Of a stretch of 64,000 nucleotides of DNA, positions 1 to 64,000 are shown piece after piece (positions within the stretch are counted from its first letter, which is position 1; each line of letters starts with the position of its first letter). Both the position numbers and the translations under genes were made by a program. Below the pieces are notes generated by a model. The model worked only from the letters and a program-made list of their open reading frames with translations, was not told the DNA's origin and did no database searches. The DNA is from Coriobacteriaceae bacterium (GTDB taxonomy: Bacteria > Actinomycetota > Coriobacteriia > Coriobacteriales > Coriobacteriaceae), in contig CABJBO010000009.1 of the NCBI GenBank assembly GCA_902363875.1, forward strand, positions 3,602-67,601, in the 5' to 3' direction.

Positions 1-500
1 ACCGCGTGAAGAACGACCTCATCGCCCAGGGCATCAAGTACGTGCGCCTTCCCGAGGACGAGTGGTACACCATGCGCGACCTCGAGCTTGACGACTACAC
101 GGCCTACCTTGGGCAGAACGCGTGGAAGCCGGACATGACGAGCAAGAGCCTGTACAACTACGTGGTCTACGACTCGGCGGGGGTCGAGCGCTCCTTTGCC
201 GAGGCTCTAGACAAGCAGGAGGAGGTTCTCGTGTTCGCGAAATTGCCCTCGGCGTTCAAGATCGACACGCCGCTCGGCAGTTACAACCCCGACTGGGCGT
301 ACGTCGAGGAGGCCGACGGCGAGCGCCGCGTGTACTTCGTGACCGAGACCAAGGGCGGCAAGAACGGCGAGCCCGCCCTGCGCGACGCGGAGAAGATCAA
401 GATCGGCTGCGCCAAGAAGCACTTCGAGGCGCTGGACCTCGGAAACGACTTCCATTACAACGTGCGCACGACCTACCAATACGAGGCGGTGAAGGCTTAG
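1..500 (+). CDS. Type III restriction enzyme Res subunit, C-terminal fragment (cut by window edge)
   Basis: The reading frame is open from the left edge, so only the last ~166 residues are visible. They match the C-terminal nuclease domain of type III restriction (Res) subunits: a stretch reading KLPSAFKIDTPLGSYNPDW followed by YFVTETKGG. The Asp of NPDW (codon at 291-293) and the Glu and Lys of ETK (344-352) form the PD-(D/E)xK catalytic set that cuts DNA after helicase translocation. The helicase part and the Mod methyltransferase should lie to the left, outside the window. The next gene starts one base after the stop, so the two are probably co-transcribed. Family assignment is good; function of the whole system is inferred. 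Confidence 0.82.
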   Translation, partial: RVKNDLIAQGIKYVRLPEDEWYTMRDLELDDYTAYLGQNAWKPDMTSKSLYNYVVYDSAGVERSFAEALDKQEEVLVFAKLPSAFKIDTPLGSYNPDWAYVEEADGERRVYFVTETKGGKNGEPALRDAEKIKIGCAKKHFEALDLGNDFHYNVRTTYQYEAVKA

Positions 501-501
501 G

Positions 502-1386
502 ATGTCGAAGCTGCCCGGAAAGATGACGCGAAAGCAGCACTGGGTGCCGCGGTTCTACCTGCGCCATTTCGCGGATTCCTCCGGGCAGCTTCATGCCTAC
601 AGCAGACAGAAGGGCTCCTTCTTCCGCACGAATTGCGAGAACCTTTGCAGCATGCGCGATCTTTATGAGGTCGAGCATGCCGATGCGACAGGCGATGCGA
701 CAGACAGATTCTATGCGCAGAACCTCATCGAGGTTAAGCTATCTGAGCTCGAGAGCCGCATCGCGCCGCTTTACGATCGCTTTTTGGAACGCCAGAAAGA
801 AGACCAGTGCGAAGACGAAGGGTATTCTGATGGGAAAGCCGCCGTTTGCGAGCTGGCAGCAAATATCATCGTCCGGCACCCTATCAGTATGCGCGTCGAC
901 AAGAAATGGTCACGCGAGACTGCCGAAGAGCTGCTCAGAAACGTTCATCTGACACCCTATGAGCTCGGCTTGCTCGATTGGTCGGATTGGCGCGGGGATT
1001 CCCAAGCGGTGGTCGAGCTTGCCGCCGCCGCAACCATGCTCTTCTCCAACGATGATATTGTGCCAGTTAACCGTATTCGAAAGGCTTTTTTTGAGAAGAG
1101 CTTCTCCATCCTTAGGGCACCCGTCGGCTCAGGGTTCGTTACGACGTCGATGCCTATGTTCATCATCGGGCCCGAGGACGACTCGTACGATTTTCATCTC
1201 GCGTATATGCCGTTGAGCAGTGAGTATGCTGCGGTCTTTTCAGATGACCCTCTATTTCCGCCGTTTGCGAGACTCGGTTTTTCGGGCGTCGAGTTCATGA
1301 ACCGACTTCTTCTGCTTAACTGCGAGCATTGGGATGTCGCCATATCGAGGGGAAGCGGCCCGCTCGAGCACGCGGTACGCGATTGA
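502..1386 (+). CDS. DUF4238 domain protein
   Basis: This 294-residue protein opens with the DUF4238 signature (KQHWVPRFYLRHFADSSGQ, near residue 11), followed by a family-like stretch ending in a region with MPMFIIGPED. No signal peptide or membrane segment is visible. DUF4238 proteins have no settled biochemical role and are often found in accessory and defence-rich regions. Here the gene begins one base after the restriction enzyme gene, which suggests translational coupling and a shared role in the island. The start is the first ATG after that stop. What it does is unknown. Confidence 0.72.
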   Translation: MSKLPGKMTRKQHWVPRFYLRHFADSSGQLHAYSRQKGSFFRTNCENLCSMRDLYEVEHADATGDATDRFYAQNLIEVKLSELESRIAPLYDRFLERQKEDQCEDEGYSDGKAAVCELAANIIVRHPISMRVDKKWSRETAEELLRNVHLTPYELGLLDWSDWRGDSQAVVELAAAATMLFSNDDIVPVNRIRKAFFEKSFSILRAPVGSGFVTTSMPMFIIGPEDDSYDFHLAYMPLSSEYAAVFSDDPLFPPFARLGFSGVEFMNRLLLLNCEHWDVAISRGSGPLEHAVRD

Positions 1387-1410
1387 AGTCAAGCGAACAG
1401 TGCCGAATTC

Positions 1411-1629
1411 ATGCACGAGATGTTCACGCGCGACGGCAGGGAGCTATCCCTCGACACAGTGATCTACGACCGCTCGAAGAAGAAGGGGCAGACGATGATC
1501 GATACCATCGACCGTGGCTGCCTCGAGGGCGGCTGCCTTGATGACGAGGACCTGCGCATCATCTTCGAGCACCTTCTGGGGAGAAGACGGCAAGGACCGG
1601 GAACATTAAAGGGTCAAGCAGCGTATTGA
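1411..1629 (+). CDS. Small hypothetical ORF, possibly a gene remnant
   Basis: A 72-codon frame lies in the 294-base gap between the DUF4238 and DUF262 genes. The first ~57 residues (MHEMFTRDGRELSLDTV... then LDDEDLRIIFEHLLG) look protein-like, with acidic and amphipathic stretches, but the last 15 are rich in Arg, Gln and Gly and look like read-through. It has no convincing ribosome site and matches no family I recognise. It may be a decayed fragment of a larger island gene. Confidence 0.25.
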   Translation: MHEMFTRDGRELSLDTVIYDRSKKKGQTMIDTIDRGCLEGGCLDDEDLRIIFEHLLGRRRQGPGTLKGQAAY

Positions 1630-1680
1630 TAAAATTGACCCCGCCAGCAATAACCGCAAAGGATAGATAGGGCTTTAAGG

Positions 1681-3384
1681 ATGGATGCAGGAAAAGCAAC
1701 GATAAGCGGCGTGTTCAACGGATCGCGCCTGCTCGAAATACCTTTTTACCAAAGGGCGTACGTCTGGGGAGAAGAGCAATGGGAGCGTTTCCTCGGCGAC
1801 ATGGAGTTCGTCACGGCCTCGAAGCGGCCCTATTTCCTGGGCTCCATCATCCTGAAGCAGGCCTCCTCCGGCAACACCTGGTCCGAGGTCTCCGAGGTTC
1901 GCACCGTCATCGACGGCCAGCAGCGACTCACGACCATGGTCATCTTCTTCAAGGCACTCTGTGCAAAAAACGGCACCAACAATTTGTTTGAGCGAGATTT
2001 CGTCCTGGAGACCGGCGATGTCGCCTTGCGGCACGGCAAGTACGACCGGCAGGATTTCGAAAAGGTCGTCAGCGCCACGGGCTGCGAACCCCTCGAGGGC
2101 TCCTCGGCCATCGTCCTTGCCTACAACTACTTCCTCAAGAATATCGACCCGGAGAAGGTCGACAGGAACACGATCAAGTCGAACGTCCAGTTCGTCTGCA
2201 TCGATCTTACCGAGGGCGAGGACGAGCAGCAGATATTCGACACCATCAACTCGCTCGGGGTGCGCCTGACGACGGCGGAGCTCCTTAAGAACTACTTCTT
2301 CAACCGCGAGAACGAGCAGGCGTTCAAGGAGTGCTGGGAAGACGTCTTCGAGCCCACGGCTGAGAAGAGGGAGTATTGGGAGCAGGAGATCGTTACCGGG
2401 CGCATCAAGCGCACGCTCGTCGACCTCTTCTTCGACGCGTTCCTCCAGATTCTGGTCCAGGACAAGAGGCGTGGCGTCACGACCGAGGACAAGCTCTTCT
2501 ATTCGCGTACTTCGAACCTCTTCCAGTCCTACAAGGATTTCATCGGCAGGTACTGCAACGGCGACAAGGTCGAGATTCTCGACAACATGAAGGCGTATGC
2601 CGAGGCGTTCGAGTCCACGTTCGACCCTGGCTACTGCGACGCGGACATCCCCTCCGCTTCCGGCGTCGAGCGCCTGAACGTGCTGATATTCGGCCTCAAG
2701 AACTCGACGCTCATCCCGTACGTGCTCTACGTTCGAAAGAACGCGGAGTCTTCGAGCGAGGAATCTAAGATCTACGCCCTGCTTGAGAGCTACATCGTCC
2801 GCCGAATGCTGGTTCAGGCGACCACGAAGAACTACAACAGGCTGTTCACCTCGCTGATCTTGAACGAGGTGAAGGACGCGGAGGCGCTGAGGAAGGCTCT
2901 CGAAGCCAATGACGAGGCGACGACGTACATGCCCGGCGACGCCGAGGTTCGAGCGGCATTCGAGGAATCGTGTCTGTACAACCTCCAGTCCAAGGGCGTC
3001 CTCTATCTGCTGGAAAGCGCCATTCGTCCGGGCATGAGCAGCACGGCCCTGCTCGGGTTCAACCAGTACACCCTCGAGCACATGATGCCCAAGAAGTGGC
3101 GCAACAAATGGGGAGCCCTCGACGATGAGGCTGCCACGCGAAGGGACCGGAAGCTCCTCACGCTCGGCAACCTCGCCATCATCACGCATTCGCTCAACGC
3201 CTCCATCCGCGATGCCGATTGGCCCACCAAGAAGCAGGGAAAGGGATACAAGGACGGCCTTGCCCTCTGCGCCGCCGGCCTTGCGACCATGGCCGGCGCC
3301 CTAGAGAAGGAGTCTTGGAACGAGGGCGATATCGCCGATCGCGCCGAATGGCTTGCGGACAAGGCGTTGGAGGTCTGGCGCTAG
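1681..3384 (+). CDS. DUF262/DUF1524 GmrSD-like defence endonuclease
   Basis: This 567-residue protein has two recognisable parts. The N-terminal DUF262 domain carries IPFYQRAYVW near residue 20 and IDGQQR at about 77-82, the ParB-like nucleotide-binding motif. The C-terminal DUF1524 domain carries EHMMPKKW with its His at residue 467, then GNLAIITHSLN, an HNH-type nuclease signature. Single-chain proteins of this type include GmrSD-like type IV restriction enzymes that attack modified phage DNA. Substrate cannot be read from sequence. It is the last plus-strand gene of the visible defence block and faces the integrase module, which runs the other way. Confidence 0.8.
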   Translation: MDAGKATISGVFNGSRLLEIPFYQRAYVWGEEQWERFLGDMEFVTASKRPYFLGSIILKQASSGNTWSEVSEVRTVIDGQQRLTTMVIFFKALCAKNGTNNLFERDFVLETGDVALRHGKYDRQDFEKVVSATGCEPLEGSSAIVLAYNYFLKNIDPEKVDRNTIKSNVQFVCIDLTEGEDEQQIFDTINSLGVRLTTAELLKNYFFNRENEQAFKECWEDVFEPTAEKREYWEQEIVTGRIKRTLVDLFFDAFLQILVQDKRRGVTTEDKLFYSRTSNLFQSYKDFIGRYCNGDKVEILDNMKAYAEAFESTFDPGYCDADIPSASGVERLNVLIFGLKNSTLIPYVLYVRKNAESSSEESKIYALLESYIVRRMLVQATTKNYNRLFTSLILNEVKDAEALRKALEANDEATTYMPGDAEVRAAFEESCLYNLQSKGVLYLLESAIRPGMSSTALLGFNQYTLEHMMPKKWRNKWGALDDEAATRRDRKLLTLGNLAIITHSLNASIRDADWPTKKQGKGYKDGLALCAAGLATMAGALEKESWNEGDIADRAEWLADKALEVWR

Positions 3385-3387
3385 GCC

Positions 3388-3813
3388 CTACCTGCGTCCC
3401 ATCTCGAAGATGCTTGCGGTGTCGGAACCCGCATCGATGACGGATGGAACCGGCTCTTCCAAAAACGTAGTTCGTGGCGATGTCTCTTCCGTCGGCGCGT
3501 CAAGAGGCTCGCCGAGCGCTAGGAAGAACCTCATCACGTGCTCAATTCTCTGTTGCAGGGACTCGCTCAGCTCGCCGTAGGAGGCCGCCAGCCGCACCTC
3601 CTTGGCCAATTCCGCCATCGAGTCCCTCAGTGCCTTCTGCACGCTCACGGAGGGCCTCACCTCGACCTGGGTATCGGTGAGCTTGGCGATGATGTAGTCC
3701 TGCCTGTTCATGCCGCTCCAGGCTGCCATCTCGCATATGAGCTTGCGCTCCTCGGGCGTGCAGCGGAACGCCATCGTCTTGCTGCGCTTGCGGGCGCTGT
3801 TCTCGCACGGCAT
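3388..3813 (-). CDS. Mobilisation/relaxosome-like accessory protein
   Basis: The 141-residue product begins MPCENSARKRSKTMAFRC and continues TPEERKLICEMAAWSGMNRQDYIIAKL, a ribbon-helix-helix-like pattern typical of small MobC/relaxosome accessory proteins of integrative elements. The start was set at 3813, five bases after the integrase stop (3819-3821); a longer frame would run far into the integrase gene with implausible Arg/His-rich sequence. It is the last gene of the xis-int-mob group. No relaxase is visible in the window, so whether it mobilises the island or acts only as a DNA-binding protein is uncertain. Confidence 0.55.
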   Translation of the reverse strand: MPCENSARKRSKTMAFRCTPEERKLICEMAAWSGMNRQDYIIAKLTDTQVEVRPSVSVQKALRDSMAELAKEVRLAASYGELSESLQQRIEHVMRFFLALGEPLDAPTEETSPRTTFLEEPVPSVIDAGSDTASIFEMGRR

Positions 3814-3818
3814 CCTTC

Positions 3819-4889
3819 TTACCCCCTCGCCCCGTCGAGCGCGGCGGCCATCTCGTCCTGCTTCGTGGGGAACAGGTGCGCGTAGCGGTAGGTGATGTCC
3901 ACCGCCTCGTGGCCCATGCGCTCGGCGATGGCCAGCGCGGAGAAGCCCATCTCTATCAGCAGGCTCACATGGCTGTGGCGTATGTCGTGTATGCGGATGC
4001 GCTTCACGCCCGACGCCTTGCACCCGCGCTCCATCTCGTGGGCCAGGAAGTGCTTGGTCACGGCGAACAGGCGCTCGTCGGGGGCGACGTCGTCGCGCAT
4101 CTCGATGAAGTCCGCCATCTCGTCGCGCAGGAAGGCGGGCATGACGATCGTGCGCACGGACTTGGGCGTCTTGGGGTCGGTCACGGTGTCAACGCCGTTG
4201 AGGCTCTGGTACGACTTGTTGATGCGCAGCCGCGAGCTCTCCAGCATGAAGTCGGACGGCGTGAGCGCCAGGAGCTCGCCGCAGCGTATGCCCGTCCAGT
4301 AAAGCAGCTCGAAGGCGTGGAATGAGAGAGGCTTGTCCATGACGGCCTCGCTGAACCTCAGGTACTCGTCCTTGGTCCAGAACTGCATCTCGCCGCCCTT
4401 CTTCGAGCCTATCTTGTCGACCCTGCGCACCGGGTTGTCGCTGAGGCCGTAGTAGCGCTCGGCGTGGTTGAAGATGGCGTTGAGCTGGTTGTTCACTGTG
4501 CGCAGGTACGTCGGTGCCCAGGGCTTCCCGTCGGCGTCCCGGTGCTCGGTGAGCTCGTTTTGCCACCTGATGACGTCGATCGGCCTCACGTCGCACATGC
4601 GCATGTCCCCGAAGAACGGCACGAGCTTGTCGTTGATGATGTACTCCTTGGTGATCCACGTGTGCTCGCGTATGCGCGGCTTCACCTCGGAGGCGTACAC
4701 CTCGACGAACTCGGAGAACGTCATGTCCATGGCCCCGCCGTTAAGGCTCTTGAACTGGCTCTCCCACACTGCGGCCTCCACCTCGGAGGAGAAGCCGCGC
4801 TTCGTCTTGTGGCGCTTCGAGCCGCGGGCGTCGCGGTAGTAGCACTGCACGTAGAACGTGCCGTTGCCGTCGTCCTTGTACACGGGCAT
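3819..4889 (-). CDS. int: Tyrosine site-specific integrase
   Basis: This 356-residue phage/ICE-type tyrosine recombinase has an N-terminal arm-binding region (about 1-55), a SAM-like core-binding domain (about 55-150) and a catalytic domain. The active-site set is complete: Arg202 in TGIRCGE, His301 and Arg304 in HDIRHSH, His327 in RMGHE and the nucleophile Tyr336 in DITYRYAHLF. It should catalyse insertion and excision of the island. The excisionase-like gene ends one base before its start codon, so the pair is coupled. Proximity to the guaA 3' end points to that site as its target. Confidence 0.93.
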   Translation of the reverse strand: MPVYKDDGNGTFYVQCYYRDARGSKRHKTKRGFSSEVEAAVWESQFKSLNGGAMDMTFSEFVEVYASEVKPRIREHTWITKEYIINDKLVPFFGDMRMCDVRPIDVIRWQNELTEHRDADGKPWAPTYLRTVNNQLNAIFNHAERYYGLSDNPVRRVDKIGSKKGGEMQFWTKDEYLRFSEAVMDKPLSFHAFELLYWTGIRCGELLALTPSDFMLESSRLRINKSYQSLNGVDTVTDPKTPKSVRTIVMPAFLRDEMADFIEMRDDVAPDERLFAVTKHFLAHEMERGCKASGVKRIRIHDIRHSHVSLLIEMGFSALAIAERMGHEAVDITYRYAHLFPTKQDEMAAALDGARG

Positions 4890-4890
4890 G

Positions 4891-5094
4891 TCAGTCCACC
4901 TCCGGGAAGTACAGGGCGTCGAAGACGTCGCTTCGAACGCGCCCGCGGATGACCACGCGCCCGCGCGCCTCCTGCTCGGCGTTTATCTTCCTGATCACCT
5001 CGTAGGCGCTGCCTTTCTTGATCCTCAGCAGCTCCGCGACCTCGTCGGCGTCCAGCATGTGCGGCCTCGGCGTCTTCGCCACCTTCTCGTCCAT
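4891..5094 (-). CDS. Excisionase-like small helix-turn-helix protein
   Basis: The 67-residue product starts MDEKVAKTPRPHMLDADEVAELLRIKKGSAYEVIRKINAE, the MerR/excisionase-type winged helix common just upstream of Tn916- and phage-type integrases. I chose the ATG at 5094 because GGAGGA lies at the right distance upstream; an earlier ATG lacks such a site. The gene ends one base before the integrase start, so int translation may depend on it. Its expected job is to bind the attachment region and steer recombination toward excision, or to regulate int. Confidence 0.7.
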   Translation of the reverse strand: MDEKVAKTPRPHMLDADEVAELLRIKKGSAYEVIRKINAEQEARGRVVIRGRVRSDVFDALYFPEVD

Positions 5095-5234
5095 GGCTCC
5101 TCCAATCAATGGCGTACGGATACGTACGGTTCACAGATTCAGAGTAAACGTACATATCTGTACTGTCAATAGAATTGCGTACATTTGCGTACGCTGATAA
5201 GATGTGCTGGTACGTAATTCCAGGAGGAGGGCTC
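5095..5234. promoter_or_regulatory. Divergent control region with repeated GCGTAC/CGTAC motifs
   Basis: The 140 bases between the excisionase-like gene (left) and the XRE gene (right) hold at least six copies of CGTAC in both orientations, including GCGTACGG, ACGTACGG, AAACGTACAT, TGCGTACATT, TGCGTACGCT and GGTACGTAAT. Repeated near-palindromic motifs between an XRE repressor and int/xis genes are the usual layout of a repressor-operator switch. The XRE protein is the obvious candidate ligand, which is inference. Confidence 0.55.
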
Positions 5235-5648
5235 ATGTCCGTAGGCGAGAACATAAGGCGGTACCGCAAGTCGCGCGGCATGACGCAGGCGCAGCTCGCC
5301 GAGGCGGTCGGCCTGACCGAGGGGGCCGTGCGCCACTACGAGAGCGGCATCCGCGCCGTGAAGCCCGAGCTGCTCGAGTCCATCTCCGCGGCGCTCGGCG
5401 TGTCCGTCAACGCCCTCAAGGATTACGGCGTCGAGACTGCGGGCGACCTCATGTCGCTGCTCGTGCGGCTCGAGGACTCCTTCGGCATCGTGCCCGCAGC
5501 CGACGGCACGGGCCTCTCCCTGAACCCCAAGGCGCCGCACGCGCCCAAAGCCGCGATGGCGATCGAACTGTGGGCAGAGAAGCGCGCGCAGCTCGAAAAC
5601 GGCAAGATCGACGCCGACGAATACGAGGACTGGAAAGCCTCGCTGTAG
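5235..5648 (+). CDS. XRE-family repressor of the island
   Basis: The 137-residue protein opens with a classic XRE helix-turn-helix (NIRRYRKSRGMTQAQLAEAV, then GAVRHYESGIRAVKPELLES, residues about 5-60) followed by a C-terminal domain of unclear type. The ATG at 5235 follows AGGAGGAGG, a strong ribosome site; the frame upstream overlaps operator-like repeats. It is transcribed away from xis-int across an intergenic region filled with CGTAC motifs, so it most likely represses excision genes and itself. It lies next to the attachment region, as in many integrative elements. Confidence 0.8.
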   Translation: MSVGENIRRYRKSRGMTQAQLAEAVGLTEGAVRHYESGIRAVKPELLESISAALGVSVNALKDYGVETAGDLMSLLVRLEDSFGIVPAADGTGLSLNPKAPHAPKAAMAIELWAEKRAQLENGKIDADEYEDWKASL

Positions 5649-6266
5649 CGGCTCTCCGCATTTCGCGATCAACGCAACCGAATCAGGACGGTGGACCAGG
5701 CGGCGAGCGCCGCTCGGGCCTGCGTAAGCTGAGTTTTTACTCCCCATTGCATGCCAAGGCATTTCCGGCGCACCTGGGGAGTAAATGACGCGGTGGCTTA
5801 CACGGCGGCACGCGGCAGTACGCCGCGGCATTTCCCCTGGTTACTCCCGTTTTCATTGAGGCGGCGAGATTCTTTACTCCCCATTAACCACCTGGGAAAA
5901 CGCTGTGAGAAGACCGCCGAAAAGCCTATTGAGTTCGATTTGAGTTTCACAGGCCCCGAAACGGCCCCGTTTGGCTCTCGGAGACAAAAATCGCGCGTCT
6001 ACTCACTTGGGATGAATCCTTACTCCCGTTCCTCCGAATGCCGCACCGTGCCTTGCCGTCTTGAAACACGGGGGAGTAAATTGCGAAATCGCAGGTGAAA
6101 GGGAGTAAAACGACAAAGAAAAAGCCTCCGTCCCAACGCGGGAACGGAGGCTCGGTTATCGTATTTACTCACCAACATCGCTGGCGGCTTTGCCATGACT
6201 CTCGTACGAAACGAAACTCAGCGGCACAGTGCGGCACTCAAAAATGCAGGTCAGAACCCTATCAGC
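5649..6266. other. Non-coding island end with TTTACTCCCC repeat array (candidate attachment region)
   Basis: No convincing gene lies in these 618 bases. They carry about eight copies of TTTACTCCCC or its core: plus orientation at 5736-5745, 5841-5848, 5873-5882, 6020-6027 and, weaker, 6163-6169; minus orientation at 5776-5785, 6071-6080 and 6101-6110. The first pair is a perfect 10-bp inverted repeat. The adjacent guaA 3' end contains the related CTACTCCCACTC. The 3' end of guaA is a known insertion site for genomic islands, so I read this as the integrase-binding end of the element. The matching far end is outside the window. Confidence 0.5.
6114..6152 (-). terminator. Intrinsic terminator after guaA
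   Basis: Read on the minus strand, a GC-rich hairpin (arms 6140-6152 and 6123-6134, one bulge) is followed by a T-rich run at 6122-6116. It lies about 115 bases past the guaA stop, within the presumed island end. Confidence 0.75.
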
Positions 6267-7865
6267 CTACTCCCACTCGATGGTCGCGGGCGGCTTGGAC
6301 GTGATGTCGTAGCACACGCGGTTGGCGCCGGGAACCTCGGCAACGATGCGGCCGGAAATGCGGGCCAGCACGTCGTAGGGCAGCTTGGCCCAGTCGGCGG
6401 TCATGGCGTCGCTGGACTCGACGGCGCGCAGGATGATCGGGCGCTGATAGGTGCGCTCGTCGCCCATAACGCCAACGGACTTAATATCGGGCAGGACCGC
6501 GAAATACTGCCAGCAGCTGTGCTCGGAGTTGCGCTCGCCGGTCTGCTCAAACAGGCGCTGGTTGTAGGCGTCGAGCTCCTCGCGCACGATAGCGTCGGCG
6601 TTCTTGAGGATCTCGAGCTTCTCTTTGTCGACCGCACCGATGATGCGGATGGCAAGACCCGGGCCCGGGAAAGGCTGACGGAACACGATGTGACCCGGCA
6701 GACCCAGCGCCAGACCAAGCGCGCGGACCTCGTCCTTAAAGAAGTGGTCGAGCGGCTCAATGAGGTCGAAGTGCACGCCCTCGGGGAACGGGATCAGGTT
6801 GTGATGGCTCTTGATGGTGGCCGTCTTGCCGCCCGTCTTGCGAGCGCCGGACTCGATGATGTCGGGGTAGATGGTGCCCTGAGCCAGGTACTTCACGGGT
6901 TTACCATCGGTCTCAAGCTGCTGAGCAACCGCGAAGAACTCTTTCCAGAACTGCGTACCGATGATGCGGCGCTTCTCCTCGGGCTCGGTCACGCCGGCCA
7001 GAAGCTCGGCATAACGGTCCTCGGCGTGGACGTGGATAAAGTCGACGTCAAACTGCTTGGTGAAGACCTCCTCCACCTGCTCGGGCTCGCCCTTGCGCAG
7101 CAGACCGTGGTTGATGAACACGCAGGTCATCTGCTTGCCTACGGCGCGGGCGCCCAGCGCAGCCACGACGGAGGAGTCGACGCCGCCGGACAGGGCCAGA
7201 ATCACGCGGTCGTTGCCGACCTTCTCGCGGAACTCGGCCGTCATGGTCTCGACCAGGTTGTCCATGCTCCAGTTGGGCTCCAGGCCGCAGATCTCAAACA
7301 GGAAGTTGCTCAGCAGCTGCTGACCGTACTCGGAATGCTTGACCTCGGGGTGGAACTGCGTGGTGAAGATCTTGCGCTCGACGCACTCCATGGCGGCAAC
7401 CGGGCACACGTCGGTGCTGGCGGTAACGGTAAAGCCCTCGGGCACCTCGGAGACGGCATCGCGGTGGCTCATCCACACGGTCTGCTCCATGGGCGTGGAG
7501 TTAAAGAGCTTGGCGCCTGCCGTGCGCGTGATGGTGGCGCGGCCATACTCGCCCACCTCGGAGTGGCCGACCTTGCCACCGAGCGTCACGGCCGTGATCT
7601 GATGACCGTAGCAGAAGCCCAGGACGGGAAGGCCCAGGTCAAAGATGGCGGGGTCGATGGACGGAGCGTCCTCGGCATACACAGAAGCCGGGCCGCCGGA
7701 AAGGATGAGCGCAGAGGCGTTCATCTCGCGAATCTCGTCGGCCGAGATGTCGCAGGGAACGATCTCGGAATACACGTTGAGGTCGCGGACGCGACGGGCA
7801 ATGAGCTGACCGTACTGCGCACCAAAGTCGAGTACGAGGACCTTTGCGGAAGCCTTTTGATCCAT
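6267..7865 (-). CDS. guaA: GMP synthase (glutamine-hydrolysing)
   Basis: This 532-residue enzyme converts XMP to GMP using glutamine and ATP, the last step of guanine nucleotide synthesis. The N-terminal class I amidotransferase domain shows nucleophile Cys85 in GFCYGHQ and His172 in FHPE. The ATP pyrophosphatase P-loop SGGVDS is at about 226-231. The C-terminal dimerisation domain ends KPPATIEWE, the conserved end of GuaA. Length is slightly above the usual ~515-525. The last codons, GAG TGG GAG TAG, coincide with the candidate island attachment core, so the gene is intact despite the insertion. It is transcribed alone, with a terminator downstream. Confidence 0.97.
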   Translation of the reverse strand: MDQKASAKVLVLDFGAQYGQLIARRVRDLNVYSEIVPCDISADEIREMNASALILSGGPASVYAEDAPSIDPAIFDLGLPVLGFCYGHQITAVTLGGKVGHSEVGEYGRATITRTAGAKLFNSTPMEQTVWMSHRDAVSEVPEGFTVTASTDVCPVAAMECVERKIFTTQFHPEVKHSEYGQQLLSNFLFEICGLEPNWSMDNLVETMTAEFREKVGNDRVILALSGGVDSSVVAALGARAVGKQMTCVFINHGLLRKGEPEQVEEVFTKQFDVDFIHVHAEDRYAELLAGVTEPEEKRRIIGTQFWKEFFAVAQQLETDGKPVKYLAQGTIYPDIIESGARKTGGKTATIKSHHNLIPFPEGVHFDLIEPLDHFFKDEVRALGLALGLPGHIVFRQPFPGPGLAIRIIGAVDKEKLEILKNADAIVREELDAYNQRLFEQTGERNSEHSCWQYFAVLPDIKSVGVMGDERTYQRPIILRAVESSDAMTADWAKLPYDVLARISGRIVAEVPGANRVCYDITSKPPATIEWE

Positions 7866-8132
7866 GGTTTCCCCCTCTTGTTGGCGGGGAGCCGATGCTC
7901 ACCCGCGTGAATGAACGAAATAGCTTTCATAGTGTACACGTTATATGGGGTTTCTCGTCCCTCGCAACCATCAGCGCACGGCAAACGCACGACCTGGACC
8001 CCTATTTGACGGCAATTGAAGTGTTACCGAACGTTACAGATGATGTAATACGTTTGAACATTGGACGCCCTGTGCCACAATACTGCCGAACGACTCCGCC
8101 CTCGCGGCGGCAAATACGATAGGAATACCAGC
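7866..8132. promoter_or_regulatory. Divergent promoter region guaA / asparaginase
   Basis: The region separates the minus-strand guaA from the plus-strand asparaginase gene. For the latter, TTGAAC (8054-8059) sits 17 bases before ACAATA, a plausible sigma-70 type promoter. On the guaA side, TATAAC and TACACT boxes are visible near 7930-7950. I see no purine riboswitch. Confidence 0.4.
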
Positions 8133-9146
8133 ATGAAGCGCATCCTTCTCATCGCCACGGGCGGCACCATCGCATCGACCGAGGACGGCAACGGCCTCTC
8201 CCCCGCCCTGACCGGTGAGGAACTCGCCCAGAGCGTTCCCGAGATCTCGGGCCTCTGCGAGCTCGACGTCGTGCAGCCCATGAACATCGACAGCACCAAT
8301 ATGCGCCCGAGCGACTGGATGCGTATCCGCGACGTCATCGTCGAAGGCTATGCCGATCACGACGGCTTCGTAGTCCTTCACGGCACCGACACCATGAGCT
8401 ACACCGCGGCGGCGCTTTCCTATCTGATTCAGGACAGTCCCAAGCCCATCGTACTCACCGGCTCGCAAAAGCCCATGGGCAACCCCTTTACCGATGCCAA
8501 GCTCAACCTGTACCAGAGCCTGCTCTATGCGCTCGACGAGCATTCACACGACGTCTCGATCGTGTTTGGCGGCGTCGCCATTGCCGGCACGCGCGCCCGC
8601 AAGCAGCGCACCATGAGCTTTAACGCGTTCATTAGTGTCAACTATCCGCCCATTGCCTACATCCGCAACGACCGCATTGTGCGCAACGGGCTTCACGGCA
8701 CTCACCAGAATGAGAATCCGGTTCGTTTCTACGACAGTATCGACCCGCGCGTGTTTGTCCTTAAGCTGACACCCGGCGTGAACCCGGGTATCCTGGACGC
8801 CCTTGCCGATAGCTACGACGCCATGATTCTGGAGACCTTTGGCATTGGCGGTATCCCCGAGTTTGGTGAGTCGGGCGAGTCATTCCAGGAGGCGATTTTC
8901 CGCTGGGTCGATTCGGGCCGTACTGTCGTTATGACCACGCAGGTCCCCGAAGAGGGCCTCGATTTGGGCGTTTATGAGGTCGGCCGTGCTTACGCGGATC
9001 ATCCGGGCATTCTGCGCGGCGACGACATGACCACCGAGACGCTCGTGGCCAAGACCATGTGGGCACTCGGCCAGTCACGTGATGCGGCCGAGATTCAGCG
9101 CCTGTTCTACAGCCAAGTCAACCACGACCGCATCCCGATGGCGTAA
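8133..9146 (+). CDS. ansA: Type I (cytoplasmic) L-asparaginase
   Basis: The 337-residue protein starts MKRILLIATGGTIAST, with the first catalytic Thr motif TGGTIAS at residues ~9-15, and has the second motif HGTDTM near residue 86. No signal peptide is present, which fits the low-affinity cytoplasmic type I enzyme that hydrolyses asparagine to aspartate and ammonia. I took the ATG at 8133, preceded by AGGAAT; the frame upstream is not family-like. The conserved TGSQKPMGNPFTDAKLN segment supports the family. It appears to be a single-gene unit. Confidence 0.93.
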   Translation: MKRILLIATGGTIASTEDGNGLSPALTGEELAQSVPEISGLCELDVVQPMNIDSTNMRPSDWMRIRDVIVEGYADHDGFVVLHGTDTMSYTAAALSYLIQDSPKPIVLTGSQKPMGNPFTDAKLNLYQSLLYALDEHSHDVSIVFGGVAIAGTRARKQRTMSFNAFISVNYPPIAYIRNDRIVRNGLHGTHQNENPVRFYDSIDPRVFVLKLTPGVNPGILDALADSYDAMILETFGIGGIPEFGESGESFQEAIFRWVDSGRTVVMTTQVPEEGLDLGVYEVGRAYADHPGILRGDDMTTETLVAKTMWALGQSRDAAEIQRLFYSQVNHDRIPMA

Positions 9147-9168
9147 TTCAGTTGTCGACGGGTATCCC

Positions 9169-9387
9169 CTATTCGATCCCCTCGAGAAGCTCTGACACCG
9201 TCATGCCGAGTGCGGGCGCGATCTTAAATAGAACCTTGAGCGTGAAATTTGCCGTCCCATCTTCGATTCGGTCGAGGTAGGGTCGGCTGATTCCTGTCGC
9301 CACACAAAAATCAACCTTGGAGATACCAAGGTCTCTGCGCGCCTCTTCGACCCGCCTGCCAAGAATCTGTTTCGCACGTTCGTCCAT
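9169..9387 (-). CDS. Small XRE-family regulator
   Basis: The 72-residue protein is essentially one helix-turn-helix domain (LGISKVDFCVATGISRPYLD, then RIEDGTANFTLKVLFKIAPAL). It has no effector domain. It is transcribed divergently from an unknown 129-codon gene, with a perfect 26-bp palindrome (9416-9441) between them. This suggests that it binds the palindrome and controls both genes. The ribosome site is weak, consistent with low expression. Confidence 0.75.
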   Translation of the reverse strand: MDERAKQILGRRVEEARRDLGISKVDFCVATGISRPYLDRIEDGTANFTLKVLFKIAPALGMTVSELLEGIE

Positions 9388-9415
9388 GCAGCCGAGTTTG
9401 AAATGGAGCCGAACA

Positions 9416-9441
9416 AAAACGTAAACTATAGTTTACGTTTT
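9416..9441. promoter_or_regulatory. Perfect 26-bp palindrome, probable operator
   Basis: Bases 9416-9441 form an uninterrupted palindrome centred on CTATAG, each half reading AAAACGTAAACTA. It lies 29 bases upstream of the XRE gene start and 23 upstream of the divergent gene start, overlapping where promoters are expected. The XRE protein is the likely binder. Confidence 0.6.
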
Positions 9442-9463
9442 GCCGAATATACAGGAGTTTTCT

Positions 9464-9853
9464 ATGTCGGCTTGCTCGATTTACATGCGTCAGAAATCAC
9501 GTTGCGCAGACGGTGTGCAGCCCAAGATTGTCATCGTTGAGGCCGAATACCTTTCCCCAGACGAACGAACGGCCTTTGCGTTGCTATCGAGCCGTGTTGC
9601 GACCGCACTACTCCCCGACCCGGCGAGAGGCGAGCTCGCCGCTCAATGTCAGGCGTTCGGCTGCGCCCTTGGCCAGGCCGTAGTAATAGCAACCAGCCAG
9701 CGTGGCCTGCCCCTTCTCCTCGAAGCCGGCGTCGCGCTCGCCCTTCGCGGTGCCGGATACGAAAACGAGGCCGCCGCCGATGTAGTCTTTCAACCACGAT
9801 CGAGCGGCGGCCTCGCAGCAGCCATCGAATATGCTTGCAGGCTCGTTGCCTAA
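9464..9853 (+). CDS. Unknown protein with resemblance to the C-terminal part of Cof/HAD phosphatases
   Basis: The 129-residue product begins MSACSIYMRQKSRC; the ATG at 9464 follows AGGAG. I do not recognise a named family. Its second half (GLPLLLEAGVALALRGAG, then AAADVVFQPRSSGGLAAAIEYA) resembles the end of Cof-type HAD hydrolases, where NDLPMLEAAG is followed by AADYVT and a Gly-hydrophobic helix. The catalytic GDGxND is replaced by ATSQRG and no DxD nucleophile motif is present, so it would be inactive as a phosphatase. It may be a sensor or remnant. It is divergent from an XRE regulator across a palindrome. Confidence 0.5.
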   Translation: MSACSIYMRQKSRCADGVQPKIVIVEAEYLSPDERTAFALLSSRVATALLPDPARGELAAQCQAFGCALGQAVVIATSQRGLPLLLEAGVALALRGAGYENEAAADVVFQPRSSGGLAAAIEYACRLVA

Positions 9854-9862
9854 AGGCGCAAG

Positions 9863-10246
9863 CTAAAAGCCCAGGCCAAAGCCTGTTCCGGTAATAGCCG
9901 AGTACATAAAGTAGACGTTGATTACGTTGAGGAACACACCCGTGATGCAGCCGTTTCGCAGGTAGCGCTCGCACACGATGCGCGCCATGGCGGCGGAGTC
10001 ATCATTGTTTTTAGCCTGACGTCCTGCCGTAAAGTACGTCGCCACGCTCAGCAGCAGGTTGAGCACCGGCAGTGCCAGCAGCTCGTAGCTCTTGCCCCAG
10101 CGCGTCACCTCACCGGCCGCGTTAAACTTCGTTGCCACCTCGGGACCAATGTTGGGGATAACACACGCTGCAACCACCAGCGGAATCACCGCAAGTACGA
10201 GCAACGCAATACCCATGTAGCCAGCTTTTTTGCCATATTTAAACAT
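9863..10246 (-). CDS. DUF1648-like small membrane protein
   Basis: This 127-residue protein has three predicted membrane segments (about residues 10-33, 57-75 and 97-120). The first is followed by IPNIGPEVATKFNAAGEVTRWG, the P-x(n)-N-x-x-G-x-x-x-x-W/G pattern of DUF1648, the domain found in SdpI-type immunity proteins and relatives. It is too short to be full SdpI. It lies 11 bases after ychF on the same strand and may be co-transcribed. Function is unknown. Confidence 0.6.
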   Translation of the reverse strand: MFKYGKKAGYMGIALLVLAVIPLVVAACVIPNIGPEVATKFNAAGEVTRWGKSYELLALPVLNLLLSVATYFTAGRQAKNNDDSAAMARIVCERYLRNGCITGVFLNVINVYFMYSAITGTGFGLGF

Positions 10247-10257
10247 ATGCGTCGTCC

Positions 10258-11334
<1,077 letters not shown>

Positions 11335-11377
11335 GACAGCTCCTTTTGATACAGGTACTTCAAACTGCATAAGTATA

Positions 11378-11421
11378 GCGCCGCCGCAGCATCCAGGCGA
11401 ACCCGGACGCCACGGCGGCGC
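11378..11421. repeat. GC-rich inverted repeat, possible terminator
   Basis: Nine-base arms GCGCCGCCG (11378-11386) and CGGCGGCGC (11413-11421) lie between the polyferredoxin gene and ychF. There is no T tract, so termination after the polyferredoxin gene is only a possibility. Confidence 0.35.
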
Positions 11422-11448
11422 AAATGAAGCAGAGATAGGGGTCGCTGA

Positions 11449-12702
11449 CTAGTCTGCGAGCTTTTCCACCTGATCGAGCATCTTATCGAGCTTGGCCTTT
11501 GCCTCGGCCTTGACCTTCTCGGCCTCCTCGTGAGCCTTCGCCTTCTGGGCGGCCTTTTCCTCGGCTTCGGGATCGACGACGACCAGACTGGACGCGTCAT
11601 GCTCAACCAACTTGAGCGCATGCTCGGGGCACACCTTAACGCAGGCACCACAGCCCAAGCAATACGTGGACTCCAACGCAAAGCGGCCGCTTCCCACCAA
11701 ATCGCAGGCGAACGTGGGACATACATTGACACACTCGCCACACGACGTGCACTTGTCAAAATCACACTCAGGCGTGCACACCTGCATGTTCTGGGCAAGC
11801 TCGGGATGGTTTTGCAATGTCGAGAGCACCAACTGGCGACCGTGCGTGAGCGAACGGCGACGCTTGGTCGTCGTAGTGCCGCACATGGTGTTGAGCGTGC
11901 GCTCGAGCTGGGTAATCTGGTGGCGGTGAGCTTTGAGCTTCTGCGTCACCGAAGCCAGCGCCGCCGTTGCCGGGTTGAGCTTGGTCACGGTAAGGCCCGT
12001 GGTGCGGGCGATCTTTTCCATGTACTCTTTGCGCTCGTACTCGCGGCGTTTATGGCACTTGAGGCTCTTGGGATCGACCTCCAGACCCATGCCCGTGCCC
12101 GCCCACTCCTCGGCGGTAGCAATGGCCTCGCCCAGGATGTCCTCGCCACCGGTGTTACGGCACTTATCGCACACGCCCAGCGGCAGGTACACGCTTACGT
12201 TGGGATAGTCGGCCAGTACCGAAAACCAGGTCTCGGCCGTAATATCGCCCACACAGGCGACAACAACCTCGTTCTCGCGCGGCATGCGTTTAAGGGCACG
12301 CGTGCAGGTAACGTAGGCAGTCTCGTGGCTCGTAGCCGCCGAGACAATGTCGTCGTAAACGTTTTTGGGTGCAAGGCGCGGAGAGATGATCGCCTCCGTC
12401 GGGCAAGCAGCGGCGCACAGACCGCACTTACGGCAACTGTCGAGAATCTCGATAGCATCTTCCTCGATCTCGATGGCGTTGACCGGACACACGTCCATGC
12501 ACGCGGTGCAGCCGCTCTTTTCGTTTTTACAGGTCAGGCACGGTATGGTGTTACCGCGCGGACGCTCCTTGTAGTCAGCAGGATTCCACTGTGGAGCCGA
12601 CGGATCGAGTGCGTCGGTCACACCGCCAAGCGGGTTTTTAAGAAAGTCGAAACCCTTGCTGATCTCGATAATGTCATCAAACAGATCGTGTTCCTGCGCC
12701 AT
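11449..12702 (-). CDS. Polyferredoxin-like 4Fe-4S protein
   Basis: This 417-residue protein has four 4Fe-4S motifs: CLTCKNEKSGCTACMDVCP and CRKCGLCAAACP near the N terminus, and CTSCGECVNVCP and CLGCGACVKVCP near the C terminus. A central region contains extra Cys (VVACVGD, VCDKCRN) and a CxnC pattern somewhat like methyl viologen-hydrogenase delta-type electron carriers. The tail is a charged Lys/Glu/Ala coiled coil. No membrane segment is seen. It probably shuttles electrons between redox partners, but no partner genes adjoin it. The ATG at 12702 follows GGAGGGG. Confidence 0.7.
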   Translation of the reverse strand: MAQEHDLFDDIIEISKGFDFLKNPLGGVTDALDPSAPQWNPADYKERPRGNTIPCLTCKNEKSGCTACMDVCPVNAIEIEEDAIEILDSCRKCGLCAAACPTEAIISPRLAPKNVYDDIVSAATSHETAYVTCTRALKRMPRENEVVVACVGDITAETWFSVLADYPNVSVYLPLGVCDKCRNTGGEDILGEAIATAEEWAGTGMGLEVDPKSLKCHKRREYERKEYMEKIARTTGLTVTKLNPATAALASVTQKLKAHRHQITQLERTLNTMCGTTTTKRRRSLTHGRQLVLSTLQNHPELAQNMQVCTPECDFDKCTSCGECVNVCPTFACDLVGSGRFALESTYCLGCGACVKVCPEHALKLVEHDASSLVVVDPEAEEKAAQKAKAHEEAEKVKAEAKAKLDKMLDQVEKLAD

Positions 12703-12853
12703 GCGCGGCCCCTCCCTGAGCAGTGCAAACAAGCAAGAGATAATGATACGCTATCGGCCCACGCCTCGGGCAAATTACACGCGGAGCATCTTTGCGGCAA
12801 ATAGCCCATGGCCTATCGCTGCCTCGATTGCACAAGATCAATCAAGCGCCAAA

Positions 12854-13921
12854 CTATGCCTCGCACATGAGCTGCACGAGCTTTTGTTTGGTCACCTTGG
12901 CCTGCTCGTTGGCCATATTGCGTTCGTTTCTAAAGGCCGCATCCGCAACGCTCATCAGGTCGGCATCGGAAATCTCGCCAAGGCCCAGCTCCTCGAGCGT
13001 CGTCGGCAGACCGACGCGCTGGCAAAACTCGAGCACCTGATCAAGCTCGGGTGCACGCTCCAGGCGCAGCTGCACCACCAGACCAAATGCCACGGCCTCA
13101 CCATGCATGGCCTTGCACTCGGGCAGAATCGTCAGCCCGTTGGCGATGGCATGCGCCAACGCCAAGCCGCCACTCTCAAAGCCGACACCCGAGAGCAAAA
13201 TATTGCACTCGATCAGGCGTTCAACCGCTGGCGACGTACGCCCCTTTTTGAGATCGCGCTTGGCAGCGACACCGCACTCCATAAGTGTGTCGTAGCAGGC
13301 ACGAGCCGCAACCAGAGCCAAGTGCCCCGGCGCGCCACCGTGCTCGTTGGCGCCGTGCGCCGCGGCGCACGAACGCGCCTCGAAGTACGTTGCCAGCGCA
13401 TCGCCCATACCAGCGACCGTCATACGCAGTGGGGCCGCTGCGACCACGTTGGTATCGACCACGACCAGATCTGGATTCTTCTCGAGCATCAGGTAGCGGT
13501 CGAACGACCCATCCTCGTGATACAGCACCGAAATCGCGCTGCACGGACCATCCATTGAGGCCGCCGTGGGACATACGCACAACGGCAACTCGGCATAAAA
13601 CGCTACTGCCTTGGCGACATCGAGCATCTTGCCACCGCCAATACCCACCACCATGTCGCAATACTCAGCCAGGGCTTCCTTAGCCATTTCGGCAACAGCC
13701 TCTTCCGTACACGGACCGTTGTAAATTTTAAAGAACGGCTCGCTTAGATCGTCGTCCAGAAATCCATCGACAATCTGCCTGCACAGCCGATCCTCGGTGC
13801 CCTGGTCAAACAAGACATAGGCAGCGCAGCCCAACCATGACAAATACCTGCCCTGACGCGAAAGTTCGCCCGGCCCCTGAACATACCGACCGGGACCGCC
13901 GTAAACCATAGGAAGCGCCAT
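12854..13921 (-). CDS. Glycerol dehydrogenase-family protein (paralogue 1)
   Basis: The 355-residue protein starts MALPMVYGGPGRYVQGPGELS and carries GIGGGKMLDVAKA (nucleotide-binding), CPTAASMDGPCSAISVLY and KNPDLVVVDTNVV, all diagnostic of GldA-type metal-dependent dehydrogenases that oxidise glycerol to dihydroxyacetone with NAD. It is a diverged paralogue of the next gene upstream: the usual TIASTDAP reads TAASMDGP, so its substrate may differ. It is separated from that gene by hairpins and a terminator, so it likely has its own promoter. Confidence 0.8.
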   Translation of the reverse strand: MALPMVYGGPGRYVQGPGELSRQGRYLSWLGCAAYVLFDQGTEDRLCRQIVDGFLDDDLSEPFFKIYNGPCTEEAVAEMAKEALAEYCDMVVGIGGGKMLDVAKAVAFYAELPLCVCPTAASMDGPCSAISVLYHEDGSFDRYLMLEKNPDLVVVDTNVVAAAPLRMTVAGMGDALATYFEARSCAAAHGANEHGGAPGHLALVAARACYDTLMECGVAAKRDLKKGRTSPAVERLIECNILLSGVGFESGGLALAHAIANGLTILPECKAMHGEAVAFGLVVQLRLERAPELDQVLEFCQRVGLPTTLEELGLGEISDADLMSVADAAFRNERNMANEQAKVTKQKLVQLMCEA

Positions 13922-13950
13922 ACGAGAATCCGCCCTTCATCAAACAACGA

Positions 13951-14015
13951 TTGGTGCAAAGTAACCTGACCCCTTTGCACCAACTTGGTGCGATGGGGTC
14001 AGGTTGGTTTGCACC
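13951..14015. repeat. Double hairpin repeat with GGGGTCAGGTT core
   Basis: TTGGTGCAAAG (13951-13961) pairs with CTTTGCACCAA (13973-13983). The whole first half also pairs with the segment 13996-14015, giving a long imperfect palindrome with GGGGTCAGGTT/AACCTGACCCC arms. It resembles the hairpins at 21326 and 54784, which suggests a REP-like intergenic family. Confidence 0.6.
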
Positions 14016-14020
14016 ATAGC

Positions 14021-14056
14021 AAAAAGGGGCAAAGCCGTCTGCTGGCTTTGCCCCTT
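14021..14056 (-). terminator. Intrinsic terminator after gldA
   Basis: Arms 14044-14056 and 14024-14036 form a perfect 13-bp stem, followed on the minus strand by five T residues (14025-14021). It lies 12 bases past the gldA stop. Confidence 0.85.
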
Positions 14057-14068
14057 CCTTAGCTTGAT

Positions 14069-15169
14069 TTACTCATCCATAAGGTAGTAGTGACCCAGCG
14101 CGTCGGCACCCAGGATGGCGTTTGCGACCATCTCGGGCGTCACCTCAAACGGCATGTTGCACATGGTGTCATCGGGCGCGCAGGCGGCCTCGGCAACAAT
14201 CATGGCCTGCTCGCGCGTAAGCTCGGCAACGCCAAGTTCCTTCATCGTGACCGGCAGGCCCAGCTCAATGCAGAAGCCCAAGACTTCCTCGAGTTTCTCA
14301 GTCGGAGCATCCTCGAGTACCAGCTGAACGATGGTGCCAAAGGCGACCTTCTCGCCGTGATACATGCCGTGGCACTCGGGCAGCATCGTCAGGCCATTGT
14401 GGATGGCATGAGCAGCAGCAAGGCCCGAGCTCTCAAAGCCAATGCCCGAAAGCAGCGTATTGGCCTCGATGATATGCTCGACGGCAGGCGTGAGCGCACC
14501 CTTCTCCAGCGCGACCTTGGCCTTGACGCCATCGGCCATAAGCGTCTCGTAGCAGAGCTTGGCAAGCGCCAGACCGGCCATGCCGCCTTTGCCACCAGCG
14601 CAGGTGCCACCGTCGGCATCGTGCGTCGCCTGGGCCTCAAAGTAGGTTGCGAGCGCATCGCCCATACCTGCCACCGTCAGGCGTACCGGGCTCGCCGCGA
14701 TAACCGTCGTATCCATAAGAACGATATTGGGGTTCGCCTTAAGGAACAGGTACTTATCGAACTGGCCGTCATCGGTATAGAGCACGGAGAGCGCCGAGCA
14801 CGGGGCATCGGTCGAAGCGATGGTGGGGCAAATGATGACCGGGGACTCCAGGTAGTAGGCGACGGCCTTGGCGGTGTCGAGGATCTTGCCGCCACCGACG
14901 CCGACGATGATGTCGCAGCCGTTGTCGCGCGCGAGCGCAACCAGGCGATCGACCTCGCTCTTGGAGCACTCGCCGTTAAAGTCCTCAAACAGCAGCTCGG
15001 CCTTAGCCTCGGCAAAACCACCCTCGATCTTGGCACCGACGCGCTTCTTGCCCGAAGGCGTCACGATGACGAGGGCCTTAGCGCCGAGCGGCTCGACATA
15101 GGAGCCGAGCTTGGCGAGCTCGTCCGGACCCTGGATGTACTTGCTGGGGCTATTGAAAATTGCAGCCAT
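14069..15169 (-). CDS. gldA: Glycerol dehydrogenase (paralogue 2)
   Basis: The 366-residue protein begins MAAIFNSPSKYIQGPDEL, closely following the GldA family start, so I prefer the ATG at 15169 over one two codons earlier. It shows GVGGGKILDTAKA for NAD binding, CPTIASTDAPCSALSVLYTDDG and, near the C-terminal half, AHAIHNGL with metal-ligand His residues. It oxidises glycerol to dihydroxyacetone or works in reverse during fermentation. A terminator follows, and the Fe-alcohol dehydrogenase upstream has its own terminator, so it is an independent unit in a tandem trio of related dehydrogenases. Confidence 0.9.
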   Translation of the reverse strand: MAAIFNSPSKYIQGPDELAKLGSYVEPLGAKALVIVTPSGKKRVGAKIEGGFAEAKAELLFEDFNGECSKSEVDRLVALARDNGCDIIVGVGGGKILDTAKAVAYYLESPVIICPTIASTDAPCSALSVLYTDDGQFDKYLFLKANPNIVLMDTTVIAASPVRLTVAGMGDALATYFEAQATHDADGGTCAGGKGGMAGLALAKLCYETLMADGVKAKVALEKGALTPAVEHIIEANTLLSGIGFESSGLAAAHAIHNGLTMLPECHGMYHGEKVAFGTIVQLVLEDAPTEKLEEVLGFCIELGLPVTMKELGVAELTREQAMIVAEAACAPDDTMCNMPFEVTPEMVANAILGADALGHYYLMDE

Positions 15170-15184
15170 AACCATCCCATTCTC

Positions 15185-15230
15185 TAAAAGAAAAAAGAAA
15201 GGGGCTCCGTACGGATACGTGCGGAGCCCC
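15185..15230 (-). terminator. Intrinsic terminator after the Fe-alcohol dehydrogenase
   Basis: GGGGCTCCG (15201-15209) pairs with CGGAGCCCC (15222-15230), followed on the minus strand by a T/C-rich run (15200-15185). It separates the alcohol dehydrogenase from gldA. Confidence 0.85.
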
Positions 15231-15252
15231 TCGTTACGATAACAAGAGTCGA

Positions 15253-16476
15253 TTAGAAATCGATGTCGGTGTCGTAGTAGCAGGCCTTGAGGATCTTCTC
15301 GAAGTCGGCAGCCTTGGTCTCACGCGGGTTCTCGGGCGTGCAGGCGTCGGTCTCGGCGTTCGCAGCGATCTCGGGCAGCTTGGCGAGGAACTCATCCTCG
15401 GAAACCATCTGCGGGTTCTCGGCGTCGACCTTCACGCCACCATTCGCGTAATCCTTGATGGACTGCGGAATGTTGAGCTGGTCGTTGAGGTCGCGGATCT
15501 TCTGGACGAGCGCAGCGATGAGCTCCTCGTTGGTCTCGCCGGGAAGGTGCAGGATCTCCTTGGCCACGTAAGCGTAACGCTCGGCAGCACGCGGGTCCTT
15601 GGAGTTCCACTGGATGACCTTGCCCAGGTACATGGCGTTAGCAGCACCGTGGATGATGTGGCCGTTCTCGAAGGCAGCACCGGTCTTGTGAGCCATGGAG
15701 TGAACGATGCCGAGCAGGCCCGAGGAGAAGGCGATACCGGCGATGCACTGAGCCTCGTGCATGTGCTGACGGGCCTCATGGTCGCCAGCATAGGACTTGG
15801 GCAGCCACTCGACGATCTCGCGGATGCCGTGCAGGGCGTTGGCGTCGGTGAACATAGAGGCGCAGGTGGAAACGTAGGCCTCCATGCAGTGGGTCAGAGC
15901 ATCCATGCCGGTGTGAGCGCACAGCTTGGCGGGCATGGTGTAGGTGAGCTCGGGGTCGACGATGGCGACATCAGGGGTGATGTTGAAGTCGGCCAGCGGG
16001 TACTTGATGCCCTTGGCGTAGTCGGTGATGACGGAGAACGCGGTGACCTCGGTAGCGGTGCCGGAGGTAGAGGAGATGGCGCAGAAATGAGCCTTCTGAC
16101 GCAGCTCGGGGAAGCTGAACGGCTGGATGATGTTATCGAAGGACTCCTCGGGATACTCGTAGAAGACCCACATGGCCTTAGCGGCATCGATGGGCGAGCC
16201 GCCGCCGATGGCGATAATCCAGTCGGGCTCGAACTCGCGCATGGCCTCGGCGCCCTTCATGACCGTCTCGATGGACGGATCGGACTCGACGCCCTCGAAC
16301 AGCTTGACCTCGAAGCCGCCCTCTTTGAGGTCGGCCTCAACGTCCTGCAGGAACCCGCCGCGGCGCATAGAGCTGCCGCCAGAAACGATGATGGCCTTCT
16401 TGCCCTTGAGGTTCTTCACCTCGTGGCGAGCGCCCTCACCAAAGTACAGATCGCGAGGATTGGTAAAACGTCCCAT
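15253..16476 (-). CDS. Iron-containing alcohol dehydrogenase
   Basis: This 407-residue group III alcohol dehydrogenase shows IAIGGGSPIDAAKAMW for nucleotide binding, STSGTATEVTAFSVITD, and metal-ligand residues in HSMAHKTGAAF and NGHIIHGAAN. The closest named enzymes are NAD(P)H-dependent butanol/lactaldehyde-type dehydrogenases, so a fermentative aldehyde-to-alcohol role is expected. The ATG at 16476 was chosen because AGGAGG precedes it and MGRFTNPRDLYFGEGA is family-like. A hairpin in the 5' leader (16518-16542) may influence expression. It terminates at a strong hairpin. Confidence 0.9.
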   Translation of the reverse strand: MGRFTNPRDLYFGEGARHEVKNLKGKKAIIVSGGSSMRRGGFLQDVEADLKEGGFEVKLFEGVESDPSIETVMKGAEAMREFEPDWIIAIGGGSPIDAAKAMWVFYEYPEESFDNIIQPFSFPELRQKAHFCAISSTSGTATEVTAFSVITDYAKGIKYPLADFNITPDVAIVDPELTYTMPAKLCAHTGMDALTHCMEAYVSTCASMFTDANALHGIREIVEWLPKSYAGDHEARQHMHEAQCIAGIAFSSGLLGIVHSMAHKTGAAFENGHIIHGAANAMYLGKVIQWNSKDPRAAERYAYVAKEILHLPGETNEELIAALVQKIRDLNDQLNIPQSIKDYANGGVKVDAENPQMVSEDEFLAKLPEIAANAETDACTPENPRETKAADFEKILKACYYDTDIDF

Positions 16477-16976
16477 ACTGTGCCTCCTAAACAAGCCCCT
16501 CTTAGACTTGCGTATATAACGGAGCACCCGATTGGCTCCGTTAGGACCGTTTTGCGCGTTGCCGGCGATGACAATGCGCGATGTCTAAACGTCTCAACGC
16601 TCAGACAAACACTATTCTACCGTTCTGGTTGGTCAGTTATTCACCTAAAGCCGACAATGATGAAACGTTTTTTCTATCCCTGAAGACCCTTGTGGGGCAT
16701 TCATACTCCCAAGCTGGGCAAACGTTTTATCAAGGTTGACCACATATCCCGGGCAGGACTGTGCCCCTCCAAAATGCACCCCGTTCGCCGCCAAAAATCG
16801 ACCGTTTGCGGCACCGTGATACCACTCAGTCGTCCCAGGTGCCGACATTTGTGCGGCATCCGTCTTCGTGGTGCAAAGGTGCATGTCCAAGTGCGGCACC
16901 CCCGGTGTGCCACATGCGGGTAAACTAGAACCTTATATAGAGACATTTGAACCCTAACCGCAGCAAAGGAGGCCCC
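16477..16976. promoter_or_regulatory. Intergenic region between the alcohol dehydrogenase and TPR-like gene
   Basis: No gene is supported in these 500 bases. Near the left end, AACGGAGC (16518-16525) and GCTCCGTT (16535-16542) form a leader hairpin for the alcohol dehydrogenase, with TATATA at 16513-16518. The part from 16800 to 16920 repeats GTGCCGCAC/GTGCGGCAC-like words in both orientations, suggesting secondary structure or operators ahead of the rightward genes. AAAGGAGG precedes the start at 16977. Confidence 0.35.
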
Positions 16977-18053
16977 ATGGCATTCGATCCCATTCAAGAG
17001 GATTGCCATCGCCTCGTTCTTGAGGCCTTGCGCCGCGACAATATCCCGCTCACCGACGGTGCCGCCGTAGAGCGTCTGATGGAACAATTCACTCGCAACC
17101 CCGCGCCGCTCATCGTGCACGACCGCGACCGCGCCGGGCACCTCATTGCCAAGGTGGTCGAGGCTGTCGACTACCGCATTCCCTTTATCCCTGACGATAC
17201 CCAGGCAGAGCAAGAAGAGGCCGCAGCCGAGAACATGCTCCGCGAGGCAGCCGCGCTCGATCCGAGCAACTGGGATGCCCAGCGCATGCTGACGGCCCTC
17301 ACCGCCGACTCCAACGAGGAATACGTACAGTACCTGGTATCCAAGCGCGATGAAGTCGAACACGACCTGGCGCTCAAGATCGTCTCGGCGCAGGACCCCT
17401 ACGAGCGCGAGGCCGCAGGCGACCTTATGCGCCGCCCCTACCTGCGCTGGCTTGCCGCCTTGGCATCGCGCGCGCTCATTAGCGGCCGCTACCGCATGTC
17501 GCTCGAAGCCGCAAACCGCAGCCTCGACTTTGCGCCCAACGACCCCGCCGGCGTCCGCCATACTGCGATGCTTGCCATGGCAAAGCTCGAATACCCCGCC
17601 GAGGAGCTCAAGCGCTTTCGCTCTGCCCACTCCGTCCCCTATCTCGCTAACACGCCGCTGCGCCGTCGTCCCAAGGACGCGGAGCGTGACTTGGACCCGT
17701 GGACGCTCATCGCGCTGATGAGCGCAGCCTGGCGCGAGCTGGACTACGAGGGTGCCGAGCACTACCTGCGTATCCTTGCGCGCTCGTGCCCGCACGCAGC
17801 CGAGGCGCTCTACTTCCAAACCGAGTTTCCCGATGGCGTCTATGCCCGCGTCAACGTGGGTGCAGGCTCCACCGACGAGCTCGTCCTTGCACTCTCCGAG
17901 GCGACGCCGGTACTGCAGGAGGGCCTGGGCGCGCCCGACAACGCCAGCTTTGCCGCCTGGGTCGCCACCAACGACATCGTGCGCTCCCAGATCGACGAGC
18001 GCATACTGCGGGCGGCCGAGCAGGGCTTGCCGTTTAAGGGAGGAGACCTCTAA
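16977..18053 (+). CDS. Hypothetical TPR-like protein A
   Basis: The 358-residue product starts MAFDPIQEDCHRLVLEALRRD. It is soluble, rich in Ala/Leu helices and contains repeated helix-turn-helix stretches of TPR type (for example SLEAANRSLDFAPNDPAGVRHTAMLAMAKLEYPAEELKRF). I recognise no named family. It ends in TAATG, sharing one base with the next gene, so the two are translationally coupled. The neighbour downstream is similarly built, suggesting an ancient duplication or paired scaffold proteins. Placement just upstream of the MurT-GatD gene hints at, but does not prove, an envelope role. Confidence 0.6.
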   Translation: MAFDPIQEDCHRLVLEALRRDNIPLTDGAAVERLMEQFTRNPAPLIVHDRDRAGHLIAKVVEAVDYRIPFIPDDTQAEQEEAAAENMLREAAALDPSNWDAQRMLTALTADSNEEYVQYLVSKRDEVEHDLALKIVSAQDPYEREAAGDLMRRPYLRWLAALASRALISGRYRMSLEAANRSLDFAPNDPAGVRHTAMLAMAKLEYPAEELKRFRSAHSVPYLANTPLRRRPKDAERDLDPWTLIALMSAAWRELDYEGAEHYLRILARSCPHAAEALYFQTEFPDGVYARVNVGAGSTDELVLALSEATPVLQEGLGAPDNASFAAWVATNDIVRSQIDERILRAAEQGLPFKGGDL

Positions 18054-19096
18054 TGGATCCGAGCGTCTACATCCCCGCCTACCTAGAGCGCACCTATCTG
18101 GCGTCGCACCCCGAGCTCACCGATGCAGCACGCGAGCTTGTCCATAACGACATTAGTGCGAATCCCCAAAAGTATGCGCAGTCCGAGCATGCTCAGGCGC
18201 TGCTGTCCTATGCCGGTGTGCATCGTCATTTGCTCGACGAGCTCCATCGCATCGAGGACATGGGCAGCGACGAGGAGTTTGAGCAGACGCGCAACCGCCT
18301 GTTCGACGATATGCGCGATGAGCTGCTCAAGATCGTTCGCGTCGATGCGCTGGCGGTCGATGCCCAGCTGCTCGCCATCATTTTGGCGGACACACCCGTC
18401 GACGCCTGCCTGGGCGACCTGATGAAGCTCGAAGCGACCACGACCGATTACCTGCGGCAAAGCGTGCCCGGGTTCGACATGGAGGCCCCACACTACTGGG
18501 CCAATAATGTTTTGGCCGACGGTGTCACCGCAGCGGACCTTACCGTGAGCGAGCCGGCCCTTATCGGGTGGCTCCACACACTCGAGGCCATCTCGCAGCT
18601 GTGCATGGCAAGCGCCCGCTACCGCGCTGCTGCCAACTACGCCCGCCGCGTCCTTAAGGCAGAAGGCTATCCCACCCGAGCTGCCGGCACCGTGTTGCTC
18701 GCTCTCGCTCGCCTGGAAGACCAGGACGGCTTTTTTGCCCTAGCCCACCAGCTCGAGGAACAGATGGGGGCAGACGCACTCGAAAACTCTCCTTGGTACC
18801 TGCTCGCCCGCACGATCTTGCTGTTCAAAACAAACAAGATGCGCCCGGCGACGCGCGCGCTGCGTGAGTTCGCTAACCGTTGCGAGGGCGGCGCGTTCTT
18901 TTTGCTGAACCCCATGTATCAGACACCGTACCTTCCCTGCCGGCCCGAACCGCACGACCCCTGGGACCTTTCGCATCAGGCAGTTTGGGAAGCCGACGGC
19001 ATCATCTCGGACACCCCCGACTTTGCCCCCTGGGCCAACGCCTGCGAAGATGTATCGCAGCTTGCCCAGGAATTTGCGCGCCGTTACGGCTTTTAA
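18053..19096 (+). CDS. Hypothetical TPR-like protein B
   Basis: This 347-residue all-helical protein (start MDPSVYIPAYLERTYLASHPEL) is coupled to the preceding gene by a TAATG overlap. The segment ISQLCMASARYRAAANYARRVLKAEGYPTRAAGTVLLALARLEDQDGFFALAHQLEEQMG has the A/Y/A spacing of TPR repeats. No signal peptide or membrane helix is visible. It is probably a protein-interaction scaffold. The gene ends 45 bases before murT-gatD, so the three may form one transcript. Confidence 0.58.
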   Translation: MDPSVYIPAYLERTYLASHPELTDAARELVHNDISANPQKYAQSEHAQALLSYAGVHRHLLDELHRIEDMGSDEEFEQTRNRLFDDMRDELLKIVRVDALAVDAQLLAIILADTPVDACLGDLMKLEATTTDYLRQSVPGFDMEAPHYWANNVLADGVTAADLTVSEPALIGWLHTLEAISQLCMASARYRAAANYARRVLKAEGYPTRAAGTVLLALARLEDQDGFFALAHQLEEQMGADALENSPWYLLARTILLFKTNKMRPATRALREFANRCEGGAFFLLNPMYQTPYLPCRPEPHDPWDLSHQAVWEADGIISDTPDFAPWANACEDVSQLAQEFARRYGF

Positions 19097-19141
19097 CGGC
19101 GCAAACGCCACGACCATGTCATTCACGTTAGGAACGGCTTC

Positions 19142-21319
19142 ATGAACTTCCGCTCATCTCTCGCCTGTGCCTCGAGCGATATCGCCCGCTGGGGGCTGCG
19201 CTCCGTCCTTAAGCGCCAGGGCGGCGTACTCCCCGGCCGCATCGCCATGAAGATCGACCCCGAGCTGCTAAGCGACCTCGCGAGCCTGGTCGACCGCAGC
19301 GTGGTGATCACCGGCACCAACGGCAAGACCACCACCTCCAACCTCATCGCCGACGCCGTTGCTGCCAGCGGTGCTACCGTGGTGTGCAACCGTGCCGGCA
19401 ACAATATGGAGCCTGGTGTGGTGGGCGCTCTGCTCGAGGCCCGCGGCAACCTTAAGCGAACCGCCAGCAGCAAGCGCGTAGGCGTTTTTGAATGCGATGA
19501 GCTCTACACTGTGCGCGTCCTGCCCAAGCTCAAGCCGACGTACTTCGTGCTGCTCAACCTGTTCCGTGACCAGCTAGATCGCTATGGCGAGATCGATCAC
19601 ACCCAGGAGGTCATCGCCCACGCGTTGGAGCTTTCGCCGGCAACGACGCTCATCTACAACGCCGACGACCCGCTGTGCGCCTCGATTGCCGCGCGCGTTC
19701 CCAACGCGAGTATTGCCTTTGGCATCGATGGCGCCACGGGCACCGAGTCCGACCGCATTAGCGACTCGCGCTTTTGCTCGCAGTGCAACGCCCCGTTGGA
19801 GTACGACTACGTACAGTATGGTCAACTCGGCGCCTACCATTGCCCCTCGTGCGGCTGGGCCCGCCCTGCGCTTGTCCGTCGCGTGACGGGCGTGGAACTC
19901 GGCTGCGACGGCTACGGCTTTGACCTTGTCTTTGGACCCGATACCGACGCACCCGCAACGCACATCGCCACGCGCTACAACGGTCTGTACATGGTCTATA
20001 ACGTTGCCGCCGCCTTCTTTGCCACACACGAGTTGGGCGTGAACACGGCGCTTCTACAGCCTACGCTCGATGCCTATGTGCCTGCCGGCGGTCGTATGGG
20101 GCGCTGGGATATCGCCGGCCGCACCGTCGAGGCCAACCTGGCCAAGAATCCCGTAGGCTTCGATCGACAAATCCAGTCCATCAAGACGGCAGGCGGCAGA
20201 CTCTGCGCTTTCTTCCTCAATGACAACGACGCCGACGGCCACGATGTCTCGTGGATCTACGACGTCGACTTCGAGCGCATCGCCGATACCCCGGGGCTTG
20301 TCGCCTTTGCCGGCGGCACGCGTGCACACGATATGCAGGTGCGCCTCAAGTACGCCGGCATCGACGCCGCCATCATCTCGAATATCGAGCAGGCGATCGG
20401 CGCCGTGGCAGACGAGGAGGCTGGCGACACTTTCTATGCCGTCGCCAACTACACGGCCTTCCCGCCGCTGGTCAAGGAGCTCGACGGGCTTAAGGGCACC
20501 GATGCGAGCTCGGTTGCCTCCCACGCCGTAACGCGCGCCGATGGTAGCGCTGTCCCCACCGATATTGTGCCGGTCGAGCTCTCGCGCCCGCTGCGCATCG
20601 TCTACCTGTATCCCGATGCCCTCAACCTCTATGGCGACGGCGGCAACGTCATCGCCCTCGAGCGCCGCTGCACCTGGCGTGGCATTCCCGTGCGCGTGGA
20701 CGAGGTCCGCATGGGCGAGACGCTCGATCTCACCGACGCCGATATCGTCATGATGGGCGGTGGCTCCGACCGCGACCAGTTGGCCGTGGCACACGAGCTG
20801 CTCGCTCAAAAAGACAAGGTCGCGGCCTATGTTGAGGACGGCGGCTCACTGCTCGCTATCTGCGGCAGCTATCAGCTGCTCGGCCGTTCGTACTATATGG
20901 GCGAGAATCGCATCGATGGCCTAGGCGTCATTGCCGCCGAGACCGTGCGCGGCTCCGACCGCCTGATCGGCAACGTCGCCGTCAAGACCGACCTGGCACC
21001 CGAGCCCTTTGTGGGATTCGAGAACCACGGCGGCCGCACGCTTTTGGACGCCGATGCCACGCCGCTCGGAACGTCCGTCGTCACAGGCACCGGCAACAAC
21101 GGCGACGATGGCTTTGAGGGTCTGATCTACAAGGGCGTCATCGGCACGTACCTGCACGGACCAGCGCTACCCAAGAATCCCGAACTCGCCGACTGGCTGA
21201 TCGCGCACGCCCTCGAGCGCCGCGGCGACGCACAAGCCATGTCGTTGTTACCGCTTAAGTCCCTCGACGACAACTACGAGCACGCCGCCCACGACGCCGC
21301 GATGAAGCTCCTCCCCTAA
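19142..21319 (+). CDS. murT-gatD: MurT-GatD fusion, lipid II isoglutaminyl synthase
   Basis: This 725-residue protein joins two normally separate subunits. Residues ~1-480 are MurT: ATP loop GTNGKTT at 58-64, Mur-ligase centre and a zinc ribbon CSQC (212-215) ... CPSC (234-237). Residues ~484-725 are GatD, a CobB/CobQ-type amidotransferase: LYPDALNLYGDGGN, nucleophile Cys574 in AICGSYQLLG and His672 in YLHGPALPKNPELADW. The complex amidates D-glutamate of lipid II to D-isoglutamine, needed for peptidoglycan cross-linking in many Gram-positives. No stop or frameshift separates the halves, so this is a real single chain. A hairpin terminator follows. Confidence 0.93.
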   Translation: MNFRSSLACASSDIARWGLRSVLKRQGGVLPGRIAMKIDPELLSDLASLVDRSVVITGTNGKTTTSNLIADAVAASGATVVCNRAGNNMEPGVVGALLEARGNLKRTASSKRVGVFECDELYTVRVLPKLKPTYFVLLNLFRDQLDRYGEIDHTQEVIAHALELSPATTLIYNADDPLCASIAARVPNASIAFGIDGATGTESDRISDSRFCSQCNAPLEYDYVQYGQLGAYHCPSCGWARPALVRRVTGVELGCDGYGFDLVFGPDTDAPATHIATRYNGLYMVYNVAAAFFATHELGVNTALLQPTLDAYVPAGGRMGRWDIAGRTVEANLAKNPVGFDRQIQSIKTAGGRLCAFFLNDNDADGHDVSWIYDVDFERIADTPGLVAFAGGTRAHDMQVRLKYAGIDAAIISNIEQAIGAVADEEAGDTFYAVANYTAFPPLVKELDGLKGTDASSVASHAVTRADGSAVPTDIVPVELSRPLRIVYLYPDALNLYGDGGNVIALERRCTWRGIPVRVDEVRMGETLDLTDADIVMMGGGSDRDQLAVAHELLAQKDKVAAYVEDGGSLLAICGSYQLLGRSYYMGENRIDGLGVIAAETVRGSDRLIGNVAVKTDLAPEPFVGFENHGGRTLLDADATPLGTSVVTGTGNNGDDGFEGLIYKGVIGTYLHGPALPKNPELADWLIAHALERRGDAQAMSLLPLKSLDDNYEHAAHDAAMKLLP

Positions 21320-21325
21320 CGCCCC

Positions 21326-21364
21326 AACCACCACAAAGGGGACAGCACCTTTGTGGTGGTTTTA
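21326..21364 (+). terminator. REP-like hairpin acting as terminator of murT-gatD
   Basis: Fourteen-base perfect arms AACCACCACAAAGG (21326-21339) and CCTTTGTGGTGGTT (21348-21361) enclose an 8-base loop, followed by TTT. A relative lies at 54784-54818. Confidence 0.7.
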
Positions 21365-21382
21365 ACCAGCCACGGTAGTTTG

Positions 21383-21517
21383 TCTCGATCTGTAACATTT
21401 AGACCGTTAAAAGTCGTCGTACTGTTACAGATTGAGATGTTCGGACCGACGCCCGCCGTCTGTCTCGATCTGTAACAGGTAGAGCCGATTTGCCCGCCCA
21501 GATGTTACAGATTGAGA
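21383..21517. repeat. Tandem pair of inverted repeats with TCTCGATCTGTAAC arms
   Basis: Two units 80 bases apart each have a left arm TCTCGATCTGTAAC (21383-21396, 21463-21476) and a right arm GTTACAGATTGAGA (21424-21437, 21504-21517), pairing at 13 of 14 positions. The loops differ. This is a REP/BIME-like doublet of unknown origin between murT-gatD and tRNA-Glu. Confidence 0.65.
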
Positions 21518-21617
21518 TATTTGAAAATCGGAATAGAAGCCTGCTCCTGTGTGGTGGTTTTCCAGTTTGCCAACGATATACGCGCTGGCAAAAAAGTCTG
21601 CTATACTCTTTCCCGCT

Positions 21618-21694
21618 GTCCCCATCGTCTAGCGGCCAAGGACGCCACCCTTTCAAGGTGGATATCGCGGGTTCGAATCCCGCTGGGGGCACCA
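21618..21694 (+). tRNA. tRNA-Glu (anticodon UUC)
   Basis: A full cloverleaf is visible: acceptor GTCCCCA paired with TGGGGGC, anticodon stem CCACC/GGTGG around loop CTTTCAA (anticodon TTC), T arm GCGGG-TTCGAAT-CCCGC, and encoded CCA at 21692-21694. A hairpin terminator follows 12 bases later. Confidence 0.96.
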
Positions 21695-21705
21695 TTTGCA
21701 TTGAG

Positions 21706-21737
21706 AAGCCCGTTACCGATTCGGTAGCGGGCTTTTT
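21706..21737 (+). terminator. Terminator of tRNA-Glu
   Basis: Arms 21706-21718 and 21722-21734 pair over 13 positions with one G-U, then a five-T run. Confidence 0.85.
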
Positions 21738-21939
21738 GCTGCCATGCGCCGGGATTCGAGCCCAACAGGGTACAGAGCCGAGAAAACGCACCTACGCTTC
21801 GGCCCTAACAAGTGATTAACTTAGTCCCTAGCAATACGATAACTGAAACGTCCGTATCGAAAAGCATTGCCCGGAGACAGCTCCGTCTCCATTAGCCGTG
21901 ATGTTGGCAATCTTTCTTATCAATCGCACGTCTTGAAAA
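21738..21939. other. Intergenic, no gene seen
   Basis: Apart from a small hairpin GGAGAC/GTCTCC at 21873-21890, I see no gene or clear signal here. It holds the 3' region of the leftward serine hydrolase gene. Confidence 0.3.
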
Positions 21940-23382
21940 TTATCCCAACTTCAAAATCGCTGTGAGTTCCGAGGGTGCCGGGAAACAGTACATTCCCTCA
22001 ACTCGCACCCTGCACACAGCATAATTACCTCCGATCCGCACATCGATAAAACAGCGCCGCGTGTAGTCCAGTTCCCTGGTCTCGATTTGTAAATTTGTTG
22101 GCGAAGTCCAGGCATACGCTGCAAACAACTTGCGAACATCCCATGCGGGGGCATCGTCCCTCTCAGCTTCATGAGTCACGAAGGGAAAGAGGTCTCCGAC
22201 TCCGGCCCCATCGCCCGATTTGCAAACCCAAGACTCGTAGCCGGCCCTCACGCCGTACTCACGACCATCGCGCAACAGAGACAAATCCAGCTCATTCTCA
22301 TGGAATCGAATATCGATCTCTTCAAAATCCCCGAAAATGCAACGATGAATGCCCTCGAGGCGTAATGAACTCAAACGTCCGCCAGAAGCCAACCCAACTG
22401 GCACGGGAATGCTATCGAAGTCACGTTCGGAAGCCAGCGTTTCCCGAACACTAGACTCTTTGAACAATACCTCATACAGCGGATCAAGCAGCGCCTTACT
22501 TCCTGTCGTAGAACTCGAGCAGGCGATGACAAGGCCATCTGTGGGCCGCATGTAGCACAGCTGCCCAAAAAGGCCAGAACATCTGAACCCGTCACGCCGG
22601 CACATCCAGAACTGGTATCCATAGCCATTGCTGTCTTCAGTTGCCTCAGACGGATAAAAGGAGCTCGTTTCCATCTGAATCTTCGTCGCCTCGGCAACCC
22701 ATTCCGCAGGAATGATCTGTTCCCCACGCCACTTGCCACCATCCAGCAAACATTGACCAAACTTAGCCAAATCCGGTGTCGAAAGGTGAAGACCAAAACC
22801 TCCGGTCGTATGACCAGCTTGATCCTCTTCCCACCACCAATTTCTAATGCCTAACGGCGTAAACAAACGTTCGGCGAGATAATCGGATTCTTTCGTTCCA
22901 CTTACGCGTTGCACGAGCATGCTCAATAAATGTGAACACAGCGAATCGTAGTGAAAGACCTCGCCCGGCTTCCAGTCAAACTCACGATGAAGAACCTCAT
23001 GTGCCCAGTCGTCTCCCGCGCCAATATACGACAGGTCACTCTCCTGCCCCATCGTCATAGTCAGCAAATTGCGAACCGTCACATTGCGAAAGCGCTCATC
23101 CGCGATCTCTCCTTCATATTCCGGGAAGTATGAAATCCAGCGATCGGTCAGCGATAGCCGTCCTTCATTCACCAACATCCCGACAGCGACCGAGGTAAAG
23201 GACTTAGTCACAGAATAGAGCGGATGAACGTGTTCGAGGGCGAACGGCGCAGCCGCATGCTCAAAGACGACTTCACCATCCTGTCGGACCACGACCGAGC
23301 GGACTTCCACGCCCGCGGACCTCCACGCCGCAAGGCACGCCTCACCCATCCTATTGCCAAAGATAATATTAGACACTCTCAA
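21940..23382 (-). CDS. Serine hydrolase of the class C beta-lactamase/PBP family
   Basis: About 480 residues. The active-site Ser-x-x-Lys is in YSVTKSF, a Tyr-containing second motif (YDSLCSHLL) is present, and HTTGGFGLHLS supplies the HxG element. There is no signal peptide or lipobox, so a cytoplasmic esterase or peptidase role is likelier than antibiotic hydrolysis. A C-terminal ~150-residue beta-rich extension follows the catalytic domain. The start is uncertain; I chose a TTG at 23382 because GAGAGG lies six bases upstream. It follows the PTS gene by about 120 bases on the same strand and may belong to the glucoside operon. Confidence 0.8.
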   Translation of the reverse strand: MRVSNIIFGNRMGEACLAAWRSAGVEVRSVVVRQDGEVVFEHAAAPFALEHVHPLYSVTKSFTSVAVGMLVNEGRLSLTDRWISYFPEYEGEIADERFRNVTVRNLLTMTMGQESDLSYIGAGDDWAHEVLHREFDWKPGEVFHYDSLCSHLLSMLVQRVSGTKESDYLAERLFTPLGIRNWWWEEDQAGHTTGGFGLHLSTPDLAKFGQCLLDGGKWRGEQIIPAEWVAEATKIQMETSSFYPSEATEDSNGYGYQFWMCRRDGFRCSGLFGQLCYMRPTDGLVIACSSSTTGSKALLDPLYEVLFKESSVRETLASERDFDSIPVPVGLASGGRLSSLRLEGIHRCIFGDFEEIDIRFHENELDLSLLRDGREYGVRAGYESWVCKSGDGAGVGDLFPFVTHEAERDDAPAWDVRKLFAAYAWTSPTNLQIETRELDYTRRCFIDVRIGGNYAVCRVRVEGMYCFPAPSELTAILKLG

Positions 23383-23502
23383 CCACTGCCTCTCAAACGA
23401 AACCAGCACAAGACAAGGTCGCCCTCGGCGCTTATCCAAGGACGACCCTGTTAGATTGCTGGCGCGCGGGGAAATACTTGTTCCGCGGCTCCACTTCTTT
23501 GG

Positions 23503-24972
23503 CTACTTTGCAGCCTCTACCGCCGGCACGTCCTCCTTGTACGTCGCATATGTAAGCAGGAACGAAATCACGCTGGAAACCACGATGGCTATGATTACGT
23601 AAATCAGGTAGTTCGCGCCCATTGCACCGGACGGGTCAATGAAGCCCGGGAAGGCGCAGAAGCCGCCGCCGGTGAAGGCGAACATCTTGGTGCCAAGAGC
23701 GCCGATGATTAGGCCGCCGGGCACAGAGGCGATGCAGCTCATGATAAAAGGCTTCTTGCGCGGAAGGGTCACGCCGTAGATGCAGGGCTCAGTGATGCCG
23801 AAGAAGAAGCCCGAGATGAACGCCGGCCATGCAAGCTGCTTGAGCTTTACGTCCTTAGTCTTCAGAAGGATAGCGAGGACGGCAAGGGACTGAGCGTACG
23901 AGCAAACCATGTACGGCGCCATGACAATATCCCAGCCCTGGGAGGCAATGTTCACCAGCATGAGAGCAATGACACTCCAGTGGAAGCCGAAGATGACCAT
24001 AGGCTGCCAAATGGCAGTAAGCACGATGCCGCCGAGCGCGCCGCCGATGACAGGCAAGCTGTAGAGGGAGTTAAACAGCAGGCTCATGAGGTTCGTGATC
24101 AGGGTGGCAATCGGGCCAATAATCAAATAGGTAGCGGGGACCATCACAACGAGCACGCATGTAGGCACAAAGAAGAACTTTACATACTCAGAGAAATGCT
24201 TGCGGCACCACTTCTCCAGCTTTGCCGCGAACCAAACAGAAATGATAATCGGAATGACAGAGCTCGTATAACCCGAAGACGGCATGATGACGGGTATGCC
24301 GAGGAAAGTCGTGTAGTAGTTCATGGCAAAGGGAGTGCCGGCAAGTACCGTTCCCAAAACATCGCCAGATGTGATGTTGACCATCGCCGGATACGTAAGT
24401 GCGATACCGAGCGTCATGCCAACGAACTCACTACAGCCAAACTTCTTTGCCGCGGTATAGCCAAGGATAATCGGCAGGAAGTAGAAGAAGCCGTCACCAG
24501 CCGCATATAGAATCTGGTACAAGCCGTCTGTCGCCGTAATCCATCCGAGGGCGACGAGAATACTCAAAACACCCTTGATCATACCCGCGGCACACAGCAC
24601 CGCAAGAATCGGCTGGATTACGCCTGAAATAGTATCGATAAGGGCACTAACAAGGTTTCCTTTCTTGACGGGCTCACCATCAAGATTAACCTCGCCCAGC
24701 CCCTCGGCACCAGAAGCGGCAACCGCGGCATCGTAAACATCCTCAATCACATTGATGCCGACAACAACCTGATACTGGCCATTCGCGTTGATTACTTGAA
24801 TGACGCCTTTATGAGACTCAATTGCCTTAGTATCGGCCTTCGCATCGTCTCGCAGCTTGAAACGCAGACGCGTCATGCAGTGCGAGATGCTCAGGATGTT
24901 TTCCTTACCGCCGACGAGGCCAACTACGTCCTCGCCGAGCTTGCGATTTGCAAGCTCTTTGCTTTCGCTCAT
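23503..24972 (-). CDS. PTS sugar transporter EIIBC (glucoside/sucrose type)
   Basis: The 489-residue protein has an N-terminal EIIB domain with phosphorylated Cys32 in ISHCMTRLRFKL, then an EIIC membrane domain of about ten segments (from ~110) with the family motif GITEPCIYGVTLP. No EIIA domain is fused, so phosphate must come from a separate EIIA such as that at 41817-42314. The ATG at 24972 follows GGAGG. It lies 68 bases after the GH4 gene, so the sugar phosphate it imports is probably that enzyme's substrate, an alpha-glucoside. Confidence 0.92.
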   Translation of the reverse strand: MSESKELANRKLGEDVVGLVGGKENILSISHCMTRLRFKLRDDAKADTKAIESHKGVIQVINANGQYQVVVGINVIEDVYDAAVAASGAEGLGEVNLDGEPVKKGNLVSALIDTISGVIQPILAVLCAAGMIKGVLSILVALGWITATDGLYQILYAAGDGFFYFLPIILGYTAAKKFGCSEFVGMTLGIALTYPAMVNITSGDVLGTVLAGTPFAMNYYTTFLGIPVIMPSSGYTSSVIPIIISVWFAAKLEKWCRKHFSEYVKFFFVPTCVLVVMVPATYLIIGPIATLITNLMSLLFNSLYSLPVIGGALGGIVLTAIWQPMVIFGFHWSVIALMLVNIASQGWDIVMAPYMVCSYAQSLAVLAILLKTKDVKLKQLAWPAFISGFFFGITEPCIYGVTLPRKKPFIMSCIASVPGGLIIGALGTKMFAFTGGGFCAFPGFIDPSGAMGANYLIYVIIAIVVSSVISFLLTYATYKEDVPAVEAAK

Positions 24973-25040
24973 GGTTTTCCTCCCATGCGACCTGTCCAAG
25001 GTCGGCCGCCCGCCATCATTCACAAAATTGATTTCCGGTA

Positions 25041-26445
<1,405 letters not shown>

Positions 26446-26580
26446 TGTTAAGCACACGGGCGAACGGTTGATTTATGGCGGTAAGCGGCAACTTTAAGTG
26501 TCTCCACTTCCTATAATTGGTAGAAGCGGATAATCGCGCCGATTCGACGCATTCTGTACAACCTCAATAAGGAGAACATT

Positions 26581-27321
26581 TTGGCAAGAATCCTGTACAG
26601 TGAAATTTACCGAAGCCTACGAGAGCGGATTGTCGAAGGCAAACATCCCGTAGGATCGCTCCTTCCTTCCGAACAAAATCTTTCCAAAGAGTTCTCCTGC
26701 TCTCGAATGACGGTGCGCAAGGCCATCTCACTTCTCGCAAATGAAGGTCTAGTTCAGTCCATTAAAGGCAAGGGAGTCCTCGTAATCGAAACGTCACTTG
26801 CAGGCACCAGCAAAGAGGGCGCATTCACCGTAAGTGGCCTTTCTTCGTTCAGCGAATCGGCACACGCGATCGGAGCAATTCCAACGTCAAAAATCGTCTA
26901 TTTCGAGCACGTAAGCACCGATAAGTGTCTAGCTCAATTGACGGGATTTCCCGAAGGAGAAGACCTTACGCATTTGAAGCTCGTCCGCATGCTCGACGAT
27001 AAACCGGTCGTTGTCGACCGCCACTACTTCCTAACTTCCTCCGTCCCCGGCTTAAACGAGCAGAATGCCACCCTGTCGCTCTTCCATTACATCGAGGATG
27101 AGCTAGGGCTCACCATTGCCGTGAGCAAACGAACGATAACACTCGTCCAGCCCGACGCTGAGGACTGCCGGTTGCTTGGCGTCGATTCTTCTTCGTATCT
27201 GGCAGCCATAACCAGCCAGACATTCGACTCAACCGGAACTCAATTTGAGTACATCGAGGCGCGTTATATTCCGAGCATCTTCCATTTTCACGACACGGCA
27301 ACGCGCACACCCCTACCCTAA
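26581..27321 (+). CDS. GntR-family regulator with UTRA effector domain
   Basis: The 246-residue protein has an N-terminal winged helix (ILYSEIYRSLRERIVEGKHPVGSLLPSEQNLSKEFSCSRMTVRKAI, shown in parts) and a C-terminal UTRA ligand domain from about residue 90, as in TreR/HutC regulators. It starts with TTG at 26581, supported by AAGGAG eight bases upstream. It is transcribed away from the GH4-PTS genes and likely represses them via the TGTCTAGACA sites, released by a sugar phosphate. Confidence 0.9.
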   Translation: MARILYSEIYRSLRERIVEGKHPVGSLLPSEQNLSKEFSCSRMTVRKAISLLANEGLVQSIKGKGVLVIETSLAGTSKEGAFTVSGLSSFSESAHAIGAIPTSKIVYFEHVSTDKCLAQLTGFPEGEDLTHLKLVRMLDDKPVVVDRHYFLTSSVPGLNEQNATLSLFHYIEDELGLTIAVSKRTITLVQPDAEDCRLLGVDSSSYLAAITSQTFDSTGTQFEYIEARYIPSIFHFHDTATRTPLP

Positions 27322-27357
27322 TAAACGACACGAACGGACGCCGCCCTAGTGAATTTG

Positions 27358-27399
27358 TTCAACAAAAAAGCCGGGGCCCGCGTAATGCGGACCCCGGCT
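27358..27399 (-). terminator. Terminator of glutamine synthetase gene
   Basis: Arms 27387-27399 and 27369-27381 form a 13-bp GC-rich stem with one mismatch, followed on the minus strand by a six-T run. Confidence 0.88.
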
Positions 27400-27428
27400 T
27401 TCAACCGTGACGGTATGCTGTCCCAGTC

Positions 27429-29516
27429 CTACACGTAGAACAGAATGTCATCGTAGGTCGGGACCGGCCAGTAGTCGGCGGCCACGATCTCCTCCATGGC
27501 GTCCACGGCAGCGCGCAGCGTATCCATAGCGGGAACAACCTCGTGCGCGTACACGTTGGCCTGCTCCTGGCCATCGAGGGTCTCGGCCTTCTGGTGCACG
27601 GCATCGAGAGCCTTGATGGAATCGTTGATGGCGGTGATGCCGTTGCAGAGCTTGTTGAGCGTGTTCTGCTCGCACTGCATGGCAGCGTCGGCACCGGCGG
27701 CGCGGATTGTCTCCAGGCCCTTAGCGACCTTGGTGGCATAGGCGGTGATGACCGGACGATAGGTACGACGTGCCTCGCGAATCATCGTGGTGGCCTCGAT
27801 GTTCATGAGCTTGTTGTACTTCTCGAGCTTGCAGTCGTAGCGGCACTGGGCCTCGGCGCGGGTCAGAACGCCCGTCTCCTCAAAGAGCGCGATGGCCTTA
27901 TCGGAAACAAAGGCGGGCAGAGCATCGGCCGTGGTCTTGTTGTTGGCGAGGCCTCGCTTCTCGGCCTCGACGGGCCACTCCTCGGAGTAACCGTCGCCGG
28001 AGAACAGGATACGCTGGTGATCGGTCAGGACCTTCTTGCAGTACTCGAGCGCGGCGTCCTGGAACTTGTCCTCGGGCAGACCCTCGAGCGCGTCGGCGAA
28101 GGACTTGAGCGACTTGGCAACGGCGGCATCGAGCACCAGGTTGGAGTCGGAGACGTTCTGCTCGGAGCCGCAGGCACGGAACTCAAACTTGTTGCCGGTG
28201 AAGGCGAACGGGGAGGTACGGTTACGGTCGGTGTTGTCCTGCATCAGCTTGGGCAGGGTGTCGGCGCCCAGGTCGAGCACGCCGTGGGTGGCATGGACGG
28301 AAGCCTTGCCATCGATGATCTTCTCGACGACCTCGGTAAGCTGGTCGCCCAGGAAGATGGACATAATCGCCGGAGGAGCCTCGTTGGCGCCCAGACGATG
28401 GTCGTTGCCGGCCGAGGCGACAGAAGCGCGCAGGAGCTCCTGGTAGTTATCGACGGCCTCAATCACCGCGGTGAGGAAGACGATGAACTGCAGATTGTCG
28501 AGCGGGGTGTCACCCGGATCGAGCAGATTCTCGGACTCGGTGCCAAGCGACCAGTTGTTGTGCTTGCCCGAACCGTTGATGCCCTCGAACGGCTTCTCGT
28601 GCAGCAGGCAGACCAAGTCGTGGCGGGAGGCGATGAGCTTCATCTTCTCCATCATGACAAGGTTCTGGTCAATGGCCTCGTTGACCTCGCCGTAGACGGG
28701 GGCGAGCTCATGCTGGCAGGGAGCGACCTCGTTGTGCTTGGTCTTGGCGGGAATGCCGAGCGCCCACAGCTCGTCGTCCAGATCCTTCATATAGGACGAG
28801 ACGGTGGGGCGGATCGCGCCAAAGTAGTGCTCCTCGAGCTCCTGGCCCTTGCAGGGAGCGGCGCCAAAGAGCGTGCGGCCGGTGATGACCAGGTCCTTGC
28901 GCTTGCGGTAGGCGTCCTTCTTGATCAGGAAGTACTCCTGCTCGTCGCCAACGGAAGGAACAACCTTCTTGGGGGTCTTGCCAAACAGTGCCAAAACACG
29001 CTTGGACTCACGCGAGAGTGCGGTCATGGAGCGCAGCAGCGGGGTCTTCTTGTCCAGGGCCTCGCCCGTGTAGGAGCAGAAAGCCGTGGGGATGCACAGG
29101 ACGTCGTCCTTGATAAAAGCGGGGCTGGTGGGATCCCAGGCGGTGTAGCCACGGGCCTCGAAGGTGGCGCGCAGGCCGCCGTTGGGGAAGCTGGAGGCGT
29201 CCGGCTCGCCCTGGATGAGGTTCTTGCCCGTAAACTTGGTAATGGCGGTGCCGTCGTGGTTGGGCTCGAGGAAGCTGTCGTGCTTCTCGGAAGTGATGCC
29301 CGAAAGCGGCTGGAACCAGTGCGCGTAGTGCGTAGCGCCCTTGGAGATAGCCCAGACCTTCATGGCGTGAGCAACAGCGTTGGCCACATCCAGGTCGAGC
29401 GGCTCACCGCCCTCGAGGGTTGCAGCAAGGCGCTTCCAAATGTCCTTGGGGAGGCAGTCCTTCATGACTTCCTCAGAGAACACCATGGTCCCGAAGCGGT
29501 CAGTAAGTTCGGCCAT
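27429..29516 (-). CDS. glnA: Glutamine synthetase type III
   Basis: At 695 residues it fits type III (GlnN), much longer than types I and II. It begins [25 protein letters not shown]; catalytic-region motifs include [33 protein letters not shown] and [17 protein letters not shown]. It makes glutamine from glutamate, ammonia and ATP. The ATG at 29516 was chosen because AAGGGAG precedes it. It is monocistronic, with a terminator after it. The 5' region has an inverted repeat at 29621-29663 that could be a regulator site. Confidence 0.95.
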
Positions 29517-29939
29517 ACGGAACTCCCTTCGTATCGGCACCGCGTGAGAAGCGGTGTTGATTACTAACGAACGAGTCCTAGCTTAGACTCGCCGTGTTTC
29601 CGCGACATTACCGTTATGTTGCTGTCGCGAAACCAATCAATGAGGTTACCGCATCGCGACAGCATTGCCACCCTTAACAGCCAACGAACTGCATAAATTG
29701 CAGACCTCTCCGCATGGTTTAAGGGTAGTCAATTTGGGACGGGGCTTTCTTAACTGGTATTTCGCATCAGATACCATTCAATATAGCCCATCCTACATTG
29801 ACCGCCCTGTTATAGAAAATGCCGATAGCGAAACATCTTCGATTGGTATTCCCAAATAGCGAGTAAAACTCCACCGTGGCGCAGTGGTGCTGTAGAATCC
29901 TTACAACACATCGCACTAAAGTATCTAAAGGAGCACGAT
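29517..29939. promoter_or_regulatory. Divergent region glutamine synthetase / metF
   Basis: No gene is convincing here. GCTGTCGCGA (29621-29630) and TCGCGACAGC (29654-29663) form an inverted repeat on the glnA side. On the metF side a TAGAAT box lies at 29892-29897 and AAAGGAG just before the start. I looked for SAM and cobalamin riboswitches and did not recognise one. Confidence 0.4.
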
Positions 29940-30812
29940 ATGCGCGTCGACGAGGTTTTTGAGCAGGCAGCATCCCTGGGCACCACGCCTATTTCGTTTG
30001 AGATGTTCCCGCCCAAGGGCGAGCTGACCCTCGACACGGCTCGCGAAGTGGCGGGCAATCTGTGCAAGCTTTCGCCGAGCTTTGTCTCGGTCACCTGCTC
30101 GGCCGGCGGCTCGGGCAACGGCGCCACCACCGCCCCCATCGCGCATATGATTTCGAGCGAATTCGATACGCCCTCGGTGGCGCACCTCACCTGCGTTGGC
30201 CGCACGCATGCCGATATCGCCGCCAAGATCGACGAGTATCGCTCGGCCGGCGTGGAAAACGTGCTGGCCCTGCGCGGCGACCTGCCCGCTGGCGCGACTG
30301 GGGACGACAAGCCCGCCTCCGACTACGCCTACGCCCGTGACCTCATCCCCGAGCTCGTCGACGCCGGCTTTTGCGTGGGCGCCGCAGCCTACCCCGAGGG
30401 TCACATTGCCTGCGAGGATCTCAACCTCTCGGTCGAGCACCTCAAGCAAAAGCAAGATGCCGGCGCAAGCTTCTTTGTGACACAGCTCTTCTTTGATAAC
30501 GAGTGCTTCTATCGCTTCCGCGAGCTCGCCGACAAGGCCGGCATCACCGTGCCCATCACCGCGGGCATCATGCCGTTTATGGGCAAGTCGCAGATCAGCC
30601 GCATGGTCTTTATGTGCGGCGCGTCGCTGCCCTCCCCCGTCATCAAGATCCTCGCCAAGTACGAGAACGACCCCGAGAGCCTGCAGGCGGCCGGTGTAGA
30701 TTATGCTGCTCGTCAGCTTTGCGACCTTAAGGAGCACGGTGCCGACGGTCTGCACCTGTACACTATGAACCGTCCTGCAATCGCCGCGACCATTATGGAG
30801 CGCCTGGGGTAA
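29940..30812 (+). CDS. metF: Methylenetetrahydrofolate reductase
   Basis: The 290-residue TIM-barrel flavoprotein reduces 5,10-methylene-THF to 5-methyl-THF, the methyl donor for MetH two genes on. It shows ISFEMFPPKGE near the N terminus, AHLTCVGRT, NVLALRGDLP and a FVTQLFFDNECFYRF segment, all typical of MetF. The stop overlaps the next start by one base (TAATG), so translation is coupled. It heads a three-gene methionine-synthesis operon. Confidence 0.95.
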   Translation: MRVDEVFEQAASLGTTPISFEMFPPKGELTLDTAREVAGNLCKLSPSFVSVTCSAGGSGNGATTAPIAHMISSEFDTPSVAHLTCVGRTHADIAAKIDEYRSAGVENVLALRGDLPAGATGDDKPASDYAYARDLIPELVDAGFCVGAAAYPEGHIACEDLNLSVEHLKQKQDAGASFFVTQLFFDNECFYRFRELADKAGITVPITAGIMPFMGKSQISRMVFMCGASLPSPVIKILAKYENDPESLQAAGVDYAARQLCDLKEHGADGLHLYTMNRPAIAATIMERLG

Positions 30813-31600
30813 TGGAAAAACCGCACGTCGATACAACCGTTGTAGAAGTGCCGGCCGACCTTGCGTCGCCGGCGCTTTACCGTATCGACGCTGCCCACCA
30901 CCCTCGTGTCGACCGTGCCGAGATGCTGCGGTATCTGGGTTACGGCGGCCAGCAGATTGAGCCCGAGCTGTCACGACGAATTGAGCTTGTCGTTGAGCGT
31001 CTGGAGCTGGACATTGAGCCCCGTGGCGTGCGACGCGTGTTTGCCGTCGATGCCACGGGCGTGGACGAGCAGGGCAAGCCTTGCATCCGTCTGGTCGGCA
31101 CCAACGTTGAGCTGCGCGGTCGCGACATCTATCGCCACCTCAAAGACGCCCGCTTTGCCGCGCTCATGGCATGCACACTCGGCATGGACGCCGAGCGTCG
31201 TCTGCGCACCACGGGAGCCCAGCAGCCCCTGGAGGGAGCCGTGCTCGACGCCGCATGCTCTGCCTATGTAGAAGCCGCCGTCGAGCAGATGGACCAGCAG
31301 GTCAAGGCTGCGGCCGCCGCACACGGACTCGCCGGTAACTGGCGCTTCAGTCCCGGCTATGGCGACTGCCCGCTTACGGCCCAGCGCTCAATCGTGAATG
31401 CGCTCAACGCCACGCGGCTCATCGGGCTTACCGTCACGCCGACCAGCCTGCTCATGCCCACCAAGAGCGTGACCGCGGTGATTGGTCTGTTTGACGGCGA
31501 AGTCCACGACGCCCAGAGCCGCCCCACCTGCAATATCTGCCGCATGCGTGAGCACTGCCGCTTCCGCGCCGCCCACACCACCTGCTATTCCAGCCATTAG
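30812..31600 (+). CDS. Stand-alone cobalamin-dependent methionine synthase reactivation protein
   Basis: This 262-residue protein corresponds to the C-terminal reactivation domain of MetH, encoded separately. The family signature RFSPGYGDCPLTAQ...LNATRLIGLTVTPTSLLMPTKS is complete. A C-terminal CNICRMREHC cluster could hold an iron-sulfur centre, suggesting ferredoxin-type reductant rather than flavodoxin. It re-methylates oxidised cob(II)alamin in MetH using SAM. It overlaps metF and ends 9 bases before metH. Confidence 0.88.
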   Translation: MEKPHVDTTVVEVPADLASPALYRIDAAHHPRVDRAEMLRYLGYGGQQIEPELSRRIELVVERLELDIEPRGVRRVFAVDATGVDEQGKPCIRLVGTNVELRGRDIYRHLKDARFAALMACTLGMDAERRLRTTGAQQPLEGAVLDAACSAYVEAAVEQMDQQVKAAAAAHGLAGNWRFSPGYGDCPLTAQRSIVNALNATRLIGLTVTPTSLLMPTKSVTAVIGLFDGEVHDAQSRPTCNICRMREHCRFRAAHTTCYSSH

Positions 31601-31609
31601 GAGCCATCG

Positions 31610-34159
31610 ATGTTTACTCCGCTTATCACTCATGATCTGGACGGTGCCGCGCTGGCGGCACCCGTTGATGCCGCACGCCGTAATGGCGCTGCATACAAGA
31701 CGCGCACGATCGACGACCTTCGCATTAAGGACGATCGTCTGCGCGCCGCCATCAAGGGCACCGGGCACCTGCTGTTTGACGGCGGCATGGGCACCATGTT
31801 GCAGGCCGCTGGCATGAAGGCGGGCGCCCTGCCCGAGCTGCTCAACTTTGAGGAGCCCCAGGTCATTACCGACATTCAGCGACAGTACGTCGAGGCCGGC
31901 TGCGACGTGATCACCGCCAACACCTTTGGTGCCAACGCCCACAAGCTCGACGGTACCGCCACCGTGGCAGATGTCTTTGCCGCCGCTGTCGCCTGCGCCC
32001 GCGCGGCCGGCGCCCACTACGTCGCCGGCGATATCGGCCCCATCGGCGCGCTGCTTCGCCCCCTGGGCACCCTGAGCTTTGACGAGGCCTACGACCTCTT
32101 TGCCGAGGAGGTGCGCGCCGGCGTCGCCGCGGGCGTGGACCTCTTTATTATCGAGACTATGACCGACCTGGCCGAGATCAAGGCGGCAGTCCTCGCCTGC
32201 CGCGAGAACTCCGACCTGCCCGTCTTTGCCACCATGACCTTTGAGGAAGACGGTCGCACCTTCCTGGGCACGAGTCCCGAGGTTGCCGCCATCACGCTCG
32301 ATGCCATCGGCGCCGACGTTTTGGGCATCAACTGCAGCCAGGGACCGGCCGAGCTCCGAGGACTCGCCGCTCGCATGCTCACCGTTACGGACAAGCCCGT
32401 TATGGTGCAGGCCAACGCAGGACTGCCCCACGTGGACGACGACGGCAACACCGTCTTTGATATCCAGGCGCCCGAGTACGCCGTGGCCGTCGCCGGTATG
32501 ATTGAGGACGGCGTAAGCGTCGTGGGCGGCTGCTGCGGCACCACGCCGGCGCACATGGCAGCGCTGCGCACGCTTATCGATAACCACACGCCCAGTCCGC
32601 GCCACCGCAAGCCCAGCATGTCGGTCACAAGCGCCCAGACCGTGGTGGACCTCCCCTGCGACGGCCACAAGATCGCCGTCATCGGCGAGCGCATCAACCC
32701 CACCGGCAAAAAGCGCCTGCAGCAGGCCCTGCGCGACGGCGACCTGGACTACGTCGTGAGCCAGGGCATCAGCCAGCAAGAACAGGGCGCCGACATCCTG
32801 GACGTCAACGTGGGCCTGCCCGAGATCGACGAGGTCAAGGTCATCCAGCAAGCGACCGAGCAGCTCCAAGGCTCCACGCTGTTGCCGTTGCAGATCGACT
32901 CCACCGACCCCGCCGCCGTCGAGGCCGCCGTACGTCGCTACGCCGGCAAGCCCATCATCAACTCGGTCAACGGCAAGCAGCAGATCATGGACGAGATCTT
33001 CCCGCTGGTCGCCCACTACGGCACCAACGTCGTCGGCCTCACGCTCGACGAAGGTGGCATCCCCGATACCGCCGAGGCTCGCTTCGCCATCGCCGAGCGC
33101 ATCGTGACCGAGGCCGCCCGCTACGGCATTGGCCCGGACCGCATCCTCATCGACTGCCTGGTCATGACCGCCTCGACCAATCAACGCCAGGCCGAGCAGA
33201 TTCTGCGCGCCATGTCCCTGTGCAAGGAGCGTCTGGGCGTCAAATGCGCGCTTGGCGTGTCGAATATCAGCTTTGGCCTGCCCGCTCGCCCGCTGCTGGG
33301 CTCGGTCTTTTTGGCCGCCGCCTTTGGCGCGGGCCTGGACGCCCCCATCATGAACCCGGGCTCCAAGCGCTTTATGGACACCGTCTACAGCTATCGCGTC
33401 TTGAGCGTTGAGGACGAGGGCTCGACCGGATACATCGAGCGCTACGCCGGCTGGACCGATCCGTATAAGATCGCCGCAAACCCGGCAGCGGCTCAGCCCG
33501 CATCGAGTGATGCCGCGCCTGCCGCCGGCGCCGACGGCAACGACGACCCGATCCGTCGCATGGTCGTCTCGGGCCGCAAAGGCGAGATCGCTGCCGAGAC
33601 CGAGCGTCTGCTGGCAGACCACGACGCCATGGACCTTATCAACAACCACTTTATCCCCGCCCTCGACGAGGTGGGCGTCCTCTTTGACCAGGGCAAGTTC
33701 TTCTTGCCGCAACTCATGGCCTCGGCCGAGGCCGCGCGCGTGGGCTTCGACACCATCAAGCGCCTGATGCCCGCCGGCGAGATTGCCGACAAGGGTAAGA
33801 TCTGCGTGGCCACCGTCAAGGGCGACATCCACGATATCGGTAAGAACATCGTCAAGATGCTGCTCGACAACTACGGCTATACCGTCTTTGATCTGGGCCG
33901 CGACGTCGATCCGCAGGAAGTGCTCAAGACCGTCAAGGAGCGCGACATTAAGCTCGTCGGCCTCTCGGCGCTTATGACCACCACGGTCGTCGCCATGGAG
34001 GAGACCATCAAGCTGCTTCATGCCGAGGTGCCGGGCGTCAAGATCATCGTAGGCGGCGCCGTGCTCACCCCCGAATACGCCAAGCAGATCGGCGCGGACT
34101 ACTACGCCAAGGATGCCGCCGAAAGCGCGCGCATCGCCGAAGAGGTCTTTGGGCAGTAA
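31610..34159 (+). CDS. metH: Cobalamin-dependent methionine synthase lacking the reactivation domain
   Basis: The 849-residue enzyme has a homocysteine-binding domain with zinc ligands Cys242 (GINCSQGP) and Cys308/Cys309 (GGCCGTTP), a pterin domain opening IGERINPTGKK, a cap, and a B12 domain whose lower ligand is His741 in GDIHDIGK. It stops after the B12 domain, and the missing fourth domain is supplied by the gene just upstream. A ~50-residue N-terminal extension precedes LLFDGGMGT. An Ala/Pro-rich linker (AAQPASSDAAPAAGA) joins the pterin and cap regions. Confidence 0.95.
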   Translation: MFTPLITHDLDGAALAAPVDAARRNGAAYKTRTIDDLRIKDDRLRAAIKGTGHLLFDGGMGTMLQAAGMKAGALPELLNFEEPQVITDIQRQYVEAGCDVITANTFGANAHKLDGTATVADVFAAAVACARAAGAHYVAGDIGPIGALLRPLGTLSFDEAYDLFAEEVRAGVAAGVDLFIIETMTDLAEIKAAVLACRENSDLPVFATMTFEEDGRTFLGTSPEVAAITLDAIGADVLGINCSQGPAELRGLAARMLTVTDKPVMVQANAGLPHVDDDGNTVFDIQAPEYAVAVAGMIEDGVSVVGGCCGTTPAHMAALRTLIDNHTPSPRHRKPSMSVTSAQTVVDLPCDGHKIAVIGERINPTGKKRLQQALRDGDLDYVVSQGISQQEQGADILDVNVGLPEIDEVKVIQQATEQLQGSTLLPLQIDSTDPAAVEAAVRRYAGKPIINSVNGKQQIMDEIFPLVAHYGTNVVGLTLDEGGIPDTAEARFAIAERIVTEAARYGIGPDRILIDCLVMTASTNQRQAEQILRAMSLCKERLGVKCALGVSNISFGLPARPLLGSVFLAAAFGAGLDAPIMNPGSKRFMDTVYSYRVLSVEDEGSTGYIERYAGWTDPYKIAANPAAAQPASSDAAPAAGADGNDDPIRRMVVSGRKGEIAAETERLLADHDAMDLINNHFIPALDEVGVLFDQGKFFLPQLMASAEAARVGFDTIKRLMPAGEIADKGKICVATVKGDIHDIGKNIVKMLLDNYGYTVFDLGRDVDPQEVLKTVKERDIKLVGLSALMTTTVVAMEETIKLLHAEVPGVKIIVGGAVLTPEYAKQIGADYYAKDAAESARIAEEVFGQ

Positions 34160-34184
34160 CACAACGGAAACAACCGAGCACCAA

Positions 34185-34222
34185 AACGTGCCGCATGCGC
34201 CACCTGGCATGTGCGGCACGTT
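34185..34222. repeat. Hairpin between metH and UPF0210 gene
   Basis: AACGTGCCGCA (34185-34195) pairs perfectly with TGCGGCACGTT (34212-34222). There is no T run; it could attenuate the metH operon or insulate the next gene. Confidence 0.5.
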
Positions 34223-34267
34223 AGAATAGAAAAGACTATGCTCGTTTTGGCAGATAGGAGCGCAAGG

Positions 34268-35632
34268 ATGGCGATCACGCCCGCAGAAATCGCGGAAACC
34301 CGCGGCATGGTTGAGGAGCAGAACCTCGACATCAGGACCATCACCATGGGTGTTTCGCTCATGGGTTGCGGTGACGAGAACCTCGACCGCATGTGCACGA
34401 AGATCTACGACCACGTGACGCACACGGCTGAGCATCTGGTCGAGACCGCCGAGAACCTCGAGCGCGAGTACGGTATCCCCATCGTCAACAAGCGCGTTTC
34501 CGTCACCCCGGTGGCGCAGATCGCCGCGTGTTGCAAGGATGAGGACCTCACCCCCATCGCGCATGCCCTCGACCGCGCGGCCGAGACGCTCGGCATCGAT
34601 TACCTGGGCGGCTTCTCCGCGCTCGTCCAGAAGGGCATCGGCGATGCCGACCGCCGCGTTATCCAGTCCATCCCCCAGGCGCTCGCCACCACGAGCCGCG
34701 TCTGCTCCAGCGTCAACGTCGCCAGCCTGCGCGCCGGTATCAACATGGACGCCGTGCTTATGGCCGCCCAGACCATCATCGACGCCGCTAAGCTCACGGC
34801 CGACCAGGACTCCGTCGGCGCTTCCAAGTTTGTCTGCTTTGCCAATATGGTCGAGGACTCACCGTTTATGGCGGGCGCCGTCCACGGCGGTGGCGAGGCC
34901 GACGCCGTCATCAACGTAGGCGTCTCGGGCCCCGGCGTTATGGCAGCAGCCCTGGAGAAGCTGCCCGATTCTGCATCGATGATGGAAGTCGCCGAGAAGA
35001 TTAAGCAGACCGCCTTTAAGATCACCCGTGCCGGTGAGCTCATGAGCCGCGAGGCCGCCCATCGTCTGGGTGTCGAGAAGGGCATTGTCGACCTTTCGCT
35101 GGCACCTACGCCTGCCATCGGCGACTCCGTCGCGCGCATCCTCGAGATCATCGGCGTGGGCACCTGCGGTGGCCCCGGCACGACCTGCGCGCTCGCCATG
35201 CTCAACGATGCCGTCAAGAAGGGCGGCGTCATGGCCAGTTCCAGCGTGGGCGGTCTTTCGGGCGCTTTCATCCCCGTGTCCGAGGACGCCGGCATGATCG
35301 CCGCCGTCGAAGCCGGTGCGCTTTCGCTCGAGAAGCTCGAGGCCATGACCTGCGTGTGCTCCGTTGGCCTGGACATGATCGCCATCCCCGGCGACACCCC
35401 GGTCGAGACCATCGCCGGCATCATCGCCGACGAGATGGCCATCGGCGTCATCAACAACAAGACCACGGCCGTCCGCGTGATTCCCGCCATTGGCAAGGGC
35501 GTGGGCGACTGCGTCGAGTACGGCGGCCTATTTGGCCGTGCGCCTATCATGCCGGTGAACCCCAACGCCGGCACCGTGCTTGCCCACCGCGGTGGACGCT
35601 TCCCGGCGCCGCTGAACTCGCTCAAGAACTAG
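34268..35632 (+). CDS. UPF0210/DUF711 family protein
   Basis: The 454-residue protein begins [31 protein letters not shown] and matches the highly conserved UPF0210 (PFL-like fold) family across its length, for example [24 protein letters not shown] and [13 protein letters not shown]. Its biochemical function is not established. In many bacteria it sits beside a small ACT-domain UPF0237 protein; no such gene is visible here. The ATG at 34268 follows AGGAG. No membrane segments are present. Confidence 0.9.
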
Positions 35633-35650
35633 CTGAGGGGGACTGGCGAG

Positions 35651-35786
35651 GAGCCCCGCCGCCGGGCGGCAGACATATAAGGTCGCCTGCTCGGACAATC
35701 CTGACTCGCACGGAGAGCACATTAAGTGCTCTCCGGCTCGTGCGGAACTCGCGATCGACCTTATATATTTGCCCTCCCCGGGGCTC
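35651..35786. repeat. Nested inverted repeats, possible MITE or structured RNA
   Basis: Three pairs of arms are nested: GAGCCCCG (35651-35658) with CGGGGCTC (35779-35786), ATATAAGGTCG (35675-35685) with CGACCTTATAT (35756-35766), and GGAGAGCAC with GTGCTCTCC at the centre. The intervening bases also pair in part. No ORF lies inside. It occupies most of the 320-base gap between the UPF0210 and methyltransferase genes. Confidence 0.6.
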
Positions 35787-35952
35787 CCGCACAACGGGAC
35801 CTCGGTTGGGTTCTATCCCGGTTGCAGTCGCTTCGCTTCTGCTCCACTTTGCTGGTATGACGGTTTGGCGTTGGATCGGTTCTTTCTGATATATGCTGGT
35901 TGCGGCTCTTCTTTTGGGAGGAGTCGCTTTTTTGTTGCTAGGAGGTTGGCCC

Positions 35953-36840
35953 GTGGCTGATGGGGAGAATCGTTCTGAGCTGCTTTCCACAGATTGGAAT
36001 CTGGAGTGGATGCGTCTGCAAGCTGATCGGCGGCGGGCTGACGATTCTTTTGAGTGGGATAAAAGGGCTCGGCATTTTCGGCCGTTGGAGACTGCCCCTT
36101 ATGCTCGGGATTTTATAAAGCTGCTGGCGCTTGAGCCCGGCGAGTCGGTACTCGATATGGGGTGCGGGGCTGGGTCGATTGCTATTCCGCTTGCTCAGGC
36201 TGGGCATCCTGTGATTGCTGCTGACTTTTCCCCTGCCATGTTGGGCACGCTTGATGCTGGCATTGAGTACTATGGGCTCGAGGATCGCATTACGCCGCTT
36301 GAGCTTGCCTGGGACGATGATTGGGATCTGGTTGGGCCGGTTGCCAAGGCTGTTGATGTTGCCTTTGCCAGTCGCTCTGTCACCACGACCAACCTAAAAG
36401 GCGCGCTTGCCAAGCTCGACCGTACGGCTCGTCGGCGTTGTGCAGTCACGATGGTCGCCAACTCCAGCCCGCGCTATGATCTGCACTTGATGAACGCTAT
36501 CGGCGCCTCGGTTACCTGCAGCAATGGCTTTGTGTACGCCTTCAACATCCTCATTCAGATGGGTGCCCTGCCGCAGGTCACGTACTTTGAATCGCCGCGT
36601 CGCGATACCTTCGACAGCCTTGAGGCAGGCGTGGCGGACTTTTCCCGCATGCTTGAGCATGGCAACGAGGATAAGGTCGACCGTCTGCGCGACTACATCG
36701 CCCAACACATGATCGAGAATCCCCATGCCGGTGAGCCGGGCTCCAAGGGCGTGTCGCAGGGGCGCTATATGCTCGACCATGTCCGTAAGGTTCGCTGGGC
36801 GTTTATTGCATGGGAACCGGTCTCTGAATCCCGCTCGTAG
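35953..36840 (+). CDS. Class I SAM-dependent methyltransferase
   Basis: The 295-residue protein carries SAM motif I, VLDMGCGAGSIAIPLA, near residue 75, followed by VIAADFSPAMLGTL (motif II region). The rest does not identify the substrate. I chose the GTG at 35953 because AGGAGG lies seven bases upstream; the longer frame would add a hydrophobic stretch translated from intergenic sequence. It reads as a single-gene unit. Confidence 0.82.
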   Translation: MADGENRSELLSTDWNLEWMRLQADRRRADDSFEWDKRARHFRPLETAPYARDFIKLLALEPGESVLDMGCGAGSIAIPLAQAGHPVIAADFSPAMLGTLDAGIEYYGLEDRITPLELAWDDDWDLVGPVAKAVDVAFASRSVTTTNLKGALAKLDRTARRRCAVTMVANSSPRYDLHLMNAIGASVTCSNGFVYAFNILIQMGALPQVTYFESPRRDTFDSLEAGVADFSRMLEHGNEDKVDRLRDYIAQHMIENPHAGEPGSKGVSQGRYMLDHVRKVRWAFIAWEPVSESRS

Positions 36841-36998
36841 CCCGTTCACAGCCTGCGCTGCCCATCACCTCGGCATCCGCATTCTTTTTGAACTGGGCAA
36901 ACACGCTCCACACCGCGCCGTTCCTGCGCTATCGTGGGACAGCTCACGTAGATTAAGGCCCCGTCGCGGGGCGCCCCATACATAGAAAGCGAGAACCC

Positions 36999-37298
36999 AT
37001 GGCACTGACAGGAGCCCAGGTCAAGCAGCTTCGCAGCATGGCCCATCACCTCAACCCCGCCATCATCATCGGCAAGTCCGATGTCAACGAGGGCACCGTC
37101 GAGCAGACGGTCGCCTACCTGGAGAGGCACGAGCTCGTTAAGTGCTCCGTGCTCGATGGCTCCAGTCTTTCCGCCCGCGAGGCCGCCGAAGAGCTCGCTG
37201 AGCGTTGCCACGCCGAGGTCGTCCAGGTCATCGGCCGCAAGTTCTCGCTGTATCGCGAGTCCTCGCGCAAGGACATCGAGAAGATCAAGCTCGTCTAA
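36999..37298 (+). CDS. yhbY: YhbY/CRS1-YhbY (CRM) RNA-binding protein
   Basis: The 99-residue protein is a single CRM domain: LTGAQVKQLRSMAHHLNPAIIIGKSDVNEG, then GRKFSLYRESS near the C terminus. Such proteins bind pre-50S ribosomal RNA and assist assembly. The family loop GxxG reads IGKSD here. A strong terminator follows at 37336-37369. Confidence 0.92.
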   Translation: MALTGAQVKQLRSMAHHLNPAIIIGKSDVNEGTVEQTVAYLERHELVKCSVLDGSSLSAREAAEELAERCHAEVVQVIGRKFSLYRESSRKDIEKIKLV

Positions 37299-37335
37299 GA
37301 GCCAATGATCCGGCGAGCCAACACATAGCAAGCTT

Positions 37336-37369
37336 ACGGGTGCCCAAGTACTTCGGGCGCCCGTTTTTT
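37336..37369 (+). terminator. Terminator of yhbY
   Basis: ACGGGTGCCC pairs with GGGCGCCCGT, then six T residues. It overlaps the last codon of the oppositely oriented regulator gene. Confidence 0.85.
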
Positions 37370-40367
37370 ATCGCTCGACCAGCACGCGATTGAGCCGCCC
37401 CTCCACCAAGCGCTCGTATAGATGCCGCGTCTCGGGCTCGGGTACGCCATTGACCTGTTCCCTTAGATGGTGCATATGCCCGCTGTATAGCTCGACGATA
37501 TCGCGCCGCCGCCCCGCCGCACTGTAGACGCGCATGGCGCAGCGCACCATATCCTCACGCGCCGTTTCCTGTCGAAGCCCCGACTCCGCCAGCCAAATCG
37601 CCGACTGCAAATCGTTTTCTTCTAGAGCGGCATTTGCTCCCTTAATCATGCAATCGATGTACTTTGACTGCATAATGCGTCGCATACGCAAAAAGTAGGT
37701 GGGGTTACAGCCATTGGGAACATACAGCGGTCCGGCATAAAGCTGCTCAATCTTAAGGCACAGCTCAACTAAATGGGGCCCGCGCGCACCCGTGCGATTT
37801 CCCAAAACCTCGCGGCTTATCTGGTCAAACAGCCGTACATCGGTCTTGACGTAGTCGCCGTTGAGTCCGATGCATTCATTTTGGATGAGCACACACGACT
37901 TGCCATCCGGCGTCGGTCCCAAAGCCGACCGCAAGCGCGATATCGTCGAGTACAGGTTGTTGCGGGCGCTATTGAACTCGGCATGGGGCCACAACTCCAT
38001 GGCCAGCGTCTCACGATCGACGAGCGCATCCATGCCCAGCGCAAGCCGCTCGGCAAGTGTCGCCGCCTTCTTGCGGCGCCACATTTTGTCCGTGATGGGA
38101 AACCCGTCGCGCTCGGCGCGAAACGCACCAAACATGCGAATCTCGATATGGTCGATGGTATCAACGGCTTCAACCTCGCCGGCCTGGAACAGGCGCTCGC
38201 CCTCCCCTTCCAGATCATCGCGCAGCGAGTACCGCGACAGCTCGCGCACGGGAAGCTTCTTGCGAATCCTGGTCGCCGGCTCGCCCAGACAATGCATGGC
38301 AAGGCGCGCAAAGAGCCGATACGATGGCTCCAGAATCCCCGCACGATTCATGGACATCCAGGCCGCAAGATCGCTGTCTCGGCCCGCACAGGCCAAATGC
38401 AGCGCCACCATCCAGGCCTCCGCTCCACCAACCTGCGTCTGGCTTATATCGAGTAGCTCCGCTTCCTCGCGCACCGAAACCATCGAGGTGTTACGCAGAT
38501 ACGCCGCGCGCTCCAACAGCAATGCGTTATCGCGCATGTACGCAATCGACTCCTCGGCAAGTTTGAGCACTTGGACCGCACGGAACTTTGCATTAACCGG
38601 CCGTCCCTCTGCCAGCGACTGCCAGCCTTCTAGCAACAGGCCAAACAGCTGAATCTGGTTGTCGCGCATGCGCACGGCAAAACGATCGAGCTCGTTGAAT
38701 GCCGCGTCGTCGGTTACCGGCAAGCCGGAAAGGAGCCGCCGTGCCGCCAACACCATGCGCACCCAGATAGCCATCGCCTTAAGCCCACGTACGTCGAGCG
38801 CCTCCCGCACCACCGTCATCTCGTCGTCGCGCTCGTCGGTTCCCGCAAACGACCCGTCAAAAAGCTCCACCAGCATGCTGTCGGCCCGTATAACAATCCC
38901 CGCGATGTCGAGCTCGCAGTCGTAGGCCTTGCTCGTTTTGAGCTGCTGTAGAACGCCGCCGTCATCTCCCCGCTCGGTCAGGCAGCGCTTGACCTCGATA
39001 TGCGCGGACAACATATCGAGTGCGGTATGGGATGTCTCGATTTCTGGCGCGGTCAGGTTCGTAGGAAGCCCAAGCCCGTTGTCCCCATAGCAAACAGCCG
39101 TCAGTGTCTGGGCCACCCTCCATGAAACAGGGTCTATTTCGCAGGCCGCCCGTTCGCCCCCGCGCTCGATGACCGATGCCATATAGCGAGCGAGCTTTGT
39201 ATTGGACACGCTGACCGCTGCCAGATATACGCCAAGCGCCTCGGCAGGCGTTGGCTCTGGAGCCGGATCCTCGGCATCGATCGTGCCCAGCGCTGCTCGG
39301 CAGATATCGGCCCCGTGCCCCGTCAGAGCCAGATCGACCCCATACTGCCCAGCAAGTTCAAGGACCGCATCACGGTCCAAAAAGGCGTCCGCCAGGCCCA
39401 TCGCCGCATCGCATCGGCCCGCCTTAAGCAAAATCCGGGCCGCCCTCGGAACAAGTTCGGGGCGAACCTCGGCCACCAACTTACGCAAGCGCAAGCGTCC
39501 GTTATCCTCCGTGCCCAGACACGTAAAACTCCGCTCGGCGGGGTCCAAGCCAAAGATCGGGTAGTCGCGTACGAAGTAGGACTGGTCGACCATCGATAGC
39601 CTCACCCCGCAAGCCTCGAGTTCTGCGATATTGCCCTCGCCCATCAAAATCATGAGACATGCCACGCAAAACAGTGCATTATTGTCGAGCGAAGCCAAGT
39701 CGACAAGTGCCGCGCCATATACGTTGACAATCTCGTTTTCGAGCAGACCGGCTACGTCGCCTTGGCCATACAGACCCGTCTGCAATGCCGAAACGAGCTC
39801 GGGCACGCCCTGCGTGAGCTGATAAAAGTCGAGCGATGTGCTGATCGAAAACGCCGATGCCCACGCCGAATACTCATAGGCATGCACCTTGAGCATCTGC
39901 GCATTGATCTTAACCGAATCGCCCAGCCCATGAATCAGTTGACGATTTGAAGGACGGCAGGAGATAAAGACCCCCACCCCCATAGCGCGCAGGCCGCGAA
40001 TCCTGTCGATGAGGTCTTCGGTATCGTGCTGATCGAGGTTTGGCACATTATCAATCGCGATAAGGGAGTGCGGTTTGTCTTTGAGTTCTTCGGTAACCAC
40101 CTCGAGCTGCATAAACACCTCGCGCCCAGTGGCGCGATCGGCCTCGATAATCCGCACGGGGCCTCGCGTCGGGTCGCATTTAACCTCATGGGTGTACTGC
40201 AGCAGCACCGAGGTCTTCCCAAACCCGTCGGGCGCATAAAGAACCACGATGCCGGCCTTTCGGCCCTTGGCGAGAAGCTCATTCATCAAGCGTTCGCGTC
40301 GCACCATATAGCCACCGCCCAGCGGCATCAGCTCGAGGTCGTCCATTCTGCCCAAATCGTTTACCAT
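37368..40367 (-). CDS. Large STAND-type regulator with BTAD domain
   Basis: This 999-residue protein has an N-terminal P-loop ATPase (YAPDGFGKTS, residues 44-53), a long helical middle of TPR type, a winged-helix DNA-binding domain (from about residue 740: IEIRMFGAFRAERDGFP, then ARNNLYSTISRLRSALG) and a C-terminal BTAD helical domain. This order is shared by MalT/SARP-like activators. The target is unknown and neither neighbour shares its strand. The ATG at 40367 follows GAGGAG. It ends inside the yhbY terminator. Confidence 0.85.
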   Translation of the reverse strand: MVNDLGRMDDLELMPLGGGYMVRRERLMNELLAKGRKAGIVVLYAPDGFGKTSVLLQYTHEVKCDPTRGPVRIIEADRATGREVFMQLEVVTEELKDKPHSLIAIDNVPNLDQHDTEDLIDRIRGLRAMGVGVFISCRPSNRQLIHGLGDSVKINAQMLKVHAYEYSAWASAFSISTSLDFYQLTQGVPELVSALQTGLYGQGDVAGLLENEIVNVYGAALVDLASLDNNALFCVACLMILMGEGNIAELEACGVRLSMVDQSYFVRDYPIFGLDPAERSFTCLGTEDNGRLRLRKLVAEVRPELVPRAARILLKAGRCDAAMGLADAFLDRDAVLELAGQYGVDLALTGHGADICRAALGTIDAEDPAPEPTPAEALGVYLAAVSVSNTKLARYMASVIERGGERAACEIDPVSWRVAQTLTAVCYGDNGLGLPTNLTAPEIETSHTALDMLSAHIEVKRCLTERGDDGGVLQQLKTSKAYDCELDIAGIVIRADSMLVELFDGSFAGTDERDDEMTVVREALDVRGLKAMAIWVRMVLAARRLLSGLPVTDDAAFNELDRFAVRMRDNQIQLFGLLLEGWQSLAEGRPVNAKFRAVQVLKLAEESIAYMRDNALLLERAAYLRNTSMVSVREEAELLDISQTQVGGAEAWMVALHLACAGRDSDLAAWMSMNRAGILEPSYRLFARLAMHCLGEPATRIRKKLPVRELSRYSLRDDLEGEGERLFQAGEVEAVDTIDHIEIRMFGAFRAERDGFPITDKMWRRKKAATLAERLALGMDALVDRETLAMELWPHAEFNSARNNLYSTISRLRSALGPTPDGKSCVLIQNECIGLNGDYVKTDVRLFDQISREVLGNRTGARGPHLVELCLKIEQLYAGPLYVPNGCNPTYFLRMRRIMQSKYIDCMIKGANAALEENDLQSAIWLAESGLRQETAREDMVRCAMRVYSAAGRRRDIVELYSGHMHHLREQVNGVPEPETRHLYERLVEGRLNRVLVER

Positions 40368-40815
40368 GCCCGCTCCTCAACTCGACCGTATGGACACTGT
40401 AACCGCAAGACCATACAAGCCGCGCTATGAATAGAGCGACCTTGTGTTCTAGGTTGTCTTTTGGTACGCAAGCGGCAAGTTTTTGTACAGCGAGGGCCGA
40501 TTGTTATTAATCCCCCGACTAATCGGTCTTTAAGCAGGTAAATGAGCTTGTCAGCTTGTCCCATCTAAGCGGCAGTGTAACGCAAATGAACAAGGTTCAG
40601 CTATGTCATTCAACTCGCCTAGCACCCGCTACCGTCTACGACCTTTTAGTGGCATTTTTGCATAGAATCTGGTATGGAATGAATCAAGCTGTTGGGCATC
40701 CGGCATTCGTCAAGCTTGCGGCAAGATTTTGGTCAAGCGGGCGGAGAGGGATAACAAAAAGGCCCCCGCAAAGCGGAGGCCTTAGGCAAGGCTATGTCGA
40801 GATGCAGGATTCGCG
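40368..40815. other. Intergenic, regulator leader and nagB 3' region
   Basis: No gene is supported. The right part holds the nagB terminator: AAGGCCCCCGC (40759-40769) pairs with GCGGAGGCCTT (40773-40783), with a minus-strand T run after it. The left part should contain the promoter of the large regulator gene; I see no strong boxes. Confidence 0.5.
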
Positions 40816-41544
40816 CTACTCGCAGAGCGAAAGGGCGGCCTCGTCGGCAACGACAACGCAGTTGGTGTGCAGCTGCAGGATCGAAGCCGGGCACGCGGGC
40901 GTAACCGGACCATAGCACATGTCATACACGGCCTGAGCCTTGGCCTCGCCGTTGGCGACGACTAGGATCATGCGGGCATACATGATGGTCTGGGTACCCA
41001 TGGTGTAGGCCTGACGGGGAACATCGTCGATGCTGTCGAACAGGCGGCTGTTGGCCTGAATGGTGCTCTCGGTGAGGTCGACGCAGTGCGTGCCCTTGGA
41101 GAAGTGGTCATCGGGCTCGTTGAAGCCGATGTGGCCGTTGTTGCCAATGCCGAGCAGCTGCAGATCCGGGTAACCGGCGGCGGCGACGATCTTGTCGTAC
41201 TCAGAGCAGGCAGCGGCGGCGTCGGGGTTGGAACCGTCGGGCACATGCGTGTTGTTCAGGTCGATGTTGATGTGATCGAAGAAGTTCTCACGCATAAAGT
41301 AGTGATAGCTCTGGGGATCGTCGTGCGAAAGGCCGCGATACTCGTCCAGGTTGTAGGTGCTGACCTCGGCAAAGTCGACGTCGCCCTTCTCGTACCAAGC
41401 AGCGAGCTGCTTGTAGGCACCGATCGGGGTGGAGCCAGTGGCAAGGCCCAGCACACAGTCGGGCTTGAGGATAACCTGCGCCGAGATAATATTGGCGGCC
41501 TTGCGGCTCATATCCTCGTAGTCTTTAGCTTTAATGATCTTCAT
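40816..41544 (-). CDS. nagB: Glucosamine-6-phosphate deaminase
   Basis: The 242-residue enzyme converts glucosamine-6-phosphate to fructose-6-phosphate and ammonia. Motifs are LGLATGSTPIGAY (phosphate loop), NLDEYRGL (catalytic Asp) and LGIGNNGHIGFNEP. It has the short bacterial form without the allosteric C-terminal extension of E. coli. The ATG at 41544 follows AAAGGA. With glmM nearby it balances amino-sugar use and synthesis. Confidence 0.95.
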   Translation of the reverse strand: MKIIKAKDYEDMSRKAANIISAQVILKPDCVLGLATGSTPIGAYKQLAAWYEKGDVDFAEVSTYNLDEYRGLSHDDPQSYHYFMRENFFDHINIDLNNTHVPDGSNPDAAAACSEYDKIVAAAGYPDLQLLGIGNNGHIGFNEPDDHFSKGTHCVDLTESTIQANSRLFDSIDDVPRQAYTMGTQTIMYARMILVVANGEAKAQAVYDMCYGPVTPACPASILQLHTNCVVVADEAALSLCE

Positions 41545-41816
41545 TACGCGTCCTTTCTCGTACAAGAGAGGCAAGGCTCCCCTTACAAGCACTTGCCCGC
41601 GGCCCGCGTCGGCCGCAACCAACGTGTGCGGCCACCAGGGCGAGGTCGCGTAATGTATGTGTCTCGTGTCTAGCCGCGTCGAGGCCCCTGCCCGTCCACG
41701 GTGACCCGAAGCCTTTTAGCTTCGGACAAACCCCATCTTGCCACGGAGGGCGTCCTCTTTCAAGTGCGCCCTCCGTAAACGTGTTTGAATTGTAGGCTAA
41801 TGGCCACGTGCACTTG
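41545..41816. other. Intergenic with two hairpins
   Basis: CCGAAGC...GCTTCGG (41707-41726) and ACGGAGGGCG...CGCCCTCCGT (41742-41776) are clear stem-loops downstream of the EIIA gene and upstream of nagB. Neither has a long T run. They may terminate the EIIA transcript or structure the nagB leader. Confidence 0.4.
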
Positions 41817-42314
41817 CTAGCGCTCGCGAGCAACGATGAGCTGGTCCATCTCTTCGACATGCACGCCAACGGAGCCCTTGATGCTCGAGAACTCAACGGA
41901 GTTGCACACTAAGATGGGAACCGTCACATCGTAGCCCTCAGCAGCAATTGCCTCGCGATCGAACTCAATGAGCACATCGCCCTTATGGACGATGTCACCC
42001 ACTTGCGCATGTACGGTAAAGTGCTTGCCCTCAAGCTGAACAGTGTCCAAACCAACGTGGATGAGCACGTCCAAGCCATCGACCGTGTTAAGCGCAACAG
42101 CGTGTCCCGTGGGAAAAATGGCCTCGACCTTGGCATCAGCCGGTGCAATCACACGCGTGCCGGTAGGCTGAATCGCCACGCCCTGGCCCAAAAGCCCGGT
42201 GGCAAATGTCTGGTCGTTTACCTCGGACAACGGAATGACGTCGCCCGAGATGGGAGCATCCAGCGTAAGGACTCGACCACGCATACCAAAAGACCTTAGG
42301 ACTTTAGTGAACAT
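41817..42314 (-). CDS. Stand-alone glucose-type PTS EIIA
   Basis: The 165-residue protein has the EIIA-Glc fold signatures: PISGDVIPL, GQGVAIQPTG, phosphorylated His86 in VLIHVGLDTVQLEGK, and the partner His71 in PTGHAVAL. It accepts phosphate from HPr and passes it to EIIB domains. The EIIBC at 23503-24972 lacks a fused EIIA, so this protein is a candidate partner. The ATG at 42314 follows GAGGGGG at short spacing; an ATG ten codons on has no site. Confidence 0.9.
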   Translation of the reverse strand: MFTKVLRSFGMRGRVLTLDAPISGDVIPLSEVNDQTFATGLLGQGVAIQPTGTRVIAPADAKVEAIFPTGHAVALNTVDGLDVLIHVGLDTVQLEGKHFTVHAQVGDIVHKGDVLIEFDREAIAAEGYDVTVPILVCNSVEFSSIKGSVGVHVEEMDQLIVARER

Positions 42315-42385
42315 GCTCCCCCTCGGACATACCAATCGACCAAAATAGCCTTAACAGTTTACCACTTGGCACTCGTTTTTGACCA

Positions 42386-43723
42386 TTAGGGAAGTTCGCG
42401 CTTGACAACCTCGACGATGTCGTCAACAACGCGCTGGGTCAGCTCGTGCGTCTCGGCCTCGGCCATAACGCGGACCAGCGGCTCGGTACCGCTCGGGCGC
42501 ACCAGAATGCGGCCGCGGCCGTCAAGCTCCTTCTCGGCAGCAGCGACGGCATCCCAGATGGGCTGGCAATCGTCCAGACCAGCCTTGTTGTCGGAATGCA
42601 CGTTGACGAGTACCTGCGGGTACTTCTTCATGATGCCGGCAAGATCGGTGAGGGTGCGACCGGTGCGCTTAAGCACGGCCAGCAGCTGAAGAGCCGTCAC
42701 CAGGCCGTCACCGGTGGTGTTGTGCTCCAGGAAGATGATGTGGCCGGACTGTTCGCCGCCGATGACGGCACCGTCCGCAAGCATACGCTCCAAAACGTAG
42801 CGGTCGCCCACAGCGGTCTGAACCATCTCGAAGCCCTGCTCCTTCATAGCGATGGAGAAGCCAAGGTTGCACATGACGGTCGAGACGATCTCGGAGTTGG
42901 CGAGCTTGCCGCGGGCGGCGAGGTCAGAACCGCAGATAGCCAGGATGTAGTCGCCGTCGATCTCATTGCCCTCGCTGTCCACGAACAGTACGCGGTCGGC
43001 GTCGCCGTCGTGGGCCAGACCGATGTCAGCATGGGTGCGCAGCACGAGCTCGCGCAGGGGCTCGAGGTGCGTAGAGCCGCACTCGACATTGATGTCGGTG
43101 CCGCAGTAATCGGTGTTGATGGCATGGACCGTGGCACCCAGGCGCTGCAGCGCGGCAGGCGTGGTCTGGCAGGAAGCACCGTGACCGCAGTCGACGGCAA
43201 CCACCAGGCCATCGAGCCTCAGGCCATCAAGCGTATCGATGGCGTGGTCGACGTATGCCTTGCGAGCGTCCTTCATCTTGATGATGTGGCCCACGCCGGC
43301 ACCGGTCGGCAGCGTGTCGGCAGCCATGGCTTCCTCGGACATGACCCAGGCGCTGATCTCTTCCTCGACCGCATCGGGAAGCTTCATGCCCTTGCGGCTA
43401 AAGAACTTGATGCCGTTGAACTCCGGCGGATTATGCGAAGCAGAGATGACGATGCCGCCGTCGAGCTCATTCTGGACGGTGAGCAGCGCCACGGCAGGCG
43501 TGGGGATGACGCCGCAGCAGTGCGGACGACCGCCCTCGGCCATGATGCCGGCGGTCAGAGCGCTCTCGAGCATAGTACCCGAAAGACGCGTGTCGCGGCC
43601 GACGCAGATATCCGGACCAAGGAACTTGGTCGCCGCGCGGCCCAGGCGAAACGCGAGGTCGCACGAAAGGTCGGCATTGGCGACGCCACGGACGCCGTCG
43701 GTACCGAAGATGTTCTGGGGCAT
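42386..43723 (-). CDS. glmM: Phosphoglucosamine mutase
   Basis: The 445-residue enzyme interconverts glucosamine-6-phosphate and glucosamine-1-phosphate for UDP-GlcNAc and peptidoglycan synthesis. It shows the phosphoserine motif ISASHNPPE (Ser96), the metal loop DGDADRVLF and the C-terminal phosphate site RPSGTEPLVRVM. GFDTDG-type start reads IFGTDGVRG. It lies downstream of rplM-rpsI on the same strand, after a terminator. Confidence 0.96.
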   Translation of the reverse strand: MPQNIFGTDGVRGVANADLSCDLAFRLGRAATKFLGPDICVGRDTRLSGTMLESALTAGIMAEGGRPHCCGVIPTPAVALLTVQNELDGGIVISASHNPPEFNGIKFFSRKGMKLPDAVEEEISAWVMSEEAMAADTLPTGAGVGHIIKMKDARKAYVDHAIDTLDGLRLDGLVVAVDCGHGASCQTTPAALQRLGATVHAINTDYCGTDINVECGSTHLEPLRELVLRTHADIGLAHDGDADRVLFVDSEGNEIDGDYILAICGSDLAARGKLANSEIVSTVMCNLGFSIAMKEQGFEMVQTAVGDRYVLERMLADGAVIGGEQSGHIIFLEHNTTGDGLVTALQLLAVLKRTGRTLTDLAGIMKKYPQVLVNVHSDNKAGLDDCQPIWDAVAAAEKELDGRGRILVRPSGTEPLVRVMAEAETHELTQRVVDDIVEVVKRELP

Positions 43724-43774
43724 AGGATCGCTCCTTCCCTAGCAGGCGATATGCAACCGCCCACCCTAGTCGAA

Positions 43775-43816
43775 AAAGAAAAGCGGGACCCGCCGAGGAA
43801 TCGGCAGGCCCCGCTT
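43775..43816 (-). terminator. Terminator of rplM-rpsI
   Basis: Arms 43801-43816 and 43781-43796 form a long GC-rich stem with a few mismatches, followed by a T-rich stretch on the minus strand. Confidence 0.8.
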
Positions 43817-43846
43817 GTACATTGTATCTCGAAAGGAGATAAAACC

Positions 43847-44242
<396 letters not shown>

Positions 44243-44244
44243 CT

Positions 44245-44688
44245 TTAAGCCTCCAGCTCAATCTTCGTGGGGTTCTGGGCAGCGTGCGGATGCTCGGCAC
44301 CAGCGTAGACCTTAAGCTTGGTCATCTGGGCACGGCCGAGGGTGGTCTTGGGCAGCATACCGCGAACGGCGCGCTCGATGACCTTCTCCGGGTGCTTCTC
44401 CATAGCCTGGCGGAAGCTCTCAGCCTTGAGGCCGCCGTTGTAGCCGCTGTGGCGATAATAGGTCTTCGTGTCGGCCTTGTTACCGGTAAGCTGGACCTTA
44501 TCGGCGTTGATGACGACAACGAAGTCGCCGCAGTCGCTGTTGGGCGTGAACTGGGGCTTGTTCTTACCGCGCAGGATCATTGCGATCTGGGTGGCAAGAC
44601 GGCCCAGGACAGCACCATCGGCGTCGACGAGAACCCAGTTGCGCTGGACCTCGCCCTGCTTGGCGTAGTGAGTCGATTTCGAAATCAC
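44245..44688 (-). CDS. rplM: Ribosomal protein L13
   Basis: The 147-residue protein contains [31 protein letters not shown] and [13 protein letters not shown], all L13 signatures. It is an early 50S assembly protein. Its promoter is visible upstream (44755-44782) and rpsI follows directly. Confidence 0.98.
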
Positions 44689-44754
44689 TTAGACTCCTCC
44701 ATGTACAGTACGTGTTGTTACAGAGATTCACGGGGCTCTGCAAGTAACCCGTCC

Positions 44755-44782
44755 ATATTACCCCGCTCGCCGTACGAGTCAA
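44755..44782 (-). promoter_or_regulatory. Promoter of rplM-rpsI
   Basis: On the minus strand TTGACT (44782-44777) and TAATAT (44760-44755) are 16 bases apart, about 65 bases upstream of the rplM start, close to the housekeeping consensus. Confidence 0.7.
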
Positions 44783-44845
44783 CAGGTATTTTGGCTCCGA
44801 CCAGAGTTTCTGCACATGTCATCCACGAGCCGTGACGTTGCAGCG

Positions 44846-45724
44846 CTAGCGCTCGACAAATGCCTCGATATCTCCCAGCAAGCGCTTTGCCTCCTGGCGG
44901 CCCTGGATATACAGGTCGAGAAGCTTGGCCGGATCATGCTCGACATGGCCGACCTCGACCGGCTTTTGCGGAGCGATGACCAGCGCGCGGCCCTCGCGCT
45001 CATACTTCCACAGGTGCATGCGCTGGAGGTTATAGCGGTCGTGGCGCGTCTCGATAGCCTCGAGCAGGTAGGGGTAGTCGGCATAGCGGGCGCGCGCGGC
45101 AGGCATAAACTCGTAGGGCTTTTTCTCGTACGAGCGGTCCTGCGTGACAATGACAACCGCGCGCTCGAAGCCGGCCTCCTCCAGCACATGCTCGATAGGA
45201 ACCGAATCGGCTACGCCGCCGTCGACGTATTTGTGCCCGTCAATCTCGACCGGCGGCGTCACCAGCGGCAACGAGGTCGAGGCACGCACGCAATCGATAT
45301 CGAGCATGGCGTTTTTGACGGGCAGGTAGGCAGCGGTGCCGAATAACATGTCCGTCGCGACAGCATACATTTCGATGGGGCTCGCGTCGAAGGTCTCGTT
45401 ATCGAAGGGGTCTAGGCGATCCTGCACGTCGTTGAAAATAAAGTCGTAGCCGACGATGGAACCCGTGGACGCAAACGATGCGGCGCCCATGAAGCGGTTG
45501 TCGTTGCAGAAAGCCAGGTTGATGCGGTTGGCACGGCCGATCTGGTGCGACTTGTAGTTCACGCCGTTGAGAGCGCCGGCCGATACGCCATATACCGCCG
45601 GAATCTCGACACCGGCCTCCATGAGAACGTCGAGTACGCCTGCGGTAAATTGCCCGCGGAAGCTGCCGCCCTCCAAAACGAGCGCGACCTTGCCGGCGTT
45701 CTTTGCCTTATCTTCTGCAGTCAT
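44846..45724 (-). CDS. Patatin-like phospholipase family protein
   Basis: The 292-residue hydrolase has the oxyanion loop EGGSFRGQFTAG, nucleophile Ser48 in GVSAGAL and catalytic Asp168 in VDGGVADS, giving the patatin Ser-Asp dyad. No signal peptide is visible, so it probably acts on cytoplasmic membrane lipids. It resembles the YjjU-type bacterial subfamily. AGGAGG lies six bases upstream of the ATG. Confidence 0.92.
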   Translation of the reverse strand: MTAEDKAKNAGKVALVLEGGSFRGQFTAGVLDVLMEAGVEIPAVYGVSAGALNGVNYKSHQIGRANRINLAFCNDNRFMGAASFASTGSIVGYDFIFNDVQDRLDPFDNETFDASPIEMYAVATDMLFGTAAYLPVKNAMLDIDCVRASTSLPLVTPPVEIDGHKYVDGGVADSVPIEHVLEEAGFERAVVIVTQDRSYEKKPYEFMPAARARYADYPYLLEAIETRHDRYNLQRMHLWKYEREGRALVIAPQKPVEVGHVEHDPAKLLDLYIQGRQEAKRLLGDIEAFVER

Positions 45725-45811
45725 GTTGACCTCCTGCGATTGCGTTTTGGCTTTCTTCTACCCAGTTTTGGAATGGAGGGCGCATAGGTTTTGGAGTTGA
45801 GGAGATGGAGC

Positions 45812-45950
45812 GGAAAGCGCGTCCCAGTTTGAGGCGGGATTCCGGGATGAACTTTCCGCTTGAGCAGGCATCCGGAAAGCATGTCCCGTTCTGGGCGCGA
45901 ATTCCGGGATGGATTTTCCGCCTGGGCCGCCATTGGGAAAGCGCGTCCCA
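45812..45950. repeat. 62-bp imperfect tandem repeat
   Basis: Units at 45812-45873 and 45874-45935 share GGAAAGC-TGTCCC at the start, ATTCCGGGATG in the middle and TTTCCGC near the end; a third begins at 45936 and breaks off after about 15 bases. Each unit has internal inverted words (GGAAAG/CTTTCC). There is no matching ORF on either strand. Confidence 0.6.
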
Positions 45951-45965
45951 CCCTACGTTGCCGTA

Positions 45966-46221
45966 GCGTTTGCTTAACGCCCGCGCCCTGCACAGAGTTC
46001 GATTCTCCGCGGGTTTGGGGTTCCGTTGATGCGGCGCATGGCCGGCTGAGATTCGATAACATCGCATCCATATTGGGCTGATAGTTTGCGCGGAGAATCC
46101 GCGTATTTGCTTCGCAAATCCGCGCCGGCTTCGGCCGGCTGCCGCCGCTCTCGCCCGCGGGCTACAAACGCTTCGCGTTTGCTTAACGCCCGCGCCCTGC
46201 ATAGAGTTCGATTCTCCGCGG
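45966..46221. repeat. 47-bp direct repeats containing an inverted tmRNA T-arm
   Basis: Segments 45966-46012 and 46175-46221 are identical except one base and are 209 bp apart. Each ends with GAGTTCGATTCTCCGCG (45995-46011, 46204-46220), the exact reverse complement, as read on the plus strand, of 46287-46303 in ssrA. They look like attachment-site or rearrangement scars. The 553-base gap 45725-46277 otherwise holds no gene. Confidence 0.6.
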
Positions 46222-46234
46222 TATCCATATGTAA

Positions 46235-46269
46235 TAAAAAGGCAGGTAGAGACACTTCTCTACCTGCCT
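46235..46269 (-). terminator. Terminator of tmRNA
   Basis: A perfect 12-bp stem (AGGCAGGTAGAG at 46240-46251 with 46258-46269) is followed on the minus strand by five T residues. Confidence 0.88.
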
Positions 46270-46277
46270 GTTACGTA

Positions 46278-46641
46278 TGGTGGAGGCGCGGAGAATCGAA
46301 CTCCGGTCCACGAAAGCCCCCTGATTGGCATCTCCAAGCTCAGTCGCTGGTTTTGTCTCGGACGCTTTGCGCGCAGCGACACGCTCGCGGCGTCCTAACC
46401 GGTTCGGTCTTAGCCTGCGCCATACCGATTACGTGCGCAGGAGCATTCCCCTAAAATGACGTCGCGCCGGTGTCGGGGAAATCACCGGGTTGACGCGCCG
46501 CTATAAACTAAGCAGCGAGAGCCATAGGCTCAAAAGAAGAGTTGTTGTCAATTCAATTTGACGGTACCCCTGTTTAACGAGGCGAGGAGACCTCGGCTTG
46601 CTTCCTCTCTCAGAGCTATCGTGTCGAAACCAGTCGCCCCC
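46278..46641 (-). ncRNA. ssrA: Transfer-messenger RNA
   Basis: The minus strand begins GGGGGCGACTGGTTTCGACA, the standard tmRNA 5' end, and ends with a T arm GGAGTTCGATTCTCC, acceptor CGCCTCC and encoded ACCA. The tag reading frame ends in codons for DNNSSFEPMALAA before TAG, with the ALAA degradation signal. Length is 364 nt. It rescues stalled ribosomes together with SmpB. A terminator follows. Confidence 0.96.
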
Positions 46642-46880
46642 GAATGTCGGGAAAGTCTGGATGGCATTGGGCACGCAAGCACCCAACACCCGTCGACTTT
46701 TCAAGGAGCATGCAGGGCGAGCCCCGCTTGTGGAGTGTTATCTTACCACGTTCTGAAAGCGGACAGCTGTTCTATGCACGAGCTGTGAAGACCCCAATGT
46801 GCGCCGCACTTCGCACTTTTGCCACCGATCGCGTAACGTATATTTTCGCCAAGCAAAATTGACCCGTCGAAAGGACCGTT

Positions 46881-47315
46881 ATGGATACCAAGCAGCAACT
46901 CGTCAATGCCCTCGCAGGCCTGGGCTCAACCATTACCGAAGCTATGGATGTCATCGAAGGCTTTGTCCCCTGCGGACATCCCGCCCTCACGGTTTCGAAC
47001 GCACTCGTCGCGCTGGACGCTAACGATGATGTGGCTCTCGCCCAGCAGCTTGAGACCGTCGAGGGCTTTATCGACCACGTGAGTGAGAACCGCGGCGTGG
47101 CCGCCTACCACGGCATCGAGGTCGAACTCGCGGGTCCCAAAGCCGATCTGCTCGCAGCAATCCGCGAGGTAGGCGCCCTTATGCAGACCGCAGGCGTCAA
47201 GAACACCCAGGTCAACGAGTGGGTCTACCGCAGTCTGGCAGCACTCGACAGCTCCGACGAAAAGGCAGCCGAGCAGCTCGCAGAAAGTCCCGCCATTAAG
47301 GCCGAGCTTTTGTAA
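46881..47315 (+). CDS. Hypothetical small helical protein
   Basis: The 144-residue product (start MDTKQQLVNALAGLGSTITE) is acidic and mostly helical, with a single Cys and no signal peptide or membrane helix. AAAGGA precedes the ATG. I recognise no family. It stands alone between ssrA and the convergent PIN gene. The regular Ala/Leu heptad-like spacing suggests a helical bundle, perhaps a regulatory or structural protein. Confidence 0.55.
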   Translation: MDTKQQLVNALAGLGSTITEAMDVIEGFVPCGHPALTVSNALVALDANDDVALAQQLETVEGFIDHVSENRGVAAYHGIEVELAGPKADLLAAIREVGALMQTAGVKNTQVNEWVYRSLAALDSSDEKAAEQLAESPAIKAELL

Positions 47316-47373
47316 ATAGAAGGCGCGGGTCCCTTGGCGCATCGTCGTCCAAGAGGCCCACAAACAGTTCGCG

Positions 47374-47868
47374 TCAACCGATAGCCGCGCCGCCGCGTTC
47401 GGCCAAAGCCAGAATCGGCATCATTTGGCGCGGGGTCTTTGCTGCAAGATCGGCATGTTCGAGCAGCTTGCGATCGTTGGTCACCAAGTAATCGACCTGC
47501 GCGCGCTTGCACGCGGCGAGCACCAAGTTGTCCTCGTAATCGCGATAGAGCGCTAAGTATTTGTCGGCCAGCCAAAGGTCCGACGCATCTGCACCCACGG
47601 CCGTGGCGTTTTCGGTCATGTTCCGAACAAACGCCAACGCCGCATCGCCAATTGCACGGGCAGATGCCTCGTCGAGCGCTTCCCCACTGGCAAGAACGCT
47701 ACGCTTCAGCTCGTGTTGGACAACGTACAGCACGTCCTTGGCGATATGCACCGGAAAGAACAGCAATGCCCCCGCCTCCGCCGCCTGCCCAATAAACGCA
47801 CGCGCGGCAAGCGACTCAGCATGGTCGACGCAAAACGAATCAACCCATACGTTGGCATCCAAACGCAA
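47374..47868 (-). CDS. PIN-domain protein
   Basis: About 164 residues. LDANVWVDSF at the N terminus and the later DYEDNLVLAACKRAQVDYLVTND match the PIN nuclease fold, with acidic metal ligands (Asp in LDAN, Glu/Asp in DYEDN, Asp in TND). Most are RNA-cleaving toxins of VapBC systems, but no antitoxin gene lies next to it. The start is unclear: a TTG at 47868 gives a family-like N terminus but overlaps the end of the ATPase terminator; a longer GTG frame runs through that hairpin. Confidence 0.65.
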   Translation of the reverse strand: MRLDANVWVDSFCVDHAESLAARAFIGQAAEAGALLFFPVHIAKDVLYVVQHELKRSVLASGEALDEASARAIGDAALAFVRNMTENATAVGADASDLWLADKYLALYRDYEDNLVLAACKRAQVDYLVTNDRKLLEHADLAAKTPRQMMPILALAERGGAAIG

Positions 47869-47912
47869 AAGGCCTGCGCCCGGACGACACCGATGCCGTC
47901 TGGGCGCAGGCC
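47867..47912 (-). terminator. Terminator of the P-type ATPase gene
   Basis: GGGCGCAGGCC (47902-47912) pairs perfectly with GGCCTGCGCCC (47871-47881), with four T residues next on the minus strand. Confidence 0.75.
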
Positions 47913-47936
47913 AGATAACGTGGGCGAACACGTCTG

Positions 47937-50012
47937 CTAACGCAGGTACGCCTTTGCGTTGCCCAGGCTGTAGGCGATCGTTGAGCCGTTGTGCAGCAGT
48001 GACGACGTCTGCGGAGTGATCATGCCGGTAATACCCAATGCCAACAGCGCCGAGTTGGTGAGCATCACCTTGGAATACGAACTCGTCAGACGGTCGATGA
48101 GACCCTGACTCATGCGGCGCAGGCGCACGATTGCGGCGAGATCCGTGTCGGTCAGGATGATGTCGGCGACTTCCTTGGCGATGTCGCTTCCGCCACCCAT
48201 GGCCAGGCCCACGTCGGCCAAACCGAGCGCCGGCGAATCGTTGACGCCGTCGCCCACCATGGCAACATGGCGCCCCTCGCTCTTAATGCGTTCCACATAG
48301 GCGTACTTGTCCTCGGGCAGCAGTTCGGCCTTAAACTCGTCGACACCCGCCTCGCGCGCAATGCGCTCGGCCGTGCGCTCGGAATCGCCCGTGAGCATAA
48401 CGACATGCTTGACGCCCAGCGCATGCAGGTCGGCGATGGCCTCACGGACCCCAGGCTTGAGCGGATCTTCGATGCCGAGCACGCCGACGACCTTTCCATC
48501 GACCGCCAGATACAGCGGCGACAGGCCCTGCATCTGGGACTCAATGCGCTCCTTGATGTCGGATTCGAGCTGTGCGCCCTCGTCCTCAAATACAAAGTGC
48601 GCGGAACCGATGATGGCGCGACGTCCTTCAATGGACGAAGCGATGCCGTGCGCCACGATGTACTCGACAGCGGCATGGCGCTCGCGGTGCTCGAGCTCGC
48701 GCTCGCATGCCGCATTGACCACGGCGCGCGCCACCGGATGCGGGAAATGCTCCTCCAGGCAAGCGGAAAGGCGCAGGACCTCATCCTCGCTCCAGCCATC
48801 GGTGGTGAGTACGCAGGCAAGACGCGGCTGCGCCTCGGTGAGCGTGCCGGTCTTATCAAAGACAATGGTGTCGGCCTTGGCAAACGACTCAAAGTACTTC
48901 GCGCCCTTGACCATGACGCCCATCTTGGCAGCATCGCTCATAGCGGTCATGACGGCAACGGAACCCGTGAGCTTGAGTGCGCACGAGTAGTCGACCATCA
49001 GTGCCGCCGAGGTCTTGATGAGGCTGCGGGTAGTAAGCGCAACTAGGCCCGCGAGCAGGAAGTTCCACGGGACGATCTTGTTGGCAAGGTCCTCCATATG
49101 CGACTGGCCCTCGGACTTGAGCGAGTCGGCCGTCTGCACGAGCGAGACGATTGAGCGCAGTTTGGTTTGCGCCGTATTGGCGCGCACGCGCACCAAGATG
49201 CCGCCGTCTTCCACGACGGTACCGGCGAACACGTCGTCGCCCACGCTGCGCTCGACGGCCAGCGGCTCGCCGGTCAGGGTCGCCTGGTTGACCATAGCGC
49301 TCCCCTGCTCGACAACACCGTCGATGCAGATGGACATGCCGGTGCGCACGGCGACCAGATCGCCGGGCTCAAGCTCGGTCGCGGCAACGCTTACCTCGGT
49401 GTCGCCAACAACCTTTTGCGCCTTGTCGGGCACATCGAGCAGCGAGTTGATGAGCTCGTTTTCACTCATGGCGCGGGTGTAGTCCTCGAGCAGCTCGCCC
49501 ACGTTGAGCAGGAACATCGTCTGGCCCGCGGTGTCGACATCACGCTTGACGAACGAAATGCCGATGGCCGAAGCGTCGAGCACGGGAACGGTCAGGCGCG
49601 GCTGCGCGAGCTCACGGAGGGCGGCGCGCAAAAAGGTCATGTAACCGGCCACGACAAACACCGCACGCAGGGGCGTGGGCAAAAACCAGCGACGTGCGTA
49701 GTGGGCGCCGACAAGTGTGGCAAGATCCATGACGAGCTTGTGCTTGCGCGGCTCGAGTTGTATCACGTAGCCCGTCTTTGCGTCGGCAATGGCCTGAGCG
49801 TCGAGCGCACCGACGGCGGCCAGCACGGCATCGCGTCGCGGCTCGTCGTACTCCAGCGCCATCTGGCCAATGCGGCCATACACGCGCACCTTGCGCACGC
49901 CGTCGATGTCGCCACCAAGCTTAAGAAGCGCATCGAGATCGCTCTCTGGCACAGGACCCGCCAACTGGAGGCGGGTCCTGCCGGGGATCTCGCTGATAAT
50001 CGAGAATCTCAT
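47937..50012 (-). CDS. Heavy-metal P1B-type ATPase
   Basis: The 691-residue transporter shows the phosphorylation site DKTGTLT (Asp386), TGEPLAVE, the P1B HP motif in EHFPHPVA and the hinge GDGVNDSPALG. The membrane metal site reads YSCALK (Cys344) instead of CPC, as in CtpC-like and related pumps, so the ion is not the usual Cu(I); Mn, Fe or Zn is possible. The N terminus is HMA-like but lacks CxxC. The small gene just upstream is a probable partner. Confidence 0.9.
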   Translation of the reverse strand: MRFSIISEIPGRTRLQLAGPVPESDLDALLKLGGDIDGVRKVRVYGRIGQMALEYDEPRRDAVLAAVGALDAQAIADAKTGYVIQLEPRKHKLVMDLATLVGAHYARRWFLPTPLRAVFVVAGYMTFLRAALRELAQPRLTVPVLDASAIGISFVKRDVDTAGQTMFLLNVGELLEDYTRAMSENELINSLLDVPDKAQKVVGDTEVSVAATELEPGDLVAVRTGMSICIDGVVEQGSAMVNQATLTGEPLAVERSVGDDVFAGTVVEDGGILVRVRANTAQTKLRSIVSLVQTADSLKSEGQSHMEDLANKIVPWNFLLAGLVALTTRSLIKTSAALMVDYSCALKLTGSVAVMTAMSDAAKMGVMVKGAKYFESFAKADTIVFDKTGTLTEAQPRLACVLTTDGWSEDEVLRLSACLEEHFPHPVARAVVNAACERELEHRERHAAVEYIVAHGIASSIEGRRAIIGSAHFVFEDEGAQLESDIKERIESQMQGLSPLYLAVDGKVVGVLGIEDPLKPGVREAIADLHALGVKHVVMLTGDSERTAERIAREAGVDEFKAELLPEDKYAYVERIKSEGRHVAMVGDGVNDSPALGLADVGLAMGGGSDIAKEVADIILTDTDLAAIVRLRRMSQGLIDRLTSSYSKVMLTNSALLALGITGMITPQTSSLLHNGSTIAYSLGNAKAYLR

Positions 50013-50030
50013 AGTTTGTGCCTGGAAGCG

Positions 50031-50276
50031 CTACTCAGCTGCGTTGTCCGCGGCGGCCTCGCTCTGGGTGATGTAAGCAGCCTCGGCAACCATGTCGTCG
50101 ACCTCGGCCTTGGCCTGCTCGACCATGTCCTGGTAGCCGTTCTTGATGCGCATGCCGCACGCGATACCCTGCACGCAGGCATTCTTGACCGGAGCGCTGG
50201 TAAGCAGCTTGATGCCGGCCGTACCAAGCAGAAAACCGCCACCGACAAGCAGGGTGTTAAACGTCGACTTCTTCAT
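50031..50276 (-). CDS. Small membrane protein, DUF6110-like ATPase partner
   Basis: The 81-residue protein starts MKKSTFNTLLVGGGFLLGTAGIKLL (one membrane segment) and ends in an acidic, Ala-rich helix with the pattern GMRIKNGYQDMVEQAKAEVDDM. Similar small proteins sit next to this class of P-type ATPase. GGGAG precedes the ATG at 50276, and the ATPase gene starts 19 bases after its stop, so they form an operon. It may act as an accessory subunit. Confidence 0.68.
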   Translation of the reverse strand: MKKSTFNTLLVGGGFLLGTAGIKLLTSAPVKNACVQGIACGMRIKNGYQDMVEQAKAEVDDMVAEAAYITQSEAAADNAAE

Positions 50277-50513
50277 GTTGCTTCTCCCTTTTGCCGCATT
50301 GGACGCGACACGGTGCCTCAGCACCCGAGTAAACAAGTTTGCTCGAGCACACTTTTGGAAAATAGTTTAGTTTATCTAACTATTAAGTTCAACAAAGGTT
50401 AACTTTTTGGAAATCTTAGGGCGCGGACCAACCGACTTCCGACAATCCGCCCGCCGCGACGCACATCTCCGGCATCCAAGCAAGGCTCTCCCCCGACCCA
50501 ACAAATCAAGGTC

Positions 50514-50683
50514 TAATACTTTTCCCGAGAAGTGAACGAGCAAAATCGGACCCCCGAAGCATCCGCATTTTTTGGCAACAAAACCGCAGGAATAACTCGG
50601 CAAAACCGCAGGAAACAGAGCCTCAAAAGTGTCGATGCTTCAGGAGTCCAAATAAGGTCGTTCACTTCTCGGGAAAAGTATTA
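50514..50683. repeat. Long inverted repeat, MITE-like
   Basis: Perfect 26-base arms (50514-50539 and 50658-50683; each contains ACTTTTCCCGAGAAGTGAAC or its complement) flank a 118-base interior. The interior adds weaker pairing near GAAGCATC/GATGCTTC and carries the direct repeat CAAAACCGCAGGAA. No transposase is present. Confidence 0.65.
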
Positions 50684-50820
50684 ACCTTCGTTTTTCACAG
50701 CCCAAAATATGTGACAAAGGGACCGTCCCTGCGCCGTATCCACAAAAAATGAGGGTGCCAACGGCGCCCTCATCACCAAATTCCATTCAGCCCGCCTGAC
50801 CCGAAAGGCCGAGTCGTCAG

Positions 50821-50975
50821 GGCGGGGAAGGCCATCGGACGGGCAGGGCCCGGGCCTTTGCTCGCAACGAGTTCCGCACGCAAAGGAGGCGCCAGTGGCG
50901 CCTCCGTCTTGCGCAGGACTGTCCGAAGTTGAGAGTAAAGGCCCGGGCCCTGCCCGTCCGATGGCCTTCCCCGCC
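50821..50975. repeat. 43-bp inverted repeat around a GC-rich hairpin
   Basis: Arms 50821-50863 and 50933-50975 pair at 42 of 43 positions (they contain GGCAGGGCCCGGGCCTTT). The interior has a perfect hairpin GGAGGCGCC-AGT-GGCGCCTCC at 50885-50905. The right arm ends 7 bases from the gatB stop. Confidence 0.7.
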
Positions 50976-50981
50976 CGTGAG

Positions 50982-52658
50982 CTACGCGAGCGCCTTTCTC
51001 AACAACTCGTTGAAGAGCTTGGGGTTGCCCTTGCCGCGGCTCGCCTTCATGCACTGGCCCACCAAAAAGCCGATGACCTTCTGGTTGCCGTCACGATACT
51101 GCTGCGCCTGATCGGCACAGTTTGCCAGCACCTCGTCCACGATCGGCTGCAGTGCGCCGGCATCGCTCACCTGACGCATGCCGCGCTCGTCGACGATCTT
51201 GTTGGGGTCGTCGCCGGTCTGGGCCATCGCCTCAAAGACCTCGTGCGCCTGGTTGGAGCTGATGGCATCGGTCGCCAGCAGCTTGGCGAGTGCCGCCACC
51301 TGAGCCGGCGCGATGCCGGACTCGGCGAGCGACACGCCTGCGCCCTTAAGGTAGGCGATCATCTCGTTGACCAGCAGGTTTGCGACCGTCTGGGCCTCCT
51401 TGCCGGCCATACCGGCAGCGGCGGCCTCAAAGAAGTCGGCAAACTCAGGGTCGCCGGCGATCTGCTCGGCGTCAGCCGTCTTAATGCCAAAGTCGGCCTC
51501 AAAACGGACGCGCTTGGCATCGGGCAGCTCGGGAATCTCGCCACGGCAGCGGTCGATGAACTCGTCGTCCAGATCGAACGGCGCCAGGTCGGGATCGGGG
51601 AACAGACGATAGTCGTCTGCCGTTTCCTTCACACGCATGACCACGGTGCGCTTGCGGCTGGGCTCCCAGTGGCGGGTCTCCTGATAGATGATGCCGCCCT
51701 CCTCGAGCACCTCGGCCTGGCGGCAAATCTCGTAGGCAAGGCCGTCGTGCAGACTCTTAAACGAGTTGAGGTTCTTGAGCTCGGTCTTGGTGCCCAACTT
51801 GGTCTCGCCACGGCGACGCAGCGACACGTTGCCGTCGCAGCGCATGGAGCCCTTCTCCATGGAGCAGTCCGAAATGCCCAGCGTCACAAAGATGCGACGG
51901 AGCTTCTCCATAAACAGGCGAGCCTCCTCGGGCGTGCGCAGGTCGGGCTCGGTGACGAGCTCGATCAGCGGCGTGCCGCAGCGGTTGTAGTCGACGAGCG
52001 ACTCGGCCGCGGCGGTAATGCGGCCCTCGGCGCCGCCCACGTGAACCATCTTGGCGGCGTCCTCCTCCATGTGGATGCGCAGGATGCGGATGGGCACCGT
52101 GTAGGAACCGTCCTCGCGACGCTCGGGCATCTGCAGGTTGGACGCATCGTAGCTGGCCAGATGACCGGCGCGCTGATTGCCCTCGCGCATGGTCGACGTC
52201 ATGGACGTGGACAGACCCTCGGCGTTGGCCGAGGCGCTCGCCAGGCTCTGGGCCTCGGCCTCGCCAAACGCGCAGTCGGGGCGTTCGGCGGCACCGCGAC
52301 CGGTCACGTCCAGGTCCAGGTGACCGTACATGGCAAAAGCGACCGGACCCTGCGTGGTCTGGAAGTTCTTGGCCATGTCGGGATAGAAGTAGTGCTTGCG
52401 GTAGAACATCGAGTGGCGCTGAATCTCGCAGTTGGTGGCGAGACCGGCCTTGACGATGCTCTCGATGGCGCGCTTGTTGGGCACCGGCAGGGCGCCGGGC
52501 AGGCCCAGGCACACCGGGCACACGTTGGCGTTGGGCTCGTCATCGTGGCTGAGCTTGCAGTTGCAGAACATCTTGGTATCGAGTGCGGTGAGCTCGGTAT
52601 GGATCTCCAGGCCGATCACGGCCTCCCAATCCTGCAGGACCTCGGAAAGCTCCTTCAT
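50982..52658 (-). CDS. gatB: Asp-tRNA(Asn)/Glu-tRNA(Gln) amidotransferase subunit B
   Basis: The 558-residue subunit binds tRNA and phosphorylates the mischarged residue. Seen: EAVIGLEIHTELT, zinc Cys in CNC...CPVC, RKHYFYPDMAKNFQ, LRIHMEEDAAK, MRCDGNVSLR, and the C-terminal tail domain ending FLVGQCMKASRGKGNP. It is about 60-80 residues longer than usual because of an insertion at about residues 119-186, between GHLDLDV and VPIRILRIHMEED. Its ATG overlaps the gatA stop by one base. Confidence 0.95.
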   Translation of the reverse strand: MKELSEVLQDWEAVIGLEIHTELTALDTKMFCNCKLSHDDEPNANVCPVCLGLPGALPVPNKRAIESIVKAGLATNCEIQRHSMFYRKHYFYPDMAKNFQTTQGPVAFAMYGHLDLDVTGRGAAERPDCAFGEAEAQSLASASANAEGLSTSMTSTMREGNQRAGHLASYDASNLQMPERREDGSYTVPIRILRIHMEEDAAKMVHVGGAEGRITAAAESLVDYNRCGTPLIELVTEPDLRTPEEARLFMEKLRRIFVTLGISDCSMEKGSMRCDGNVSLRRRGETKLGTKTELKNLNSFKSLHDGLAYEICRQAEVLEEGGIIYQETRHWEPSRKRTVVMRVKETADDYRLFPDPDLAPFDLDDEFIDRCRGEIPELPDAKRVRFEADFGIKTADAEQIAGDPEFADFFEAAAAGMAGKEAQTVANLLVNEMIAYLKGAGVSLAESGIAPAQVAALAKLLATDAISSNQAHEVFEAMAQTGDDPNKIVDERGMRQVSDAGALQPIVDEVLANCADQAQQYRDGNQKVIGFLVGQCMKASRGKGNPKLFNELLRKALA

Positions 52659-54172
52659 TACAGCTCGCCTCCCTTCCCGGCAAAATCGGGCGCGACGGAA
52701 AGCGCGGGCGCACCCGTGGCGGCATCGGCAAAGCCGCGCTCCAGGGCGCGGGCAAACGTGAGCAGTTGACGGTCCTTAAAGGCCGGACCCACCAGCTGGG
52801 CAGAAACGGGCAGATGAGTATCCTCGCCCAGGCCCAGCGGCACCGAGATGCCACCGTTGCCGCAGATGTTGAGCGAAATGGTGTACAGGTCGGAGAGGTA
52901 CATCTGCGTGGGGTCGCTGATCTCGCCAAACTTAAAGGCCGTGCGCGGCGAGGCGGGCATGAGGATGGTATCCACCTTGGCATACGCGGCATCGTAGTCC
53001 TGCGTGATGAGCGTGCGGGCCTTTTGCGCAGCGTAGTAGTACTTGTCGTACACGCCCGAGCTCAGCAGGTAGGCGCCGAGCATCTGGCGGCGCTTGGCCT
53101 CGGCGCCAAAACCGTGGGCGCGCGAAAGCGAACTCTGGTCGGACAGGTTGGCGCAGCCCTCCTCCTGGTAGCCGTAGCGAATGCCGTCGAAACGGGCCAG
53201 GTTGGAGAATGCCTCGGCCGGGCCGATGACGTAGTAGGCGGCGATGGCGGCGTCCAGGTGCGGCAGGTCGACCTCGACCAGCTCGGCACCCTGGTTCTGC
53301 AGCTCCTGGGCGGCGCGCTGAACAGCGGCCTTGACCTCGGGCGTCAGGCCCTCGGCCTCCATAAACGCGGGGATGATGCCCACGCGCTTGCCCTCGATGC
53401 TGTCGTTGAGATGCTCGGTAAAGTCGACGGCGCAGTCCTGGCTGGTGCAGTCGTACGGATCGTGCCCCGCGCCGGTAAGCGCGTTCATGGCCAGCGCGAC
53501 ATCCTCGACCGTGCGGCCAAAGGGACCCACCTGGTCGAGCGACGAGCCAAAGGCAACCACGCCGTAACGGCTCACGGCGCCATACGTGGGCTTAAAGCCC
53601 ACCACGCCGCACAGCGACGCCGGCTGGCGAATGGAGCCGCCGGTGTCCGAGCCCAGCGAGAGCGCGACCTCGCCCGCGGCGACGGCGGCAGCGGAGCCGC
53701 CCGAAGAGCCGCCGGGCACGCGTTCGGTATCCCAGGGGTTGTTGGTGCGGTGGAAGGCAGAGCTCTCGGTGGAGCTGCCAAAGGCAAACTCGTCCATGTT
53801 GGCCTTGCCCATGGGCAGACAGCCGGCGTCGAGCATGCGCTGGACGCAGGTGGCGGTGTAGACGCTCTGGTAGTCCCCGAGCATGCGGGAAGCGCAGGTG
53901 GTGCGCGTGCCCACGAGGTTCATGTTGTCCTTGATGGCCAGCGGCACGCCCGCGAGCGGAGGCAGCGGCTTGCCTGCGGCACGGTCGGCATCCACGCGCG
54001 CAGCGGCCTCGAGCGCAAGCTCGGGCGCCACCTGCAGGAATGCCTGGACCCCGCCCTCGCGCGCCTCGATGGCGGCAAGGGAGGCCTGGGCCACCTCGGT
54101 AGCGGCAAAGTCGCCGGCGGCAACGCCCGCGGCGATCTGGGCGGCGGTAAGGGAATCGAAGCTTAGCGCCAT
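52658..54172 (-). CDS. gatA: Glutamyl-tRNA amidotransferase subunit A
   Basis: The 504-residue amidase releases ammonia from glutamine for GatB. The Ser-cisSer-Lys triad is visible: Lys81 in AIKDN, Ser156/157 in GGSSGGSAAAV and nucleophile Ser180 in DTGGSIRQPA. GatA overlaps gatC upstream and gatB downstream by one base each, so the three are strictly coupled. Confidence 0.97.
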   Translation of the reverse strand: MALSFDSLTAAQIAAGVAAGDFAATEVAQASLAAIEAREGGVQAFLQVAPELALEAAARVDADRAAGKPLPPLAGVPLAIKDNMNLVGTRTTCASRMLGDYQSVYTATCVQRMLDAGCLPMGKANMDEFAFGSSTESSAFHRTNNPWDTERVPGGSSGGSAAAVAAGEVALSLGSDTGGSIRQPASLCGVVGFKPTYGAVSRYGVVAFGSSLDQVGPFGRTVEDVALAMNALTGAGHDPYDCTSQDCAVDFTEHLNDSIEGKRVGIIPAFMEAEGLTPEVKAAVQRAAQELQNQGAELVEVDLPHLDAAIAAYYVIGPAEAFSNLARFDGIRYGYQEEGCANLSDQSSLSRAHGFGAEAKRRQMLGAYLLSSGVYDKYYYAAQKARTLITQDYDAAYAKVDTILMPASPRTAFKFGEISDPTQMYLSDLYTISLNICGNGGISVPLGLGEDTHLPVSAQLVGPAFKDRQLLTFARALERGFADAATGAPALSVAPDFAGKGGEL

Positions 54173-54483
54173 TACTCGCTCTCCCCCTCTCCCAAAATGG
54201 ACGGCACGCGGAAGTAGCGGTCGCGCGCGCTGCCGGTGTTTTCGAGCGCGACGTCGAGCGGCAGATCGCGCTCGGGCTCGCGCAGGTCATCGCCCATCAC
54301 GTTGGACAGGCTTCCGATGGGATGGAACGTGGGCTCCACGTCGGGTAAGTCATATTGCAGGACGGGCTCGAGCATCTGGACGGCGTCATTCATGTAGGAC
54401 GTCATCTGGGTGAGCTCGTCATCGGTCAGTGCGATCTTTGCGTACTCGGCGATGCCGCGCACGTCTTTCTCGCTGAGTGCCAT
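54172..54483 (-). CDS. gatC: Glutamyl-tRNA amidotransferase subunit C
   Basis: The 103-residue protein begins MALSEKDVRGIAEYAKIALTDDE and has VEPTFHPIGSLSNVMGDDL, the linker that wraps GatA and GatB. The ATG at 54483 was selected for its GGGAG ribosome site. It is the first gene of the gatCAB operon. Confidence 0.93.
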   Translation of the reverse strand: MALSEKDVRGIAEYAKIALTDDELTQMTSYMNDAVQMLEPVLQYDLPDVEPTFHPIGSLSNVMGDDLREPERDLPLDVALENTGSARDRYFRVPSILGEGESE

Positions 54484-54617
54484 AGGCGCTCCCTTCCGCA
54501 TAACAGTTAAACCGCTCTAGTATACAAGGCAACGCCGGCTTGGAGCAGGCGCTTTACCCAAATGCAGCGAAAACGTAACGAGGGCGGCAGGTTGGCAGGC
54601 TGCGGGCTGGCGATTCT

Positions 54618-54722
54618 GCAGCGAAAACCGCGCCGTCCGTAGCGAAAACCGTCCCGCCCACAACGAAAACCGCACCGTCCATAGCGAAAACCGTCTCGCC
54701 CGCAACGATAACCATCACAACA
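54618..54722. repeat. 21-bp tandem repeats, about five units
   Basis: Units begin at 54618, 54639, 54660, 54681 and 54702 and share AGCGAAAACCG or ACGAAAACCG. Alternate units end CCGTCC and CGCCC, giving a 42-bp higher-order period. The last unit runs into the following inverted repeat. There are no spacers, so this is not a CRISPR array. Confidence 0.7.
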
Positions 54723-54783
54723 TTCGACACTTTTCGCCAAAATCGAGATTTTCATCGAATGTCGTGATGGTTTGGAAGCCCCG

Positions 54784-54818
54784 ACCACCACAAAGGTGCC
54801 TGTCCTCATTGTGGTGGT
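54784..54818. repeat. REP-like hairpin, possible sortase terminator
   Basis: ACCACCACAA (54784-54793) and TTGTGGTGGT (54809-54818) enclose a loop with GGTGCCTGTCC, the reverse complement form of the 21326 hairpin core. It lies 14 bases past the sortase stop. Confidence 0.55.
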
Positions 54819-54831
54819 TCTGAACGATGTC

Positions 54832-55770
54832 TTATGCCGAGGCCTTGGCCTTGCGGCGCTTGCGGACCGCGTGGATCACGATGTCCAACAGCAACAGCAC
54901 AATGGCTACGACCACAATGAGCACGGCAAACTCGCGCTTGCCCCAGTGGCGGCCGGCCAGCGACTTTTGCTTGTCGACGTCCTTCTTGCTGTACTTGGTG
55001 CGCACGCAATGCACCAGCAGGCGATGGTCGTTCACGCCGTAGGGCGTACAGGTGACGAGCGTCACCTTGTCGGCGCCGGGCTCGATAGTCAGCGACTCCA
55101 TCTCCTCGGGCAGCACGACCTCGGAGTCCACCATCTTGTAGGCGAGCGTCTTGTTCATGGTGTGCAGCAGCACCAGGTCGCCGGGCTCCAGCGAATGGAT
55201 GTCGTCGAACATGCTCAGGTTGCGCATGCCCGAGTGCGCGGTGAGCACGCAATGCGTCGAGGTGCCGCCCACCGGCAGGCTCGTGCCCTCCAGGTGGCCG
55301 ACGCCCGCCATAAGGACTTCTTCACTCGTGCCGTGGTAGATGGGCATGCTCACGTCGATGGAAGGGATTTCGACCCAGCTCATCATGGGGTCGCGGTCAA
55401 AGATGAGTTGCTGGGCGTAGGGCTCGATCTGGTCGGCGGGAAGCTCGGTGGCCTCGCCCGCCAGCTGCTCGTTAAAGGAGCGCGCCTGGAGCAGGATGCG
55501 CTCGCGCTCCTCGGCAGACAGCGCGTCCACGGTGCTGGACACCGTGCTGATCTGGTTAAACACGCCCGAGGCCTCGAGCCGGTCCAAAATCCACGGCCAG
55601 GTCATAAGGCCCACGCCAATAAGGATAATGACGATGGTGATGAGCCGGTCGGCCCAGCGCGGCAGTCGCTTGCGACGGCGCTTGGGCTTTGGTTGAGGTT
55701 TGGGCTGAGGGCTTGAGCCACCGTTGTCCGTGGCGTTATTGCTCTTCATATGTTTGGCGCCCTGCACCAT
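54832..55770 (-). CDS. Class C (pilin-polymerising) sortase
   Basis: The 312-residue transpeptidase has a Pro/Lys/Arg-rich cytoplasmic start, a membrane segment at ~42-62, catalytic His179 in LTAHSG, Cys241 in TLVTCTPYGVNDHRLLV and Arg250, and a second membrane segment at ~281-300, the two-anchor plan of SrtC. A DP pair in FDRDPMMSW could be the active-site lid. It joins the three LPxTG-type proteins encoded upstream into a pilus. It is separated from the backbone pilin gene by the 1-kb RNA/peptide cassette region, so it may have its own promoter. Confidence 0.93.
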   Translation of the reverse strand: MVQGAKHMKSNNATDNGGSSPQPKPQPKPKRRRKRLPRWADRLITIVIILIGVGLMTWPWILDRLEASGVFNQISTVSSTVDALSAEERERILLQARSFNEQLAGEATELPADQIEPYAQQLIFDRDPMMSWVEIPSIDVSMPIYHGTSEEVLMAGVGHLEGTSLPVGGTSTHCVLTAHSGMRNLSMFDDIHSLEPGDLVLLHTMNKTLAYKMVDSEVVLPEEMESLTIEPGADKVTLVTCTPYGVNDHRLLVHCVRTKYSKKDVDKQKSLAGRHWGKREFAVLIVVVAIVLLLLDIVIHAVRKRRKAKASA

Positions 55771-55936
55771 CGCCAGTCACTCCTCTACAGCTCAGGTTGT
55801 CTAAACAAATAATAGCCGATTAGCGAGCTTCTGCGCCGGACAACACAGCTAGACTGCACCGTCCAGTCGAGGATAAGCCAGCATTTGCGTTTTCAAAATG
55901 TCCCGAATCGGCGGGGCGATTCGGGATACAATGTCA

Positions 55937-56035
55937 GTAGAAAACGACGCACCCCGCGTAAATGTTTGGGAGCGCGGGCGGCCTAGTTTTCAGCTTTTGT
56001 TAAATGCCCGGGATCCGACCCCCGGGCATTCTTAT
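55937..56035 (+). ncRNA. Predicted small RNA, copy 1 (antitoxin-like)
   Basis: A TACAAT box (55927-55932) follows the perfect hairpin TCCCGAATCG/CGATTCGGGA (55901-55926). The presumed RNA folds with GAAAAC/GTTTTC (55940-55945, 55986-55991) enclosing CCCGCG/CGCGGG (55953-55958, 55973-55978), then a terminator hairpin AATGCCCGGG/CCCGGGCATT (56003-56030). The second copy keeps the same folding with one compensatory change. It is convergent with the 50-residue peptide gene. No -35 box is obvious and the hairpin might itself be part of the RNA. Existence is inferred from structure and duplication. Confidence 0.5.
56003..56030. terminator. Shared bidirectional terminator hairpin
   Basis: AATGCCCGGG (56003-56012) and CCCGGGCATT (56021-56030) form a perfect 10-bp stem. 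It lies two bases past the peptide stop on the minus strand and at the end of the predicted plus-strand RNA. U-rich stretches are short on both sides (CTTATTT on plus; TTAACAAAAG on minus). Confidence 0.6.
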
Positions 56036-56184
56036 TTGCGCTTGTTGCGGCGCAAATGCCTTCTACCGTCCGCACCGCGCGTGCGCCTACGGACCTTAAA
56101 CCGAACCTCATACGAGTCAAGAAACGCGATAACGAACGTGCCCACCGCCGCGAGGGCGGCGAGCGCGTTAAGGAATTTCAGCAT
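56032..56184 (-). CDS. 50-residue membrane peptide, candidate type I toxin
   Basis: The peptide has one membrane segment at residues ~3-22 (LKFLNALAALAAVGTFVIAF) and a strongly basic tail (about 14 Arg/Lys in the last 26, ending RRNKRK). GGAGGT lies six bases before the ATG, an excellent ribosome site, which makes this a real gene despite its size. Its 3' end converges on the predicted small RNA through a shared hairpin. Fst/TxpA-type toxins have this size and layout, but I see no sequence family match. A holin-like or regulatory membrane peptide is the alternative. Confidence 0.6.
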   Translation of the reverse strand: MLKFLNALAALAAVGTFVIAFLDSYEVRFKVRRRTRGADGRRHLRRNKRK

Positions 56185-56252
56185 ATGGTGACCTCCGATC
56201 GAGTCGTCGGCCGCCCGCGCACGGGATGCGTCGCAAGGGTATTTTACTGCGA

Positions 56253-56262
56253 GTGTATACAC
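56253..56262. promoter_or_regulatory. GTGTATACAC palindrome upstream of the small peptide gene
   Basis: This perfect palindrome lies 69 bases upstream of the peptide start and contains a TATACA box on the peptide's strand. It fits the GTnTAnAC pattern bound by some GntR proteins. On the plus strand TTGACA (56284-56289) lies nearby. Confidence 0.3.
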
Positions 56263-56418
56263 CCACAGCCGGTAAACGCGATTTTGACAAACATTTGTTC
56301 GATAGTTACACACACGGCTCCTCGTCCAGCGGAGCCTGGCCGCATTGTCCGGGTTTGCCCGAAATGTTTGCGTTTTCAAATGTCCCGAATCGGCGAAGCG
56401 ATTCGGGATACAATAGCT

Positions 56419-56515
56419 ACAGGAAACGACGCATCCCGCGTAAGTACTTAGGAGCGCGGGCGACCAGTTTCCGGTGTTGTTAAATGCCCGGGCCTCTAAC
56501 CCCGGGCATTCTTAC
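56419..56515 (+). ncRNA. Predicted small RNA, copy 2
   Basis: This repeats copy 1 at an offset of 480-482 bases: leading hairpin 56383-56408, TACAAT 56409-56414, stem GGAAAC/GTTTCC (56422-56427, 56467-56472), stem CCCGCG/CGCGGG (56435-56440, 56455-56460) and terminator 56483-56510. The outer stem differs from copy 1 on both sides (A-U to G-C), so pairing is preserved. Loops have diverged more than stems. Confidence 0.5.
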
Positions 56516-56622
56516 TTGCGCTTGCTGCGGCGCAAATGCCTTCTACCGTCCGCACCGCGCGTGCGCCTACGGACCTTAAACCGAACCTCATACGAGTCAA
56601 GAAACGCGATGACGAACGTGCC
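56512..56622 (-). pseudogene. Truncated copy of the 50-residue peptide gene
   Basis: Codons for GTFVIAFLDSYEVRF through the basic tail ending RRSKRK are nearly identical to copy 1, but similarity stops just before residue 15. The sequence further upstream has an in-frame stop and no start or ribosome site. The N-terminal half of the membrane segment is lost. Confidence 0.65.
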
Positions 56623-56656
56623 CGCATCGGACGATGGAGGCTGGCTGCGTTATCCC

Positions 56657-56695
56657 AAAAAAAACGGGGCAGACTCCAGTGCGGAGTCTGCCCCG
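56657..56695 (-). terminator. Terminator of the backbone pilin gene
   Basis: GGAGTCTGCCCCG (56683-56695) pairs perfectly with 56665-56677, followed on the minus strand by eight T residues. It separates the pilin genes from the sortase. Confidence 0.9.
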
Positions 56696-56795
56696 AAAAG
56701 AGAATGGCAAAGCAAGAACGTGGATGGACGAGAAAAGTGTCCGCAAGTCTCATGGCCATCACATCCCACCTGCCAAAGGGATGGGTGGGTGAGCG

Positions 56796-58436
56796 TTACT
56801 TCTGCTCGGACTCCTCGGCCTGCTTACGGCTGCGGATGAGGTGCACCACGCCGATGCACAGCACCGCGCCACCAGCGATCCAAGTGAAGGTCACGCCGTT
56901 AAGGCCGGTCAGCGGGAGGCCAGAGCCCTTCTTGTTTTCAATGGTAATGGACATGACCGAACCATTTGCAGTACCGGGAGTGACCTTTTCGACGTCTTCG
57001 CCAACGGCCAGCGTCGACAATTTGCCGTTTTCATCATAGGTCGGCGTAACCGTAATCTGGAAGGGCGCGATAGTGTTGTAGCCCGAAGGAGTGGTCGTCT
57101 CGGCAATCTCATACGTACCCTTAACGAGGCCAGGGATTAAAACCTCGCCGCTCGTAGCATCGGTCATAAACTCAGAAGCATTTTCTTTAGTCTCGACAAG
57201 GGTCCCGTCATCCTTAAGCCATTTGCCAGCAGAGGCAGAGTCCCCGTTGTTAACAACTTTGACCTTAAAGCCAGCAGCAAGTTTTTTGTCCTTATTGCCT
57301 TCCTCAACCTTGGTAATATCCAAGCCGAAAACGTAGTCGGTGACTTTCTTCGGCGTAGAGGTGCCGGTGCCTTTACTCATGGGGTCGTTGGAGTAGACAA
57401 GCGTGACTTCGTTGGTGTTGCCGGTAGCCGTGTATTCAGCATCGCGAGTAAGCTTGGCCTTGTAGGTCACAACGACCTTAGAATTCTTAGTCAGGGTCAC
57501 GTTCGAAGCCTTTGCAGCGGCCTTGAGGTCGGTAAAGGAAATCATCAGGTCATGGCCTGTAACCTTGTTGGAAGCATTCAAAGTATCCGTAAGCTTCACG
57601 CTGTAGTTATTTGTAGGCTGGACAGACTGACCGTTAATAGTCACGGCAACGGAGCTCTGAATAGCCTCCAGTCCAACGGAAAGATGGTCATGGAACTCAT
57701 ATGTGTATGTGGTAAAGGTGTCGATGTTATCGGCGACAGAGCCAGTCAACCTATATTCGATTTCCTCACCGATCTGGGAGTCGCTCACGTTTCCCCAGGT
57801 GCCGTTCTCTTTAACCTCCTTGTCGACGGTAGGAATGCTGGTCTTCTCCTTAATTTTGACCGCTTCATCGCCAACAACAGTGAAAATGGGGGCAGTGGCA
57901 GCTTCAGCGTCTGTGACGGTAGAGGCGTCAGTCACAAAGAGCCAGTAGCCGTGTGAAAGGTTGTTAGCAACGCCATTCGAAGTGGTCGTGAAATCACTTG
58001 AATCGTCCAGATCGGTCACCGCAGACACGGCAGCTGCAATCTTGTATGCAGCAGATTCAGATGCCACACGGGACTCTTCATCGGTACCCATCACGTGTCC
58101 CTTGATCCATTCAGCAGCATCCTGAGCAGTGGCTATATTGTCACTAGGATCGATTCCCGTAATTACCCCCTTAACAGCAGCTTCCACCTTTTCGTTTGCC
58201 CATGTGATATTGCTCACAAGCGTCTTGCCATTCTCGTCCTTTACCACATTGGCATCGAAGATCTTGTAACCTTTAAAATCGGTAACGTTCTGCTTTGCGT
58301 TCTCGATGGTCACCGAACCGGTCGCGGCGCCCTCAGCAAACGCCATGGTCACCGGGGCAATCACGCCGCCGAAGCTCAGGGCTGCTGTGAGGCCGGCTGT
58401 TACTGCCAGGCGTGCGATGTTCTTGGTTGCTTTCAT
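56796..58436 (-). CDS. Sortase-anchored backbone pilin
   Basis: The 546-residue precursor has a signal peptide (MKATKNIARLAVTAGLTAAL..., cleavage near AFAEG), two or three Ig-like pilin domains, an E-box-like YEIAETTTPSGY and a C-terminal sorting signal LPLTG at 507-511, then a membrane segment and charged tail. PTVDKEVKENGTW probably supplies the pilin Lys for the inter-subunit bond. Thr-rich composition and size fit the SpaA/FimA major pilin. It has no strong promoter visible, and a strong terminator after it. The sequence is less GC-rich than the minor pilin gene. Confidence 0.92.
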   Translation of the reverse strand: MKATKNIARLAVTAGLTAALSFGGVIAPVTMAFAEGAATGSVTIENAKQNVTDFKGYKIFDANVVKDENGKTLVSNITWANEKVEAAVKGVITGIDPSDNIATAQDAAEWIKGHVMGTDEESRVASESAAYKIAAAVSAVTDLDDSSDFTTTSNGVANNLSHGYWLFVTDASTVTDAEAATAPIFTVVGDEAVKIKEKTSIPTVDKEVKENGTWGNVSDSQIGEEIEYRLTGSVADNIDTFTTYTYEFHDHLSVGLEAIQSSVAVTINGQSVQPTNNYSVKLTDTLNASNKVTGHDLMISFTDLKAAAKASNVTLTKNSKVVVTYKAKLTRDAEYTATGNTNEVTLVYSNDPMSKGTGTSTPKKVTDYVFGLDITKVEEGNKDKKLAAGFKVKVVNNGDSASAGKWLKDDGTLVETKENASEFMTDATSGEVLIPGLVKGTYEIAETTTPSGYNTIAPFQITVTPTYDENGKLSTLAVGEDVEKVTPGTANGSVMSITIENKKGSGLPLTGLNGVTFTWIAGGAVLCIGVVHLIRSRKQAEESEQK

Positions 58437-58543
58437 GTTGGGACCTCTTTCTTGGAGGTTGCTTTAATTCTCGTCATCACCAAAAGTCAGCAGGCTCATT
58501 TCCCTGCGCTCTAATCGCTACGGAGGCAGTACGCCATTGAGCA

Positions 58544-58553
58544 GGGGGGGGGG
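58544..58553. repeat. Ten-base G/C homopolymer between pilin genes
   Basis: Ten consecutive G on the plus strand (C on the coding strand) begin four bases after the minor pilin stop and lie about 108 bases upstream of the backbone pilin start. Such tracts are prone to length change during replication. Confidence 0.7.
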
Positions 58554-58557
58554 ACAA

Positions 58558-60216
58558 TTATTTATCATGGCGACCTCCTCCCCGCTTGATGACGAGCGCG
58601 ACGACAATAGCCACTACTCCGATGACGGCCAAAGCCGTTACCAACACCAACGTTCTATCTCCCGTCGAGGGCATAAAGCCTCGACTCACTTCGTTACTTG
58701 GGGTGTTAAGCACCGACAACTCGACTAAACCCTTCCCGGCATCGGCGGCATCAACTCGCAGAGGGCTTTCGGCCGATACGGTCACCTTAGGCTTGGCGGC
58801 CGCCACCTGGTCGACGTCCAGGCCCTCAGCCTTGACCGTCACGGAGCGCGTGCCCTCAAAGGCGGTGTAGCCCTTGGGCGCCTTGAGCTCGCGGACCTCC
58901 AGCTTGCCCGAGTCCACGCCCGAGACGGTCACGCGGCCGTCCTCGCCCGTGGTGACGGTGGCCTTGCCCTCCGCATCCCACGTGCCGTCGGCCGCCAGCG
59001 TGCGGCCGCGGTCGTCGGCGATGCTCAGGACCGCCCCGGCAAGCGGCTTGTCGCCGTCGCTGCCGCGCTTGGTGAGCGCGAGATCCCAGGTGTAGGCGCA
59101 CGCATCGTCGCTCGGCGTGCAGGTGAAGCCCGCGTCGCCGGACTGGTCGGCAAAGGGAGAGCGCGGGTAGCGCAGATAGACCTCATTGGGGTTGCCCTTC
59201 GCGATGCCGTGGTTGCACGCGCTGTTGAGCGGTGCGTTGTACACGGCGACCACGCGGACGCCCGCGATGAAGGCGTCGGCCCCGCCGAGCGCGGCGATCA
59301 GGTCGCCGGTGCGCACGGTGAAGGTCTTGCCGTCGGCCGCTACCTTGGTGGCGCACTGGGCCGTGATGTCGGCCCAGCCCTTCGCGGGCTCGGTGCCGGC
59401 GCGGCCGTCCTTGCCGGTCTGGACCGCGTCAAAGCCGCCGTCCGCGCCCGCCGCCACGTACACGCGCATGCTCGCGGCCACCTTGGAGGGGTCGAGCCCC
59501 GCGCTCATGGTGTCGACGAACCGCACCACATAGGCGTCGTAGGCCGTGAGGCCCGCCGGGACCGTGGCCGAAAGGCGCCAGTACAGGTCGTCGCCGACCG
59601 TGGCGTCGGCGGCCTTCTGCCAGGCGGCGGTGCCGTCCTCCAGCACATGCTTGGAGACCTTGGGGGTCGCCGCCTTGGGCTTGACGGTGACGGCGCTGCC
59701 GCCCACCAGGGCCATGATCGGCGCGGTGCCGGCCTCGTTCTGGGAAATGGCCTCGTCGTCGGCGACGATGAGCCAGTAGCCGCAGGGCAGCTCGGCCGTC
59801 GTGCCCGCGTTAAGGGTCACGGACACGGCGCCAGAGCTCTGGAGGGAACGAGCGAGCTGTGCGCTCAGCGCGCTCGTAAGGTGGGAATCGGTGTTGAGCC
59901 ACTCGGCAGCTTCCTGCGCGGTGGTCTGGGAATTGGGCATGCCGGCGCTGTGCAGCACAGGCAGCGCGGCGTCGCGCGCGTCGTCGCTTGCCCAGGCGAG
60001 GTCGGTGGCGATCTTGGCGTCGCTGTCGCCGTCGACGACGTTGGCGCTAAAGATCTGATAGGCGTCGTAGCTGCTCGCCACGGTGCCGCTCACCGTGATG
60101 GAACCGGTCGAGGTCGGCGCGGCCTGCGCGGATGCGGGGAACACAACCGCGCAGGTGCCAATCAGGAGGGCAAGCAGCGCAAACAAGATCGGGAAGGAGC
60201 AAACTTTCTTATTCAC
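58558..60216 (-). CDS. Sortase-anchored minor pilin
   Basis: The 552-residue precursor begins with GTG at 60216 (GGGAGG seven bases upstream), overlapping the tip gene by eight bases. A signal peptide ends near AQAAP. Ig-like regions follow, with CNHGIAKGNPNEVYLRYPRS and the E-box-like LEVRELKAPKGYTAFEG. The sorting motif is MPSTG (515-519), then a membrane helix and KRGGGRHDK. The N-terminal part (ITVSGTVASSYDAYQIFSANVV) parallels the backbone pilin. The gene is much richer in GC than its two neighbours. Confidence 0.88.
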   Translation of the reverse strand: MNKKVCSFPILFALLALLIGTCAVVFPASAQAAPTSTGSITVSGTVASSYDAYQIFSANVVDGDSDAKIATDLAWASDDARDAALPVLHSAGMPNSQTTAQEAAEWLNTDSHLTSALSAQLARSLQSSGAVSVTLNAGTTAELPCGYWLIVADDEAISQNEAGTAPIMALVGGSAVTVKPKAATPKVSKHVLEDGTAAWQKAADATVGDDLYWRLSATVPAGLTAYDAYVVRFVDTMSAGLDPSKVAASMRVYVAAGADGGFDAVQTGKDGRAGTEPAKGWADITAQCATKVAADGKTFTVRTGDLIAALGGADAFIAGVRVVAVYNAPLNSACNHGIAKGNPNEVYLRYPRSPFADQSGDAGFTCTPSDDACAYTWDLALTKRGSDGDKPLAGAVLSIADDRGRTLAADGTWDAEGKATVTTGEDGRVTVSGVDSGKLEVRELKAPKGYTAFEGTRSVTVKAEGLDVDQVAAAKPKVTVSAESPLRVDAADAGKGLVELSVLNTPSNEVSRGFMPSTGDRTLVLVTALAVIGVVAIVVALVIKRGGGRHDK

Positions 60217-63200
60217 GACGCTCACCTCCCTTCGCATTCGCCTTGCGACGAATGTGCATCCAGGCCGCAGCAGCGCAAAGCACCGCCGCGCCGGCAAGGT
60301 ACGTCAGAGTGACGCCCGACATACCAGAAAGGGGCAATGTGGTGGAGTAGGTATTGGTGAAGGTGGGAGTAGACTCGGGTTTGGTGCCGTCGAAGTTGAC
60401 AGGATGCTGGTCTTTCGTGGCAATATCCTCGCCGTCAGCGCCCTTGATCTTGGTGTAGGTCACCGACTCGGCCTCGATCGAACCGTCCTCCTGGTCCTTC
60501 ATCCTGACATCAAATCGATAGACCGACTTGTCGTACTTATATTGCGAGAACCACGAAACCTCTGCACTCTCGCGCACGTAGTACGTGAAGTCTTTGTAAG
60601 CACCACGACCCGGATCATCAGATTCCCTCTGCTTCAAGTTTTTAAGGCCGTACTCAATATCGGGGAAATAAAGCTCCTGGGGGTTGTCGCCGCCGGCTTT
60701 GGTCTTAACCCCCACGGCATTATTGAACTGCTCGTTATCCGCAAACTCGAGCGTGAACTCCTTCATCTCGCCGCCCTTGACGACCTTGGTTGCCGCAGGC
60801 GTCCAGGAGCCGAGAGAAGTATAGGGCTCAATTTTGTTGATAAAGGTAGGGTTATCATTGCCACCGATAACAACCGTAGTCGTCGTGTCATCCGACGAGT
60901 TGTTATCCGATGGACGCGTAACGGAGTAGTTTGCGGGATCAAGTTTAACGAAATCCTGATCCCCCTTGGCCTTTTTAGAGACGGTGACTTTATTCACCTT
61001 GTAATAATTAATAGGAATCGACATGAGATGGTCAGTTTTGTATGAATTGCTATCGACTGTTGCCACGATCTTGTAAATGGTCTTATCGAATTTGGTATCC
61101 AATTCGTTGTCGCCGCTGATGGGCTCCTCAACTAGATAGAAAACATACTGCCCCGAAGAATAGTCCTTGCCAGAGTCGAAGGTGATACTGCCGGTTGACG
61201 GATCAACAGTTGCCTCACCTGCAACGATGCAATCGCCCATATCAATTGTGCCGTCATCTTTCCAAGAAGGTGCTGTATCGCCATCCTGACGCAGCAGCAT
61301 AAACTTGTATCCGTGTCCGCTAAGGCTTTGCGAGACACCATCTTTTTTAAGCACCTTGGTGGCGTTGAGCTTCATGTTCGGATAAACGCTCAGCTCGGCA
61401 ACCTCGCCGACGGTGAGATCGCCGTTGGTCATGATGCCGCCGCCGTGGGTGTACGAGTAGTTGCCGCTGATGATGGTCGTAGCTGCCAATCGCGCCTTTT
61501 CTACGGCCTCTCCATTCGGATGGGCCTCCAAACCGAACATGTACTTGGCCTCGGCGCCGCCGTTAGGATCGATGGCGATCTTTTGACCATCACAGGTACC
61601 CTTCCAGCCAGCAGAACCATTGCCGAGCATCTTTCCAAGAACGACTGCGACCGTCTTATCGCTGCCCTTCTTACGCACGAGGAAGAAGTCCTTGTGGCCG
61701 GCAGTTTTGAAGTCATCGGTAATGTACTCAGGCTTACTGTCCTCGTCCTTGCCATTACCACCGGCAGAGAAGTGCTCGCCACGATCCGTATTGTTATAGA
61801 TTGCGGCACCATTTGAGTGCGAGACAATCGTTTCACCCGTAGGGCAAGCACCAACGCCGCCGCCCCAGCCGCCGGCTTCATTATCAGTAATCAGCGTCTT
61901 TACGATGTTGAGCTTGCCGCCCTTCTGGATAAAGACGCCACCGCCGCCCCAGTCGCCACCACGACCCGAGTTGCTACCCGTCATCGTTTTGTTGTTCGTA
62001 ATGTAAATCTTGTCAGTACCGCCAGCGTTAATTGTTGCAGTCGTGCCGACACTGTCGCTGCCTGCAATACGCAGACCACCGCCTTCGGCATTCTCGGCCA
62101 CATTGCCGGCAATCGTGCCGCCAGTCATTTTAAAACCGATGCTCTGATTGTAAAAACCAGCGTAGATACCGCCGCCCGCCTCATGGGAGTAGTTGGCAGT
62201 AACGGAACCGCCCGTCATGGTCAACGTTCCTCCGCTGACGGAAGCAATGCCACCGCCGCCAAGTAGACCATTGTTGTACGATTCAGTGATATTGGAATCG
62301 ACACTATTGTTTGTAATGTTTGCCGAACCGCTGATTGTAACGCCAGCATTTTTGGTAAAGACGCCACCGCCATAACCATTGTCGGGACTGCCGCCGCTGT
62401 TGCAAATGCTTTCATACGTAGCATTGCCAGAGATAATTCCGCCCGCAAGGTTCAGGGTGGCTCCATTGTCAGCATAGACGCCGCCGCCAGAGCCCGCCTT
62501 GTTTCCCGCGATCACACCGCTTGTCATTTCGAGCTTGGCATTGCTGCCCGTCACACACAGGCCGCCGCCCCAGCCGCCGCCGCTACCGTTGGTGACATAA
62601 CCGCCCTCGATTTTGACCGTACCCTCGGAATAAATCACATGACCACTGTTGCCCAGATTGGCAGCCGTGGTAATCATGCCGCCCTTGAGATTGAGTATGC
62701 CGCCCGCTTCAACGTTGACCACATACTTTACGGAACCGCTGTCCGATGCTGCATCGATAGCGCCAAAGCCCGTAACGAAATGCTTGGTCGTAGTCTCGGT
62801 GGTCCCGAGTCCATCTTGATTGGGCGTGCTCGTAGTCTCATAGTAAGTAAGACTCTTAGGAAGGCCGCTATTGGGGCCGCTTCCCTGAGCCCATGTCACA
62901 GTCGCCAACTGGCCCGCCTGCGTCGTGACCTGAGTCTGTTCGTCTTTCTTATTTTTACCTGAGTCTTCGATAGTGAGTGTAGCTCCTCTTTCGACCACAA
63001 AGAAGGAGTCCGAGTTGCCGGAACCGCGGTAGAGCATCTGTCCCGCAAGATCGATAGTGGTGTCTTTGTTGATGGTAATCTGCTGATCCGAATAGGCAGA
63101 ACCCGTCAGTCGAAACTTGCCGCCGTTGGCGAATTTCCCAGCAACATTATCCTTTACCTCGGTATAGCCATCGGCACTGACGCTGGCATTTTCGTCGCTA

Positions 63201-63559
63201 TTTTCATCATCAGAAGTCTGTGCGTCGGAAGGCTGCACGACGCCCTCGGCCTCCGCGTCATCGGCTGTCGAGTCTGCTACGGCATCCTCGTTCGCGTCAT
63301 TCTCGACATCGTCGCTATCCTGGTTTTTGAAATCCTCGTTAGTAGTGTTGTCTACATCAGCAGACTCACTTGAGGAACCCCCCCCCATCACAGTTTCCTC
63401 GGTAGAAACCGTCTGGGCATCATTGGCAATGGCCTGCGAGATCGGAGGCATGACGAGCGACAGCACCAGGCTCAAAACGGAGGCTCCGCACAAAACGCCT
63501 GCCAGTACACGGCGCGTCGCTTTATTACTCTGCTTAGATTTGTCCGAATTCGCTTTCAT
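60209..63559 (-). CDS. Large pilus tip adhesin with beta-helix and FctA-like domains
   Basis: The 1116-residue surface protein has a signal peptide (to ~45), an acidic Asp/Glu/Ser/Asn linker (~46-130), a long right-handed beta-helix (~150-690) built of repeats like GGGVYADNGATLNLAGGIISGN, two Spy0128/FctA-like pilin domains (~725-865 and ~915-1070) and an LPLSG sorting motif at 1075-1079. Size and first position fit a tip adhesin. GGAGGAG precedes the ATG. A G9 tract at codons ~58-61 could switch the gene on and off. Confidence 0.9.
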   Translation of the reverse strand: MKANSDKSKQSNKATRRVLAGVLCGASVLSLVLSLVMPPISQAIANDAQTVSTEETVMGGGSSSESADVDNTTNEDFKNQDSDDVENDANEDAVADSTADDAEAEGVVQPSDAQTSDDENSDENASVSADGYTEVKDNVAGKFANGGKFRLTGSAYSDQQITINKDTTIDLAGQMLYRGSGNSDSFFVVERGATLTIEDSGKNKKDEQTQVTTQAGQLATVTWAQGSGPNSGLPKSLTYYETTSTPNQDGLGTTETTTKHFVTGFGAIDAASDSGSVKYVVNVEAGGILNLKGGMITTAANLGNSGHVIYSEGTVKIEGGYVTNGSGGGWGGGLCVTGSNAKLEMTSGVIAGNKAGSGGGVYADNGATLNLAGGIISGNATYESICNSGGSPDNGYGGGVFTKNAGVTISGSANITNNSVDSNITESYNNGLLGGGGIASVSGGTLTMTGGSVTANYSHEAGGGIYAGFYNQSIGFKMTGGTIAGNVAENAEGGGLRIAGSDSVGTTATINAGGTDKIYITNNKTMTGSNSGRGGDWGGGGVFIQKGGKLNIVKTLITDNEAGGWGGGVGACPTGETIVSHSNGAAIYNNTDRGEHFSAGGNGKDEDSKPEYITDDFKTAGHKDFFLVRKKGSDKTVAVVLGKMLGNGSAGWKGTCDGQKIAIDPNGGAEAKYMFGLEAHPNGEAVEKARLAATTIISGNYSYTHGGGIMTNGDLTVGEVAELSVYPNMKLNATKVLKKDGVSQSLSGHGYKFMLLRQDGDTAPSWKDDGTIDMGDCIVAGEATVDPSTGSITFDSGKDYSSGQYVFYLVEEPISGDNELDTKFDKTIYKIVATVDSNSYKTDHLMSIPINYYKVNKVTVSKKAKGDQDFVKLDPANYSVTRPSDNNSSDDTTTTVVIGGNDNPTFINKIEPYTSLGSWTPAATKVVKGGEMKEFTLEFADNEQFNNAVGVKTKAGGDNPQELYFPDIEYGLKNLKQRESDDPGRGAYKDFTYYVRESAEVSWFSQYKYDKSVYRFDVRMKDQEDGSIEAESVTYTKIKGADGEDIATKDQHPVNFDGTKPESTPTFTNTYSTTLPLSGMSGVTLTYLAGAAVLCAAAAWMHIRRKANAKGGERRE
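63378..63386. repeat. G9 tract inside the tip adhesin gene
   Basis: Nine G on the coding strand encode MGGG just after the signal peptide. Gain or loss of one base would shift the frame near codon 60 and abolish the protein. Confidence 0.75.
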
Positions 63560-64000
63560 CGATGTCTCCTCCCCAAGAGACCGCGATCTTGCTCTTTCCC
63601 TATCAAGCTTGGACGCGCAACCGATATTTGCGCGCGCTTAGTAATGGTATTGTACTTCTTGTTTAAACATCTATGTACTAGATTCTGACATTATTGTAGC
63701 AGTAATCCAGCGCTCTTGACATTTGCTCAAATTGACTGTTTTTTATTAACCTTAAATAAAACTAAATTGCTGGTAATTTAGCTATTGCTATTTTTTTATT
63801 CGCCAGCGTATTATTTGTACAACATTTAACTCAAATGCAATAATGCTGTGAACGGTGGGCATTTAGCGGTGAGCGGTAGCACTAGCTTATATTACAGGCT
63901 ACCTCATTAGCAATCTGCGCGGATGTCGCGCCGCTAATTAATGATGTTCCTTGATTCTCATTTTCATTGCAACAGCCTCAGGACTCAGCGCAACGCGTTG
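63560..64000. promoter_or_regulatory. AT-rich leader of the pilus operon
   Basis: No gene is supported in these 441 bases. The part 63640-63830 is far more AT-rich than the rest of the window. A minus-strand TACAAT near 63697-63702 is a candidate -10 box, without a good -35. A small inverted repeat CTAAATT/AATTTAG lies at 63763-63782. The operon promoter and regulator sites should be here. Confidence 0.4.

Follow-up and report, generated by a model that had tools for sequence, protein, structure and literature searches.

The window, i.e., the whole stretch of DNA that was analysed (64,000 nt), carries a compact module in which a small membrane-peptide gene and a putative antitoxin RNA converge from opposite strands. 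The peptide gene (56032-56184, minus strand) comprises 50 codons and encodes MLKFLNALAALAAVGTFVIAFLDSYEVRFKVRRRTRGADGRRHLRRNKRK—a single predicted membrane helix with a basic tail. Its ATG codon (56184-56182) is preceded, 7 nt upstream, by a GGAGG ribosome site (CCTCC at 56192-56196 on the plus strand), which together with its flank (56185-56198, minus strand) belongs to a segment, Z, predicted to pair with an arm of the mRNA leader, Y2. The stop codon abuts a hairpin (56003-56030) of 10 perfect base pairs (56003-56012 with 56021-56030), followed by CTTATTT, that would serve both as the terminator of the RNA and as the 3' hairpin of the peptide mRNA. The entire RNA unit occupies 55927-56035 of the plus strand, starting with a TACAAT -10 box (55927-55932) and continuing with a 5' hairpin (55940-55991) of two nested stems: a basal stem (GAAAAC, 55940-55945, with GTTTTC, 55986-55991) and, within it, arm X1 (GACGCACCCCGCG, 55946-55958), a loop and arm Y1 (CGCGGGCGGCC, 55973-55983), which pair as (GC)..CCCGCG with CGCGGG..(GC). 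The initial annotation had described this minus-strand gene with its ribosome site, membrane segment and basic tail, the plus-strand unit with its box, stems and terminator, and their convergence on the 10-bp hairpin, and all of these features could be confirmed in the sequence. It missed a repeated hairpin in the mRNA leader (56208-56232, minus strand), where, downstream of a minus-strand TAAAAT -10 box (56241-56246), arm X2 (GACGCATCCCG, 56222-56232) repeats X1 of the RNA with a C-to-T change and arm Y2 (CGGGCGGCCG, 56208-56217) repeats Y1. A consensus terminator scan selected the 56003-56030 hairpin, on the RNA strand only; since it called five sites against 1.3 in shuffled sequences, this evidence is weak alone. 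Neither of the two promoters, that of the RNA unit or that of the peptide mRNA, was called by a strict sigma-70 scan.

A second copy, likewise missed in the initial annotation, is found 480 nt from the first, with 83-93% identity between the two over the aligned blocks. It spans 56373-56623 and retains an intact RNA unit (56409-56514, plus strand), and its peptide (56512-56623, minus strand) is cut near residue 14 and reduced to the C-terminal part, without start codon or leader. Similar N-terminal losses were seen among the peptide matches in several relatives.

On sequence grounds, the RNA is a divergent relative of RF01700 (Collinsella-1), a kinship that the initial annotation did not mention. 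The Rfam model scored the first copy at 16.9 bits (E 0.06) and the second (56341-56507) at 28.3 bits (E 2.7e-5), both below the gathering score of 35 bits and hence outside the family at that threshold; other members of our alignment A1 reach 221.9 bits with the same model. Among 58 related genomes, RF01700 matched 19 at E <= 0.001, 15 of them above the cut-off, with scores from 23 to 222 bits. Other Rfam matches in the window had E values of 0.066 or worse, all below gathering, and were rejected. In the portion of the describing paper available to us (PMC2864571), Collinsella-1 occupies a single table row without a function, and a search of open-licence PubMed Central for its name and accession returned no further paper. 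Collinsella-1 and the window-family RNA are alike in core hairpin, spacer and terminator; they differ in that, by eye, most of the members found here lack the first two stems of Collinsella-1, which precede the -10 box. Near-perfect palindromes (55901-55926 and 56383-56408) immediately precede the -10 box of each RNA copy in the window. A similar palindrome occurs in canonical Collinsella-1 loci and is, by eye, absent from most family members; we considered that it could be part of the RNA, an operator or a relic.

To describe the family with a model of its own, 22 units (both window copies included), each running from the -10 box to a point beyond the terminator, were aligned and used to train a covariance model, R1. 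Within the window, R1 scored the two copies at 59.2 and 49.1 bits and the rest of the 64 kb at 13 bits or less. The covariance-model search that the initial annotation had suggested placed the RNA across Coriobacteriia: at E <= 0.01, R1 matched 29 of 43 genomes of the genus and 31 of 149 genomes of the class, covering 12 of 78 genera, and in a sample of the phylum only 4 of 198 matched (E <= 1e-4), all from the same genus or order. Most family members carry TAnnnT at the -10 place, and several units may occur in one genome: G035 and G017 each have them at five places, and G148 at six, the last of them weak. A second set came from an RNA-pattern scan of a species collection, in which 80 listed loci of 120 stretches were examined with R1. 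R1 recognized a complete unit in 34 of these 80 (E <= 1.1e-7), and the 34 are exactly the listed loci whose titles name Coriobacteriia (Collinsella, Adlercreutzia, Gordonibacter, Slackia, Enterorhabdus, Senegalimassilia, Rubneribacter, Atopobiaceae and others). The class was checked for three of these genera; the remaining ones presumably belong to it as well. The best R1 match among the other 46 listed loci had an E of 0.0037. At its gathering score, RF01700 recognized none of the 16 second-set loci given and 3 of 20 first-set loci from other families. Viral contigs gave six pattern matches, which were set aside: R1 found only a partial hairpin (E 0.036) in four of them and nothing in the other two.

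Covariation was counted on the 22-unit alignment, with a hand-drawn structure, against 500 shuffles, and it lends support to the fold. Paired cells amounted to 86.7% (77.2% shuffled), and the covariation score of 0.348 (0.172 shuffled) was reached by none of the 500 shuffles. Two-sided changes occurred in 14 of 22 pairs—a count reached by one shuffle of 500—with 10 of the 14 located in the terminator. The number of further pair types was no higher than in shuffled alignments (25 vs 24.5), and the four core CCCG/CGGG pairs are uninformative because they never vary.

We further asked how regularly a peptide gene accompanies the RNA. Peptide genes were called when a stop codon lay between -26 and +40 nt from the RNA end on the opposite strand, in a frame of 26-70 codons with a ribosome site and a hydrophobic segment; these criteria were fixed after the first loci had been viewed and were kept unchanged for the second set. 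The first set held 113 units: 81 chosen from 149 matches, loci L001-L030 and the two units of the window. The selection of the 81 excluded places present in two loci at once, matches on the opposite strand of a hairpin already matched, and matches that were only partial or weak, one weak second unit in L117/L025 being among them. Of the 113, 108 are non-identical and 59 are less than 85% alike (the non-redundant units). Small membrane-peptide genes ending at the RNA terminator were called in 55 of the 108 and in 28 of the 59, with L014 scored as lacking a peptide, though one with a proline in the helix can be read there. On either strand, 33 of 2160 random positions qualified for the larger set; for the non-redundant one the counts were 5 and 25 of 1180 (0.4-2%), and mirror positions gave none in 59. 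From the second set, 39 of 75 R1 matches were used; five coincide with first-set loci, and 22 of the 34 new units, among the matches listed, have a peptide by the same criteria. The convergent layout with a common terminator, proposed in the initial annotation for the window, thus receives strong comparative support within Coriobacteriia.

The expectation that RNA and peptide would always occur together was borne out from one side only. An R1 hit was present within 11 nt for 19 of the 20 window-type peptide matches with E < 1e-10, some of which are truncated (in one case the hit is weak, E 0.008), whereas roughly every second RNA unit lacks an intact peptide by the criteria given above. Among the units in which the finder saw no peptide are high-scoring Collinsella-1 units (155-222 bits), namely L001-L005, L007, L008, L010 and L012. 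The sole exception among the 20 peptide matches (G031:C22:37662-37784) is a peptide copy without its C-terminal end and with no adjoining RNA hit.

By sequence comparison, the peptides have layout in common more than sequence. The 70 distinct peptides measure 30-50 residues (median 42), with a hydrophobic segment from about residue 5, and 52 of them have a net positive charge; mean column identity over 36 peptides is 26%. The window peptide itself was matched at E < 1e-10 in 14 of the 58 related genomes. In a protein collection, 128 relatives of the window type were found; among the best 120 of these, none has a Pfam domain and the named ones are hypothetical proteins of Collinsella, with EGYY_28560 of Eggerthella sp. 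YY7918 as a distant relative. Searches of Pfam and NCBIfam with 8 and then 36 peptides gave nothing beyond weak matches: the best was that of one peptide to NCBIfam ComGE (E 0.0097), and the best in Pfam had an E of 0.031. For five peptides, the best PHROGs match had an E of 0.11 and PADLOC returned no match, and a profile of the 36 peptides matched solved structures only weakly. The 36 diverse peptides had no Pfam or NCBIfam match to Fst or Ldr at E <= 1 and one weak match to TisB (E 0.29). A PxxxG motif is present in only 2 of the 70 distinct peptides. Conservation of the peptide frame, whose absence the initial annotation would have counted against its proposal, is indicated for the window type: the pooled pN/pS of 11 distinct ORFs, computed from pairs that are not independent, is 0.35, with variable sites distributed 6/3/9 by codon position. 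Other small peptide groups gave 0.30, 0.51, 0.54 and 0.84, again from non-independent pairs. In the peptides of L125 and L198, prolines occur inside the membrane segment and the charge varies; more than one mode of action may therefore exist in the family.

The new feature of the family concerns the start of the peptide mRNA, which, judging from the predicted transcripts, would be a near copy of the RNA's 5' hairpin. Peptide leaders contain a short form of that hairpin, with arms X2 and Y2 mirroring X1 and Y1. The leader motif was detected in 51 of 55 first-set and 22 of 24 second-set loci with a peptide, and in 6 of 53 and 4 of 15, respectively, without one (the second-set counts being among the matches listed), over a background of 81 in 4590 stretches. 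TAnnnT stands upstream of it in 60 of 73 leaders (0.28 in shuffled sequences). The arms were compared where both were usable, i.e., in 34 of 55 and 22 of 28 loci, the RNAs of the window type being unfit for the search pattern and L128 and L130 being retained despite wrong parsing. Over the 22 loci from the set of 28, the RNA and mRNA arms of one locus have 9.5 of 11 flank and internal-loop letters in common, as compared with 7.4 of 11 for foreign pairs (0 of 20000 permutations). One letter departs from this agreement systematically: of 42 first-set loci, 39 could be parsed, and 38 of these carry C in the RNA but T in the mRNA at the position preceding CCG (24 of 25 among those under 85% alike), the odd one being L151, whose RNA was mis-parsed. 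This count was made without scoring that letter in the template. Of the new second-set loci, the only ones considered there, 20 of 22 among the matches listed have T in the mRNA; only this T is informative, as the C of the RNA was mostly set by the search pattern. In the window type, the rule holds in 10 of 13 loci (the window included), with T in both transcripts in the other three. Such a recurrent single-letter difference offers a sharp experimental handle.

Arm Y2 of the leader hairpin also has a second potential partner. Duplexes of Y2 with Z reach -19.1 kcal/mol (-10.5 shuffled), and the partner from the same locus outperforms foreign ones (0 of 20000, 28 loci); Y2 is predicted to have two alternative partners, X2 and the ribosome site. 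On this analysis, one arm of the leader could close either a soft hairpin or the ribosome site, and the RNA on the other strand carries a near copy of the leader hairpin. In Fst/Ldr modules, direct repeats (DRa/DRb) let the RNA cover the ribosome site; here Y1 resembles an anti-ribosome-site segment, and its pairing in trans is only slightly above controls. When the two 5' domains were co-folded, partners from the same locus were not clearly preferred (P 0.07). Trans pairing between the 5' hairpins is weakly supported.

Several of these traits recall known type I modules. In the part of the literature on pAD1 par/Fst (RNA I/RNA II) that we could draw on (PMC7472228), convergent units have a common terminator and the ribosome site of the toxin mRNA is masked; the window family likewise shows convergent promoters, a common terminator and a small membrane peptide with a charged tail, and its leader hairpin is predicted to mask the ribosome site. 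It differs from par/Fst as described there: it has no sequence match to it and hardly any PxxxG, its RNA has a large 5' hairpin of its own, and the 5' ends are linked by inverted and not direct repeats. The -10 boxes and convergent layout characteristic of Fst/Ldr are seen family-wide at the sequence level; given the absence of a sequence match and of the PxxxG motif, the family is not an Fst/Ldr member as tested. As in TxpA/RatA and BsrG/SR4 of Bacillus, the convergent RNAs would overlap at their 3' ends, the overlap being about 75 and 120 nt in these two systems and, by prediction, barely extending beyond the terminator here. The present family matches none of the listed families, and the consulted portion of PMC4147584 makes no mention of a repeated leader hairpin; it does report for BsrG/SR4 that 3'-end pairing can deepen the masking of the ribosome site, which lies in a stem that lengthens when the RNA pairs. 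For zor/orz, copies of the antitoxin alone are reported in the section of PMC11264685 available to us. The RNA units without peptide in the present family, including the nine high-scoring Collinsella-1 loci, may be antitoxin-only relics of this kind. Our search of open-licence PubMed Central found no type I toxin-antitoxin-like modules described in Coriobacteriia.

Taken together, the sequence evidence makes it probable that the module belongs to an undescribed type I toxin-antitoxin-like family with a par-like layout, a self-masking leader and antitoxin-only relics. The peptide mRNA leader would mask its own ribosome site through pairing of Y2 with Z, and the convergent RNA, as the putative antitoxin, would be complementary to the peptide mRNA at the shared terminator; complementarity of the RNA to the toxin mRNA, a defining type I trait, is given here by layout only, through the terminator common to the predicted transcripts. 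On this reading, an orphan RNA family would gain a partner and a testable job, and type I toxin-antitoxin-like modules would extend to a class of common human gut bacteria. A more specific proposal, which we put forward tentatively, is that the antitoxin RNA is, Coriobacteriia-wide, a free-standing copy of the toxin mRNA's leader switch: Y1 would do to the ribosome site in trans what Y2 would do in cis, with a stable hairpin in the RNA and a soft one in the leader owing to the C/T difference. If true, control would operate through leader mimicry instead of plain antisense overlap.

An alternative that we regard as rather unlikely takes the peptide to be a small regulatory membrane protein and not a toxin, its level being tuned by the convergent RNA, by analogy with small proteins that modulate transporters, sortase and other membrane enzymes. 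Genomic context lends it some weight. All 25 non-identical window-type units (the window excluded) have a match to the window sortase and/or pilin in the flanking stretch, the sortase being 96-99% identical and the pilin only 37-62%; other loci lie among unrelated chromosomal genes, with no mobile elements seen in the flanks (ten loci, by eye), and blastn with the window DNA gave two chance-level matches (E 0.08) in a plasmid collection and none in a phage collection. Against it stand the multiple units in single genomes (G035, G017, G148), the very divergent peptides that retain only the layout, and the loci that have kept the RNA but lost the peptide, all more typical of toxin modules than of a conserved regulator. 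The placement between pilin and sortase, noted in the initial annotation, holds for the window-type subfamily but not for the family at large, and a role of the window-type module in pilus biogenesis is suggested by location alone.

Less probable still, the RNA could be an independent trans-acting regulator for which the peptide gene is one target, the leader hairpin being a recognition site for the RNA or for a common RNA-binding protein. RNA-only loci are indeed common, the high-scoring Collinsella-1 units among them, and the same hairpin on both transcripts could be a protein site; the association with the peptide, however, is far above chance, and hairpin letters that match locus by locus would not be needed for one shared protein. 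It is equally doubtful that the twin hairpins are a by-product of inverted duplication and gene conversion without a joint function: the ends of the locus are inverted repeats in DNA and hairpin pairs of one locus are more alike than foreign ones, but the C/T difference persists while adjacent letters match, loop lengths differ and Y2 best fits the ribosome site of its own locus.

As for the surroundings of the toxin-antitoxin-like module, the window sortase and pilin genes occupy 54832-55770 and 56796-58436, respectively. Among relatives, the sortase is near-constant and the pilin highly variable, so that window-type units sit at the border of a variable pilin locus. In the flank of L153, a neighbouring ORF resembles, by eye, a type II antitoxin of the Phd/RelB kind. 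Finally, a strong terminator-like hairpin on the minus strand (56665-56695) lies between the pilin gene and the module, where it may keep pilin transcription apart from that of the peptide gene and the sortase.
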